This document shows positions 1-46,985 of a DNA stretch of 46,985 nt, in pieces. The notes beneath the pieces were generated by a model that worked only from the letters and a program-made list of their open reading frames with translations, had not been told where the DNA came from and did no database searches. The position numbers and the translations under genes are program-made. The DNA is from an uncultured Fidelibacterota bacterium (GTDB lineage: Bacteria; Fidelibacterota; UBA8477; JABMPR01), in the NCBI GenBank assembly GCA_937888365.1, contig CALBFA010000106.1:1-46985 (forward strand), given 5' to 3'. Every line of letters starts with the position of its first letter. Within the stretch, counting starts at the first letter, position 1.

Positions 1-105
1 ATCTATGAAGAATTCTAACTAGCTTCGGTTACCTTTATTTATGAGGCAATAGGTGATTAGAGCCACTGTTAACCAAAGGCCTCATAATCGAAGACAGAGA
101 CAAAT

Positions 106-1338
106 CTATTTCACCAGCAATGCTTTGCCATACTGGGTAACGTCGAGGTTTTTAATTTGATATAAATAGAGTCCTGATGGATTTGCTTTAGATTGCCAAT
201 CAAAAGTATGTTGACCTGACGACATGTCGGCCAATGTTACCGACTCTAGCTCTTGACCCATAATATTAAAAATCGTCAAAGTGACATCACTTAATGTCGG
301 GATGTAAAACGAAATCTGAGTCCGAGCATTAAAGGGGTTTGGGTAATTGCCATACAATTTGAATGATGTAGGAACTTCGGGTGGATCCATAAACAAGGCA
401 TCTGCATCGCTTAAAGCATTATAAATTACGTCTTCGCCGCCACGTGGAAGATAAATGAGTTGGTCATTCTCCATCGCCGTCCAAGAATTGTCACTTGGTT
501 CCGTCATGACCGTCTTAAATAAGTTTGCATCACAAGGATTGCTCTTCCAATAAAGCGGATCCATGCCTTTCTTATACGCCCAAAGTGATACCCCGTCTGA
601 AAATGTAAAATTTAAATGACTACTTGATGTAATATTTCGGAAATTTGTATCTGAAATTGCAGTATGCATTCCTTGTAAAATATTTCCATTTTTCTCTAGA
701 ATATTTTTCATAATCCAGAAAAAATAAAGTTCGGAATCTACGACATGAACGAGCCCCTCGTTTTCATTCCAGTCTCCGCCACAGCCATAAGATTCAAACG
801 TTTGCAGACCCCCATTTTCCGCAATAAAAGATTCGCCTATAAGTTCTCGTAAGGCTAATTTATTATAAATCGTTCCATTATGAGCAAATGAATAGCTATT
901 CCCATCCTGTGTTTCCCATATCCAAGGGTGCGGATTATTAGGCGTCGATTCATCTAAACCATTCCCGCATCCTGATGTGGCATTTCGCAAATGACACATA
1001 AGTGTCGTCACATTAGATGCATTCAATACTTCTAATTGCGCATCGTCGTAGTTGATTCCATCTACCGTCTCGTTGGCGGGATAGCTATTTCTATAAAGGC
1101 CGCCGATTGAGCCATTCCCATTGAACTTTGCATCCTGATAGAATAAAATTGACCAACCGTCGGGGTTAGCTACTCCGAGAGCTTGTAATTCGTCTAAATA
1201 AATCTGTGTTTGCCCTATCTGATTTAAAGGAACACTATTTTCGCTAATCATTGAAAATAATCGACAGCCAAATACATGCGAATTGGATAAAAATACTATG
1301 AGAAGGAGTAAATATCGGGTTTTAGATTTAGTTTTCAT
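106..1338 (-). CDS. Secreted class II glutamine-amidotransferase-like Ntn hydrolase with T9SS sorting tail
   Basis: 410 residues. Residues 1-24 form a signal peptide (Lys/Arg start, LLLLIVFL core) ending VFG, immediately followed by Cys25-Arg-Leu-Phe. In class II amidotransferases an N-terminal Cys-Arg-Leu-Phe is the nucleophile region, so signal cleavage could itself expose the catalytic Cys. Other family landmarks are HLRNATSG, NPHPW, the AHNGTI oxyanion motif and VVDSE, in the expected order. The last ~80 residues (YPNPFNARTQISF onward, ending GKALLVK) are a T9SS type A sorting domain. No partner synthase domain is present, so a stand-alone amidase of the YafJ type acting outside the cell is inferred; the substrate is unknown. 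VFGC also loosely resembles a lipobox, so a lipoprotein is an alternative. It lies downstream of the T9SS cluster but is separated from it by 388 bp and a terminator. Confidence 0.8.
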   Translation of the reverse strand: MKTKSKTRYLLLLIVFLSNSHVFGCRLFSMISENSVPLNQIGQTQIYLDELQALGVANPDGWSILFYQDAKFNGNGSIGGLYRNSYPANETVDGINYDDAQLEVLNASNVTTLMCHLRNATSGCGNGLDESTPNNPHPWIWETQDGNSYSFAHNGTIYNKLALRELIGESFIAENGGLQTFESYGCGGDWNENEGLVHVVDSELYFFWIMKNILEKNGNILQGMHTAISDTNFRNITSSSHLNFTFSDGVSLWAYKKGMDPLYWKSNPCDANLFKTVMTEPSDNSWTAMENDQLIYLPRGGEDVIYNALSDADALFMDPPEVPTSFKLYGNYPNPFNARTQISFYIPTLSDVTLTIFNIMGQELESVTLADMSSGQHTFDWQSKANPSGLYLYQIKNLDVTQYGKALLVK

Positions 1339-1508
1339 ACATCGTTACTCATTTTCGTGAAGCTACTATATTTTTCGATAAATAAAATATCGCATTCGTG
1401 TTTATTTGAAACGGCTCATTGCGCGTATATTGAACAGTAATATCAGACCTTTTATTCCTCATGAGATAAACTAAATTTCGCCACAATGATTCTTTTGTGA
1501 ATTTGCCA

Positions 1509-1610
1509 ATGAAAATATTTATACCGCTGATTATTTTAGGATTACTGCCATGCTTGCCAAGCTGTACATCACCCAATATCTATGACAATAAAGAACTGGC
1601 AAGACAATAA
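1509..1610 (+). CDS. Putative small lipoprotein (33 aa)
   Basis: This short plus-strand ORF encodes MKIFIPLIILGLLPCLPSC, then a 14-residue polar tail ending ELARQ. It has a Lys at position 2, a hydrophobic core and an LPSC lipobox, the layout of a tiny lipoprotein such as the entericidins. A strong inverted repeat starts 30 nt after its stop. No clear Shine-Dalgarno sequence is visible, and it could be the remnant of a longer gene. The 388-bp stretch from 1339 to 1726 holds nothing else I can support. Confidence 0.4.
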   Translation: MKIFIPLIILGLLPCLPSCTSPNIYDNKELARQ

Positions 1611-1640
1611 ATTTTTGCAATTCTGCAATTTTTATATCTC

Positions 1641-1685
1641 AATAAATAGAAAAGGTCTCCATTCCAGAGACCTTTTCTATTTATT
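1641..1685. terminator. Perfect 19-bp inverted repeat, bidirectional terminator
   Basis: Arms 1641-1659 and 1667-1685 are exact reverse complements (core AGAAAAGGTCTC) around a 7-nt loop, with A/T-rich flanks on both sides. It sits 41 nt beyond the stop of the minus-strand FG-GAP gene and 30 nt beyond the stop of the plus-strand small lipoprotein ORF, so it can end both transcripts. Confidence 0.85.
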
Positions 1686-1726
1686 ATTTTTAAACTATAA
1701 CTAGACTAAAAAACTAAAAATACATC

Positions 1727-3400
1727 TTATTTTAGAATCGTCATACTTTTCGATTCGGAGAATGAAGGTGTTGTAATTGTATAGATATAAACACCTGAAG
1801 AAACTTTATTACCGAAGCTATCCATACCATTCCATTTTAAGTCATATGATCCAGCCGACATTGATTCATTTAATAATGAAGCAACTTCTTGTCCTTTTAA
1901 ATCATAAACTGTCAACGATACACGCTCACTTTGTGGAACATGAAAAGTAATGGTTGTTTCTGGGTTAAAAGGGTTTGGATAGTTCTGCATCAATTTATAG
2001 GTATCAGCAATTTCTATCTCTCTTTCAACAATGGCTACGTTTGTATTGGGTGAATCAAGAATAATAACGGGAGCGGAGACAGAAGTAGTTGGAAATTCAA
2101 CGGAATAAGGAATCGATGTACTTGATGTATATAATACTTCTAGTCCATCATCTTCGTCCATATTTACAATTTCAATTACATTCCATATGCCACCGTCAGC
2201 TAAATCAACTGCCATATATGCTGAATCAATAATGCTAATTTCCCAATTTAGAGAATCAGCGATGTCGCCACCTTGATATTCAAAACGAAAAATCATTCCA
2301 TTAGGAAGACCCGAGAATCTGCTACCAAAAACAAAATCCATATAGCCATCTGCATCGATATCACCATGAGCACCACCGACTAAACGGCCACCATTTAGAT
2401 AATCAGGACCGTTGATGTTGAATAAAGCGGTCCGTTTTAAAGTGTCAGCCTCTTCTTGGAGTAGCCAAAGATTTCTTGTGCCATCACCATAAAGATACTC
2501 ACCTGTTATCATTTCTTCAGTACCATCACCATCGATATCATATACTTGTACGGCATCAAATGAAATACCGCCAGGCAAAGGAGCTAAATGTGTGTAAGTA
2601 TAAGCGGAACCGTCCCAGCTCACTTTTGAAATTTCGGTTTCATCAAAGAAATATGCATTTGATCCCAAAACAGCAACATCCCATTTGTTATCGCCCGTGT
2701 AGGTTACATCTTGTGAACTAAACTCAAGTGTCCAAGTTTCTGAACCATCACCATTATCTGGGATGTCATTTACGGAACAAATTCCAAAACGCATACTTGA
2801 TTTTCTGGATGCAAAAATGATTTCATCAACGCCATCATTGTCAATATCAGAGACTTCCCAATTTACAGGGCGAATATTGGCACCGTCTTCCGCTGTAATC
2901 GTCCATGTTGAGTTGGGAACCCAAGAACCATTGTCATCTAGGCCAAAATTATCACCACTATTGTGTTCGTAAACGATAATTCTTGCTGGGTTTGCAATGG
3001 TGCCCGTTGAATTAACAACCCCCCAAGTCAATTCTTGTTTGCCGTCATCATCCAAATCAGTTAGGGATAGCGTTGGCCATGTATTTTGATAATCAACAAG
3101 CGTTACAGGTACGACTGCGCCCCAAACCATATTCCAATCACCATTCGAATCTCTTTCATATTTAAAGATACGTGGCGTGGTTTCTCCTGTTGCGGCGTCA
3201 TTCCAATTGTCGTTCACTAAGTAAACTTCAATCAATCCATCACCGTCAACATCAACACCTGCGATCATATTACCAATACCGCCATTATTTTCGGTTTGAT
3301 AATTTTCGATATTGATTTCATCGATTCTGGGAAACAATTCAGCTTGAAGTTGAGGCATCATAAATAGGCCCAACATCAATAACATTGTAACTTTCTTCAT
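1727..3400 (-). CDS. FG-GAP/VCBS-repeat secreted protein with T9SS sorting domain
   Basis: 557 residues from the chosen ATG at 3400, which has AAAGGA upstream and begins a typical signal peptide (MKKVTMLLMLGLFMMPQLQA). The longer frame starting at 3433 would put 11 polar residues before it. The body carries repeated DxDxDG-type calcium loops (DVDGDGLIEV, DLDDDGKQEL, DIDNDGVDEI, DIDGDGTEEM, DIDADGYMDF), typical of FG-GAP/VCBS beta-propeller blades. The C-terminus (YPNPFNPETTITF, ending KSMTILK) is a T9SS type A sorting signal. It is likely a surface or secreted binding protein; the ligand is unknown. It is last in a four-gene minus-strand operon and followed by a strong terminator. Confidence 0.85.
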   Translation of the reverse strand: MKKVTMLLMLGLFMMPQLQAELFPRIDEINIENYQTENNGGIGNMIAGVDVDGDGLIEVYLVNDNWNDAATGETTPRIFKYERDSNGDWNMVWGAVVPVTLVDYQNTWPTLSLTDLDDDGKQELTWGVVNSTGTIANPARIIVYEHNSGDNFGLDDNGSWVPNSTWTITAEDGANIRPVNWEVSDIDNDGVDEIIFASRKSSMRFGICSVNDIPDNGDGSETWTLEFSSQDVTYTGDNKWDVAVLGSNAYFFDETEISKVSWDGSAYTYTHLAPLPGGISFDAVQVYDIDGDGTEEMITGEYLYGDGTRNLWLLQEEADTLKRTALFNINGPDYLNGGRLVGGAHGDIDADGYMDFVFGSRFSGLPNGMIFRFEYQGGDIADSLNWEISIIDSAYMAVDLADGGIWNVIEIVNMDEDDGLEVLYTSSTSIPYSVEFPTTSVSAPVIILDSPNTNVAIVEREIEIADTYKLMQNYPNPFNPETTITFHVPQSERVSLTVYDLKGQEVASLLNESMSAGSYDLKWNGMDSFGNKVSSGVYIYTITTPSFSESKSMTILK

Positions 3401-3441
3401 ACTACACGTCCTTTCTTTTTGCGTTAGTATCATTTTATTAT

Positions 3442-4404
3442 TTAAAAATTCAAGCGTAAGGAGATACGATGACGTGGGCCAAAGTATCTCATGGTACTCA
3501 ATGCATAGTCAAATTGGATATTGTCCATGAGCACTAAACCGCCGCCAAAAGTCAATCCTTGAATATCCGTACCGATTTGATAACCGGTTCTTAAAAAATA
3601 TTTTTCCAAGTACGCGCATTCTGCACCGATTCCATATTGTTCATCATTATTGTTGGAGTGAATCATATCAAACGAGCATGTAGCCTTTAATACATCAGAT
3701 TGCCACGCATCCATCGATATGCCAGTTCTAAAGGTCATGGGTAATGGCCAATTACTATATGAACTACTGTCGCCTAAAGCGTATTTAACTTTATCACTAA
3801 AATCAAGATACTTTCCATCAAATTGTATTTCTTTGGAGAAATTTAAGATACTCATACCGATTTTGATATTCTTATAACCCGTGCGATAGAGCGTCCCAAT
3901 ATCCCATGCTAATTGCGAATAGCCAGCATCGTCATATTTTTCACTCACATTTTTCATGGTGATTCCAAATGAGAATTTATCCGTAACAAATTTAGAAAAA
4001 CTCAGACCGACGCTCATTCCCCCCATGGAAAAATTACCATCACCAAAAGGCATTTCCTGTGTTGTTCTGATTTCATCGCCATAATTCACATAAAGGACGC
4101 TGGCACTGACAACGCCGAATCGATTCATATTTTTAGAGACGCCGAGAAATCCAAAAGAAATCTCAGCTGGCCAATTCACATAGCTCAAATAGGTGTCAAG
4201 CTGACCGATTTTCGAATAATCTGCTAATCCGGCGGGATTAACGATCACGGACGACGCACCGTCAACCAACGAAGTCGTGGCATTTCCCATTCCCATATTT
4301 TTAACATTTAGATTTACTTCTAAAAACTGACCCGCAACTGAACCTATAGAAGAGGAGGCCCAAACGTAACTAAGGGAGAGTATAAAAAATATTATTCTTT
4401 TCAT
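3442..4404 (-). CDS. PorV/PorQ-family outer-membrane beta-barrel protein
   Basis: 320 residues with an N-terminal signal peptide (MKRIIFFILSLSYVWA). The MGMGNATTSLVDGASSVIVNPAGLA segment just after it is the hallmark of the PorV/PorQ (UPF0164) family; the rest is alternating beta-strand sequence ending in the aromatic RISLRLNF of an outer-membrane barrel. PorV proteins are FadL-like barrels that shuttle cargo bearing T9SS sorting domains. The gene sits 13 nt after the stop of one sorting-domain cargo gene and 41 nt before the start of another, so a local role with these cargos is a reasonable inference. It may not be the organism's main PorV. Confidence 0.8.
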   Translation of the reverse strand: MKRIIFFILSLSYVWASSSIGSVAGQFLEVNLNVKNMGMGNATTSLVDGASSVIVNPAGLADYSKIGQLDTYLSYVNWPAEISFGFLGVSKNMNRFGVVSASVLYVNYGDEIRTTQEMPFGDGNFSMGGMSVGLSFSKFVTDKFSFGITMKNVSEKYDDAGYSQLAWDIGTLYRTGYKNIKIGMSILNFSKEIQFDGKYLDFSDKVKYALGDSSSYSNWPLPMTFRTGISMDAWQSDVLKATCSFDMIHSNNNDEQYGIGAECAYLEKYFLRTGYQIGTDIQGLTFGGGLVLMDNIQFDYALSTMRYFGPRHRISLRLNF

Positions 4405-4417
4405 CCAGTTCTCCTTT

Positions 4418-6445
4418 CTATTTCAGTATTACAAATTTACCGGTTTTTTCACCGAGTGAAGAGCTAACATGATATAGGTAAACGCCAGGCGCAACCTCTC
4501 TATTTGAACGACTCACTAAGTCCCATTCTGCAGTAGCTTTATTGGTTTCAGGAGCATTCTCAATATTTCTTAAATCGCTAGGCGAAATCATTTTTACAAA
4601 ATCACCATCTAAAGTATAAATACGAATTGTAGCATCTTCGGGTAAGTTAATAAAAAATAATCTGTCTTTCCAGCGTGATGACGATGATGGGTTCTTATTA
4701 TTCCAAGGCGCTGATGCTCGATACGGATTGGGGACAACGAGTATTTCATCGAGGGCGTTAACTTCACTTTTTCCCGTTGCTGTAATGAAATCATTTGAGT
4801 TCAATTCAACATCAAAGTATTTGTCTGAATATCCTTTTACAAATAATGTAAAGGTATAATCATAACCAAATTCGATTGCATCATCATAAACACTAATCGT
4901 CTGATTGGGTGAAGCATCATATAATACCAATGCTTCATCTTTAGAAATCACGCTTAAAGTATCATAGATAGGTATCCCGGCGACTGTGCGCTCTTTATAT
5001 TTTGCAACAATGAATTCTGTAAAATTTGGATGCTCCAAAGACAGAATTGGATTCCAAGATAAATTTACACCTTTAAATACGTTGTTCTCATCAATGACTG
5101 CACCGACATTTAATTGGGGTAACTCTGGGATTTCATTCATATCTATTTCGAAATTATCGGAAACTAATGTTTTAGCGATTTCCATTTCTTTGATAAGCTC
5201 GTTAAAACTATAGATACCTGCATTTTTTGCGTCGGCGCCAACACCAATCGCAAATATTACTTCAAGTGAATCTCCATACGCTAAGGAATCGAGGGGACCA
5301 AATGTCGTAATTGCACGATAATCCCCTTCATTAACGCCACCCCCTTGGAAAGGAGGAAGTTTAAATAATTTATCAAAAGTCGTTTTTCCAATTGCATTAT
5401 TCCACATGGCTGCATCACCTGAAAAGTTTTGACCAATATAAGATGTCGTGTATGATTTTGGATTTATGTGTGGCGTCGTTTGTATCATTTGCATGGCTAA
5501 AACGCCAGGAGATTGAAAAACGCCTAATGGATTTGGATTCCCAAAATCATCATCTGGATTGTGAGAAAAATAGTATCCCGAAAGAGATGTCGAATCAATT
5601 TGATTAATATCAACTTCGCTGACTCTTCCTCGATTGTCTCCATCAAACATAATTGTCAGCGTTGAATCGCCAACATACAGCCCTAATTCGTTCCAGAGTA
5701 AACTATCTTGTGCAAGTTGATAATCCATATAAGGGAATAGTTTTAGTTCATCCCAATCACCTGTGAGGCACATGGCGTGATCATCTCTATTTACAAAATC
5801 AGCTTCCGTGTCCCAAGTCGTAAGTTTGCTAATATCACCATCCATCCGAAATGTAAAATGCACATTTTTTATTGCTGATGTATTGTCCGCGACTCCATTG
5901 CCTGTTGTATCGAGACCCACATTTTTTAATGAATATTTAAAAATAATAAAATCATCTGCAAAATTTAATGCATAGGCATAACTTTGCTGCGTAATCTCAA
6001 GTCCAATTGGAATGTGAGCTTCATTAGTTTTAATTGCATCCGTAAATTTCGTTGTCGTTCGTTCACCAATACCATTAAGAATGGATTCTTTTCCAACCAA
6101 ACTCAAAGGAGCAAACTCTTTATCTTCCGTTGAACTGGTACTCCGAACACCATTACGAGTCCCCGTGAGCCAAATAGAACCGCGGTACATATAAGAATTT
6201 CCAGAACCACCTGGCCAGTCTGCAGAAGGCGTTCTATCTCTGTAAGCGTCATCACCTACCATAGAAAAATTAGTCACACGCATCCAAATAGTACCAATCT
6301 TGTGATAAGCAAAGTCGTATGGAACGACCTCACTTTTTTTAAATAAGACATGTTTTTTATTTTTAAACTGTATGGGTTCACCTGCTGCAAAAAGAGTTGT
6401 GACGAAGAGCAACAAAGGTAAAAATAGCATTAACGTTTTTTTCAT
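4418..6445 (-). CDS. Large secreted protein with T9SS type A sorting domain
   Basis: 675 residues from the ATG at 6445, chosen because AGGAG lies just upstream and a signal peptide (MKKTLMLFLPLLLFVTTLFA) begins there; the open frame to 6472 would overlap the receptor stop. The N-terminal third contains PSADWPGGSGNSYMYRGSIWL, a motif I associate with large exported proteins of Marinimicrobia, Calditrichaeota and relatives; its function is unknown. A fibronectin-like stretch lies around residues 440-560, followed by a VVPNPYRAS sorting domain ending TGKFVILK. It is second in the receptor operon, 23 nt after the receptor stop. Confidence 0.75.
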   Translation of the reverse strand: MKKTLMLFLPLLLFVTTLFAAGEPIQFKNKKHVLFKKSEVVPYDFAYHKIGTIWMRVTNFSMVGDDAYRDRTPSADWPGGSGNSYMYRGSIWLTGTRNGVRSTSSTEDKEFAPLSLVGKESILNGIGERTTTKFTDAIKTNEAHIPIGLEITQQSYAYALNFADDFIIFKYSLKNVGLDTTGNGVADNTSAIKNVHFTFRMDGDISKLTTWDTEADFVNRDDHAMCLTGDWDELKLFPYMDYQLAQDSLLWNELGLYVGDSTLTIMFDGDNRGRVSEVDINQIDSTSLSGYYFSHNPDDDFGNPNPLGVFQSPGVLAMQMIQTTPHINPKSYTTSYIGQNFSGDAAMWNNAIGKTTFDKLFKLPPFQGGGVNEGDYRAITTFGPLDSLAYGDSLEVIFAIGVGADAKNAGIYSFNELIKEMEIAKTLVSDNFEIDMNEIPELPQLNVGAVIDENNVFKGVNLSWNPILSLEHPNFTEFIVAKYKERTVAGIPIYDTLSVISKDEALVLYDASPNQTISVYDDAIEFGYDYTFTLFVKGYSDKYFDVELNSNDFITATGKSEVNALDEILVVPNPYRASAPWNNKNPSSSSRWKDRLFFINLPEDATIRIYTLDGDFVKMISPSDLRNIENAPETNKATAEWDLVSRSNREVAPGVYLYHVSSSLGEKTGKFVILK

Positions 6446-6468
6446 ATTTTCTCCTAAAGTCACTTCGC

Positions 6469-8466
6469 TCAAAATTTCAACGATATGCCAAGTTTGTACT
6501 GACGTTCTGCAGGGTAAATGAGTGGTGTTTGAATGATCAAGTTTGTCAATTCTTCTTTATAAATAATATCAGGTGGATTGTCCTCGCCCGAATTGCGATT
6601 CGCGTCATAATATTTGGTATAAATACTATAGTGTTCTTTATTATTAAAGGCATTAAAAATATCAATATTTAGTAAAATCGAATAGCGACTTAATGCAAAT
6701 TTGCGACTCAATCTAAGATCTACATTGTGAAAAGAGGGTAATCGTTGATCATTCGATGCTCCCTGTAGTCCATAGCTTGTGAAAGGTTTTCCTGAACCAA
6801 ATTCATATTGCATATCGCCGACCCAATTTTGTGTTAACGACTTTAGTCTCGACCATCCTTTATTGGAGTACAACACAATATTAACATTGCTGGAAACTCG
6901 GCGGTCAAAACTAAGATAGTACATTTTTTTATCATAAGGGAACAGCTTTACGCCATCAGATGATGAATTCCGACCTTTCGCAATAGAGTACGATAGGTTA
7001 CCCTGCAAACTCCAGAATCCAACTTTTTGTCTTTGGATAACTAATTCTGCACCTTTTACATTTGAAAAATCACCATTTACATATTGATTTACTTCAGTCC
7101 CGTCAGGAAAAACAAATTTCTCATTGTTTACTAAATTCGATACGTCTTTAAAATAACCCGTAATAGCCATTTTTAGATTGCGTGTAAATAAATGTTCAAA
7201 CGATACATCATAAGCGACCGTTTTCTCTGGCTTTAAACCTGGATTCCCAACCCAGTTACCAACTTTGGTGAGACTTTGGTATTGATAATTGCTAAAAAGG
7301 TAGCGTCCATCGGGTCTTTGAAAATAATGACCATAGGTAAAAAATAGAATATCTTTATCAGATATTGGATGTGATAAACCTATGCGGGGACTTAGCTGAA
7401 AACTTGGCTTTGCTTTTAATGGGTCATTGAAAATAGCATATCCTAAGCTGTCGTATCCTAACATTGGATTTGACATATTGCTTGGATATAGTACGGGATC
7501 TCCTGTTCCATTGGGATTAAAATAATCAAACCTCAAACCAACCAACGCAACTAGCGCATCTCTGAATTCCATTTTATCTTGCACATAGGCACCGACATCA
7601 ATGTCATCTTTTTCCCATATATCTTTTCGCAATGTATTCAATGCAAAATCGCTTTCGTCCGAAACAGAAGACCAGCTGACATCTTTAACATCAGTGTTGT
7701 TAAGATTAAATTGCCATCCCGCTTTGAGTAAATGAAATTGATGTAATTGGGACGTAATATCCCATTTTAATACATATCCTTTAACGCGTTGTTCGCGAAA
7801 TTCTGAGTCATCGCCTCTTAGCCACCAAAATTCATACTCGCGCTCTAATTTTTGGGGACGAGGACCTTCTATCCCTCGATCCCATTGAATAAGTTCTTCC
7901 GTATCGCCATCATTATCTCGATCCGAATAATCCCGCATCGAATTTAGGAAATATGTATTCATCACTTGTGCACGAAACTCCATAAACGTTTTCGACGAGA
8001 ATGTATACGTAAGGACACCGTATAAAATATTACTTTCTTGCTTTCGAGTCGTTAAATGGTTTTGTGGACTGTCTAAATAAAAATCTCGGTAATATTGCAC
8101 GAGGATTGTATCCGAATCATTTAATGCAATGGAGTATGGATTTAGTAAACTATCAATTAATCCTTGTTGATAAAGTGTGGTATCAAAAGGATTTTCGACA
8201 TAAATATAGCGCGTTAATGTGTCATTTTCGGCACTTAAATTTTGAATAAACTCATAAGAATCTGCCTGAAAGTTGTCTCCAAAACCATATTTGGCGGCAT
8301 GGAAATAAAAGTTATCCCATTCTTTTAAGGTGTAATTGCTACCAATGGATAACCTTGCATTACTCGATATTCGGTAAGATATTTTTCCCTGATAACTCTG
8401 ATTGGCGCGTTTTTGATTGAGAAAATATCCCTGCTTCTTGTTAAAGATATCACCTGAAACAGAAAA
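6469..8466 (-). CDS. TonB-dependent receptor, beta-barrel part (downstream of frameshift)
   Basis: This frame is open without a stop from the frameshift at about 8466 to the TAA at 6469. The first start codon in it is a GTG at 8100, but coding sequence is clear earlier (FSVSGDIFNKKQGYFLNQKR, then alternating beta strands), so 8100 is not a true gene start. It has outer-membrane receptor barrel features: LRFDYFNP, FQLSPRIGLSHPISDKDILFF, a YGHYFQRPDGRYLFSN strand, NPGLKPEKTVAYDVSFEH, and a terminal QYKLGISLKF with C-terminal Phe. Adding one T in the run at 8463-8466 joins it to the plug half as a receptor of about 949 residues. The substrate is unknown. Confidence 0.8.
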   Translation of the reverse strand, partial: FSVSGDIFNKKQGYFLNQKRANQSYQGKISYRISSNARLSIGSNYTLKEWDNFYFHAAKYGFGDNFQADSYEFIQNLSAENDTLTRYIYVENPFDTTLYQQGLIDSLLNPYSIALNDSDTILVQYYRDFYLDSPQNHLTTRKQESNILYGVLTYTFSSKTFMEFRAQVMNTYFLNSMRDYSDRDNDGDTEELIQWDRGIEGPRPQKLEREYEFWWLRGDDSEFREQRVKGYVLKWDITSQLHQFHLLKAGWQFNLNNTDVKDVSWSSVSDESDFALNTLRKDIWEKDDIDVGAYVQDKMEFRDALVALVGLRFDYFNPNGTGDPVLYPSNMSNPMLGYDSLGYAIFNDPLKAKPSFQLSPRIGLSHPISDKDILFFTYGHYFQRPDGRYLFSNYQYQSLTKVGNWVGNPGLKPEKTVAYDVSFEHLFTRNLKMAITGYFKDVSNLVNNEKFVFPDGTEVNQYVNGDFSNVKGAELVIQRQKVGFWSLQGNLSYSIAKGRNSSSDGVKLFPYDKKMYYLSFDRRVSSNVNIVLYSNKGWSRLKSLTQNWVGDMQYEFGSGKPFTSYGLQGASNDQRLPSFHNVDLRLSRKFALSRYSILLNIDIFNAFNNKEHYSIYTKYYDANRNSGEDNPPDIIYKEELTNLIIQTPLIYPAERQYKLGISLKF

Positions 8467-9317
8467 TGTGGAATTTTACCAATGGGTCCACTTAACGAAA
8501 ATTGATAGTCGTTTTCGAGTTTTTGCTGATATTTAGCATCTTTCCACCAGTCGTCTTTAGGCATAAGATTTTTATTTAAATTGCCAAAATTAGTCGTAGA
8601 TGAATAAAATGACCCTTTGAATTTCTGATCTCCGTCTTTCATGGCTAAATTCAGAACCCCTGATTGGACATTACCATATTCGGCTGAGAAACCACCTAAC
8701 GAAACTTCCATTTCCTGAACGGCATCTTTGGGTACATCAATAGAAAATCCTCCAAAGTCGCCCGTATAACCAGATGAAGAATTTTTTATGGGTATCCCAT
8801 CAATAACAATCAGTACCTCACCCGACCGTCCACCCCGAAAATTATTCCCAACAGCTCCAGCTTGGTTTTGAGCAATTTCTATAATACTGGTAGCAGGTTG
8901 GATATCAATATCTTCTGCAGAGAGGATGTGTTTTGAAGAAAACTCGTCTTGATTTAATAGAGATCTCTCAGCCACAACGACCACTTCTTCGCCACTACTA
9001 ATCGTCTCAGATTCCATTATAATGTCATTGTACGTTGTTAAATTCATTGATACGAGTATATCAGTTACTTTAACGGATGTATAACCGATATACCCAGCTG
9101 TTAAATTATAAGAGCCTGGTGATAAATTGAGGAGTACATAATAACCGTTTATATCTGTCGCGGAGCCAATTGTGGTACCCTCGATAAACACATTTACACC
9201 TACTAATTCATCGCCATTTTCGTCTGTAATAACGCCTGATATCTTCCCACTCGTTCCAGCATTTAAAACAGAAATTAGACCTAATAGGTATATAATTATT
9301 CTTAAATACTTTTTCAT
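8325..9317 (-). CDS. TonB-dependent receptor, N-terminal carboxypeptidase-like and plug domains (upstream of frameshift)
   Basis: The ATG at 9317 gives a signal peptide (MKKYLRIIIYLLGLISVLNA); the ATG 12 nt upstream is less likely. Residues ~25-110 form a CarboxypepD_reg-like Ig domain (GKISGVITDENGDELVGVNV), followed by a plug domain with ILSAEDIDIQPATSIIEIAQ, NNFRGGRSGEVLIVIDGIP and SAEYGNVQSGVLN. Authentic coding ends near 8466, and the last ~45 residues of this frame are out-of-phase translation. A one-base deletion in a T run (A run on the plus strand) separates it from the barrel half. It is first gene of the T9SS-cargo operon and divergent from the GH20 gene. Confidence 0.8.
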   Translation of the reverse strand: MKKYLRIIIYLLGLISVLNAGTSGKISGVITDENGDELVGVNVFIEGTTIGSATDINGYYVLLNLSPGSYNLTAGYIGYTSVKVTDILVSMNLTTYNDIIMESETISSGEEVVVVAERSLLNQDEFSSKHILSAEDIDIQPATSIIEIAQNQAGAVGNNFRGGRSGEVLIVIDGIPIKNSSSGYTGDFGGFSIDVPKDAVQEMEVSLGGFSAEYGNVQSGVLNLAMKDGDQKFKGSFYSSTTNFGNLNKNLMPKDDWWKDAKYQQKLENDYQFSLSGPIGKIPHFLFQVISLTRSRDIFSIKNAPIRVIREKYLTEYRVMQGYPLVAITP

Positions 9318-9329
9318 AAAAGACCCCAT

Positions 9330-9671
9330 GGAAACTGAATTTTTTTTGCTTTCAATCTATACTCCAATATCATTAGTAACATGCAATGGCTCGTTTGCTG
9401 GGAAGCACTCACAGTAAATACGAATTAGTTTGCTCATGCCATCATCCATTTATAGAAGTGGTTATTTTTAACTCTTTTGAGCCATTGTGGATATGGAGAG
9501 CATCATTCTTCTCATGAATACCTCTTGAGTATTTGTTTTCATGCAAGCTATTCTTCACTTAAGCTAAATCAAGTCAAATTAATATTGGATGATTTTCAGC
9601 TAAGCGATCCTTTCCTTTATCAACAACAAATTAAGTTGTGCAATAAGTCTAATGTTGAATATAATTAAGGC
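9330..9671. other. Divergent intergenic region between receptor operon and GH20 gene
   Basis: This 342-bp A/T-rich spacer lies between two divergent genes and should hold both promoters. I could not fix promoter boxes with confidence. A 63-codon plus-strand ORF inside it (9477-9668) has no recognisable features. Confidence 0.4.
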
Positions 9672-11279
9672 ATGTTTCGATTATGGAAATTTTTTCAGAA
9701 TAATAGACTACCGAAATGTCAATCAACGTTTCTATTTTTACAAACCTTTTTAATAGGAGTTTTTATCTTAATGGAAACCGCTTGTACACCTCCAAATACT
9801 TCAAATTATCCAATAAACAATATTATTCCGAAACCTGTTTCAAGTGAGTATCAACAAGGGAACTTTCGATTAACAGAACATACCGCCATTTATTTTTCGG
9901 CGAAAAATCAAAACCTAGAGAACGTCGCCAAATATCTCTCAAACTTAATGAAACCTGCAACAGGCTTTGATTTTCCTTATAGGGTGGCTGATGAAAATCA
10001 CACAAAAGGTAATATTTATCTTGATCTCGATGCCAATGATAAAGAGTTGGGCAACGAAGGTTACCTATTAAATATCAATAAAAATGCCGTCCAAATTTCT
10101 GCAAATAACGCCGAAGGTCTTTTCCGAGGCATTCAATCCTTGCGCCAATTACTGCCTGTTGAAATCGAACTCAAAATAAAACAGAAGATTAAATGGGAAA
10201 TCCACGTCGTCTCTATTCGAGATTTTCCTCACTATGCATTTCGCGGAGCCATGTTGGATGTCTCACGGCATTTCTTTCAAATAGAAGACGTCAAACGCTA
10301 TATCGACCTTATTGCACTCTATAAAATGAATATTCTTCACCTTCATTTATCTGACGATCAAGGGTGGCGGATTGAAATTAAATCGTGGCCAAATCTTACG
10401 AAACATGGTGGCAGTACGCAAGTCGGAGGCGAAGGTGGCGGTTTTTATACACAAGACAATTATCGTGAAATTGTACGATATGCGCAAGAACGTTTCATAA
10501 CAATTATTCCAGAAATTGACATCCCCGGTCATACAAATGCAGCCCTCGCATCCTATGCAGAACTTAATTGCGATGGCATAGCACGCGAACTTTATACAGG
10601 AATGAAAGTTGGTTTTTCAACACTTTGCACCGATTCTGCCCTTGTATATCGTTTTGTTGATGACGTCGTGCGAGAGCTATCGGCACTCACACCAGGTCCC
10701 TATTTTCATATTGGCGGTGATGAGTCTCATAGCACCGAAATGAATGATTACATCAACTTTATAAATCGTGTACAAGACATCGTACATTCTCATGGTAAAA
10801 TTATGATTGGGTGGGACGAAATAGCGAATGCTGACATCCGACGACAATCGATTGTTCAATATTGGGCCAAAGATAATAATGCAAAACTCGGTGCTAAAAA
10901 GGGTTCAAAAGTCATCATGTCGCCTTCGAAGCATATTTATTTAGATATCCAATACGACGAAAATACGCCTATCGGTTTGCATTGGCCAGGCTATACCGAA
11001 GTTGATGATGCCTATAGTTGGAACCCCGAAACACTTATCCCAGGAATTGATGATACTCAAATTTTAGGAATTGAAGCGCCACTTTGGACAGAAACTGTCA
11101 AAAATATGGATGATATAGAATATTTAACATTTCCACGCATTCCAGGCGTTGCAGAAATCGGATGGTCTGGGAACAATAATCGTCATTGGGATGAATATAA
11201 AATAAGATTAGCTCAACAGGGTAAACGCTTCGAAGCTATGAATATCAACTTCTATAAATCACCAAAAGTAAATTGGTAA
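9672..11279 (+). CDS. Beta-N-acetylhexosaminidase, glycoside hydrolase family 20
   Basis: 535 residues. After a membrane segment (FLFLQTFLIGVFIL) comes METAC at residues 34-38, a non-canonical lipobox that would anchor the enzyme. The GH20b N-domain (NIIPKPVSSEY...AIYF, NAEGLFRGIQSLRQLLP) precedes a TIM barrel with FRGAMLDVSRHFF, LHLHLSDDQGWRIEIKSWP, PEIDIPGHTNAAL and the catalytic pair Asp350-Glu351 in HIGGDE; WTETVK and PGVAEIGWS follow. It removes terminal GlcNAc/GalNAc from glycans such as chitin oligomers or peptidoglycan fragments. It is divergent from the receptor operon, which fits glycan scavenging by inference. Length is normal for the family. Confidence 0.93.
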   Translation: MFRLWKFFQNNRLPKCQSTFLFLQTFLIGVFILMETACTPPNTSNYPINNIIPKPVSSEYQQGNFRLTEHTAIYFSAKNQNLENVAKYLSNLMKPATGFDFPYRVADENHTKGNIYLDLDANDKELGNEGYLLNINKNAVQISANNAEGLFRGIQSLRQLLPVEIELKIKQKIKWEIHVVSIRDFPHYAFRGAMLDVSRHFFQIEDVKRYIDLIALYKMNILHLHLSDDQGWRIEIKSWPNLTKHGGSTQVGGEGGGFYTQDNYREIVRYAQERFITIIPEIDIPGHTNAALASYAELNCDGIARELYTGMKVGFSTLCTDSALVYRFVDDVVRELSALTPGPYFHIGGDESHSTEMNDYINFINRVQDIVHSHGKIMIGWDEIANADIRRQSIVQYWAKDNNAKLGAKKGSKVIMSPSKHIYLDIQYDENTPIGLHWPGYTEVDDAYSWNPETLIPGIDDTQILGIEAPLWTETVKNMDDIEYLTFPRIPGVAEIGWSGNNNRHWDEYKIRLAQQGKRFEAMNINFYKSPKVNW

Positions 11280-11332
11280 AAAATTGGTCTAAAAAATATA
11301 TTTCGAGTCAGTGTTACATAACGAGACGAATG

Positions 11333-11364
11333 CCCCTTTTGGGAAGGGATAGGGATGGATTTTA
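11333..11364 (+). repeat. Dispersed CCCCTTTWGGGARGGG-type repeat, copy 1
   Basis: A ~32-nt G-rich repeat beginning CCCCTTTTGGGAAGGG and ending GGATGGATTTTA. Related copies lie at 29539-29570 (same strand) and 29653-29707 (inverted). It sits in the 108-bp spacer between the convergent GH20 and hydrolase genes, where it could act in termination. Confidence 0.7.
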
Positions 11365-11387
11365 GGACTAGTTGATTAGGATTATCC

Positions 11388-12263
11388 CTAATTTTTATAG
11401 TCTAGAGCGCTGGAAAGAAACGTTTCAACTTTTGTCCAAAAGCCAGGTTCATGGTGGCAATTGGAATGGGCTTTACCTTCAATTTCCCAAAACTCGGCTT
11501 GATTAGGTTTAGCCGCCTGAAATAAGCGCTCCCCTTGAGAATAGGGTACGACAATATCATCTACGCCATGAATAATTAAAAATTTAGCTTTAGATTTTGA
11601 AATATTGTGAACAGGTGCAAAATCGTCAAAAGGCATCCCAATTTTATATTGAATAAATTTGAGCAAGAGCCAAACAACGGGAATTTTTGGGAGTCGTTTT
11701 TTGGCAAATTCATATTCCATAACATCACGTGCATGTGCAGGTGCACCTACCGTTACAACTGCCTCAATTCGAGAATCCAATGATGCGGCATAGATTGATC
11801 CTGCTCCACCAATGGATAACCCAACAAGTCCTATTTTCGTTCCTTGCTGACACTTTGTCATGACAAAATTCACCGCTTGCTTGATATCTTGTCCAAACTT
11901 TAACATTGACGAAAAGCCATCTTCATCACTGGAGCCATGATGTCGCGCATCAAACGCTAACAAATTATAATTAAAGGGATGTAAATGTTGAATATAGCGT
12001 AACATACGTCCGACATTACGACTCCATCCATGAACTAAAATCAATGTCGGAGTTATTTCAGAATTCTGCGCTGAAGGAATCCACCAACCATAAAGAGAGC
12101 GATTGTTAAGTGTTGGGAAACGTACTTCCTCAAAAGGAATATTAAATTTCTCAGGCGTCTCAGCATGAGGTGTAAGCTTTATCTGAAAAAATTTAGCGGC
12201 AATAAATCGAACAATCCAGAAAAGAGAAATAATAAGAAGTGTGGTCCAAAAAAATGTCATCAT
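11388..12263 (-). CDS. Membrane-anchored alpha/beta hydrolase
   Basis: 291 residues with one N-terminal membrane segment (residues ~3-24). The alpha/beta hydrolase fold follows: the HGW oxyanion region (about residue 78), nucleophile Ser150 in GLSIGG, the acid Asp in IHGVDDIVVP and the base His in GKAHSNC. AFDARHHGSSD resembles dienelactone hydrolase/BEM46-type serine hydrolases. The substrate cannot be predicted. It is convergent with the GH20 gene and apparently monocistronic. Confidence 0.8.
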   Translation of the reverse strand: MMTFFWTTLLIISLFWIVRFIAAKFFQIKLTPHAETPEKFNIPFEEVRFPTLNNRSLYGWWIPSAQNSEITPTLILVHGWSRNVGRMLRYIQHLHPFNYNLLAFDARHHGSSDEDGFSSMLKFGQDIKQAVNFVMTKCQQGTKIGLVGLSIGGAGSIYAASLDSRIEAVVTVGAPAHARDVMEYEFAKKRLPKIPVVWLLLKFIQYKIGMPFDDFAPVHNISKSKAKFLIIHGVDDIVVPYSQGERLFQAAKPNQAEFWEIEGKAHSNCHHEPGFWTKVETFLSSALDYKN

Positions 12264-12360
12264 ACGCCAGCAATGTATTTATGAAGGTACAAAATCCGAG
12301 ACGATTTAATTTTTTTAATTGATGTCCTTAAGTAAGAAAATTTTTCACTCGCAAAAATTA

Positions 12361-13251
12361 TCATTGGTCTTTATCTTCCTCTAAATCAAACTTAGATTTG
12401 GGAGGATTCTGGGGTTCAATTTCTATTTTAATGTCTCCGAGTTGAGAGGACTGACATTGTATTTTATCACCGCATTTTCCACTCAATTTTAAATGAGGGG
12501 CAATCGAACCAGTGCTCAAGACATCACCTGAATTCAAAGATAAATACTCTCCTGAAAATTTAATCATTTTCTTAAACGTCTCACGCGGATTTGAAACCAC
12601 GATTTTGGGAAGTTCATTTTCATTGATAGCAATTGAGATTTCAATGCCACTTGCATTATCGACATAAAGAAACGGGCCAATACTTGTTGCAAAATCGTAG
12701 GATTTAGGGGAAGCTAAATTATGGGAATCATACCAGTTCAAAACGTAAGAAATCCCCGCAATTTCCGCCTTGTCGTCCCTTTTGGTGATAAAACAAACAA
12801 GCTCGATTTCGGCACTTAAATCATTCACATAATGGGGCTTTCTTATATTCTCACAATATCCCATTAGGCTTGTGGGGTTGGTGTAATAAAAATTCAGATC
12901 ATCTTTATCAATGTTCTCCATACCCGAAAATATTCGAAAAGTTGGGGGCTGCGGTAAAGGGGGGAAAATATGTACATCATCAAGATGAAAGGTCGCTTGT
13001 TTCCCTTCAATCGTGATGGCATTTAAGGGGATTATTTGAAGATTTCCTTCAATTTTCTCTAATATTTTGATTGATGTCGTCCAATTTTTGAGAAGCAATT
13101 CCATTGATGTCGGTAAATCGATGAAATCGATGATTACCGCTTCTTTGCTCAACCAGATGGAAATTCGTAAGACATCAACGACCCGATTTTTTAAATACAG
13201 TCCTAATCGAGGTTCCATTGATTGATCTAAGGCGTAAGATAGGAGCTTCAT
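12361..13251 (-). CDS. Fumarylacetoacetate hydrolase (FAH) family protein
   Basis: 296 residues from the ATG at 13251, whose ATGA overlaps the stop of the PadR gene; this beats the longer in-frame start at 13290. The first ~95 residues match the variable N-domain of FAH-family hydrolases. The catalytic domain shows SAEIELVCFI (the E-x-E metal ligands), a degenerate YVLNWYDSHN (usually NDxSxRD) and SYDFATSIGPFL, a family hallmark. The C-terminus has LNSGDVLSTGS and KCGDKIQCQ. Such enzymes cleave or decarboxylate 2-oxo or 1,3-dicarbonyl acids. Translational coupling to PadR suggests an inducible aromatic or keto-acid function, by inference. Confidence 0.75.
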   Translation of the reverse strand: MKLLSYALDQSMEPRLGLYLKNRVVDVLRISIWLSKEAVIIDFIDLPTSMELLLKNWTTSIKILEKIEGNLQIIPLNAITIEGKQATFHLDDVHIFPPLPQPPTFRIFSGMENIDKDDLNFYYTNPTSLMGYCENIRKPHYVNDLSAEIELVCFITKRDDKAEIAGISYVLNWYDSHNLASPKSYDFATSIGPFLYVDNASGIEISIAINENELPKIVVSNPRETFKKMIKFSGEYLSLNSGDVLSTGSIAPHLKLSGKCGDKIQCQSSQLGDIKIEIEPQNPPKSKFDLEEDKDQ

Positions 13252-13799
13252 AATGTTCTTTCCAGCATTGCATTGGCTTGTTCTATCCATCTAAGCTGCG
13301 CCTCTGCTATATATATTTCATGATCAATTGCCAACACCCAGTTTCGTTGAATTTTTGAATTTAATGATGACTGTCGATACTTGCGAGCTTTTGCTTGAAG
13401 GTCCTCTACATGTTTTAAAATAAGTTCTTTATAGTGTTGAATGCGATTCAGAATTATTGTATCGTCAATTCCCATTGAAAAAAAGAGCTTAAGCAAAAGT
13501 TCGTTCCTCACAAGAGGCATTTCGTAATCAATTTCGTTCAACCATATTCTTAGAAGTTTTTTGCCTTCTTCGGTAATAGAATATGTCTTTTGAATTTGTT
13601 TCGATTTAGTTTTAGAAACGTTTACGGTTGCCAACTTTTGTTTTACTAACTCCTTTAAATTCGGATAGAGTTGCCCGAAACTTTCATTCCAAAAAGTACT
13701 CATTGAAACATCAATATATTTTTTAATATCATATCCCGTGCTGGATTTTTGAGCCAGAATCCCGAGCAAAACAAACTGGGTTTTATTTTTTCGCTTCAT
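13248..13799 (-). CDS. PadR-family transcriptional regulator
   Basis: 183 residues. The N-terminal winged helix (FVLLGILAQKSSTGYDIKKYI, GQLYPNLKELVKQKLATV, YSITEEGKKLL) is typical of PadR. A C-terminal helical Vir_act_alpha_C-type domain (residues ~90-180) mediates dimerisation. It overlaps the following FAH gene by 4 bp and is divergent from the SDR gene at 14005, so it may control either or both. Confidence 0.88.
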   Translation of the reverse strand: MKRKNKTQFVLLGILAQKSSTGYDIKKYIDVSMSTFWNESFGQLYPNLKELVKQKLATVNVSKTKSKQIQKTYSITEEGKKLLRIWLNEIDYEMPLVRNELLLKLFFSMGIDDTIILNRIQHYKELILKHVEDLQAKARKYRQSSLNSKIQRNWVLAIDHEIYIAEAQLRWIEQANAMLERTL

Positions 13800-13927
13800 A
13801 TCTGCAAGCTATACAGATTGTTTGAAATGTAAAGAAAATTGTATTCGATGCGATTCAATGAAACATGAAACTTGAGAACGAGAAATATTAAAAGATTTTA
13901 TTTTGAAAAACATGCAGTACTTCCATG

Positions 13928-13947
13928 ATGAGCTAAGCGTTGCTCAT
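13928..13947. promoter_or_regulatory. Candidate operator: ATGAGC-N8-GCTCAT dyad
   Basis: An exact 6-bp inverted repeat with an 8-bp spacer lies in the 205-bp region between padR and the divergent SDR, 57 bp before the SDR start. PadR proteins bind dyads of about this size, so it is a plausible but untested operator. I see nothing else clear between 13800 and 14004. Confidence 0.35.
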
Positions 13948-14004
13948 GGGGATTCCAAGTTTATATTGATTCAAAATGATGATCATAATTGAAAGGATTT
14001 ATAC

Positions 14005-14790
14005 ATGGCAAAAAAGTGGGCATTAGTATTAGGAGCCTCGAGTGGATTTGGCGGTGCAGTGAGCATCAAATTTGCCAAAGAAGGATATAATATTTTCGGC
14101 GTACATCTTGACCGGAAGCAAACCATGCCCATCGTAAATGAAACGATTGCAGCAATTGAATCTCATGGCGCAAAGGCTGTATATTTTAATATCAATGCCG
14201 CCGATGAAGCTTTACGCGGCGAAGCCCTCGAAAAAATGAAGCAAGAAATGGGCGAAGGTGATGAGATTCAAATGGTTTTGCATTCCTTAGCTTTTGGAGC
14301 GCTTGTCCCCTTAGTTTATGATGCTGAAAATGACAAACGCATGTCAGAAAAGCAATTAACCATGACACTTGACGTAATGGCAAATGCAATAATTTTTTGG
14401 GTTCAGGCTTTAATGGGAAAAGACATGCTGCACAGAGGTGCTCATATTTTTACAATGACAAGTGCTGGCGGACACCGAGCATGGCCCAATTATGGTGCCG
14501 TTAGTGGTGCAAAAGCCGCATCCGAAGCTTACATACGTCAACTCGCTTTAGAGTTGGCTCCATTGGGAATCGCCGCAAATGCCATCCAGGCAGGCGTAAC
14601 AGATACAGCAGCATTGAGAAAAATCCCAGGCAGCGACAAAATGATTGATATGGCGCTCTCCCTAAATCCCGGGAATCGATTAACAAGTCCCGAAGATGTG
14701 GCCGATATTATGTATTCTATCGCCCAAGGGACAACCTGGGTTACGGGTAATGTTATTCGAGCAGACGGTGGCGAAGATATTGTTGGCTAG
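14005..14790 (+). CDS. SDR enoyl-ACP-reductase-like protein (FabL/FabI-type motif)
   Basis: 261 residues, Rossmann fold with GASSGFG (residues 10-16) and a C-terminal GNVIRADGGEDIVG. The catalytic spacing is Tyr163-x6-Lys170 (YGAVSGAK), the enoyl-ACP-reductase pattern, rather than the Y-x3-K of ordinary SDRs. HSLAFG also matches the HSxAFA stretch of FabI/FabL. It probably reduces trans-2-enoyl-ACP in fatty-acid elongation. GGATTT-type ribosome binding lies just upstream (AAAGGATTTATAC then ATG). It is divergent from PadR and ends at a good terminator. A non-fatty-acid SDR remains possible. Confidence 0.75.
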   Translation: MAKKWALVLGASSGFGGAVSIKFAKEGYNIFGVHLDRKQTMPIVNETIAAIESHGAKAVYFNINAADEALRGEALEKMKQEMGEGDEIQMVLHSLAFGALVPLVYDAENDKRMSEKQLTMTLDVMANAIIFWVQALMGKDMLHRGAHIFTMTSAGGHRAWPNYGAVSGAKAASEAYIRQLALELAPLGIAANAIQAGVTDTAALRKIPGSDKMIDMALSLNPGNRLTSPEDVADIMYSIAQGTTWVTGNVIRADGGEDIVG

Positions 14791-14814
14791 ATAACTTTTT
14801 CAAACTTCAATTTT

Positions 14815-14840
14815 AAAAGCCGTCCTTTTGGATGGCTTTT
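14815..14840. terminator. Rho-independent terminator between convergent genes
   Basis: AAAAGCCGTCC, a TTTT loop, then GGATGGCTTTT: an 11-bp stem with one G-T pair, followed by T residues. It lies between the stops of the SDR (+) and the symporter (-) and should work in both directions. Confidence 0.9.
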
Positions 14841-14846
14841 TTGTGC

Positions 14847-16247
14847 CTATTTTTTCAAATATTTGATAAGTTTATCAACGATTAATACCGTTAAAATATT
14901 AACAATAACTGACACGGCAATAAACCATGTCCATGCGAGTCCTTGTGTTTTCAGGAAAAATACAATCGCGATTGACGCAATTAATCCCGAGATAATGCTA
15001 ATATGAGAAAATCTAATATTGAATTTGGTTAATAGAAAGAGTCCTAGCAATCCACCATAGGTAAAAGATGCGATTTGCAAGCCAATGATGACAATCGCTG
15101 ATTCGCCTTCTACGAAAAGCAGTGCAATACCTATTAATAAAGTCGCCCATCCCAAACTGATCCAACGGGATAATTGTATCGACGCTTTTCCGCCCATCCA
15201 GTCAATAACCGTTGATGATGCCAAACTATTGATGGATGAACTCAGCGTTGACATAGCCGCCGAGAGTACGCCTGCTAGTAAGATTCCTCGAATGCCTGTT
15301 GGCAAATATTCAATAATAAACTTTGAGAATTCCCGATCTTTCGTAATTTCAATTCCATTATAAAAACCATAAAGCATGGTGCCAGCAAGCATAAAAATGC
15401 CGAATTGGAAGAACACAAAAAAGCCACTACCAACCATTGCTTTTCGCGCTGATTTTAAGCTTGAAGTACTTAATACGCGTTGCACCATCATGTAATCCAC
15501 ACCATGACTCGCAAAGGAGAGTAACATTCCTCCTATCAATGCAGAAAGGAATGCGTAGGGATTCGAGAAGAGGTTCCAATCCCAATTGAGAATCATTGTC
15601 TTTTCAGAGCTTAGCGCCATTTTAATATGTTCTATTTCGACGGGTCCAGAGAGGTACCATGTAAATCCAATGACAATAATTCCGCCAGCGAGATAAAGCC
15701 CGAATTGTAAGGCATCAATCCAAATAATTGTACGAATGCCACCAGAGAGACTATACACCAATGTTACGAGACCAATTAATAAAATTGCAGCCCAAAGTGG
15801 CCAGCCTGTCAAGACTTGCACAATAACGCCTGTAGCTAAAAAGCGAACGCCATCCGCCAAAATGCGTGTGATTAAAAATACACCTGATGCTGTTTTTTGG
15901 ACATCTTTGCCAAAATGTGAACCAATTATTTCGTAGATGGAACTGACGCCTTCTTTGAAATAAATCGGCAAAAGAATCCATGAAACAAGGACGCGGCCTA
16001 AAATATATCCCATTGCTAATTGTAAAAATGTCCAATCACCGCGATAGGCAATCCCCGGTACGGAAATAAATGTTAGTACGGATGTTTCCGTTGCAACGAT
16101 TGATAGCATCGCCACAAACCATGGTAGATTTCGTCCGCCCAAGAAATAATCGTTCGTCGATTTATTTTGTTTGCCGCTTAAAATGCCGTATATCAGCAAT
16201 CCTGAGATAAATCCAACGATGACTAAAATATCTAATACAGATAGCAT
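14847..16247 (-). CDS. Sodium:solute symporter (SSS family)
   Basis: 466 residues, ~12-13 hydrophobic segments. GGRNLPWFVAMLSIVATETS, FLITRILADGVRFLATG, YSLSGGIRTIIWIDALQFGLY and SSINSLASSTVID are characteristic of the SSS family (sialic-acid, proline and multivitamin transporters). It carries out sodium-coupled uptake across the inner membrane; the substrate is not predictable. The start codon overlaps the aroQ stop (TAATG), so it is translationally coupled to aroQ, an odd pairing that may simply reflect compaction. Confidence 0.9.
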   Translation of the reverse strand: MLSVLDILVIVGFISGLLIYGILSGKQNKSTNDYFLGGRNLPWFVAMLSIVATETSVLTFISVPGIAYRGDWTFLQLAMGYILGRVLVSWILLPIYFKEGVSSIYEIIGSHFGKDVQKTASGVFLITRILADGVRFLATGVIVQVLTGWPLWAAILLIGLVTLVYSLSGGIRTIIWIDALQFGLYLAGGIIVIGFTWYLSGPVEIEHIKMALSSEKTMILNWDWNLFSNPYAFLSALIGGMLLSFASHGVDYMMVQRVLSTSSLKSARKAMVGSGFFVFFQFGIFMLAGTMLYGFYNGIEITKDREFSKFIIEYLPTGIRGILLAGVLSAAMSTLSSSINSLASSTVIDWMGGKASIQLSRWISLGWATLLIGIALLFVEGESAIVIIGLQIASFTYGGLLGLFLLTKFNIRFSHISIISGLIASIAIVFFLKTQGLAWTWFIAVSVIVNILTVLIVDKLIKYLKK

Positions 16248-16708
16248 TATTCACTCTTTTCAAAATATTGGTTTAAAAAATCGATGGCCTCTATATAGGA
16301 ATCTACTTTCTTTCCGTAAAATTGCGCGACGCAAACGTCGCCCGTTAGGGAAATATTTCGGAACGGCTCTCTTTCATAAATATTGGAAAGATGCACTTCA
16401 ACGACAGGCGTTCTTATGGCGTCAATGGCGTCTCGTATAGAAATGCTCGTATGTGTATATCCACCAGGATTCAATATAAAAGCAGATGTCCACTTGCGGC
16501 GCCGATGCAATAAATCGATGATGCGCCCCTCATGATTCGTTTGTACAATTTTGAGTTCAATGCCAAGTGTGCGTGCGTGTTTTTTAAGTTGAGTATTTAG
16601 TTTACTCAACGTTAGATTGCCGTATTCTTTAGGGTCGCGACTCCCCAATAGATTCATGTTTGGACCATGAATAATAAGTATTCGTTTTACCATTTTTTGA
16701 TTTGTCAT
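16247..16708 (-). CDS. aroQ: Type II 3-dehydroquinate dehydratase
   Basis: 153 residues, normal for the type II enzyme. HGPNMNLLGSRDPKEYG carries the catalytic Tyr29; TNHEG, NPGGYTHTS and the substrate-binding HLSNIYEREPFR (His106, Arg113) are all present. It dehydrates 3-dehydroquinate to 3-dehydroshikimate in aromatic amino-acid synthesis. An alternative ATG at 16693 is equally possible. It overlaps the symporter by one base. Confidence 0.93.
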   Translation of the reverse strand: MTNQKMVKRILIIHGPNMNLLGSRDPKEYGNLTLSKLNTQLKKHARTLGIELKIVQTNHEGRIIDLLHRRRKWTSAFILNPGGYTHTSISIRDAIDAIRTPVVEVHLSNIYEREPFRNISLTGDVCVAQFYGKKVDSYIEAIDFLNQYFEKSE

Positions 16709-16786
16709 GGGGACAAATTCTCAATTCCCTAGCGCTAAACAAGCTAAAAATGGCACTCACTGTTTCCAATTGTATGATGTGTTTTG

Positions 16787-17422
16787 CTAAGCGACACTGT
16801 CCCAGATTGTAATAAGCCCTTTAGTCGTAACTTTTTTTTGAAGTAGTTTTAATTCTGCTTGTTCTAACAATTGAGGAATACCACCGTGCTTCATGTAGGA
16901 TCGAAATCCTTGATAATGATTCCATCCTGCCATAAACTCAACAATATGGACGCCCCATTTTTTCGTAAAAGGGTTGAGGGGAAATGACCAGTCTATCAAA
17001 ATAACGCGATGCGCGACTCGTTTCATTTCTTTAATAACCTTGAGACGGTGCTCAAAAGGCATTTCGTGAATCACGAGTGTCGAAATGGCGACATCAAACG
17101 ATTTATCATGAATCTTGTCCAGTTTCGTCGCGTCTAGTCTCACAAAATTTAAATGGTCAAATCCGAGTTTCTCTTTCTCGCGAAGTGCCGTCTCGATCAT
17201 CACTTCTGACAATTCTATACAGAGTCCCTCTTTAATCTTATGTCCCATATTAAATAATTGATCGCCTGTTCCGCAACCAATCTCTATAATTTTCGACCCA
17301 TTTGGCACCAAACGCGTAATGGCGTCGCGGACATGTTTTAACGAGGGATCGATAAAGGTTCTGTAAATTTTACCGTCATAATAATGATTTTTTTCTTCAG
17401 GAATTTGTGACGCAGATGACAT
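16787..17422 (-). CDS. Class I SAM-dependent methyltransferase
   Basis: 211 residues from the ATG at 17422, preceded by GGAAAGAGG; a longer frame to 17470 adds 16 residues of doubtful value. SAM-binding motif I is IIEIGCGTGDQLF, followed by CIELSEVMIETA, VRLDATKL and DVAISTLVIHEMP. It is related to UbiE/COQ5-like methyltransferases; the substrate is unknown. Confidence 0.82.
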   Translation of the reverse strand: MSSASQIPEEKNHYYDGKIYRTFIDPSLKHVRDAITRLVPNGSKIIEIGCGTGDQLFNMGHKIKEGLCIELSEVMIETALREKEKLGFDHLNFVRLDATKLDKIHDKSFDVAISTLVIHEMPFEHRLKVIKEMKRVAHRVILIDWSFPLNPFTKKWGVHIVEFMAGWNHYQGFRSYMKHGGIPQLLEQAELKLLQKKVTTKGLITIWDSVA

Positions 17423-17527
17423 TATTTTGGCCTCTTTCCTTGAGGATATTATGTTCACAAAATGTGCCAAAACAAGCTGTTAAGCCATCAAACGAAAATT
17501 GATGCTATTTAGATGAGTGTTATTTAT

Positions 17528-18154
17528 TTAATGAAGAATGTGTGTTAAATCTTTTGTGTCGATGATATCAGTCGCGGCTTTTTTTAAGACATCTTTCGCA
17601 CAAAACGCAACGCGTGTATCGGCGTGTGCAAACATTGATAAATCGTTCGCGCCATCGCCTACAACCATGGTTTCAGTGCGTGAAATATTAAGAAGCGATT
17701 GCATACGCAAAAGCATGTCACCTTTGGAATCATTGAACATCATATCGCCGCCAACTTGACCCGTGAGAAAGCCATCTTTAACATGTAAATGATTCGCAAA
17801 ATCCGCATCAAAACCCAATTTTATTTTGGCAATTTCTGTCGCAATTCGAAAACCGCCACTGAAGCACAAAACTTTCGCGCCACGTTTTTTTAGCTCCGCA
17901 ATCGTTTCCCGCGCACCTGGCATGTAAGTGAGATTTTCCATAATATCCAAAACTTTGGGATAAGACATGCCTTTTAAAAGAGAAACACGACGTGTCAGGC
18001 TTTCAAAAAAGTCTAACTCTCCCGCCATGGTAAGATGCGTGATACGGGAAATTTCATCACCAATACCATAGGATTTTGCCAAAATATCGATGGTTTCGCC
18101 ATCCATTAATGTGGAGTCAAAATCAAAAACGCAGAGTTTAATAGTTGGTTTCAT
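17528..18154 (-). CDS. serB: Phosphoserine phosphatase
   Basis: 208 residues. HAD motif I VFDFDST (Asp11, Asp13), a substrate-capping segment with GMSYPKVLDIMENLTYMPGA, motif II CFSGGFRIATE, motif III Lys in NDSKGDML and motif IV VVGDGANDLSMF. This order and length match SerB, which hydrolyses O-phosphoserine to serine. It stands alone between the methyltransferase and gcdH. Confidence 0.9.
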   Translation of the reverse strand: MKPTIKLCVFDFDSTLMDGETIDILAKSYGIGDEISRITHLTMAGELDFFESLTRRVSLLKGMSYPKVLDIMENLTYMPGARETIAELKKRGAKVLCFSGGFRIATEIAKIKLGFDADFANHLHVKDGFLTGQVGGDMMFNDSKGDMLLRMQSLLNISRTETMVVGDGANDLSMFAHADTRVAFCAKDVLKKAATDIIDTKDLTHILH

Positions 18155-18193
18155 GAGGTCATTTCAATTACAAATATTCTACACTTAAAGCCA

Positions 18194-19369
18194 TCAAACT
18201 CTAAAAGCCGAAATACCCGTAATGGTCTCGCCCACAATCAGTGTATGCATTTCGTGGGTCCCTTCATAAGTCAAAACCGACTCCAGATTATTAGCATGTC
18301 GCAGGCTCACATATTCATCCACGATGCCATTGGCGCCAAGAATAGTCCTCGCCGAACGAGCAATGTCCAGCGCCATTCGGACATTATTCATTTTCCCCAT
18401 ACTCACATGATAATGCTCCATGGTTTTCGCGTCTTTCAAGCGACCCAATTGCAATGTTAAAAGTTGCGCTTTCGTAATTTCCAAAATCATTTCCGATAGC
18501 TTTTGCTGGGTCAATTGAAATGCTGCGATGGGTTTATCAAATTGAATACGCGTTTTCGAATAATCAAGAGCTTCCTCATAGCACGCCATTGCTGCACCAA
18601 TAACGCCCCAATTAATGCCGTATCGAGCTTGTGTTAAACATGAAAGCGGACCCTTTAATCCTTTGATGCCTGGCAACTTATTTTCAGCAGGAATCCGACA
18701 ATTATTCAAAATAATTTCACCTGTTATAGATGCACGCAGCGAGAGTTTTCCTTTCATTTCAGGCGTTTCAAAACCAGGCGTCCCTCGTTCAACGAGAAAT
18801 CCCTCCACAATGCCATCCTCATTTTTGGCCCAAATCAATGCAATATCAGCGATGGGACTATTGGTAATCCACATCTTTGCACCGTTTAGAATATAGGAAT
18901 CGCCATCTCGTCGAGCGCGTGTAATCATACCGCCAGGATTCGATCCATAGTCCGGCTCCGTTAATCCGAAACAGCCTATTTTTTCACCACTGGCCAGCTT
19001 CGGAATCCAATACTCTTTTTGCGACTCACTTCCATACTCGTGGATTGGCCACATGACCAACGCACCTTGCACTGAGGCAAAGCTTCGCAATCCAGAATCA
19101 CCGCGCTCGAGCTCTTGCATTATGAGACCATAGGCAATATTATTGATGCCTGCACATCCGTATTTCTCAGGCAAATTCGCACCGAAAAATCCCATCTCGC
19201 CCAATTTAAATCGTAAGTCCATTGGAAACGTCCCAGCACGATAATGCTCAACAACAATGGGATTAAACTCTTTTTCCACCCATTGACGCGCCGTGTTTTG
19301 AATCAATATTTCTTCGTCGTTTAGAAGTGATGAACTATTAAAAAAGTCAGGCGAATTAAGTTGAGGCAT
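18194..19369 (-). CDS. gcdH: Glutaryl-CoA dehydrogenase
   Basis: 391 residues with the full acyl-CoA dehydrogenase fold: ELERGDSGLRSFASVQG, GCFGLTEPDYGSNPGGM, the FAD-binding WITNSPIAD and a C-terminus YEGTHEMHTLIVGETITGI, in which Glu369 is the catalytic base. The SFASVQ segment and this C-terminus closely resemble glutaryl-CoA dehydrogenases, which oxidise and decarboxylate glutaryl-CoA to crotonyl-CoA. A link to the LYS4-like homoaconitase 12 kb away, via 2-oxoadipate and glutaryl-CoA, is possible but speculative. Confidence 0.88.
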   Translation of the reverse strand: MPQLNSPDFFNSSSLLNDEEILIQNTARQWVEKEFNPIVVEHYRAGTFPMDLRFKLGEMGFFGANLPEKYGCAGINNIAYGLIMQELERGDSGLRSFASVQGALVMWPIHEYGSESQKEYWIPKLASGEKIGCFGLTEPDYGSNPGGMITRARRDGDSYILNGAKMWITNSPIADIALIWAKNEDGIVEGFLVERGTPGFETPEMKGKLSLRASITGEIILNNCRIPAENKLPGIKGLKGPLSCLTQARYGINWGVIGAAMACYEEALDYSKTRIQFDKPIAAFQLTQQKLSEMILEITKAQLLTLQLGRLKDAKTMEHYHVSMGKMNNVRMALDIARSARTILGANGIVDEYVSLRHANNLESVLTYEGTHEMHTLIVGETITGISAFRV

Positions 19370-19449
19370 AATTTATCCTTTGGTTTTCATTGAAATAAAA
19401 TAGTCAGGATTTCAAAGATGAAGAGTGATAATTTACAGAATGTTTGATT

Positions 19450-20361
19450 TTATTGTTCTATCAATAGGTCTTTAAGTGCTTTTGCTAATGTTGGATATTT
19501 AAAATTGAAACCGCTTTTTACCAATTTCTCAGGTGAAACACGACTGCCTTTAAGAAGCATTTCTGACATTTGTCCTAACGCTATTTTTAAGATAATGGAA
19601 GGAATCCGAATTCTAAAAATCCGCTTATTGCTGATTCCAATCGCTTGTTCTACGAATTTTTCATAGGTGATGTGCTCAGGCGAAACAGCATTATAAGTAC
19701 CACTCATTTCACAATCTTCGATGGCTTTTTTATAAAGCTCGCAAAGGTCATCAACATGGATCCATGGCAAATATTGACGACCCGTTCCTAAAATAATTCC
19801 AACGCCAAATTTTAAAGAGCCGATCATTTTAGACAACGCTCCGCCTGATTTTGTCAGTACGACTCCTGTGCGAAACGTGACGGTACGGATACCAATTGTC
19901 TGAAATTTATCAACGGCATTTTCCCACGAATAGCAGACATTGCCTAAATAATCATCACAATGAGCGTCATTTTCGTTCAATATTTTGTCAGAGTTAATAG
20001 CGCCATAAATCCCAATCGCCGATGCAGAGATAAGTCCCTTAAGATTTGGATAATGTTCACGAATCATCTCAAATAGAAATTCCGTTGATTTTACGCGACT
20101 CTCGAGAATGTCTCGCTTCCGTCGTTGCGTCCATCTTTTATCGGCAATATTTGCGCCTGCGAGGTGAATGATATAGTCAGAAGATTTGAGCGCATCAACA
20201 TCAATGATGCGACGACTCGTATCCCAATGATAGTGCTGTACTAATTTCAATGATTTGGGAAATCGACTTAAAATGGCGACGTCGTGACCTTTTTCTAGCA
20301 GACATTGTGTGAGAATTTTCCCAATTAAACCTGTCCCGCCCGTAATAAGAATATTCGCCAT
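19450..20361 (-). CDS. TIGR01777-family NAD(P)-dependent epimerase
   Basis: 303 residues. Rossmann motif ITGGTGLIGK at the N-terminus, then HLAGANIADKRWT, SASAIGIYG, TFRTGVVLTKSGGAL, GRQYLPWIHVDDL and a C-terminal Pro/Gly-rich DUF1731-like segment (RVSPEKLVKSGFNFKYPTL). This is the YfcH/SulA-type branch of extended SDRs; its reaction is not established. It starts 6 bp after the lipocalin stop. Confidence 0.88.
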   Translation of the reverse strand: MANILITGGTGLIGKILTQCLLEKGHDVAILSRFPKSLKLVQHYHWDTSRRIIDVDALKSSDYIIHLAGANIADKRWTQRRKRDILESRVKSTEFLFEMIREHYPNLKGLISASAIGIYGAINSDKILNENDAHCDDYLGNVCYSWENAVDKFQTIGIRTVTFRTGVVLTKSGGALSKMIGSLKFGVGIILGTGRQYLPWIHVDDLCELYKKAIEDCEMSGTYNAVSPEHITYEKFVEQAIGISNKRIFRIRIPSIILKIALGQMSEMLLKGSRVSPEKLVKSGFNFKYPTLAKALKDLLIEQ

Positions 20362-20367
20362 TTTATT

Positions 20368-20895
20368 TTAATGAGGCACACAATCCTGATCGACTTTAAT
20401 AATATTTTCTATCGCGAATCCCTTATTTTTCGCAATTTCTAGCAGCGAATTATAAATAGAGTCGTCGAGTATTTTTGTCCGAGACAGTACCCACATATAT
20501 TTTCGCGAAGGATCGCCTACGAGTACATATTGGTAATTTTCATCCAAGGAAATAATGTAATAATCGCCTGCAAAAGGCCAAAAGAATGAAACTTTTAAGC
20601 GACCTGGAAATTGTGCATCTGGAACCCAAGCCGTTCCTTTTGCTTCATTGAATTTGCCACCATCCTTTGCCAGGTATCCCTTATTCAGCACAGCGATTTT
20701 GCCATTATCCTTAAGACTATAATGCGCTGTAACGCATGTCATATCCTTTTCAAAACTATTGGGGAGCCGTCCAATTTCGTACCAAAGCCCCAAATATCTT
20801 TGAATATCAACACGTTCCACCGTTGGCAAATCTACATTTGGTTTGCATGAAAATAAGCTAAGCATAAGCATGACCAATATTAAAATGCGTTTCAT
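20368..20895 (-). CDS. blc: Outer-membrane lipocalin lipoprotein
   Basis: 175 residues. A short signal ends in the lipobox LFSC (Cys17). The lipocalin motif YLGLWYEIGRLPNSFE (the G-x-W of strand A) is followed by CVTAHYSL, WPFAGDYYIISLDENYQYVLVGDPSRKYMWVLSR and a final helix, all matching bacterial Blc. It binds lysophospholipids or similar lipids in membrane maintenance. AAAGGACATC precedes the ATG. It probably forms an operon with the TIGR01777 gene. Confidence 0.92.
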   Translation of the reverse strand: MKRILILVMLMLSLFSCKPNVDLPTVERVDIQRYLGLWYEIGRLPNSFEKDMTCVTAHYSLKDNGKIAVLNKGYLAKDGGKFNEAKGTAWVPDAQFPGRLKVSFFWPFAGDYYIISLDENYQYVLVGDPSRKYMWVLSRTKILDDSIYNSLLEIAKNKGFAIENIIKVDQDCVPH

Positions 20896-21079
20896 AGTTT
20901 TGATGTCCTTTCATCGTTGGTTTTGGGTGAGTCATTAAACATAATTTTGCATATTTTACGGCGTTTAAATTCATTTTTAACGGACTATCAATGCCGATTA
21001 AACAACGCAAATGAGTCCAATCTAATTCTCTACTCAATGCGTAGACAATTTCTTGTTGGGGAAAATGTTTTTTAATCAT
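20858..21079 (-). pseudogene. Relic of a DUF1016 (YhcG-like) protein
   Basis: Residues ~8-36 of this 73-codon frame (QQEIVYALSRELDWTHLRCLIGIDSPLK) match the conserved start of DUF1016 N-terminal domains, usually 300-370 residues long with a PD-(D/E)XK nuclease domain. Similarity stops there, and the frame then runs into the ribosome-binding region and start of blc. It has its own AAAAGGAAC upstream of the ATG, so a short peptide may still be made, but the gene is truncated. Confidence 0.6.
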
Positions 21080-21130
21080 CGTTGTTCCTTTTTAAGATTG
21101 GCTTTGGGAATAAAACCGATGTTTAGTGAA

Positions 21131-21207
21131 TCGACATCAAACAGATGTATGTCGAAATAATCCCAAATAATCGACATAGATATTGTCCATGTTGATTCAA
21201 TCGACAT
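21131..21207. repeat. Cluster of four TCGACAT motifs
   Basis: TCGACAT occurs at 21131-21137, 21171-21177 and 21201-21207, and inverted at 21149-21155, in the 139-bp spacer between fic and the DUF1016 relic. On the minus strand two copies are ATGTCGATT starts in one 43-codon frame (21207 to 21076) whose stop overlaps the relic's ATG. Either a regulatory cluster or a decayed short gene is possible. Confidence 0.4.
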
Positions 21208-21218
21208 ACTTTTTTATA

Positions 21219-22313
21219 CTAATTTGAAAGTACATCAATTAACGGTTGATTAATATAATATACTTCATTCCCAATTTTATTAGCATTAAGCATCCCTATG
21301 ATTTCTAATTTTTTTAGATACTCACTTGCCGTTTGTCGTTTGGCTATATTATGATCCTCTAAAACTTTAATTTTAATGTATGGGTGGCTAAACAATAAAT
21401 CGAGCAACTCTTTTGAATAGGATGATTTTAGGGCGTCTTTGACTTTAATTTCTGCATCACGTTTTAATTGTAAAATAGAATTTATTTTTTTTAAGGTCAT
21501 TGCAGATGTTTCTGAAACTCCATTGACAATAAACAAAATCCATGCTTCCCAATTGTTGTTTTCGGTAACTTCTCTGAGCAGTCGATAATAGTTAGACTTA
21601 TTGTTAATGATGTAATTGCTAAGATATAAAACAGGCAAGCCTAATAATTCTTGTTGAATGAAATATAAAACATTAAGTATTCTTCCTGTTCTACCATTAC
21701 CATCACTAAAAGGATGAATTGATTCAAATTGGTAATGAATTAATGCCATTTTTATTAAAGGATCTAAATCAGAAAACGCATTATCGTTGATGAAATTTTC
21801 TAATTTAGACAATTTATCTCTGATAATACTTGCACCTTCTGGCGGTGTATAAACAATATTTTTGTTTGTTGGGTTTGCTAGTTTTGTACCCGTATTTTTT
21901 CTAATGCTATCCGAAGTATTTCGTAAACGTTGCATGATTCCAATCATTAAATTGGAGGTAATGAGTTTGTTTTTATGAAACTCTTCAATACCCCAATACA
22001 TGGCCGCACGGTACTGAAGCACCTCTTTTGCAGCTTGGTTTCTTATAACACCACTCATTAATGTAGCTCTATACAATTCATCTTGGGTAGTAACTATGTT
22101 TTCTATAGCGCTAGATTCTTTACTCTCCTGAAGCACAATTGTATTTAATAATAACTCCGGATTCGGCAAGGTTTGACAATATCCTTTTAGCTCGGCTAAT
22201 ACTTTGTTGGCGTTAATGCTTGCTTTAAATATAGCGGTGGTTTCCAAATTTACCTTAGGGGGTAAATCCGGTAAATCATTATAGGGGATGTCTTTGTTGA
22301 ATTTTTCCATCAT
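21219..22313 (-). CDS. Fic-domain AMPylase/UMPylase-type protein with winged-helix C-terminus
   Basis: 364 residues. The Fic core motif HPFSDGNGRTGR spans residues 200-211, with the conserved catalytic His200. An N-terminal inhibitory motif S-x3-E-N (SSAIEN, residues 67-72) would place it in class II (self-inhibited) Fic proteins. The C-terminal ~85 residues form a winged-helix domain (IKVLEDHNIAKRQTASEYLKKLEIIGML). Fic enzymes transfer nucleotide monophosphates to protein hydroxyls. It lies among accessory genes and relics, suggesting horizontal transfer. The start could be the second Met. Confidence 0.92.
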   Translation of the reverse strand: MMEKFNKDIPYNDLPDLPPKVNLETTAIFKASINANKVLAELKGYCQTLPNPELLLNTIVLQESKESSAIENIVTTQDELYRATLMSGVIRNQAAKEVLQYRAAMYWGIEEFHKNKLITSNLMIGIMQRLRNTSDSIRKNTGTKLANPTNKNIVYTPPEGASIIRDKLSKLENFINDNAFSDLDPLIKMALIHYQFESIHPFSDGNGRTGRILNVLYFIQQELLGLPVLYLSNYIINNKSNYYRLLREVTENNNWEAWILFIVNGVSETSAMTLKKINSILQLKRDAEIKVKDALKSSYSKELLDLLFSHPYIKIKVLEDHNIAKRQTASEYLKKLEIIGMLNANKIGNEVYYINQPLIDVLSN

Positions 22314-22375
22314 ACTACATTCTTTACGAATCTACCACGAAATTTTGAGTTATCATCGATAACATTGATCGGATT

Positions 22376-23812
22376 CTAATTAAGAACAAGCCCAGCCATA
22401 AACTCTTTTGCGCCAAGATTTTCCGCATCAAAAACCATTGCTTTGATAACTTTCTGTTCATCTTCTGACAATAATCCGTTTGCAAGTGCCTCGAATTTGT
22501 CGTCTAAATCCTCGAGGGTCATAGGCTCGCGTGGGTCGCCTTTGGGATATTCCATATATTCCTCAAACTGCTTCCCGTCTTTTGTTGTGATGACAACACG
22601 CGATGGCTGTTTCGCCGGAAACATTTTCTCAAATTCGATTGATGGCTCACCTTTGATGCGGTCAATCACCTCGAAAATTCGAGGGTCTTTCAATTTTTCA
22701 TCCGTAAAGGATTGTGTCGTAATTTTCTTATCCACGATGGCTGCTGCAAGGCAATACGGCAACGAATGATCTGCTGTCTCGCGGGATGCAGGGCGATATT
22801 TCGTTGGGTCGAAAAGAATATCGTAGGCTTGAGCAAATGCCGTCACTTTCACTTCTTCGACATCACTATAATTGAGGTCGTTTTTCCGCATCAAGTTCAA
22901 TGTGCAGGAAATATGCGTATGGGTCAAAGCTTCTGTCGGAAAAGCTTTCATACCGCATTCCATAATTTTATAACTATCGCCTAAGCCATCCACCAAAGCA
23001 GAAACATCCCAACTCCAGTTCGATGCGCCGTCGCGACCCATCATTTCTGTTGGATTCACGTTGCCGTCTTTGGCATCCCATCCGATAAAGGCATCCATAA
23101 AACCTTCTTTGCCCTCAAAAACTTTTTCGGTGCCAGAATAACCTTTTTGCGCTAAAAGTGCCGCAAAAACGCCTGATTGAACCGCCATAGGATCAACTGT
23201 ATTTTTCATCATTGTCAAAACGCCGGCGGTTGGGCAACCGATTGTATGATTATGAGATCCATTGATACCGATAGCGTTAACCATTTGATCAACGGTGAGA
23301 TTCAAGAGTTTCCCAGCAACAATGGGTGAAACGAATTGCGTAAGTGTTGCGTGATGCCACTTGCGTTCGCGAACGCCAGGTTTTGCAAAGAGACACAAAC
23401 GTTGCTCAAATTCGTAAGCTAACACAATCGCCACGATGACGTCTTTCATGGAGGTATCCATCATCTCGCCAACAGATAATGCAGCAGGAATTAAATCCGA
23501 TGGATGAGACGGGTCTTCTTTCCAATAAATATCATTAAAATCGAGGGCGCGAATCATAAGGGAATTCACTAAAGTCGCATTAACGGCGGGCATTTTTTGT
23601 CCAAAACCCATGACCGTCGCTTCATCTTTTCCGCCAAAATCTTTATAAATATCATACATAATATTGACGTCTTTGGTGCGATATCCGCCAAATGCACAGG
23701 CAATTGAATCATATAGGTAGCGTTTTACTTCATAGACAACGTCTTCAGGTAAATCTTCATATTTTAAACCGACTGAAAATTCAGCGATCTGTCTTGCGAT
23801 TGATTTTTTCAA
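22376..23812 (-). CDS. MmgE/PrpD family protein (2-methylcitrate dehydratase-like)
   Basis: 478 residues, normal for the family. It starts at a TTG with a strong AGGAGAAAAAT upstream. LYDSIACAFGGY, ALDFNDIYWKEDPSHPSDLIPAAL and HHATLTQFVSPIVAGKLL are family hallmarks. Members include 2-methylcitrate dehydratase, cis-aconitate decarboxylase and iminodisuccinate epimerase. Here it follows an isocitrate/isopropylmalate-type dehydrogenase and lies downstream of a homoaconitase and citrate lyase, so dehydration of a tricarboxylate is likely; the exact substrate is open. Confidence 0.88.
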   Translation of the reverse strand: MKKSIARQIAEFSVGLKYEDLPEDVVYEVKRYLYDSIACAFGGYRTKDVNIMYDIYKDFGGKDEATVMGFGQKMPAVNATLVNSLMIRALDFNDIYWKEDPSHPSDLIPAALSVGEMMDTSMKDVIVAIVLAYEFEQRLCLFAKPGVRERKWHHATLTQFVSPIVAGKLLNLTVDQMVNAIGINGSHNHTIGCPTAGVLTMMKNTVDPMAVQSGVFAALLAQKGYSGTEKVFEGKEGFMDAFIGWDAKDGNVNPTEMMGRDGASNWSWDVSALVDGLGDSYKIMECGMKAFPTEALTHTHISCTLNLMRKNDLNYSDVEEVKVTAFAQAYDILFDPTKYRPASRETADHSLPYCLAAAIVDKKITTQSFTDEKLKDPRIFEVIDRIKGEPSIEFEKMFPAKQPSRVVITTKDGKQFEEYMEYPKGDPREPMTLEDLDDKFEALANGLLSEDEQKVIKAMVFDAENLGAKEFMAGLVLN

Positions 23813-23831
23813 ATTTTTCTCCTGTACTATA

Positions 23832-23892
23832 AACCACGAATTTCACCAATTTCTCGAATTCTTTTTTCGTGTAATTTGTGTAATTAGTAGTT
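23832..23892. repeat. Cargo-less imperfect hairpin of CACNNATT repeats
   Basis: Arms 23832-23858 and 23866-23892 are inverted copies matching at 21 of 27 positions with a 7-nt loop. Each arm is made of CACNNATTN-like units (CACGAATTT, CACCAATTT, CTCGAATT). It fills the spacer between the PrpD and dehydrogenase genes. The same unit pattern borders the GxxExxY gene at 34.4-34.8 kb, so this looks like an empty member of that family; it could also act as an intercistronic RNA hairpin. Confidence 0.75.
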
Positions 23893-23893
23893 A

Positions 23894-25090
23894 TCAAAGT
23901 TTTTTAATTATTGCATCAGCCATTTCTTTTGTAGAAGCAGCACCTTTTTCAACGACATCGGCTCTTCCTGCCATTTTTGCCATGTCATAGGTTTTAACGT
24001 TGCCTTCGGCGACGACTTCTGCAACTGCTTTTCGAATCTTCTTCGCGATGGTTGATTCATCAATAAAATCAAGCATCATGCATGCCGATTCCACCATTGC
24101 AATCGGATTGACAATAGAAACTGGATAATCGGCATATTTAGGGGCAGAACCGTGTGTTGGCTCGAAAACAGCAACGCCACTTTCTGGATTATACTGAGCG
24201 GAGCATGCGAAACCCAGTCCGCCGATAAGGCCCGCAAATCCATCGGATACGATGTCTCCAAACATATTCCCCGCGACGATGACACCGTAGTTTTCAGGAT
24301 TTTTGGTTAGCCACATCATTTGCGCATCAATATTCGTGTTCCAGAGTTCGATATGAGGGAAATCTGCTTTTTGCATCTGTTGCGCCATTTTATACATCAT
24401 GCCTGATGTTTCGCGAATAACATTCGGCTTTTCGCACACCGTTACGGATTTATAGCCGTATTTATCAGCATATTCAAAAGCGGCTCTTAAGATACGTTCG
24501 GTTGCCTTTTTTGTAAAAATTCGGGTTGAAATGGAAAGTTCGTCAACAGGTGTTTCTCCAAAATTTGATACAAATTTTGGATGCGTCATAAAGGCAGCAT
24601 GAACCTGAGGACTTGGATTTGACCATTCGACACCGCCATATAAACCTTCCGTATTTTGTCGAAATATTGCCACGTCAACTTTCGGTTCTTCTATTGTTTC
24701 GCCTTGACCTCTTCGAATAAAGTTGAGTGGATTTCCCGTGTAAGTTTTGCAGGGACGCAAACAAATGTCGAGATTAAAATGCTGACGAAGTCCCACGATT
24801 GGGCTGGAATAAACCAATCCTTTTTCTTTTAATTCAGGCAATAATTCGTCAAAGGCTTCATCTTTTGGTTTTGATGTGATGGCACCAAAAAGGCCAATTT
24901 TATGTTTTTCGAGTAAATCAATTGTGCGTTGAGGTAATGGATTTCCCTCTTTGCACCAAAATTTCCAACCAATATCGCCTTCGACATAGTCTGCTTCAAA
25001 ACCAGCTGCACCCAATACGCGAATTGTTTCGTCTAGAACGGTTTTGCCAATGCCATCTCCAGGCATGCTTATGATTGTTCTTTTAGCCAT
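23894..25090 (-). CDS. Isocitrate/isopropylmalate dehydrogenase family enzyme
   Basis: 398 residues. MPGDGIGKTVLDETIRVL at the N-terminus; VDVAIFRQNTEGLYGGVEW holds the substrate-binding loop. The metal-binding segment is VIVAGNMFGDIVSDGFAGLIGG and FEPTHGSAPKYAD forms the NAD(P)-binding region. The enzyme oxidatively decarboxylates a 2-hydroxy acid such as isocitrate, isopropylmalate or homoisocitrate. With a LYS4-like homoaconitase upstream and PrpD downstream, homoisocitrate or another alkyl-isocitrate is as likely as isocitrate. Confidence 0.9.
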   Translation of the reverse strand: MAKRTIISMPGDGIGKTVLDETIRVLGAAGFEADYVEGDIGWKFWCKEGNPLPQRTIDLLEKHKIGLFGAITSKPKDEAFDELLPELKEKGLVYSSPIVGLRQHFNLDICLRPCKTYTGNPLNFIRRGQGETIEEPKVDVAIFRQNTEGLYGGVEWSNPSPQVHAAFMTHPKFVSNFGETPVDELSISTRIFTKKATERILRAAFEYADKYGYKSVTVCEKPNVIRETSGMMYKMAQQMQKADFPHIELWNTNIDAQMMWLTKNPENYGVIVAGNMFGDIVSDGFAGLIGGLGFACSAQYNPESGVAVFEPTHGSAPKYADYPVSIVNPIAMVESACMMLDFIDESTIAKKIRKAVAEVVAEGNVKTYDMAKMAGRADVVEKGAASTKEMADAIIKKL

Positions 25091-25117
25091 TTTATAACGC
25101 CTTTCTTATTATTTTTC

Positions 25118-25765
25118 TCATCTATTTTCATCTAAAAAGGTGCCGATTTCTTCGATGGAATGAAGCACAATCGCACCGGTTTCTTTCAATTTTTGATAGG
25201 TATGATTACCGCCAGGGATTAAGACGCAATCGGTTCCGATGGCTTTTGCGACATCAAAATCATGAACCGTATCGCCAATAAACAATACCGAATCGGGATT
25301 AAAAGGAAGTTCCCCAATCCACCGTTTGCCAGTTTCAATTTTGCCGTCAGCGTAGTGATTATCAATGCCATTTACGCCTGTGAAATAATCCGTCAGTCCA
25401 AAATATCCCACCAGCTCGCTTAAGGTTTCTTGTTTATAGGCGGACAAAATCGATTGTGACATTCCGCGACTTAAAATATTTTCCAAAACCGATTTTGTTT
25501 GGTCATACAATTTCGCCTCGTGACGTCTCTCTTCGTATTGGCGAATAAAATCGGTGCCGACCTTTTCAAAACTGACTTTTGACCAATCAAAGCCAAGTTT
25601 GTCATAGTAGTTTCGGACGGGAAAATCAAAAATGCTTTGATAATAATCGTGTGATATTTTGTTGATATTATTTTCTTCTAAAACGGAATTAATGACATCG
25701 ACACAAAGCCAGGCATCATTAAATAAAGTACCGTTCCAGTCCCAAATGATATGTTTATATCGCAT
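25118..25765 (-). CDS. HAD-superfamily hydrolase (phosphoglycolate-phosphatase-like)
   Basis: 215 residues from the ATG at 25765, which overlaps the upstream CDF stop by one base (TGATG). Motif I WDWNGTLF (Asp nucleophile), motif II SILSAYKQETL, Lys in IETGKRW and motif IV LFIGDTVHDFDVAKAIG. The cap is of the helical C1 type. Related proteins dephosphorylate phosphoglycolate or small sugar phosphates; the substrate is uncertain. Confidence 0.82.
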   Translation of the reverse strand: MRYKHIIWDWNGTLFNDAWLCVDVINSVLEENNINKISHDYYQSIFDFPVRNYYDKLGFDWSKVSFEKVGTDFIRQYEERRHEAKLYDQTKSVLENILSRGMSQSILSAYKQETLSELVGYFGLTDYFTGVNGIDNHYADGKIETGKRWIGELPFNPDSVLFIGDTVHDFDVAKAIGTDCVLIPGGNHTYQKLKETGAIVLHSIEEIGTFLDENR

Positions 25766-26964
25766 CAATCAATTTCTTCAATTGTTAAAATTTTGGGTTT
25801 TACATCGATTAGTATTTGAGATTCAGGGAATTCATTTTTCATGCCGTCTTTCAAAGCACTATATATTTCGGTTTCTTTCTCGCAGCCCATTGGTACGACA
25901 AGCTCTAATAGAATTGTTTCGATAGTGTCATCATGAGAAAGCACTCTTAAATCTTGGAAGTTCAAAATCTCTTCATACTGATTTAAAAAGCCATCTACAT
26001 ACGTTTGAACACGCTTAATGTCTTTTCCTTTTTGCATGATGGGGTCAATATGTGTGACGACTTGTGCGCCGATTTCGTAAGCAATTTTTCGCTCCACATT
26101 GTCCGCAATATTGTGGGCAACGTCTGACGCCGTATTGGCTAAAATTTCCACATGAAGCGAAATGAATTTTTGCGACCCGTATGTATGAACAATGACATCA
26201 TGCACATTTTGAACACCTGGAACGGAAATAGAATAATCAATGATTTTCTTGATAAAAAGTTGTGATACGGGCTTCCCTAATAATTCATCAATGGCATCAC
26301 GAGCAATTTCGTATCCTGCATGCACCAGCATAAATGCAACGCCAATCCCCATAATACCATCAAGTTTTGAAAATCCGTATTTAGCGCCGATGAGGGCTAC
26401 GATTACAAGTATCGTTGTATAGACATCACTTTTATGATGCATGGCATCGCCGCGAAGGGCGTCGGAATCGATAAGGTCGCCCAGTTTATAGGCAAACCAG
26501 GCCATAATCGCTTTGACTATAGCCGTTGAAGTTACGATAATAATAAATAGCCAATTCAAAGTTTCTGTCGTTACGGTATCTTCGGGAGAAAAGAGCCGAA
26601 CAATCGCTTCCTTAAAAAATTCGAATCCAACAACCGCCATCAAAATCGCGATAGTGAGAGTCGCAATGACTTCGGCTCTGCCATGTCCGAATGGATGCTC
26701 TTTGTCGGCAGGTTTATTAGCTACGTTGAATCCGAAAATAACGACTGCCGATGATGCGACGTCTGAAAGTGTATGAAAAGCGTCAGCGATGAGGGCAATC
26801 GAACCAATTGAATAGCCCATAATTGCTTTGAGTAAAAAAAGGAAAAGATTTCCCCATACTGAAACCCAGCCTTCGAATAAGCCGACATTATTCCGTACTT
26901 TTGGTTCTTCCCAACTGCCTTGATACGCCGTAAATTTTGCGACAAATGACTCGAATGATTTCAT
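25765..26964 (-). CDS. Cation diffusion facilitator (CDF) family transporter
   Basis: 399 residues from the ATG at 26964 (AAAAGGAATCC upstream); the frame is open to an ATG at 27018, which would add 18 polar residues. About six membrane segments carry the paired metal-binding motifs HTLSD (in IADAFHTLSDVASS) and HHKSD (in DAMHHKSDVY), plus a C-terminal cytoplasmic domain with HDVIVHTYGSQKFISLHVE. It exports Zn, Co, Fe or Mn by proton antiport. It is coupled to the following HAD gene. Confidence 0.9.
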   Translation of the reverse strand: MKSFESFVAKFTAYQGSWEEPKVRNNVGLFEGWVSVWGNLFLFLLKAIMGYSIGSIALIADAFHTLSDVASSAVVIFGFNVANKPADKEHPFGHGRAEVIATLTIAILMAVVGFEFFKEAIVRLFSPEDTVTTETLNWLFIIIVTSTAIVKAIMAWFAYKLGDLIDSDALRGDAMHHKSDVYTTILVIVALIGAKYGFSKLDGIMGIGVAFMLVHAGYEIARDAIDELLGKPVSQLFIKKIIDYSISVPGVQNVHDVIVHTYGSQKFISLHVEILANTASDVAHNIADNVERKIAYEIGAQVVTHIDPIMQKGKDIKRVQTYVDGFLNQYEEILNFQDLRVLSHDDTIETILLELVVPMGCEKETEIYSALKDGMKNEFPESQILIDVKPKILTIEEID

Positions 26965-27047
26965 GTTTTTGGATTCCTTTTGGTCAACATTTTCATTGAT
27001 ACTTATGATAACATTCATTGAGCCTAAGACAACAAATTGCGTAGATA

Positions 27048-27286
27048 AAATGAAACCTCTAAAAGATATTTTTAGTGCATTTTTAGGAAATTATCAGCAA
27101 GCTTATAAGTAAATTCGGTGAAATTGGGATGATGCCTTTTGTGATGGGTATTCTAAAATATTAAGGAGAAAAATGTTTAAATTGATGTATTGGCTACTTA
27201 ATCTTCATTTACAAAACTTTTATGATAATCACCTGAACTTAAAACTGTCTCGTAAAGCCCAACATTATCGCCTTCATGCTTATTAA
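27048..27286 (+). other. Plus-strand coding traces at the helicase boundary
   Basis: Two phases read in order: MKPLKDIFSAFLGNYQQAYK then stop, and EIISKLISKFGEIGMMPFVM continuing to GILKY in another frame. They are followed by a strong AGGAGAAAA and ATG at 27173 (MFKLMYWLLN), which soon runs antisense into the helicase. This looks like the end of one gene and the start of another that was cut off. I cannot name either. Confidence 0.3.
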
Positions 27287-29030
27287 TTCCGATATATTCC
27301 AAAGATGCATCTTCATACCGCTTAAAACCAAACACCGCTTGATTCATATGTGCTGAATTAAAAACACCGAGACCCACCAATACTTCAAAGTCTTTTACTG
27401 TTAATCCAGTAACTTTTTTGAATAGGGCTGGTTCTAGTTGTGTAATTACATCCTTTAAACTTCTTTCTCTATAATCTGTTAAGTACATAAAAACCGGAAC
27501 ACGAGTAGCAAATTTGATTAGCTTATCCTGAATTTGTTTTCTTAAACTCTTGTATTCCTTTTCTTCGTCTGTAAGTTCTTTTTTCTCCTTTTTACTTAAT
27601 TCACGCTCGTTAGCTTCTTTTTTAACTTTCTTAATAGCTTCCGATTTATTAATAATAGTTTCTATGTCCTGATTTAAATTACGGAAACCTTCAATACTCA
27701 TCAATGCTTTCATTGCCTCCTCATTGTTCATCAAACGGGCAAGAGTGTTGTTATCCACATTTACAAGCAAAGCACTTTCCCAGCGTCTTGCTAAAAGTGT
27801 TGCTGTTGTTCCACTCATTGCCATGTCTAAAATACCTGCAGCATCTATTTGATTCATTGAGCTACCATCATAAGCCAAAACAGGAAGGAAATTTATAAAT
27901 TCAGCAACTTTTGCCTCAGGATTTGATTCGTTTACATTCAAACGACAACTGTAATCCGCTATTTGCCGTAGGGCACGGTCAGGTGCGAAGTCAAAAACAT
28001 AACATTCTTCTTTTATTATTTCTTCTTTATTTGGTGATATGCTGTCCGGATTTTTAATTACCCATGGTGATTGTACTCTGAATGCTGCCTGGAAATAAGT
28101 TTCGGGACTTGAAGAATTACGTAACATAAAAATGCCTGTCCATGGCCTAACGGTAACTCCTGTTGTTAATTTACCACAAGAAAGTGTTATTGTTTTTGAT
28201 TCCAATGGATTATCTGTCATAGCTCTTTGAACCGGAGGAAGTGCTTCTACACCAATTCCTGCACTTGTACCTGCTGCAACAACTACATTGTAATCGTGGT
28301 AAAATTTATTTTGGCGTTCTGACATTAAATTACTCATTGCATGACAAGCAGCCACACTTGGTAAAAACCAAAAAGTATGATTTAAAACTCTTAATAATGG
28401 TGCGTGAGAAAATGGCATAGGGGGTTTCTCCGCTCTCATTTTTAAGTTGTCAATTGAAGTGGGCATGAAAGAACCACGAATTAAGTCCAACCATTTTTGA
28501 ACTTCATCTTCATATTTGAATTTTGCAGCAAATCCTTCGCCATAGGCAGAGAAAAAAACATTCAAATCAAACTCATTGAATTCACCCTGCATTGCAATTT
28601 CACGAATAGAATCGGGGAGTTTATAAGTTAGCATTACCATTCGAGGCAAAGCTGCATATGGATTTGGTTGTTCCTTCCAATTTTCTTTGGCTTTTTGCTC
28701 ATCTGAATAAGTCCAGTTAAAAATTTGTTCTTCTATAAATTCACCTGATGTAATTGCTCTGAAAGGTGTGCCCGATAAATATAAATAAGCATTAGTTGTG
28801 ATTGGCATATTTTCTTCATCAAAAAATTCAATACCTTCACCTTCAGCAAAATTGATTTCTTTTTTGTCTTCTGATTCAAATAGGTCTTTGGCATTTTCGC
28901 GCCATGCTCCATAATGGTATTCATCAAAAATAACACAATCCCAATTGGTAGCATGTACCCATTCGTTACGTGCCTTTATTCCTCCTGCTTCATTCTTTCC
29001 CAAATAATCCTGAAACGACCCAAAATATAC
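27198..29030 (-). pseudogene. N-terminally truncated DEAD/DEAH (ResIII-like) helicase
   Basis: About 610 codons open from 29030 (VYFGSFQDYLGKNEAGG) to the TAA at 27198. Present are motif II DEYHYG, SGTPFRA (motif III), GVTVRPWTGIFMLRNSSSPE (motifs IV/V), QAAFRVQSPW (motif VI), a Lys-rich coiled segment (KKEANERELSKKEKKEL) and an intact-looking C-terminus. Walker A and everything before it are absent. The sequence abuts a truncated DUF3147 frame in a different phase, so the 5' half was lost in a rearrangement. Similar helicases occur in restriction-type defence genes. It is unlikely to be functional. Confidence 0.75.
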
Positions 29031-29214
29031 TCATGGATAATGAGCTAATTTTGCCAATATCTCTCGTGTCTATATAAAGCCAAATCATCGCCAAAACAGA
29101 AATTAAAGGGATGGAGGCCAATATTGCACCCATAAATGAATTCTTTTTTGCAATTTCAGAAATTGTAACGATTAACGTCGTGGAGATAGCAATTTTGATT
29201 AAATAGTAGAGCAA
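28990..29214 (-). pseudogene. Truncated DUF3147 membrane protein
   Basis: The first ~65 residues (ISTTLIVTISEIAKKNSFMG, ASIPLISVLAMIWLYIDTRD, LSMSIFW) match DUF3147, normally ~110-120 residues with four membrane segments. After IFW (about position 29020) the frame continues only as an out-of-phase read of helicase sequence (VVSGLFGKE, then stop). The second half of the gene is missing. Confidence 0.7.
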
Positions 29215-29538
29215 TCATTCCGCCTTGAGAGTTAATTCTACAAACGGATTTCTATTAGCCGGCACCCGTTTCGCTGACATTGAAGCGAAATAATGATTTA
29301 TGATTTTAATGTCATGAAACAGAAAGCTGTGTTCAATAGATTCAGCAGCTGTTGACGTTTTTTTATAGGGTAAAAAGGTCTTCAAAATCCGATTCCTTGT
29401 TTTTGGAATAACTTCGCTTAAATGATTATAAAATCAAGGTCTCTTTTAATCTTTCAGTTGTGAAACTTTGAGTAAGATTTTTTCAAGGGCAAGCAAGATG
29501 CTTACGCTGCAATCATTACGCATAAGAATAAGCTAATT

Positions 29539-29570
29539 CCCCTTTAGGGAGGGGCTAGGGGTGGGTTTTT
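29539..29570 (+). repeat. CCCCTTTWGGGARGGG-type repeat, copy 2
   Basis: Begins CCCCTTTAGGGAGGGG and ends GGGGTGGGTTTTT. It is the same family as 11333-11364 and has an inverted partner at 29653-29707. Confidence 0.75.
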
Positions 29571-29580
29571 AAAAAAGAGA

Positions 29581-29637
29581 ACCACAGAGGAAGCAGAATT
29601 TTACACAGAGAACGCAGAGAAAATTATTTGGGATTTA
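29581..29637 (+). repeat. 57-bp ACCACAGAGG direct repeat, copy A
   Basis: Starts ACCACAGAGGAAGCAGA and ends AATTATTTGGGATTTA. It matches 29775-29831 at 53 of 57 positions. Confidence 0.85.
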
Positions 29638-29652
29638 TCAATTGTAATTCTT

Positions 29653-29707
29653 ACCCATCCCTAACCCCTCCTCCCGACACGTAGGTCGGGATTTACATCA
29701 AGAGGGG
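29653..29707 (-). repeat. Inverted copy of the CCCC...GGGG repeat with internal hairpin
   Basis: Reverse complement of the 29539 repeat, interrupted by a small palindromic hairpin, CCCGAC at 29673-29678 pairing with GTCGGG at 29685-29690. Confidence 0.7.
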
Positions 29708-29720
29708 AATAAAATAATGT

Positions 29721-29761
29721 TTTTCTTTGTGAAACTCGGTGCTTCTTTGTGGAGCTTGGTG
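29721..29761 (+). repeat. 41-bp TTTTCTTTGTGAAAC repeat, copy A
   Basis: Starts TTTTCTTTGTGAAACTCGG and ends GTGGAGCTTGGTG. An inverted copy differing at one position lies at 46776-46816. Confidence 0.85.
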
Positions 29762-29774
29762 GTAGATTTTTTTA

Positions 29775-29831
29775 ACCACAGAGGAAGCAGAGATTTACAC
29801 TGAGAACCCAGAGAAAATTATTTGGGATTTA
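29775..29831 (+). repeat. 57-bp ACCACAGAGG direct repeat, copy B
   Basis: Second copy of the 29581-29637 unit, with four substitutions, 137 bp downstream of the first. Confidence 0.85.
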
Positions 29832-29950
29832 AGAATGTCGATTAACGAGTGTTGATTTTAGAGCTTTTTACTATGAGATTGCATGGGACTCTTCTCCGCC
29901 AACTGGCGAATCAGAGTGACAGTCCTTTCTTTGTGGCTTCGTGCAACGGC

Positions 29951-29974
29951 GCCTGTCCTGAGCTAGTCGAAGGG
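29951..29974 (+). repeat. Widespread GCCTGTCCTGAGC...TCGAAGG repeat
   Basis: A 24-nt unit of the short repeat family seen in many unrelated bacterial genomes, followed by GGTGGTAGACTTTTTCCGC, which also accompanies the repeat near 46.75 kb. Confidence 0.6.
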
Positions 29975-30136
29975 TGGTAGACTTTTTCCGCAAGCAATAC
30001 AGATTTAAACCGAGGACTATTGGTCAAAAGCACCTGCTGTACTAAATTTTCAAACTAAAATTAAAAGAGATATTGATAATGTTTTTTTGTTAATCGTTAT
30101 AAAAATAATTCCCCATAAAAATAATTAGAAACATTC

Positions 30137-30547
30137 TCACTGTGCGTAAGACTTATATTTCATGTCTTCATTGCAAATATGATCCGTCCACCATTGTTTT
30201 TGAAATTGAATGAATTTGCTGATATCCGGCGTTTTATTTTGAGTAAAATCGAGGAAAAATTTTGAGATACCTAAAATATACTGTTTATGCAATTCGCAAT
30301 GCTCCTCATAGTCAGGATAATTTACTTCAGCGAGCCATTCTTGTTCTTTTTTGAGATGAAAATTAAAATAATCAATGCTTCGGGTAATCAAATCCCGAAA
30401 TTCGAGTTTGAATTGTTCTTGATTTTGGTGTGCTTGCATTTCATTTATTAAATCGAAAATGACCTTGTGGTGATTGTCAAATTCCTCTTTACCAACGCTA
30501 TGAGTTTCCTCAACCCAAACAAAAACATCTTCACTATAATTTTTCAT
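30137..30547 (-). CDS. Bacteriohemerythrin
   Basis: 136 residues, single-domain hemerythrin. All di-iron ligands are in place: His27, His64-x3-Glu68, His83-x3-His87 and His123-x4-Asp128. It binds O2 reversibly at a non-heme di-iron site, for storage or delivery or as an O2/NO sensor partner. It is followed downstream by the repeat island. It is a paralog of the next gene. Confidence 0.93.
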   Translation of the reverse strand: MKNYSEDVFVWVEETHSVGKEEFDNHHKVIFDLINEMQAHQNQEQFKLEFRDLITRSIDYFNFHLKKEQEWLAEVNYPDYEEHCELHKQYILGISKFFLDFTQNKTPDISKFIQFQKQWWTDHICNEDMKYKSYAQ

Positions 30548-30725
30548 ATCTACTTCTCTCTTTTATTTAATGTCTCTAAATACGGCTAACAAGGTAGCTC
30601 TGCGAAATGACAATTTTTAGCACCATGCATAAGGATTGACTCTAATCTATTTTAACCTTAAAACACTATTTTCTACTATTCCCTTTTTGCGTAGGTAGCC
30701 ATGAGTATGGGGCATATTATTATAA

Positions 30726-31127
30726 TTATCCCTTATTTAAAAAATATAGATGATAACGCATATCAAAAGTTAAAATATGATTACTCCACCATGATTTTAA
30801 AAAATCAATCAATTCATTTAAAACAGAATTGCCATGCTTCATGTGGGCCAAGTTAAGGCTCATTATTGTTATTTTGAATTTAGTATGTTCTGCAATATGT
30901 TCATCTATGTCAGGATAATGATATTTTTTCAAGTGGCTCTCTTCATTTTTAAGATGTTCCCAAAAATATTCAGTCATTTCTGTAAGCGCGGATGTTAATG
31001 TTTCAGACTGAGCATAAACGTTCTCTTCTTCCGATAAATTATTTATTAATTCAAATATTATTTTATGTTGATCATCCATTTCTTTTATGCCAACACTATC
31101 TTTTTCCTCCCAAATTAATTTTCCCAA
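30726..31127 (-). CDS. Bacteriohemerythrin (second copy)
   Basis: 133 residues. The full ligand set is conserved: His21, His58-x3-Glu62, His77-x3-His81 and His117-x4-Asp122. It is clearly diverged from the neighbour at 30137, so it is an old duplication or separate acquisition. The 178-bp spacer between the two and the 136 bp upstream show no other feature. Confidence 0.93.
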   Translation of the reverse strand: MGKLIWEEKDSVGIKEMDDQHKIIFELINNLSEEENVYAQSETLTSALTEMTEYFWEHLKNEESHLKKYHYPDIDEHIAEHTKFKITIMSLNLAHMKHGNSVLNELIDFLKSWWSNHILTFDMRYHLYFLNKG

Positions 31128-31263
31128 TTTTCTTCCTCCATATATGCCTTACAATCCAGCCACTACCAACGAGTGTGTTAAAATAAAATAAGATTCGGTA
31201 TCTTAGAGACAATGATTTTCTTGCACTATCCTTACTCAAACAATTCTTAAATTTAATGAGGGT

Positions 31264-33258
31264 CTATTCGGCTGTCTCGACTTCTTTGGCGATTTTTTGC
31301 TTCACCCAGTTTTCGAGGCCCTCGCTTAAGACTAATTCTTGTGCTGCTTCACCCACAGGGCCGAGTTGATAGACTTTTGATCGTAGAGTGAGTGTCGCTT
31401 TTGTAAAGTCCAATGTCGCTTTAAGACTGGTTTTGATGCTGGGTTTTTTAATGCCGTATTTAGCCTTTAAATCGTCCACCAATTCTGGCGATTCCAAAAC
31501 TAAAAAACCATTATTGATGGCATTTCGCTTATATGTCTCAGAGAACGACCCCGCAATCACAAGAGCCAGTCCGCGATATTTCAAAGCTGTCGCAGCTTGC
31601 TCGCGGGAACTTCCTGTCCCAAAATTGTAGCCGCCAACAAGGATGTCGCCAGACTCGACAATCGACCCAAATCCGCTATCATAATTTTCCATGACGACTT
31701 TTGCTTGTTGCTGAGGCGTAAAATCATCGATATATGTATATTTTCCCGGAAAAATGCCGTCAGTGTTCATATTGTCTTGATGACAAAAAATAATTTCGCC
31801 TTCAATACTCGAGGGGAATCCATCCAATATTGTAACGCTTTCGTCTTCTTTTTCGTGTTTTGGATGGCTTAGAATCGAGGCTTTCAAGGGAACCGAATCG
31901 ATGGAAAATGGCGTGTCGATATAGCCTGAAAGGGCTGATTTCGCCACAACAGCTGGGGAAGCGAGATACGCTTCTGCATCTTTTGAACCCATGCGTCCTT
32001 TAAAATTTCGATTTGTCGCCGAAATACCAACTTCGCCTTTTTTCAACAGCCCTGTTCCTAAGCCAATGCAAGGACCGCAACCCGGCGACAATGTCCGCGC
32101 GCCGGCGTCTTTGAGAACTTGCCAATCACCGCGTCGTTCTGATTCGGTTTGTACTTCGTCTGAGGCAGCCGCTACATAAAATTCCACATGTTCTGCGATG
32201 GTTTTACCTTTAACAATGCGCGCGGCTTCGGCTAAATCTTCGACGCGGCTATTAACGCAAGAAACCAAATACGCCTTCTGAATCATCTTTTTTTCTTTCG
32301 CCATATCAGCCGCCGATATCATAACTTTTACATGATGCGGCCCAGAAATAAACGGCTCGACGGTGCTTAAATCCAAGGTAATTGTTTTGGCGTATGTCGC
32401 GTCTTTGTCCGCTTTCAAATCTTCCTTTATTAAGCTTCCCAACGCCGTTTCATTGAGTCGTGGAAGACTTCCATCAATGGTGTCAGCATCAGACGGCACG
32501 CCTGCAAACCCACGTTTCGAAACGGTTTTAATGCGATTCCGTATCCACTCGATTGCGACATCATCAATAGGAAACACACCTGCTAAAGCACCCCATTCCG
32601 TCGTCATATTGGCAATCGTTAAGCGTTGATCCAGGGTTAAATCCTTCAATCCTTCGCCTGAAAACTCGAGGGCATGATTCAAGACATCATCACTATTAAA
32701 AAAACCTGCCAGGGTAATAATGACGTCTTTTCCTGTAACGCCGGGTCGCAGCTTGCCAAGGAGTTCGACTTTTGAAACCGTCGGAACTTGCCACCAGGTC
32801 TGACCAGTTGCCCAAATCGCCGCCGCATCTGTGCGGACAATGGGCGTGCCAAGAGCGCCGATTCCACCGTACATATTTGAGTGGCTGTCGGAGGCAACGA
32901 CCATAGCTCCAGGCCAAGCATAGCCTTCTTCTATCATTATTTGATGACCAATTCCTCGGCCTGCAGGATAAAAATCGACACCCATTTTTTTGGCAAATGT
33001 CTCTATAGCAGCGTATTTTTTGAGATTATCCTTACTGTCATCTTGGACATTATGATCCAGCGTAAAAACGGGCTGACGCGGATTAAATATTTTTGTGGCT
33101 CCAATACTATTAAATTTATTCATAACAGCGCCTGTGTTGTCATGGGTCATGACATGGTGAGGTCGAATGGAAATATAGTCTCCAACTTTTACAACCTGAC
33201 CTTCGGCCAAATTCACAGCTGATTTTTGTGCAATTTTTTCTATTAGATTTTGTTTCAT
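31264..33258 (-). CDS. Homoaconitase-like hydro-lyase resembling fungal LYS4
   Basis: 664 residues, large and small aconitase domains in one chain. [4Fe-4S] ligands are Cys334 (LVSCVNSR) and Cys394/Cys397 (GCGPCIGLG). Segments such as FYPAGRGIGHQIMIEEGYA, VRTDAAAIWATGQTWWQ, GISATNRNFKGRMGSKDA, DNMNTDGIFPGKYTYIDD and FGTGSSREQAATAL follow fungal mitochondrial LYS4 homoaconitase far better than AcnA or AcnB. Known LYS4 hydrates homoaconitate to homoisocitrate. Here the neighbours are citrate lyase subunits and an isocitrate-dehydrogenase-like gene, so citrate, methylcitrate or homocitrate are all candidates. Strong GGAAAAAAA before the ATG. Confidence 0.88.
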   Translation of the reverse strand: MKQNLIEKIAQKSAVNLAEGQVVKVGDYISIRPHHVMTHDNTGAVMNKFNSIGATKIFNPRQPVFTLDHNVQDDSKDNLKKYAAIETFAKKMGVDFYPAGRGIGHQIMIEEGYAWPGAMVVASDSHSNMYGGIGALGTPIVRTDAAAIWATGQTWWQVPTVSKVELLGKLRPGVTGKDVIITLAGFFNSDDVLNHALEFSGEGLKDLTLDQRLTIANMTTEWGALAGVFPIDDVAIEWIRNRIKTVSKRGFAGVPSDADTIDGSLPRLNETALGSLIKEDLKADKDATYAKTITLDLSTVEPFISGPHHVKVMISAADMAKEKKMIQKAYLVSCVNSRVEDLAEAARIVKGKTIAEHVEFYVAAASDEVQTESERRGDWQVLKDAGARTLSPGCGPCIGLGTGLLKKGEVGISATNRNFKGRMGSKDAEAYLASPAVVAKSALSGYIDTPFSIDSVPLKASILSHPKHEKEDESVTILDGFPSSIEGEIIFCHQDNMNTDGIFPGKYTYIDDFTPQQQAKVVMENYDSGFGSIVESGDILVGGYNFGTGSSREQAATALKYRGLALVIAGSFSETYKRNAINNGFLVLESPELVDDLKAKYGIKKPSIKTSLKATLDFTKATLTLRSKVYQLGPVGEAAQELVLSEGLENWVKQKIAKEVETAE

Positions 33259-33278
33259 TTTTTTCCTTTCACAACGAA

Positions 33279-33778
33279 AACACCGAATAAACGAATTTTG
33301 TAGCTGTGATTTATTGTTATATTTTCAATTGATTACTGATTATTCTTAGATACGAATCGCTTAAATTGAAGAGGTATTTTACCAAAATTAATTAGATAGC
33401 CGACTTCGTGTTCTGTTGCCTTTAAATAATTAATGAGTTGAGCCTGATGAATTTTACTCACCTCATTAACTGCCTTTAATTCTAAAATAATTTTATCCTC
33501 TATTACTAAATCAGCATAATATTCACCAACAATTTGATTGTGAAAAACCACTTTGATTTTCTTTTGTTTCTCAACGCTGAAGTCTTTTTCAATTAAAGCA
33601 ATTTCAAGTGAATTTTCATAAATCTTTTCTAAAAATCTAACTCCTAGTTCTTTTTGAACAGAAAAAGCTGTATCAATAATTACATCGGACAAGCTTTTAT
33701 GTATTATTTCAACCATTCTTTACTTTCAAAATATAATATTAAACAATGTTTTTTTCGTCTTTTCGTTTATTCGTTGTT
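33279..33778. mobile_element. Inverted-repeat-bounded GxxExxY unit 1
   Basis: A 17-bp arm at 33279-33295 (AACACCGAATAAACGAA) is repeated inverted at 33762-33778 with one mismatch (16/17), enclosing a single GxxExxY gene. The unit sits between the homoaconitase and HD genes, spacing apart genes that otherwise look like one operon. No transposase is present, so mobility is inferred. Confidence 0.6.
33333..33716 (-). CDS. GxxExxY family PD-(D/E)XK nuclease-like protein (copy 1)
   Basis: 127 residues. The signature region reads GVRFLEKIYENSL, with the first Gly of GxxExxY replaced by Arg but Glu and Tyr kept. A PD-(D/E)XK-like core follows: YYADLVIEDKIILELKAV gives the Asp and ELK. The C-terminus HQAQLINYLKATEHEVGYLINFG is typical of the family (TIGR04256). 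The biochemical role of this family is not established. It reads in operon direction between metabolic genes and lies inside a 16/17-bp inverted repeat. Confidence 0.88.
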   Translation of the reverse strand: MVEIIHKSLSDVIIDTAFSVQKELGVRFLEKIYENSLEIALIEKDFSVEKQKKIKVVFHNQIVGEYYADLVIEDKIILELKAVNEVSKIHQAQLINYLKATEHEVGYLINFGKIPLQFKRFVSKNNQ

Positions 33779-33783
33779 AATAT

Positions 33784-34314
33784 TTATTTAAAAGGTTCAA
33801 AGCTTACGAAATCCGCATGATGCACAATAATCGACTCTGTGGTTCGTTTCCCTAAATCGCCTTCGGCACTATGGGTCGCAATAATATGCAACACTTCCGC
33901 AGGCAAATCGAAACGATCAGCAATACCGACGCCGGAAAATGGATGGCGCAATATTTTCCCGGCGTCGCTGGTGCCTAATTTTCCGTCTCTTATTTCGTAT
34001 TCCAAGAGCTTGCCTATATCAATCAAAATAGCTCCAGAGATAAGTATATCCATATCGATTGTAATCTCATCACCGAAATTCTCTTTCATTTTATTGGCCA
34101 TATCAACAGACAGTTGAACGCATGTACGCTTATGATTCATAAAAGAAATGGTGCAATTTTTGATGAGTAATGAGAAAGGGATTTTCTCTAAATCGTCTGC
34201 ATCAAGGACACTTTTTTCAATAGCATAGACCCAAGCGTTCAGGGTTTTTTCACGCAACTCATCATCTTTTATCCAATTTATTTCAGGCCATATTTTGAGT
34301 ACTTTTTCTCTCAT
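33784..34314 (-). CDS. HD-domain protein with altered HD motif
   Basis: 176 residues from the ATG at 34314 (AAAAAAGGAAAAAAT upstream). It has an HD-superfamily layout: His61 (NHKRT), AILIDIGKLLEYE, RHPFSG (His124), ATHSAEGD and VHHADF. The normally invariant His of the HD pair is Ile98, followed by Asp99, so one metal ligand is missing. HD proteins are usually phosphohydrolases. Its place between homoaconitase and citrate lyase genes suggests a regulatory or accessory role in that pathway, by inference. Confidence 0.7.
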   Translation of the reverse strand: MREKVLKIWPEINWIKDDELREKTLNAWVYAIEKSVLDADDLEKIPFSLLIKNCTISFMNHKRTCVQLSVDMANKMKENFGDEITIDMDILISGAILIDIGKLLEYEIRDGKLGTSDAGKILRHPFSGVGIADRFDLPAEVLHIIATHSAEGDLGKRTTESIIVHHADFVSFEPFK

Positions 34315-34329
34315 ATTTTTTCCTTTTTT

Positions 34330-34358
34330 AACCACTTATTACACGAATTGTACTAATT
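34330..34358 (+). repeat. Isolated CACNNATT repeat arm
   Basis: Begins AACCACTTATTACACGAATT and continues with a third degenerate unit. It lies just outside the left inverted repeat of GxxExxY unit 2 and matches the arm at 23832-23858. It may be a leftover arm of another copy. Confidence 0.5.
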
Positions 34359-34377
34359 ATTTAAAATCAAAAAATAT

Positions 34378-34816
34378 TTAACCACAGATTACACCGATTC
34401 CACGGATTTATAAAACAAATCGTTCATATTTTAATGATTTTTCTCCATAATTTATCAATAATCCAACCTTAAGATTAGTTACTTTTAAATAATTTATGAT
34501 TTGGGCACGTTCAACATCGCCCAGTTGTTTTATTGCTTTAAACTCTAGAACAACTTTATCCGCCACAACCAAATCACAGTAGAAATCTTTAATCACCTGA
34601 TCTCGGTACGTTATTGGGTATTTCTTTTGAGCTTCATATCCAACGCCCTGATATTTTAACTCTATCTTCAAAGCTTCTTCATAAACGGACTCAACAAAGC
34701 CATTACCAAGTCTTTTATGCACTTCCATAGCACAGCCAATAATGTTATAGGTTACATCTTTATCAATGAATTTTGATGACATTAAATTTTCTTCTATCTG
34801 TGTAATCTGTGGTTAA
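34378..34816. mobile_element. Inverted-repeat-bounded GxxExxY unit 2
   Basis: TTAACCACAGATTACAC at 34378-34394 has an exact 17/17 inverted copy at 34800-34816, enclosing one GxxExxY gene with 13 bp on one side and 17 bp on the other. The left arm continues into further CACNNATT units (CACCGATTC, CACGGATTT). It is inserted between the HD gene and citF; no transposase. Confidence 0.7.
34408..34782 (-). CDS. GxxExxY family PD-(D/E)XK nuclease-like protein (copy 2)
   Basis: 124 residues with the canonical signature GNGFVESVYEEAL, then DFYCDLVVADKVVLEFKAI (Asp and EFK of the nuclease-like core) and ERAQIINYLKVTNLKVGLLINYG. By eye it shares well under half its residues with copy 1, so the two are not a recent tandem duplication. 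It fills nearly the whole space between perfect 17-bp inverted repeats. Confidence 0.92.
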   Translation of the reverse strand: MSSKFIDKDVTYNIIGCAMEVHKRLGNGFVESVYEEALKIELKYQGVGYEAQKKYPITYRDQVIKDFYCDLVVADKVVLEFKAIKQLGDVERAQIINYLKVTNLKVGLLINYGEKSLKYERFVL

Positions 34817-34828
34817 TAAGTGCATTCA

Positions 34829-36394
34829 TTATTTCTTCACTCTAAAAATCGTATCGATGACAGTGCCATCAACCCATTTTACAACACCAATAGCTTCATC
34901 TGTAAATGTTGGTTTTTCAGGTGGACCGCCGATCAGCTCATCAATTTCGGCTTTAAGCTTATGAATAGTTTTAATGGGCAAATCAGTGTCTTTTGCCAAA
35001 TTAATCAAATCTTGCCGTAAAGGATTGATCGCTATACCTCGCTCCGTTATAATGACGTCTATCAATTCACCTGGTCCCACGAGTGTCGTAACACGATCAA
35101 CGATGATGGGAATTCTGTCTCGGAAAGCAGGTATGGGGAGAATCGTGCATTTTGATGTCAAACAATTTTGCCAACCGCCAATACCGTGGAGCATCCGACC
35201 GTCAGAATGCGTTACCACATTCGCATTGAAATTCACATCGACTTCGGTTGCGCCCAACACAACAACGTCCAACATGGATGCAAAATTCCCCTTTCCATGC
35301 CAATTGTAACTCGTAAACGGCGAGGTATCTTGATGACCCTCATTTTCACGCATGGAGCGAACGCCATCAAGGTCAAATGTCTGTCCATCTAGTATATAAT
35401 CCGTCAATCCTTCTTCGAGCATTTCCACGAGATATTTCGTCGATCCGCCGCGGATAAAGCGCGCTTTAATTTTTTTCTCAATCATCATTTCTTTCAGGAA
35501 AATCGCAAAAGAAAGGGCTGTTCCGCCAGCGCCTGCCTGAAAGCTAAAACCATCACGAAGAATCCCCGTATCGCGAACAAATCTGGCCGTAAGTTCGGCA
35601 ATATAAAGTCTGTCGGGTGATTTCGTAATATTTGTAGTTCCAGACACAATGCGCTCTGGCAATCCGACTTTGTCCAATTCCACAACGTAGTCAATATTTT
35701 GTCCCATAATTTGCCAAGGGATGCAGGGAAACGGCACCAAATTATCTGTCACGATAATAGATTTGTCGGCGTACAAACTATCTACAAGTCCAAAGCCCAA
35801 AAGGCCGCAAGCACTGGGACCTCTATCGCCTGTTGCATTACCAAAAGCGTCAGCCGTTGGGGCTGCTATAATGGCGATATCAATGTGAATTTCGCCATCT
35901 TGGACGGCTTGCCATCGACCGCCATGAGAGCGAAGCACCGCCAAACCTTTCATTTTTCCTTCCGATGCATAATCGCCTAAAGGTCCGTTTAGCGAGCCTT
36001 CTATATGATGAATGACGCCGTTATCCAGGTGCTTAATTATGGGTTCGTGGCAGGGAAAAGCGGCGGAAGGAAACCAAACTAAATCTTTAATACCAAGCTC
36101 GGCAGCAATATCAAAAACTTGGTTCATAATGAGGTCACCGTTTCGAAAATGATGATGACTCGAAAGCGTCATGCCGTCTTTAAGGCCTGCTTTTATCAGG
36201 GCTTCTTTTAAATTTGGGACACGTTTGTTTCCGTCAGCAGGGTAATCGCCACACGAACGAATGGGCTGTTGCGCTTTATATCCCGTGGGTTTATGCTTGT
36301 TATATCCTTTAAATGGGACGGCTTTTACGCCATTAACTTCCGTTGGCACCATGCGCCCAGCGGCATTTTCTATAAATGTGAGATTTTGCTTCAT
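34829..36394 (-). CDS. citF: Citrate lyase alpha subunit (citrate CoA-transferase)
   Basis: 521 residues from the ATG at 36394 (TAGGAAATTT upstream), preferred over an upstream in-frame ATG at 36454. It has CitF features throughout: KPTGYKAQQPIRSCGDYP, TLSSHHHFRNGD, IEGSLNGPLGDYASEG, GDRGPSACGLLGFGLVDS and GTTNITKSPDRLYIA. It exchanges the acyl group on the thioester prosthetic group for citrate. With the CitD-CitE fusion upstream, all three lyase subunits are encoded here; the ligase and prosthetic-group genes (citC, citG, citX) are not in the window. Confidence 0.93.
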   Translation of the reverse strand: MKQNLTFIENAAGRMVPTEVNGVKAVPFKGYNKHKPTGYKAQQPIRSCGDYPADGNKRVPNLKEALIKAGLKDGMTLSSHHHFRNGDLIMNQVFDIAAELGIKDLVWFPSAAFPCHEPIIKHLDNGVIHHIEGSLNGPLGDYASEGKMKGLAVLRSHGGRWQAVQDGEIHIDIAIIAAPTADAFGNATGDRGPSACGLLGFGLVDSLYADKSIIVTDNLVPFPCIPWQIMGQNIDYVVELDKVGLPERIVSGTTNITKSPDRLYIAELTARFVRDTGILRDGFSFQAGAGGTALSFAIFLKEMMIEKKIKARFIRGGSTKYLVEMLEEGLTDYILDGQTFDLDGVRSMRENEGHQDTSPFTSYNWHGKGNFASMLDVVVLGATEVDVNFNANVVTHSDGRMLHGIGGWQNCLTSKCTILPIPAFRDRIPIIVDRVTTLVGPGELIDVIITERGIAINPLRQDLINLAKDTDLPIKTIHKLKAEIDELIGGPPEKPTFTDEAIGVVKWVDGTVIDTIFRVKK

Positions 36395-36401
36395 AAATTT
36401 C

Positions 36402-36515
36402 CTATTTATCAAAAGATTTAAAATTGGGCTCTGATTTTTGAGAATTGAATTCAAGCTGACCCTGAATGCGTCGGATTTGGTGTTTTGTATCTAACATTTT
36501 TGAGTCATTTCGCAT
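36402..36515 (-). CDS. Possible 37-aa peptide between citrate lyase genes
   Basis: An ATG at 36515 opens a frame reading MRNDSKMLDTKHQIRRIQGQ and ending KSFDK at a TAG that overlaps the ribosome-binding site of citF. It is hydrophilic and basic. No Shine-Dalgarno sequence is evident, only an A run before the ATG. It could be a real small protein or a chance frame. Confidence 0.3.
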   Translation of the reverse strand: MRNDSKMLDTKHQIRRIQGQLEFNSQKSEPNFKSFDK

Positions 36516-36545
36516 TTTTTTTGTGATGACTTTCGAATCGCAAAA

Positions 36546-37742
36546 CTATTTCAACTGCCCCGTTGCTTTGGCCATATTAATAGTGTGTAAAGCGCGTTTT
36601 ACGACAGGCGGATCAATCATTTTCGAGCCAAGAGAAACAACGCCGAGACCCTTTGATTCCGCCATTTTAGCGGCTTCGACAATGCGTAAAGCTTTGTCAA
36701 TTTCGTCTTGTGTTGGTGCAAAGGCATCATGCACCACACGAATTTGCCGCGGATGGATACAGCCTTTGCCATCAAATCCTAAAGCCTTCGCTTCCAGCAC
36801 CGACTCGCGCAAACCTGTCTCATCATTTACATCGCTAAAAACCGTGTCGATGGCTTGAATTCCCGTCGCTCTTGCGGCATGGATAACCACACTTCGCGCA
36901 AAAAATGATTCATCTCCCTCGTTCGTTCGTGGCACGCCTAAATCTGCTGTGTAATCCTCTAGTCCGATGGCTAATGCGACGGTATTAGTACTCGCTTCTG
37001 CTATTTCCAACGCCTTCAAAATACCGCGGGCGCTTTCGAGAATCGGCATTAAATAAACGGATTGTGTCAATCCATATTTGTTTTGAATACTTTGTATATG
37101 AGCATCGACTTTTTTTAAGTAGGTAGCCGATTCGACTTTCGGCACTAAAACTAAATTGACATTATGGGGGATAATCGCATCCAAATCGGTGAACCCCATG
37201 TCCCCCTGATTAATGCGAACCATGCGCTCTGCACCAAAAAAATCTAAAACACGCAAGGCATTTCGGACAAGATGGCGAGCAGAATCTTTTTCATTTGGCG
37301 GCACCGAATCTTCTAAATCGAGAATAACGCCATCGGGTTTATGAATGCCAGCATTGAGCCATAATTTCGGCTGATTCCCCGGCAAATAGAGGCGACTCCG
37401 ACGGAATTTATCCCGCGTTGACGTATAAAGTGTGTGGCTCTTTACGTCTGGTAATAATGCCGTTTTTAATGAGGGGAATGCGCGTTTAATGGCTGTTTCG
37501 ATATGTGCCATCATTACAAATGGTATGGCACCAAAATCAATAATTTCTAACTTTCCTGTTTTGATACTGAGGGAATCCAAACTTTTAGCTGCAAGTTCAC
37601 GAATCGATTTGCTGTACATGACCTCAAGCTTCGTCTTAACAACTATCTCAATTGGATTCGCTGATTTTGTGTACACAACCTGGCAATCAGATCGAATGTC
37701 CCCTGTTTGTGGACCTGCAGAATATGTTTGGTTTTCGGGCAT
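36546..37742 (-). CDS. Citrate lyase CitD-CitE fusion (acyl carrier + beta subunit)
   Basis: 398 residues. Residues ~1-95 resemble CitD/MdcC acyl carrier proteins (AGPQTGDIRSDC, IEIVVKTKLEVMYSKSIREL, then helical and beta segments). Residues ~112-398 are CitE: RRSRLYLPGNQPKLW, GVILDLEDSVPPNEKDSAR, PMVRINQG-like MVRINQGDMGF, PKVESA and LDKGCIHP-like GFDGKGCIHPRQ. CitE splits citryl-ACP into oxaloacetate and acetyl-ACP. CitD and CitE are normally separate proteins of ~97 and ~290 residues. The prosthetic-group serine of CitD is not obvious; Ser18 is the nearest candidate. Confidence 0.85.
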   Translation of the reverse strand: MPENQTYSAGPQTGDIRSDCQVVYTKSANPIEIVVKTKLEVMYSKSIRELAAKSLDSLSIKTGKLEIIDFGAIPFVMMAHIETAIKRAFPSLKTALLPDVKSHTLYTSTRDKFRRSRLYLPGNQPKLWLNAGIHKPDGVILDLEDSVPPNEKDSARHLVRNALRVLDFFGAERMVRINQGDMGFTDLDAIIPHNVNLVLVPKVESATYLKKVDAHIQSIQNKYGLTQSVYLMPILESARGILKALEIAEASTNTVALAIGLEDYTADLGVPRTNEGDESFFARSVVIHAARATGIQAIDTVFSDVNDETGLRESVLEAKALGFDGKGCIHPRQIRVVHDAFAPTQDEIDKALRIVEAAKMAESKGLGVVSLGSKMIDPPVVKRALHTINMAKATGQLK

Positions 37743-37869
37743 AATAGACTCTTATAGTTGAACGTTATTTTTTCAATTTCTTGGCTGGAAGCTTTGGGCT
37801 CTCACAAGTTTTCATTCCGATATATTACTATTATTTTAGAGAAAAGAAATTGTTTTGATAAATCCTATA

Positions 37870-38874
37870 TCATTCAGCTTTTTGAATAAAGGGTATAATT
37901 TTTTTATTGGATGTATGAATTGCGTAGTCATTTAGCTGATTAATAGAACACCATTTACTTGACGACACTTTGGATTCTGAAATATCTGCATCTAAAACAC
38001 AATTATAAGCAACAAGCTTGATTTTAAAATGGGAATAAGCATGATTTAATTGTGTCAATGGACTGCCAACGTGTACAGAATATCCTGTTTTCTTTAATAC
38101 TGAATTTTTCAGTGAGGTATCAAAATCTTCGCCATCATTCCATTGCCCACCAGGGAATTCCCACATCCCACCGAGGAGTCTTTCTTGAGGTCGCTGATAT
38201 AGTAGGATCTTATCCTTATGATGAATTATTCCGACGATGATGTCGATTTCAGGGATACTTTTTTTCTTAACTTTAACGGGAAATTTATCAATATTATTTT
38301 GTTGAAAAGCGCGACATGCATTGAAAATTGGACATTCCTGACATAAAGGTGATTGAGGTTTACACACCATCCTGCCGAAGTCCATCAGAGCTTGATTGAA
38401 ATCTCCAGGGGTCTTGTGGGGTATAATTTTGGATAAGAGATCGAAATATTTCTTTGTAACAATGGCTTTGTTTCCAGACTCAGTATCGGCTGAGAATCGT
38501 GATAAAATACGAATGACATTTCCATCAACGACAGGTTGAATTTCTTGATAAGCAATACTGGCAATCGCATTCGCTGTATAGTGTCCTATACCTGGAAGTT
38601 TTTGTAATGCATCTGCCGTTTGAGGAAATTCATTTTCAAAATTCCCGTAAATTATTTTTGAGGCTTTATGAATATTTCGGGCTCTGGTATAGTAGCCGAG
38701 GCCTTCCCAGCATTTCAAAATGTCATCTATGTTGGCGTTAGCCAAGGTCTCTACATTGGGGAAACGCTCCATCCATCGCAAAAAATAGGGGATGACGGTT
38801 TTAACTTGCGTTTGTTGCAGCATGATTTCAGAAATCCAAATGGCGTAAGCTTGATGCGTTTGGCGCCAAGGCAT
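37870..38874 (-). CDS. mutY: Adenine DNA glycosylase
   Basis: 334 residues from the first ATG. The catalytic Glu lies in ISEIMLQQTQV, the helix-hairpin-helix is LPGIGHYTANAIA, the catalytic Asp is in VDGNVIRILSR, and the [4Fe-4S] ligands are C-x6-C-x2-C-x5-C (CKPQSPLCQECPIFNAC). A C-terminal NUDIX-like 8-oxoG recognition domain holds PGGQW. It removes adenine opposite 8-oxoguanine. Clear MutY sequence (LLNWYYAQCDKHEMPWR) extends upstream of this ATG in the same frame to 38946, without ATG, GTG or TTG, so the true start is probably a rare codon. Confidence 0.92.
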   Translation of the reverse strand: MPWRQTHQAYAIWISEIMLQQTQVKTVIPYFLRWMERFPNVETLANANIDDILKCWEGLGYYTRARNIHKASKIIYGNFENEFPQTADALQKLPGIGHYTANAIASIAYQEIQPVVDGNVIRILSRFSADTESGNKAIVTKKYFDLLSKIIPHKTPGDFNQALMDFGRMVCKPQSPLCQECPIFNACRAFQQNNIDKFPVKVKKKSIPEIDIIVGIIHHKDKILLYQRPQERLLGGMWEFPGGQWNDGEDFDTSLKNSVLKKTGYSVHVGSPLTQLNHAYSHFKIKLVAYNCVLDADISESKVSSSKWCSINQLNDYAIHTSNKKIIPFIQKAE

Positions 38875-38946
38875 TTCATGTTTATCGCATTGAGCGTAAT
38901 ACCAATTCAGTAATGTCGTGATGAGTGTTTGAGTAAAAATAATTGA

Positions 38947-39831
38947 TTAAACGGGTGCTTTGAAAAGTGCATCATGAGCGTGTTTAATATGCTCTGCATT
39001 GGAGCCCCCACAGGCTCCGATAATGGTAGCTCCCGCTTTAACGGCTTTTTTTGTCCATTCAGCGAACTGATCTGGTGGCATAATAGCGCCCATTTTTTTT
39101 GATTTTACGGTGGATTTCCCAAGATTGGGTAAAACAATGATTGGGATTGAAACCGCCGCTTTTAATAATTTGATAGCCTTAAGAGAGGCTTGTGTTGTGG
39201 TGCAATTCACACCCACAGCACTTACGCCTATTTTTTCGAGTTTCACGGCTGATGTTACGAGGTCATCGCCATTCCAAATAGTCGCTTCATCTTTAAGCAA
39301 GAAACACAACCAAATTGGTTTTGTACGCTTGAGGGCTAAATCTGTTATAAGTTTCGCTTCACGAAAACCATTGATAGATTCGGCTAAAATGACATCAACA
39401 TTTTTATCATCAAGGACATCGAGTTGTGCATCATGCCAAGGTCTTCCAAAAATTCCACCGGGATATTCTTCGGGTTTAAGGCATTCACCTAAGGTCGTAA
39501 TACAGCCGGCGATTTTGACATCTTTTCCAGAATCTTTAATTGATTTTTGAGCGGCCCGAATTGTTTTGGTTGTAAAATTACGCGCTAAAGTATGAGACTC
39601 AACACCCGAATACCCTGCTTTATGGTATGCAAAAGGCGTGGTTCGTGTGGAAGCCGTTGTTATAATCTGAGCTCCAGCATCGATATTTTCTTTATGTATG
39701 GCCATAACTTTGTCAATATGAGATTCAACTGCCTTCGCAGTCCAAAGAGGTTCGGTAAAGGTGAGGCCCATTTCTTCTAGGCGCGTGCCCATTGCGCTAT
39801 CTAATAAAACTATTTCTGCTTGAGTGTCCAA
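38947..39831 (-). CDS. Homocysteine S-methyltransferase family protein
   Basis: 294 residues, TTG start. Betaine/S-methylmethionine-homocysteine methyltransferase fold: LLDSAMGTRLEE, GAQIITTASTRTTPFAY, GCITTLGECLKPEEY, GVNCTTT (Cys210) and GACGGSNAEHI. The family binds Zn with three Cys, the last two adjacent (GGCC). Here only Cys274 remains and the next residue is Gly275. Activity may be altered or use another ligand. The stop is 71 bp before the first mutY ATG and in the same frame. Confidence 0.85.
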   Translation of the reverse strand: MDTQAEIVLLDSAMGTRLEEMGLTFTEPLWTAKAVESHIDKVMAIHKENIDAGAQIITTASTRTTPFAYHKAGYSGVESHTLARNFTTKTIRAAQKSIKDSGKDVKIAGCITTLGECLKPEEYPGGIFGRPWHDAQLDVLDDKNVDVILAESINGFREAKLITDLALKRTKPIWLCFLLKDEATIWNGDDLVTSAVKLEKIGVSAVGVNCTTTQASLKAIKLLKAAVSIPIIVLPNLGKSTVKSKKMGAIMPPDQFAEWTKKAVKAGATIIGACGGSNAEHIKHAHDALFKAPV

Positions 39832-39839
39832 ATTGCGAT

Positions 39840-40205
39840 CTATTCTTTTTCTATTTTTTCTGTTATTTGAATCATGTTGTTATCGGGGTCGGTAAACAGG
39901 CCCACTTTTATTTGGTCGGATACCATTTTCTTTTCCTGTAATTTAATACCTTTGCCTCTTAACCACAACTCTGTTTGATTAATATTCTCAACTTCAAAAA
40001 CAAGTGCTCCATTCGGACTTGCATTAATCATATTGACTTTATGGATTGCAATCTGCTTTCCATTATCAAGTTTAAATTCAGCCCAGGTTTCATTTTTATC
40101 TATATTTAAAAGCTCAAATTCAAGGTCATCTCTATAAAATTTTAAAGATGCTTCAAAATCTGTGATGGCTATCCACGGGAACGAAAATTGTTTATACCAA
40201 TTCAT
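39840..40205 (-). CDS. VOC-superfamily (glyoxalase/bleomycin-resistance-like) protein
   Basis: 121 residues, two beta-alpha-beta-beta-beta modules. The first has DFEASLKFYRDDLEFEL and the second VSDQIKVGLFTDPDNNMIQI, a standard single-chain VOC protein. Substrate and metal are unknown. It overlaps the upstream HAD gene by 14 bp. Confidence 0.85.
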   Translation of the reverse strand: MNWYKQFSFPWIAITDFEASLKFYRDDLEFELLNIDKNETWAEFKLDNGKQIAIHKVNMINASPNGALVFEVENINQTELWLRGKGIKLQEKKMVSDQIKVGLFTDPDNNMIQITEKIEKE

Positions 40206-40881
40206 TTTTTCTTTCTAAATTCATTGTGTGTAAAAATTGCGATAATTCTTTAAAACTGTCAACAACTAAATGCGTGTTTATTAATTCTTTTTTTGAGTAA
40301 CTCGTTGTAATGCCTATTGTCAAACATCCTGCTGCAAATGCTGATGATGTACCGGGAATTGAATCTTCAATTACCATCACATTTTTTGGATTTAATCCCA
40401 TTTTTTTACAGGCGAGAGCATACGGTTCTGGATGCGGTTTTGAATGCTGGACAGCATCGCCATCTACGATTAAATCGAACTGATTATGGATGGTAAGATT
40501 CCCAATAATTTGATTTAAAAAAGCCCCGCGGGTCGCCGTCACCAAGCCCATATTTAATATGGATTTGAATGATTGGAAAAAGGGATAGAAGCCATCTACA
40601 TAAGGGATTTCTCGGTTAAAAGTTGAGCACAAAATCTTTCGTCCTTGGGCCTGTATTTCATCAAGGCTTATCTCAAGATTAAATGCATCAATTAATTTAC
40701 TAAAATAATCGAATTCACTTAATCCTTTTGAACTTTGCAAGAAGTCCTCCACTGGGTCCAAATTCAAACTTTTGAGCAGTTCACGTCCTGCTTCTTCGTA
40801 AAGGGGTTCTGTATCCACAACGACGCCATCAAAGTCAAAATAAATAGCTTCTATTTTATGGGGATATTGAAATTGTTTCAA
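40192..40881 (-). CDS. HAD-IA family hydrolase (beta-phosphoglucomutase-like)
   Basis: 229 residues from a TTG with AAGGAATCTT upstream. Motif I YFDFDGVVVDTEPLY, motif II LVTATRGAFLN, Lys in QHSKPHPEPYALAC and motif IV VIEDSIPGTSSAFAAGC. This subgroup includes beta-phosphoglucomutases and sugar-phosphate phosphatases; the DTEP after motif I fits that group. The substrate is uncertain. Confidence 0.85.
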   Translation of the reverse strand: MKQFQYPHKIEAIYFDFDGVVVDTEPLYEEAGRELLKSLNLDPVEDFLQSSKGLSEFDYFSKLIDAFNLEISLDEIQAQGRKILCSTFNREIPYVDGFYPFFQSFKSILNMGLVTATRGAFLNQIIGNLTIHNQFDLIVDGDAVQHSKPHPEPYALACKKMGLNPKNVMVIEDSIPGTSSAFAAGCLTIGITTSYSKKELINTHLVVDSFKELSQFLHTMNLERKNELV

Positions 40882-40905
40882 AAGATTCCTTATAAAAAGA
40901 TAGCA

Positions 40906-40925
40906 GGAAGCGCTAAAGCTCTTCC
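40906..40925 (-). terminator. Possible terminator hairpin after CBS gene
   Basis: GGAAG-C-GC, TAAA loop, GC-T-CTTCC: an 8-bp stem with one mismatch, followed on the minus strand about 10 nt later by a T run. It lies 31 nt past the CBS-protein stop. A weak candidate. Confidence 0.4.
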
Positions 40926-40955
40926 GACTAAAACTTAAATGTTTTGTTTTTTAAC

Positions 40956-41495
40956 TTAGGCGCCTTCAGGACTGGATTGGGCAGCTCGCACAGGTTCTGG
41001 TGGCAAATTTACGATTTGGTCATGGTAAAAATCTGCAATATAATCGACAACATCACGCATCGATACAAAGCCCAATGCGTGATTCGCAGCATTCACAATG
41101 GGTACATGACGGAAACCACCTTCGGACATGCGATTGAGTGCAAACACGATGGGGTCATCAAAATGTAGCGACTCAATTGACGTACTCATAAAATCGGCTA
41201 TTGTGGCTTTGTCATGATTTAATCCTTTACCAACGACTTTTCTCACAATATCACGTTCGGTAAAAATACCTACCAATTTTTCATCAACTTCAACAAGCAA
41301 GCAACCAACATGTTTTGTTTTCATTAAATTTACAGCGTCCGCAATTGATGTTTTTGGAGAAACAGCAACTTTTTCTTGTAATTTTAATGCACTAATGGGG
41401 TCTGATAATTTTATAGCACTCTCTAAACTGTCTGCACTTTCATGTTCAAGTTCATCCATATATTGTAATTCATCATCAAGGTAATCTTTACTCAT
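40956..41495 (-). CDS. CBS-domain protein
   Basis: 179 residues from the ATG at 41495, with AAAAGGAGACAC upstream; the frame to 41525 adds ten doubtful residues. Two CBS motifs: VSPKTSIADAVNLMKTKHVGCLLV..GIFTERDIVRKV and LHFDDPIVFALNRMSEGGFRHVPIV..GFVSMRDVVDYI. A pair of CBS motifs binds adenosyl nucleotides. The N-terminus is acidic (DDELQYMDELEHESAD). It is probably a small regulatory protein; its partner is unknown. Confidence 0.88.
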   Translation of the reverse strand: MSKDYLDDELQYMDELEHESADSLESAIKLSDPISALKLQEKVAVSPKTSIADAVNLMKTKHVGCLLVEVDEKLVGIFTERDIVRKVVGKGLNHDKATIADFMSTSIESLHFDDPIVFALNRMSEGGFRHVPIVNAANHALGFVSMRDVVDYIADFYHDQIVNLPPEPVRAAQSSPEGA

Positions 41496-41635
41496 TTCTA
41501 GTGTCTCCTTTTCATATCCCAACAAATATAAGTAAAAAACTACTTAAATGAAGCTCAAGAAGTAATTGTTTGTTATTTATTAATAATTAATCTTTGTTCA
41601 ATTTAAAATTCGTTTTGTCTCAATCGATGCTATAG

Positions 41636-43087
41636 CTATTTTTTCGGCCAATTTTCTCGTTCTAGATGTTCAAGACTCACTTCAATTCCGCTATCTTCCG
41701 ATAAATAATGAGCAATTTGATTGGCGAAATAAACGGAGCGATGCTGACCGCCAGTGCAACCAAATGAAATCATTAAATCCGTAAAATTTTGTCGTTTATA
41801 ACTTTCTGTGGCGCTTGTTACCATTTTAATTGTTTGGTCTAAAAATTCTCGTACCGTACTTTCATTCTCTAAAAATGTTATGACCTCATCGTCGTTTCCA
41901 TTTAAGTGCTTGTATGCAATGTCTCGACCTGGATTGGGTAAAAATCGACAGTCAAAAACAAATCCCCCTCCGTGACCTTTTTCATCCACGGGGACGCCTT
42001 TTTTAAAAGAAAAACTGCTGACACGAACGTGTAGCGGAAGTTCGGCGTTTCCATATTCTCGTAGTTTTGATGACATGATGATTGCTTTGAATACTTTTAA
42101 CAATTCTGGGACTTCGATGGGTAAATCAACAATTTTGAGAAGAAATTCTAAGTTATGGACAGCGTAAGGAATACTTTGCAAAAAATGTCGCTTTTTTTCA
42201 TAAAAACCACGATAACCATAGGCTCCCATTGCTTGCATGATACGCACCAGTACAAAACCGAATAAGGTATTTTTGAATTTTTCAATATCGGTTTTCTCGT
42301 ACACAGATAAACTTTTCACATATAAATCTATGAGTTCAAGTCTAAATTCGTGAGGAATGTCCGCTTTTGCATCAAATAAAAGTGACGCAACATCATAATG
42401 AACGGCTCCCTTTCGTCCGCCTTGGAAATCAATAAATACGGGTTGCCCCTCTACAATCATGATGTTTCGTGACTGAAAATCTCGATATAAGAAATGCTCC
42501 TGTCCTGCTTCTAACAAAAAATTGGCAAAAACGGAAAAATCATCTTCCAATTTTTGTTCATTGAAAGGAATATACGCGAGCTTTAAAAAATAATACTTGA
42601 AGTAATTCATGTCCCATAACATCGAACGTTTGTCAAAACTATGATGCGGATAACTCAGGGAATAATCTAAATCTTGCCCACCTTCAATTTGAAATTTTGG
42701 AAGGAGGGAAATAATTTTTCGGTATAAATCTCGGACTTCCGTAGAAAAGGGTTCCCCCGCTTTTTTGCTACGCACCAAGACATCAAAAAGAGTTTGATCG
42801 CCTAAATCCTCTTGAAGATAAATACCCTTTTCGGCACTCTCGGCATACACGTGAGGAACGGACAATTTTTTCTGTTTAAAATGATGGCTAAATGCAATGA
42901 AAGCATGATTCTCCGCCAAATCTGAGTTATAGGCACCTATTATTTTATGATGCAATGAGGTCATGCGAAAATATTTTCGATTGCTCCCATGAGCAGGCAG
43001 AGCTTGAAACTTTGTAACAGGCTCAAGAAATGTTTCGAGGAACAATTCCTTTAAGTCATTTTTTGCTTTTGTTAATTGATTAGACAC
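41636..43087 (-). CDS. APH-type sugar kinase fused to RapZ C-terminal domain
   Basis: 483 residues. Residues ~1-330 are an aminoglycoside-phosphotransferase-type kinase related to AmgK/MurK cell-wall sugar kinases: [12 protein letters not shown] (catalytic loop) and [11 protein letters not shown] (metal Asp). Residues ~350-483 are the RapZ C-terminal domain, which senses glucosamine-6-phosphate in E. coli, with [10 protein letters not shown] and GCTGGQHRS (Cys444, His449, Arg450). The RapZ N-terminal P-loop kinase is absent. A link between amino-sugar recycling and sensing is inferred. It overlaps folE by 8 bp. Confidence 0.85.
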
Positions 43088-43658
43088 GATTCCTCAATCC
43101 AATAATGCTTAAAAATTCTGCTCGTGTTTCGGCGTCGTCATGGAATTCACCGAGCATAGCAGACGTTGTCGTAAATGAGTTTTGTTTTTCAACACCTCTC
43201 ATTTGCATGCAGAGATGTCTCCCCTCCATCACAACGGCGACACCAAGAGGTGTTAATGCCTCATTTATTGTCTTGGCGATTTGATGCGTTACGCGCTCTT
43301 GAATTTGAAGACGGCGCGAAAACATATCAACAATTCGAGGTATTTTTGAAAGGCCTATCACACGTCCGTTCGGGATATAGGCAACATGTGCTTTCCCGAA
43401 AAAAGGTAGCAAATGGTGTTCGCACAAACTATAAAATTCGATATCTCGGACGACGACCATTTCCGTACATTCGTTTTGAAATATGGCATCATTAATAATT
43501 TCGTTGATGTCTTTTTCGTAACCATTAACAAGAAAACTCCATGCTTTTGCGACACGACGAGGCGTTTGTATTAATCCTTCTCTCGACGGATCTTCCCCAA
43601 GCTCACCAAGCAAATTTTGCGTCAAAATTTCAACATTATCAATATTTATTTTATTCAT
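43080..43658 (-). CDS. folE: GTP cyclohydrolase I
   Basis: 192 residues. Zn ligands Cys79 and His82 ([12 protein letters not shown]) and Cys150 ([10 protein letters not shown]); also [20 protein letters not shown]. It converts GTP to dihydroneopterin triphosphate, feeding folate or, with the COG0720 enzyme two genes upstream, queuosine. Four-base overlap with the transporter gene upstream. Confidence 0.95.
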
Positions 43659-44422
43659 GTACTTTCCTTATCATAGAGCGTGTGACCGCTTGGGTCTTCA
43701 TTTATATCTTTAAAATAGTGAACGCCTAAATAGAAAAAAGGTGTGTCTAATAGGGCGAAAATAAATTTAAAAAGGTATGAATTTAAAATTAGGACGATTA
43801 AGTCGGCATAGGTTTTTACGGAGTCACCAAGATTCCCCGCCCAAAAGAGTATGGACAGAATGGCAGTCGAATCAACAAGTTGACTCACCGTTGTAGATGC
43901 ATTATTGCGAAGCCAAAGATGCTTACCTTTTGTAAAATTTTTCCAAAAATGAAAAAGTCGAACATCGATTGTTTGGGCGACTAAATAGGCAATCATACTT
44001 GCGGCGACATTGCCAATCATAAATCGATATACGCCTTCGAAAATGCTATTCCCTCCGCTTATTCCCGAAGCATCAGGAAAATAATGATTTGCAGTCATCA
44101 AGAAGAGTAGAAAAATATTCATGAAAAAACCAATCCTGACCACAAGTTGAGCCTTTTTCCGTCCAAAAAGTTCGGAGATAAGGTCGGTGGCTAGAAACGT
44201 AAAAGGATAGGCAATGACGCCGGCTGGGACAATCATGGAATATTCTGAGCCGTTGCGTACGAGTTCCGGTGTTATCACCAACAAGCAATTTGGCAAAACA
44301 ATTGTGAAAAGTTTCACAAATTTGGTCGTTCCGATGATATTTCCCACGACGAGGGACGTAAGGAATATTGCTGAGAGTCCCAAGAATATGGCATCGCGTT
44401 TATGTTTGGTGTCGATTTTCAT
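43655..44422 (-). CDS. VUT-family (YhhQ) queuosine-precursor transporter
   Basis: 255 residues, about six membrane segments. [34 protein letters not shown] and [42 protein letters not shown] are hallmarks of the family, which imports preQ0/preQ1. ATGA overlaps with both neighbours (COG0720 gene and folE) support a shared pterin/queuosine role. Confidence 0.92.
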
Positions 44423-44826
44423 GGCTGATTTTTACCGTAATAATCTGTAAAGATACTGGGTGTTTCTTGTAAACGAACTCGCCATAAAGTACCATCAAAA
44501 TCTTTTTCAATGGCTTCCCATATCCATGTCACCATATTTTCTGTTGAGGGTTGTTTCCCTTTGAACCAAGGGATATCGACTTCAATATGACGATGATCTA
44601 AGACATCAATGACATTATTTTTGACGACGTCTTTAAGATGACCCAAATCAACGAGAAAACCTGTATCGGGGTTGATCTCCCCTGTCACTGAAATTGTTAA
44701 CGTATAATTATGCCCATGGAGTTGAATATCTTTTCCAAAAGCCATCCAATTTTCTGAATCTGTAAAGCTTGGGTTGTAATATTTATGTGCTGCGCAAAAT
44801 TGAAATTGTTTATGTAGAATATGCAT
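44419..44826 (-). CDS. COG0720 6-pyruvoyltetrahydropterin/6-carboxytetrahydropterin synthase homolog
   Basis: 135 residues with the Zn triad His14 (CAAHKYY) and His37/His39 (LHGHNY), plus DLGHLK, VLDHRH, PSTENMVTWIW and ETPS. AAAGGAAAATA precedes the ATG. QueD/PTPS enzymes have a catalytic Cys at the position after FGK; here it is Asp33 (FGKDIQLHGH), and the loop to HGH is short. The context (transporter, folE) fits QueD, but the missing Cys makes the exact reaction uncertain; a Cys-less COG0720 subtype is an alternative. Confidence 0.82.
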   Translation of the reverse strand: MHILHKQFQFCAAHKYYNPSFTDSENWMAFGKDIQLHGHNYTLTISVTGEINPDTGFLVDLGHLKDVVKNNVIDVLDHRHIEVDIPWFKGKQPSTENMVTWIWEAIEKDFDGTLWRVRLQETPSIFTDYYGKNQP

Positions 44827-44947
44827 TATTTTCCTTTTTCATAACAAAGCCAATTTACATGGATAGTCACCAAAAGCAATTATCCCCTTTATTCAATTAT
44901 GTAGAGATGAAATTAGTTGTTTGCTGATTAAAAACCCTGATTCTTCT

Positions 44948-46111
44948 TTAAATAGGGAATTCAACAAAAAAAATATTACCCTGAGGATTATTAGGTCGAA
45001 CTCCAATTTTTAGCTTAAGCGCTTGTGAGATTTGCTGAACAATTGAAAGCCCGAGACCATGACTATGGCGATTTTTTTTATCAAGAACAGTATTTCGCTC
45101 AAAAATAAATTTTCGCTTATCTTTCGGAATGGTTTTTCCTTCATCGGCTACCTGAAAAATTAACGTGTTTGCATGTTGCTTGAGTGAAATTTTAATATCG
45201 CACTTTTCAGGAGCATATTTAATGGCATTGCTGATATAATTATCAATAATTTCGCTTATAATCGGATGTGAATTAAAATTAGGCTTTTCAATAGAATCGA
45301 AGATTAATTCTTTTTTTTTGTTTGATGCTACAAAACGGTAGTTATTAATTTTATCCTCAATAAGTCCAACGATATCGACAGGTTCCAATTCAAGATTTTC
45401 ATTATTTGATATTTTTGATAACACTTGAGCATGATCCACAACTTGAATAAGATGCTCCGTGGCATTTCCCAAAAGCTCAATTGATACATCTTCGGGATGG
45501 GTTTCCATTATGATTTTGGTCATACCTTTAATGACATGCACCGGGTTTTTAATATCATGGCTAATAATATCCAGTAATAGTTTCTTTAAGTTATTCGCTT
45601 CGTTTAGCTCTTCCGCTAAGTTTCGATATTTTTCTTCCGATGCCTTAGTTTTATTTTCTATGTTGACAATATGGGTCACATCTCTATCGACACCTCTAAA
45701 ACCTACAAGTTTGCCATCATCATCAAAAATAACGAGTCCCGAACTTTCGAGGACACGAACGTCGCCGCTTTTAGTTTGAAAAGTGCTTCTTACCTTTTCC
45801 CAGGGAAGTCCTAGTTTCAATTCTTTATTAAAACGATCAATTTTTTCTTGGGAGCGTTCATTTTCAGGCCAAATGCTAGTAGCGTGAGTTCCGATGATTT
45901 CTTCTTTGGTATAAGCTAATATGGATTCGACGGCTGTATTGGTATAGGTATGAAAACCATTAATATCCATCTCCCATATCCAGTCTTGAAGCGAATCTAA
46001 AAATGAGTCGTCTCGCTTATTTTTGTGAGTATTACTTTTATCCAAGTGGTTCTCTTTTCTAATTTTAAAACTAGTTATTTTAGTATAAAAGTCAATCGGT
46101 GAATCAGACAT
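44948..46111 (-). CDS. PAS-domain sensor histidine kinase (cytoplasmic)
   Basis: 387 residues, no membrane segment. A PAS domain at ~37-145 (DWIWEMDINGFHTYTNTAVE, GVDRDVTHI) and a short coiled segment (~152-172) lead to the dimerisation helix with phospho-acceptor His185 (IISHDIKNPVH). The HATPase domain has the N-box DNYISNAIKYAP, G1 VADEGKTIP, F-box KFIFER and G2 HGLGLSIV. No response regulator is adjacent, so it is an orphan kinase here. The signal is unknown. Confidence 0.92.
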   Translation of the reverse strand: MSDSPIDFYTKITSFKIRKENHLDKSNTHKNKRDDSFLDSLQDWIWEMDINGFHTYTNTAVESILAYTKEEIIGTHATSIWPENERSQEKIDRFNKELKLGLPWEKVRSTFQTKSGDVRVLESSGLVIFDDDGKLVGFRGVDRDVTHIVNIENKTKASEEKYRNLAEELNEANNLKKLLLDIISHDIKNPVHVIKGMTKIIMETHPEDVSIELLGNATEHLIQVVDHAQVLSKISNNENLELEPVDIVGLIEDKINNYRFVASNKKKELIFDSIEKPNFNSHPIISEIIDNYISNAIKYAPEKCDIKISLKQHANTLIFQVADEGKTIPKDKRKFIFERNTVLDKKNRHSHGLGLSIVQQISQALKLKIGVRPNNPQGNIFFVEFPI

Positions 46112-46176
46112 CTATGACACTTATTCTGTTTGTTTTAAAAGAAAGATACTATTCCCATTTTAAAAAGATCGCATAA

Positions 46177-46205
46177 AAAAACCTCTGGTTTCACCAAAGG
46201 TTTTT
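46177..46205. terminator. Rho-independent terminator after the FKBP gene
   Basis: AAAAACCT-C-TGG, TTTCA loop, CCA-A-AGGTTTTT: a 12-bp stem with one mismatch and a long T run on the minus strand. It lies 17 nt past the slyD-like stop and can also act for plus-strand transcripts. Confidence 0.88.
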
Positions 46206-46222
46206 CGAATAGGTTTTTTTAT

Positions 46223-46651
46223 TTACGCTATTTCAACAAGTGTTATATCAAAAATTAAAGTCTTCCCAGCGAGTTCGTGATTAGCATCGAGTTTCATTGT
46301 CTCATCGCCAATTTCGACGATAGTGACGGTTGAAACCTGGCCATTATCGGCTTGTGCCTGCAACTTCATGCCAATTTCAGGAACAAGGTCAGCTGGCAAT
46401 TGCTCCTTTGGGATATCGATAATAAGTTCGGGATTGGCAAGCCCATACGCTTCTTCTGCAGGAATCGTCACTATTTTTGTTTCGTTGACTTCCATCCCTA
46501 AAACGCCTTTATCAAAGCCAGATATCATCATGCCTGCACCGACTTCAAATTCAAGAGGAGAGCGTCCTTCGGAGGAATCAAAGACATCACCATTTTCCAA
46601 TTTACCTGTATAATGTGTTTTAATTTTATCACCTTTTTTTACTTTTGTCAC
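46223..46651 (-). CDS. SlyD-like FKBP-type peptidyl-prolyl isomerase
   Basis: 142 residues from a GTG at 46651 with AAAAGGAGTTTAT directly upstream. The open frame runs on to 46807, but those 52 residues include repeat-derived sequence and are not part of the family. FKBP strands KGDKIKTHYTGKLENGDVFDSS and GMMISGFDKGVLGMEVNE surround an insert-in-flap domain (YGLANPELIIDIPKEQLP), then HELAGKTLIFDITLVEI. It is a folding helper of the SlyD class without the metal-binding His-rich tail. Confidence 0.9.
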   Translation of the reverse strand: MTKVKKGDKIKTHYTGKLENGDVFDSSEGRSPLEFEVGAGMMISGFDKGVLGMEVNETKIVTIPAEEAYGLANPELIIDIPKEQLPADLVPEIGMKLQAQADNGQVSTVTIVEIGDETMKLDANHELAGKTLIFDITLVEIA

Positions 46652-46775
46652 ATAAACTCCTTTTATTTTTCTATTTACGCTTGGAGTATAAAAAAAAGTT
46701 GCGTTAAGGCACGTATTAAAAAGTACTAAATAAATAAGCGTAATATAGGCATCTTGCTTGCGGTAAAAGTCTAAC

Positions 46776-46816
46776 ACCAAGCTCCACAAAGAAGCACCGC
46801 GTTTCACAAAGAAAAG
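46776..46816 (-). repeat. 41-bp TTTTCTTTGTGAAAC repeat, inverted copy B
   Basis: Reverse complement of 29721-29761 with one substitution. It continues into GTAAAAGTC-type and GCAAGCAAGATGC sequence also related to the 29.5-30.0 kb island. The rest of the window, 46817-46985, holds no feature I can support. Confidence 0.8.
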
Positions 46817-46985
46817 ATTAAGTAAAAAAACCGGTCACTCTAAACGCTGAGTCGGTCCCTGAGGTTCTCTAAGGGCACTTTAAGCCACAAAAGCATCATC
46901 TTGGCATGAGAATTATTCGCCGATAAAACTACAAAAGACGCAAAAATTGACAAAATTTGTATTTTAGAGGTAATTTCTTAAAACC

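Follow-up and report, generated by a model that had tools for sequence, protein, structure and literature searches.

Between an MmgE/PrpD-like gene and an isocitrate/homoisocitrate dehydrogenase-like (IDH) gene of an uncultured Fidelibacterota bacterium lies a short hairpin with no gene in it. How did it come to be there? An earlier note suggested that it could be a non-autonomous copy, of the kind that MITEs or REPINs are to their enzymes; it may also be what is left of a larger element. The window, by which we mean the whole stretch of DNA analysed (46,985 nucleotides), contains two GxxExxY genes, one of which (unit 2) is bordered by repeats of the same kind as the hairpin (Table 1).

Structure of the hairpin and distribution of its arms

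The hairpin occupies 61 bp of the 81-bp spacer between the two co-directional genes, with its right arm beginning 1 bp past the IDH stop codon and the PrpD start lying 20 nt beyond the hairpin. Both arms follow one plan, AACC or AACT and then three 9-nt units, CACNNATTN (CRCNRATTN). On re-reading the sequence, the 27-nt arm, the 21/27 inverted partner and the 7-nt loop described earlier were exact in every respect, and the hairpin was, as had been claimed, devoid of a gene. Folded as RNA, the spacer gave -12.8 kcal/mol (z -2.5 versus shuffles), with single mismatches falling on the two N positions of every unit. A general repeat search returned no match for the hairpin because the longest exact stretches are too short.

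Table 1. Coordinates of the hairpin, its neighbouring genes and the GxxExxY units in the window
Feature	Position	Strand	Remarks
MmgE/PrpD-like gene	22376-23812	-	Downstream of hairpin; syntenic partner for orthology
Left arm	23832-23858	+	AACCACGAATTTCACCAATTTCTCGAA; AACC and three 9-nt units (CACGAATTT CACCAATTT CTCGAA..)
Loop	23859-23865		7 nt; no ORF or start-codon relic
Right arm	23866-23892	-	Minus strand 23892->23866 reads AACTACTAATTACACAAATTACACGAA; AACT and three 9-nt units (TACTAATTA CACAAATTA CACGAA..)
IDH-like gene	23894-25090	-	Upstream of hairpin
Second GxxExxY gene	33333-33716	-	Different, AT-rich arms of ACGAATAAACGAAAAGACGAAA type, roughly 33270-33296 and 33749-33776
Solo arm	34330-34359	+	AACCACTTATTACACGAATTGTACTAATTA
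GxxExxY unit 2, arm	34380-34409	+	AACCACAGATTACACCGATTCCACGGATTT
GxxExxY unit 2, gene	34408-34782	-	ATT-arm clade; TIGR04256, PF13366; PD-(D/E)XK residues intact
GxxExxY unit 2, opposite arm	34785-34814	-	AACCACAGATTACACAGATAG...

Arm-like units (score of at least 18/21) were present in the 47-kb window only at the hairpin and around 34330-34409, with a weaker arm at 34785-34814; in Markov-1 simulated windows, 0.03 arm units were expected per strand and inverted pairs numbered 0 in 200 simulations. With one mismatch allowed, CACNNATTNCACNNATT occurred eight times in the window versus an expected 0.54. Whole-genome counts, which rest on pattern searches, gave seven copies of the exact doublet CACNNATTNCACNNATT in the genome (0 for a reversed-pattern control) and more than 200 in 20 same-family genomes (one control match), and 49 arms were detected when 225 kb were scanned in full (control, 0). 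The matches in the window agree with the earlier observation that the hairpin is built of the same units as the borders of GxxExxY unit 2 and the lone arm at 34330; in addition, AACCAC(NNATTNCAC) ends are common to the hairpin and unit 2 (34380-34814) of the same genome. Contig G000:C72 (L002 1498-2120) also contains two tandem, near-identical and gene-less copies of about 358 bp; an ATT arm and a CTCTGTGG (RAG) arm lie at opposite sides of each copy and enclose other palindromes.

Contents of the orthologous spacer in relatives

Two arm types, with ATT units and with RAG units, are distinguished here. Gene order from PrpD upward is conserved across the family, and among eight same-family genomes the spacer contained an intact GxxExxY gene between arms in six, a truncated one in one and a single arm in one. 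Specifically, in G004, G005, G009 and G010, ATT arms enclose a GxxExxY gene of the ATT clade; G007 and G008 carry a third GxxExxY type, of the RAG clade, between CGCAGAG-type arms and within the remains of an older ATT hairpin; G012 resembles these two except that the gene is truncated; G016 retains one arm together with another palindrome, the right arm being absent; and the window has arms only. The spacer has been taken by at least three unrelated GxxExxY lineages. For example, G009 and G010 share 96% identity in PrpD, whereas the GxxExxY proteins in their spacers share only 57%, indicating that the site endures and its contents turn over. Left arms starting with AACT or AGCT, not AACC, were found in all five shells without an ATT gene (G000, G007, G008, G012 and G016) but not in the four that have such a gene, a small count that suggests a shared old shell.

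In genomes of the same order, the IDH-PrpD spacer holds an S23-like four-helix gene between other repeats, and in more distant genomes it holds a VapBC pair or is a bare 40-48 bp. The apparent VapB-VapC toxin-antitoxin pairs, seen in distant members of the phylum (L025, L035 and L037), mark this spacer as a repeated landing site.

Neighbouring spacers preserve intermediate states. In the spacer before a 664-aa gene, the element is intact in G012 and frameshifted in G010, and in G008 there is an empty hairpin that shares the right arm and keeps a relic of the start codon (CACAGAAGCATGAG). Following the 36546 gene, the spacer of G004 contains a complete GxxExxY gene and that of G008 an internally deleted one. 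The window hairpin, which itself retains no gene trace, fits the end of this series from intact through broken to empty, and the homology of the site points to a probable deletion in place, which is simpler than insertion because the homologous spacer is gene-bearing in relatives. Judging from these sequence comparisons, we consider it probable, at roughly two chances in three, that the hairpin is a GxxExxY element emptied of its gene and not a hairpin that moved in alone. Neither a precise empty/filled pair at high identity nor a target-site duplication was found at the window locus, where relatives are at most 89% identical.

Other small genes were found in comparable settings. By eye, S23-like four-helix-bundle genes were recognised at L141 (10360-10831 and 15428-15907), L147 (6957-7390), L017, L022 and L026, with their own inverted short repeats (ATAGAAAATAGAAA, AATTGAAAATTG and AGTAGTCAGTAGTGAGTAG) and in the same spacers in relatives; they are a parallel armed-gene element. 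A DUF559/Vsr-like small endonuclease gene, also recognised by eye, lies between GGAGGG/CCCCTC-type repeats at L142 13326-13864 (G004), in the spacer that is the site of GxxExxY unit 2 in the window and measures 15 bp in G016.

The predicted GxxExxY nuclease and its arms

GxxExxY proteins form a common, multi-copy family of unknown function. Those of the window scored 145.1 and 124.8 bits for TIGR04256, the curated cut-off of which is 35, and the Pfam match is PDDEXK_3 (PF13366); PADLOC returned a weak match only, to the second protein. A sequence search of solved structures revealed no homologue. The best solved-structure Foldseek matches to an AlphaFold model (pLDDT 90) were SSO0001 (a Cas4 nuclease), MGME1, lambda exonuclease and AddAB, and in the ATT clade residues H24, D72, E82-x-K84 and Q96xxxY100 do not vary, the RAG clade having equivalent residues. 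The modelled protein folds like Cas4/RecB nucleases and has the H...D...ExK...QxxxY residues, so it is a predicted PD-(D/E)XK nuclease.

For 100 distinct GxxExxY genes, drawn from many phyla, the two flanks proved to be arms of inverted short repeats: the local score of the upstream flank against the reverse complement of the downstream flank had a median of 33, versus 18 for control ORFs (p 1.6e-32). The arms were typed by regular expression, except in one row, L060, where the type of the innermost arms was entered by hand. The protein tree has two deep clades, one with 27 ATT, 16 other and no RAG arms and the other with 47 RAG, seven other and three ATT arms. Among the 77 typed genes the ATT/RAG label changes only twice on the tree, against about 26 times in shuffles. 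Since arm sequence tracks the branch of the nuclease family across many phyla, nuclease and arms probably work together.

The same match was evident between genomes. Across 245 genomes of the phylum, ATT arms were present in 15/15 with an ATT-core nuclease versus 37/230, and RAG arms likewise accompany the RAG clade, although such genome-level associations partly count the gene's own flanking arms; six far ATT-core genomes each have at least two further arms. Outside the window's order, and with kinship ignored as in all these phylum comparisons, ATT arms occurred with the ATT-core nuclease in 6/6 versus 21/81 (p 6e-4) and RAG arms with the RAG clade in 27/48 versus 7/39 (p 2e-4), whereas the crossed pairings were not significant (p 0.74 and 0.76); arm type and nuclease clade thus show a double dissociation across genomes. 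The link to GxxExxY that had been proposed for the hairpin is borne out, as 46/52 genomes with arms encode GxxExxY versus 61/193 without arms. At a finer level, the arm dinucleotide agreed between genes and hairpins of one genome no better than in permutations (p 0.32, seven genomes).

Three observations concern individual arm types. The AT-rich ACGAATAAACGAAAAGACGAAA arms of the second GxxExxY gene of the window constitute a third type. RAG-clade proteins of Flavobacterium (L295, L296 and L297) have GCAGATTTNGGCAGATTTAAGCAGATT arms, the one clear arm-type switch on the tree, which may be useful for mapping specificity residues. Genome G105 has fourteen AACCACAGAG RAG arms, several in close inverted pairs (C26:22577/22697 and C73:21085/21209), and its GxxExxY matches are only very weak.

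GxxExxY might be only the cargo of repeats generated by replication slippage, by hairpin-prone sequences or by an unrelated transposase. This architecture is shared with genes other than GxxExxY: S23-like and DUF559-like small genes lie between other short inverted repeats in the same spacers; however, mere carriage would not explain why arm type tracks nuclease clade across phyla, and each gene family apparently has its own repeat type, so that we regard this explanation as unlikely.

Arm-only hairpins in other genomes

A scan of GTDB representatives identified at least 120 arm-only hairpin stretches in many phyla, the hosts including Flavobacterium, Prevotella, Anaerolineales, Nitrospinia, Planctomycetota, Aminicenantes, Cyanobacteria and others. 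At the consensus arm end, AACC precedes three CRCNRATTN units. In Flavobacterium, Laspinema and Aminicenantes, the hairpins have sharp AACC...GGTT ends and unrelated flanks; no constant duplication was seen in the flanks of the arm-only hairpins compared. The hairpins are intergenic, with 26/127 inside long ORFs versus 83% of random positions, and GxxExxY was encoded in 17/17 sampled host genomes. For example, JALVVL, an Anaerolineales MAG with a 2.2-Mb genome, has at least 18 hairpins and one GxxExxY gene. At its loci L173-L230, the hairpins are embedded in longer composite repeats that include ACACCGATTGG arms and CTTGGCGTCC arrays.

Such dispersal is what would be expected if a GxxExxY nuclease encoded elsewhere mobilised gene-less copies in trans, and in other phyla, where arm-only hairpins stand beside a single gene as in JALVVL, the term non-autonomous copy used in the earlier note finds support. 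For the window hairpin the term is possible but less likely than an emptied element. In most relatives the elements in the homologous spacer contain a gene, an internally deleted shell is present in a nearby spacer of G008, and perfect, short and well-formed empty hairpins are rare in the window's phylum (1/245 genomes), the window genome having one; because of this rarity, the amplifying behaviour is a property of other lineages and not of the window genome. Arrival as a gene-less, MITE- or REPIN-like insertion is therefore improbable here, slightly more so than the carriage of GxxExxY as cargo.

That the hairpin is an ordinary RNA structure of the IDH-PrpD operon (a stabiliser, a processing site or a translational control) is the least probable of these explanations and a poor candidate altogether: its position and folding energy and the arm directly before the PrpD ribosome-binding site in 8/9 family genomes speak for it, but the arms are 370-400 bp apart in relatives with a gene between them, in G016 the right arm is missing and another palindrome is present, and no stem covariation was seen in the 127 hairpins, whose arms match in unit type but not at linker or purine positions. 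A search for intrinsic terminators (a GC-rich stem followed by a T run) found none, and no Rfam family exceeded its gathering score. The earlier note had expected such a structure to be conserved at this locus in all relatives and absent elsewhere; the outcome was mixed, as every same-family relative examined has indeed kept arms at the spacer, but arms are far from absent elsewhere, and those at other sites in the 20 family genomes (more than 200 doublets) usually enclose a gene.

Proposed element and comparison with known systems

With the hairpin read as an emptied shell, the parent element would consist of two inverted arms, each with about three 9-nt units, that enclose one small gene encoding a predicted Cas4/RecB-like PD-(D/E)XK nuclease. 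A nuclease-plus-cognate-arms element is well supported. The co-divergence of arms and proteins suggests that the nuclease recognises the arms, and its fold and the turnover at the spacer suggest that it may cleave them and confer mobility. The nuclease would bind or cut its cognate arms, probably in single-stranded form or after their extrusion as hairpins; such action would either spread the element or let new copies settle at existing arms. Once the gene is deleted, the two arms would collapse to a hairpin, which may persist passively. More tentatively, and at somewhat less than even odds, these elements may represent an undescribed, phylum-spanning class of mobile elements, in which clade-specific iterated arms are recognised by a minimal Cas4/RecB-like nuclease that lacks any known recombinase or transposase domain and carries both itself and arm-only hairpins into intergenic spacers, the window hairpin being one decayed copy.

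The clade-by-clade match to a non-coding repeat gives GxxExxY a concrete, testable substrate, suggests a system of the REPIN kind with another enzyme at its core, and would account for a large proportion of the short CACAGATTACACAGATT and CACAGAGAACGCAGAG repeats seen in draft genomes. In addition, the intact, broken and empty elements at orthologous sites form a natural series for the study of gain and loss. In the open-licence literature, we found no paper on GxxExxY-linked inverted arms or empty shells, and nothing relevant on REPIN-like nucleases or the repeat sequences.

The TIGR04256 (GxxExxY) and PF13366 (PDDEXK_3) family models, which both window genes (33333 and 34408) match well above the cut-offs, cover the protein only. 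The MITEs are likewise short and gene-less with terminal inverted repeats, and the hairpin shares its ends with GxxExxY unit 2 in the same genome; unlike the MITEs of DNA transposons, however, it has no transposase with matching ends. No target-site duplication was detected among the relatives compared, which are at most 89% identical in this region. The intervening sequences of 23S rRNA with an S23 ORF, treated as selfish (PMC4990558), also have a small ORF inside an imperfect inverted repeat, but the elements described here lie in protein-gene spacers, their ORF encodes a predicted nuclease, and the window hairpin lacks an ORF. A close parallel is REPIN/REP with RAYT (TnpA-REP), in which small intergenic hairpins occur singly, in pairs or in clusters and the enzyme gene is flanked by the same repeats (PMC3116915, PMC8266576); here, too, dispersed intergenic inverted pairs also flank the enzyme gene, and in some genomes the repeats outnumber the enzyme. 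The REP sequence is a single palindrome tagged with GTAG or CGTC (PMC3733652), whereas the arms described here have AACC and three direct 9-nt units per side and no such tag, and the RAYT enzyme is a Y1 HUH transposase, whereas PDDEXK_3 and the Foldseek matches point to a Cas4/RecB-like PD-(D/E)XK nuclease in its place.
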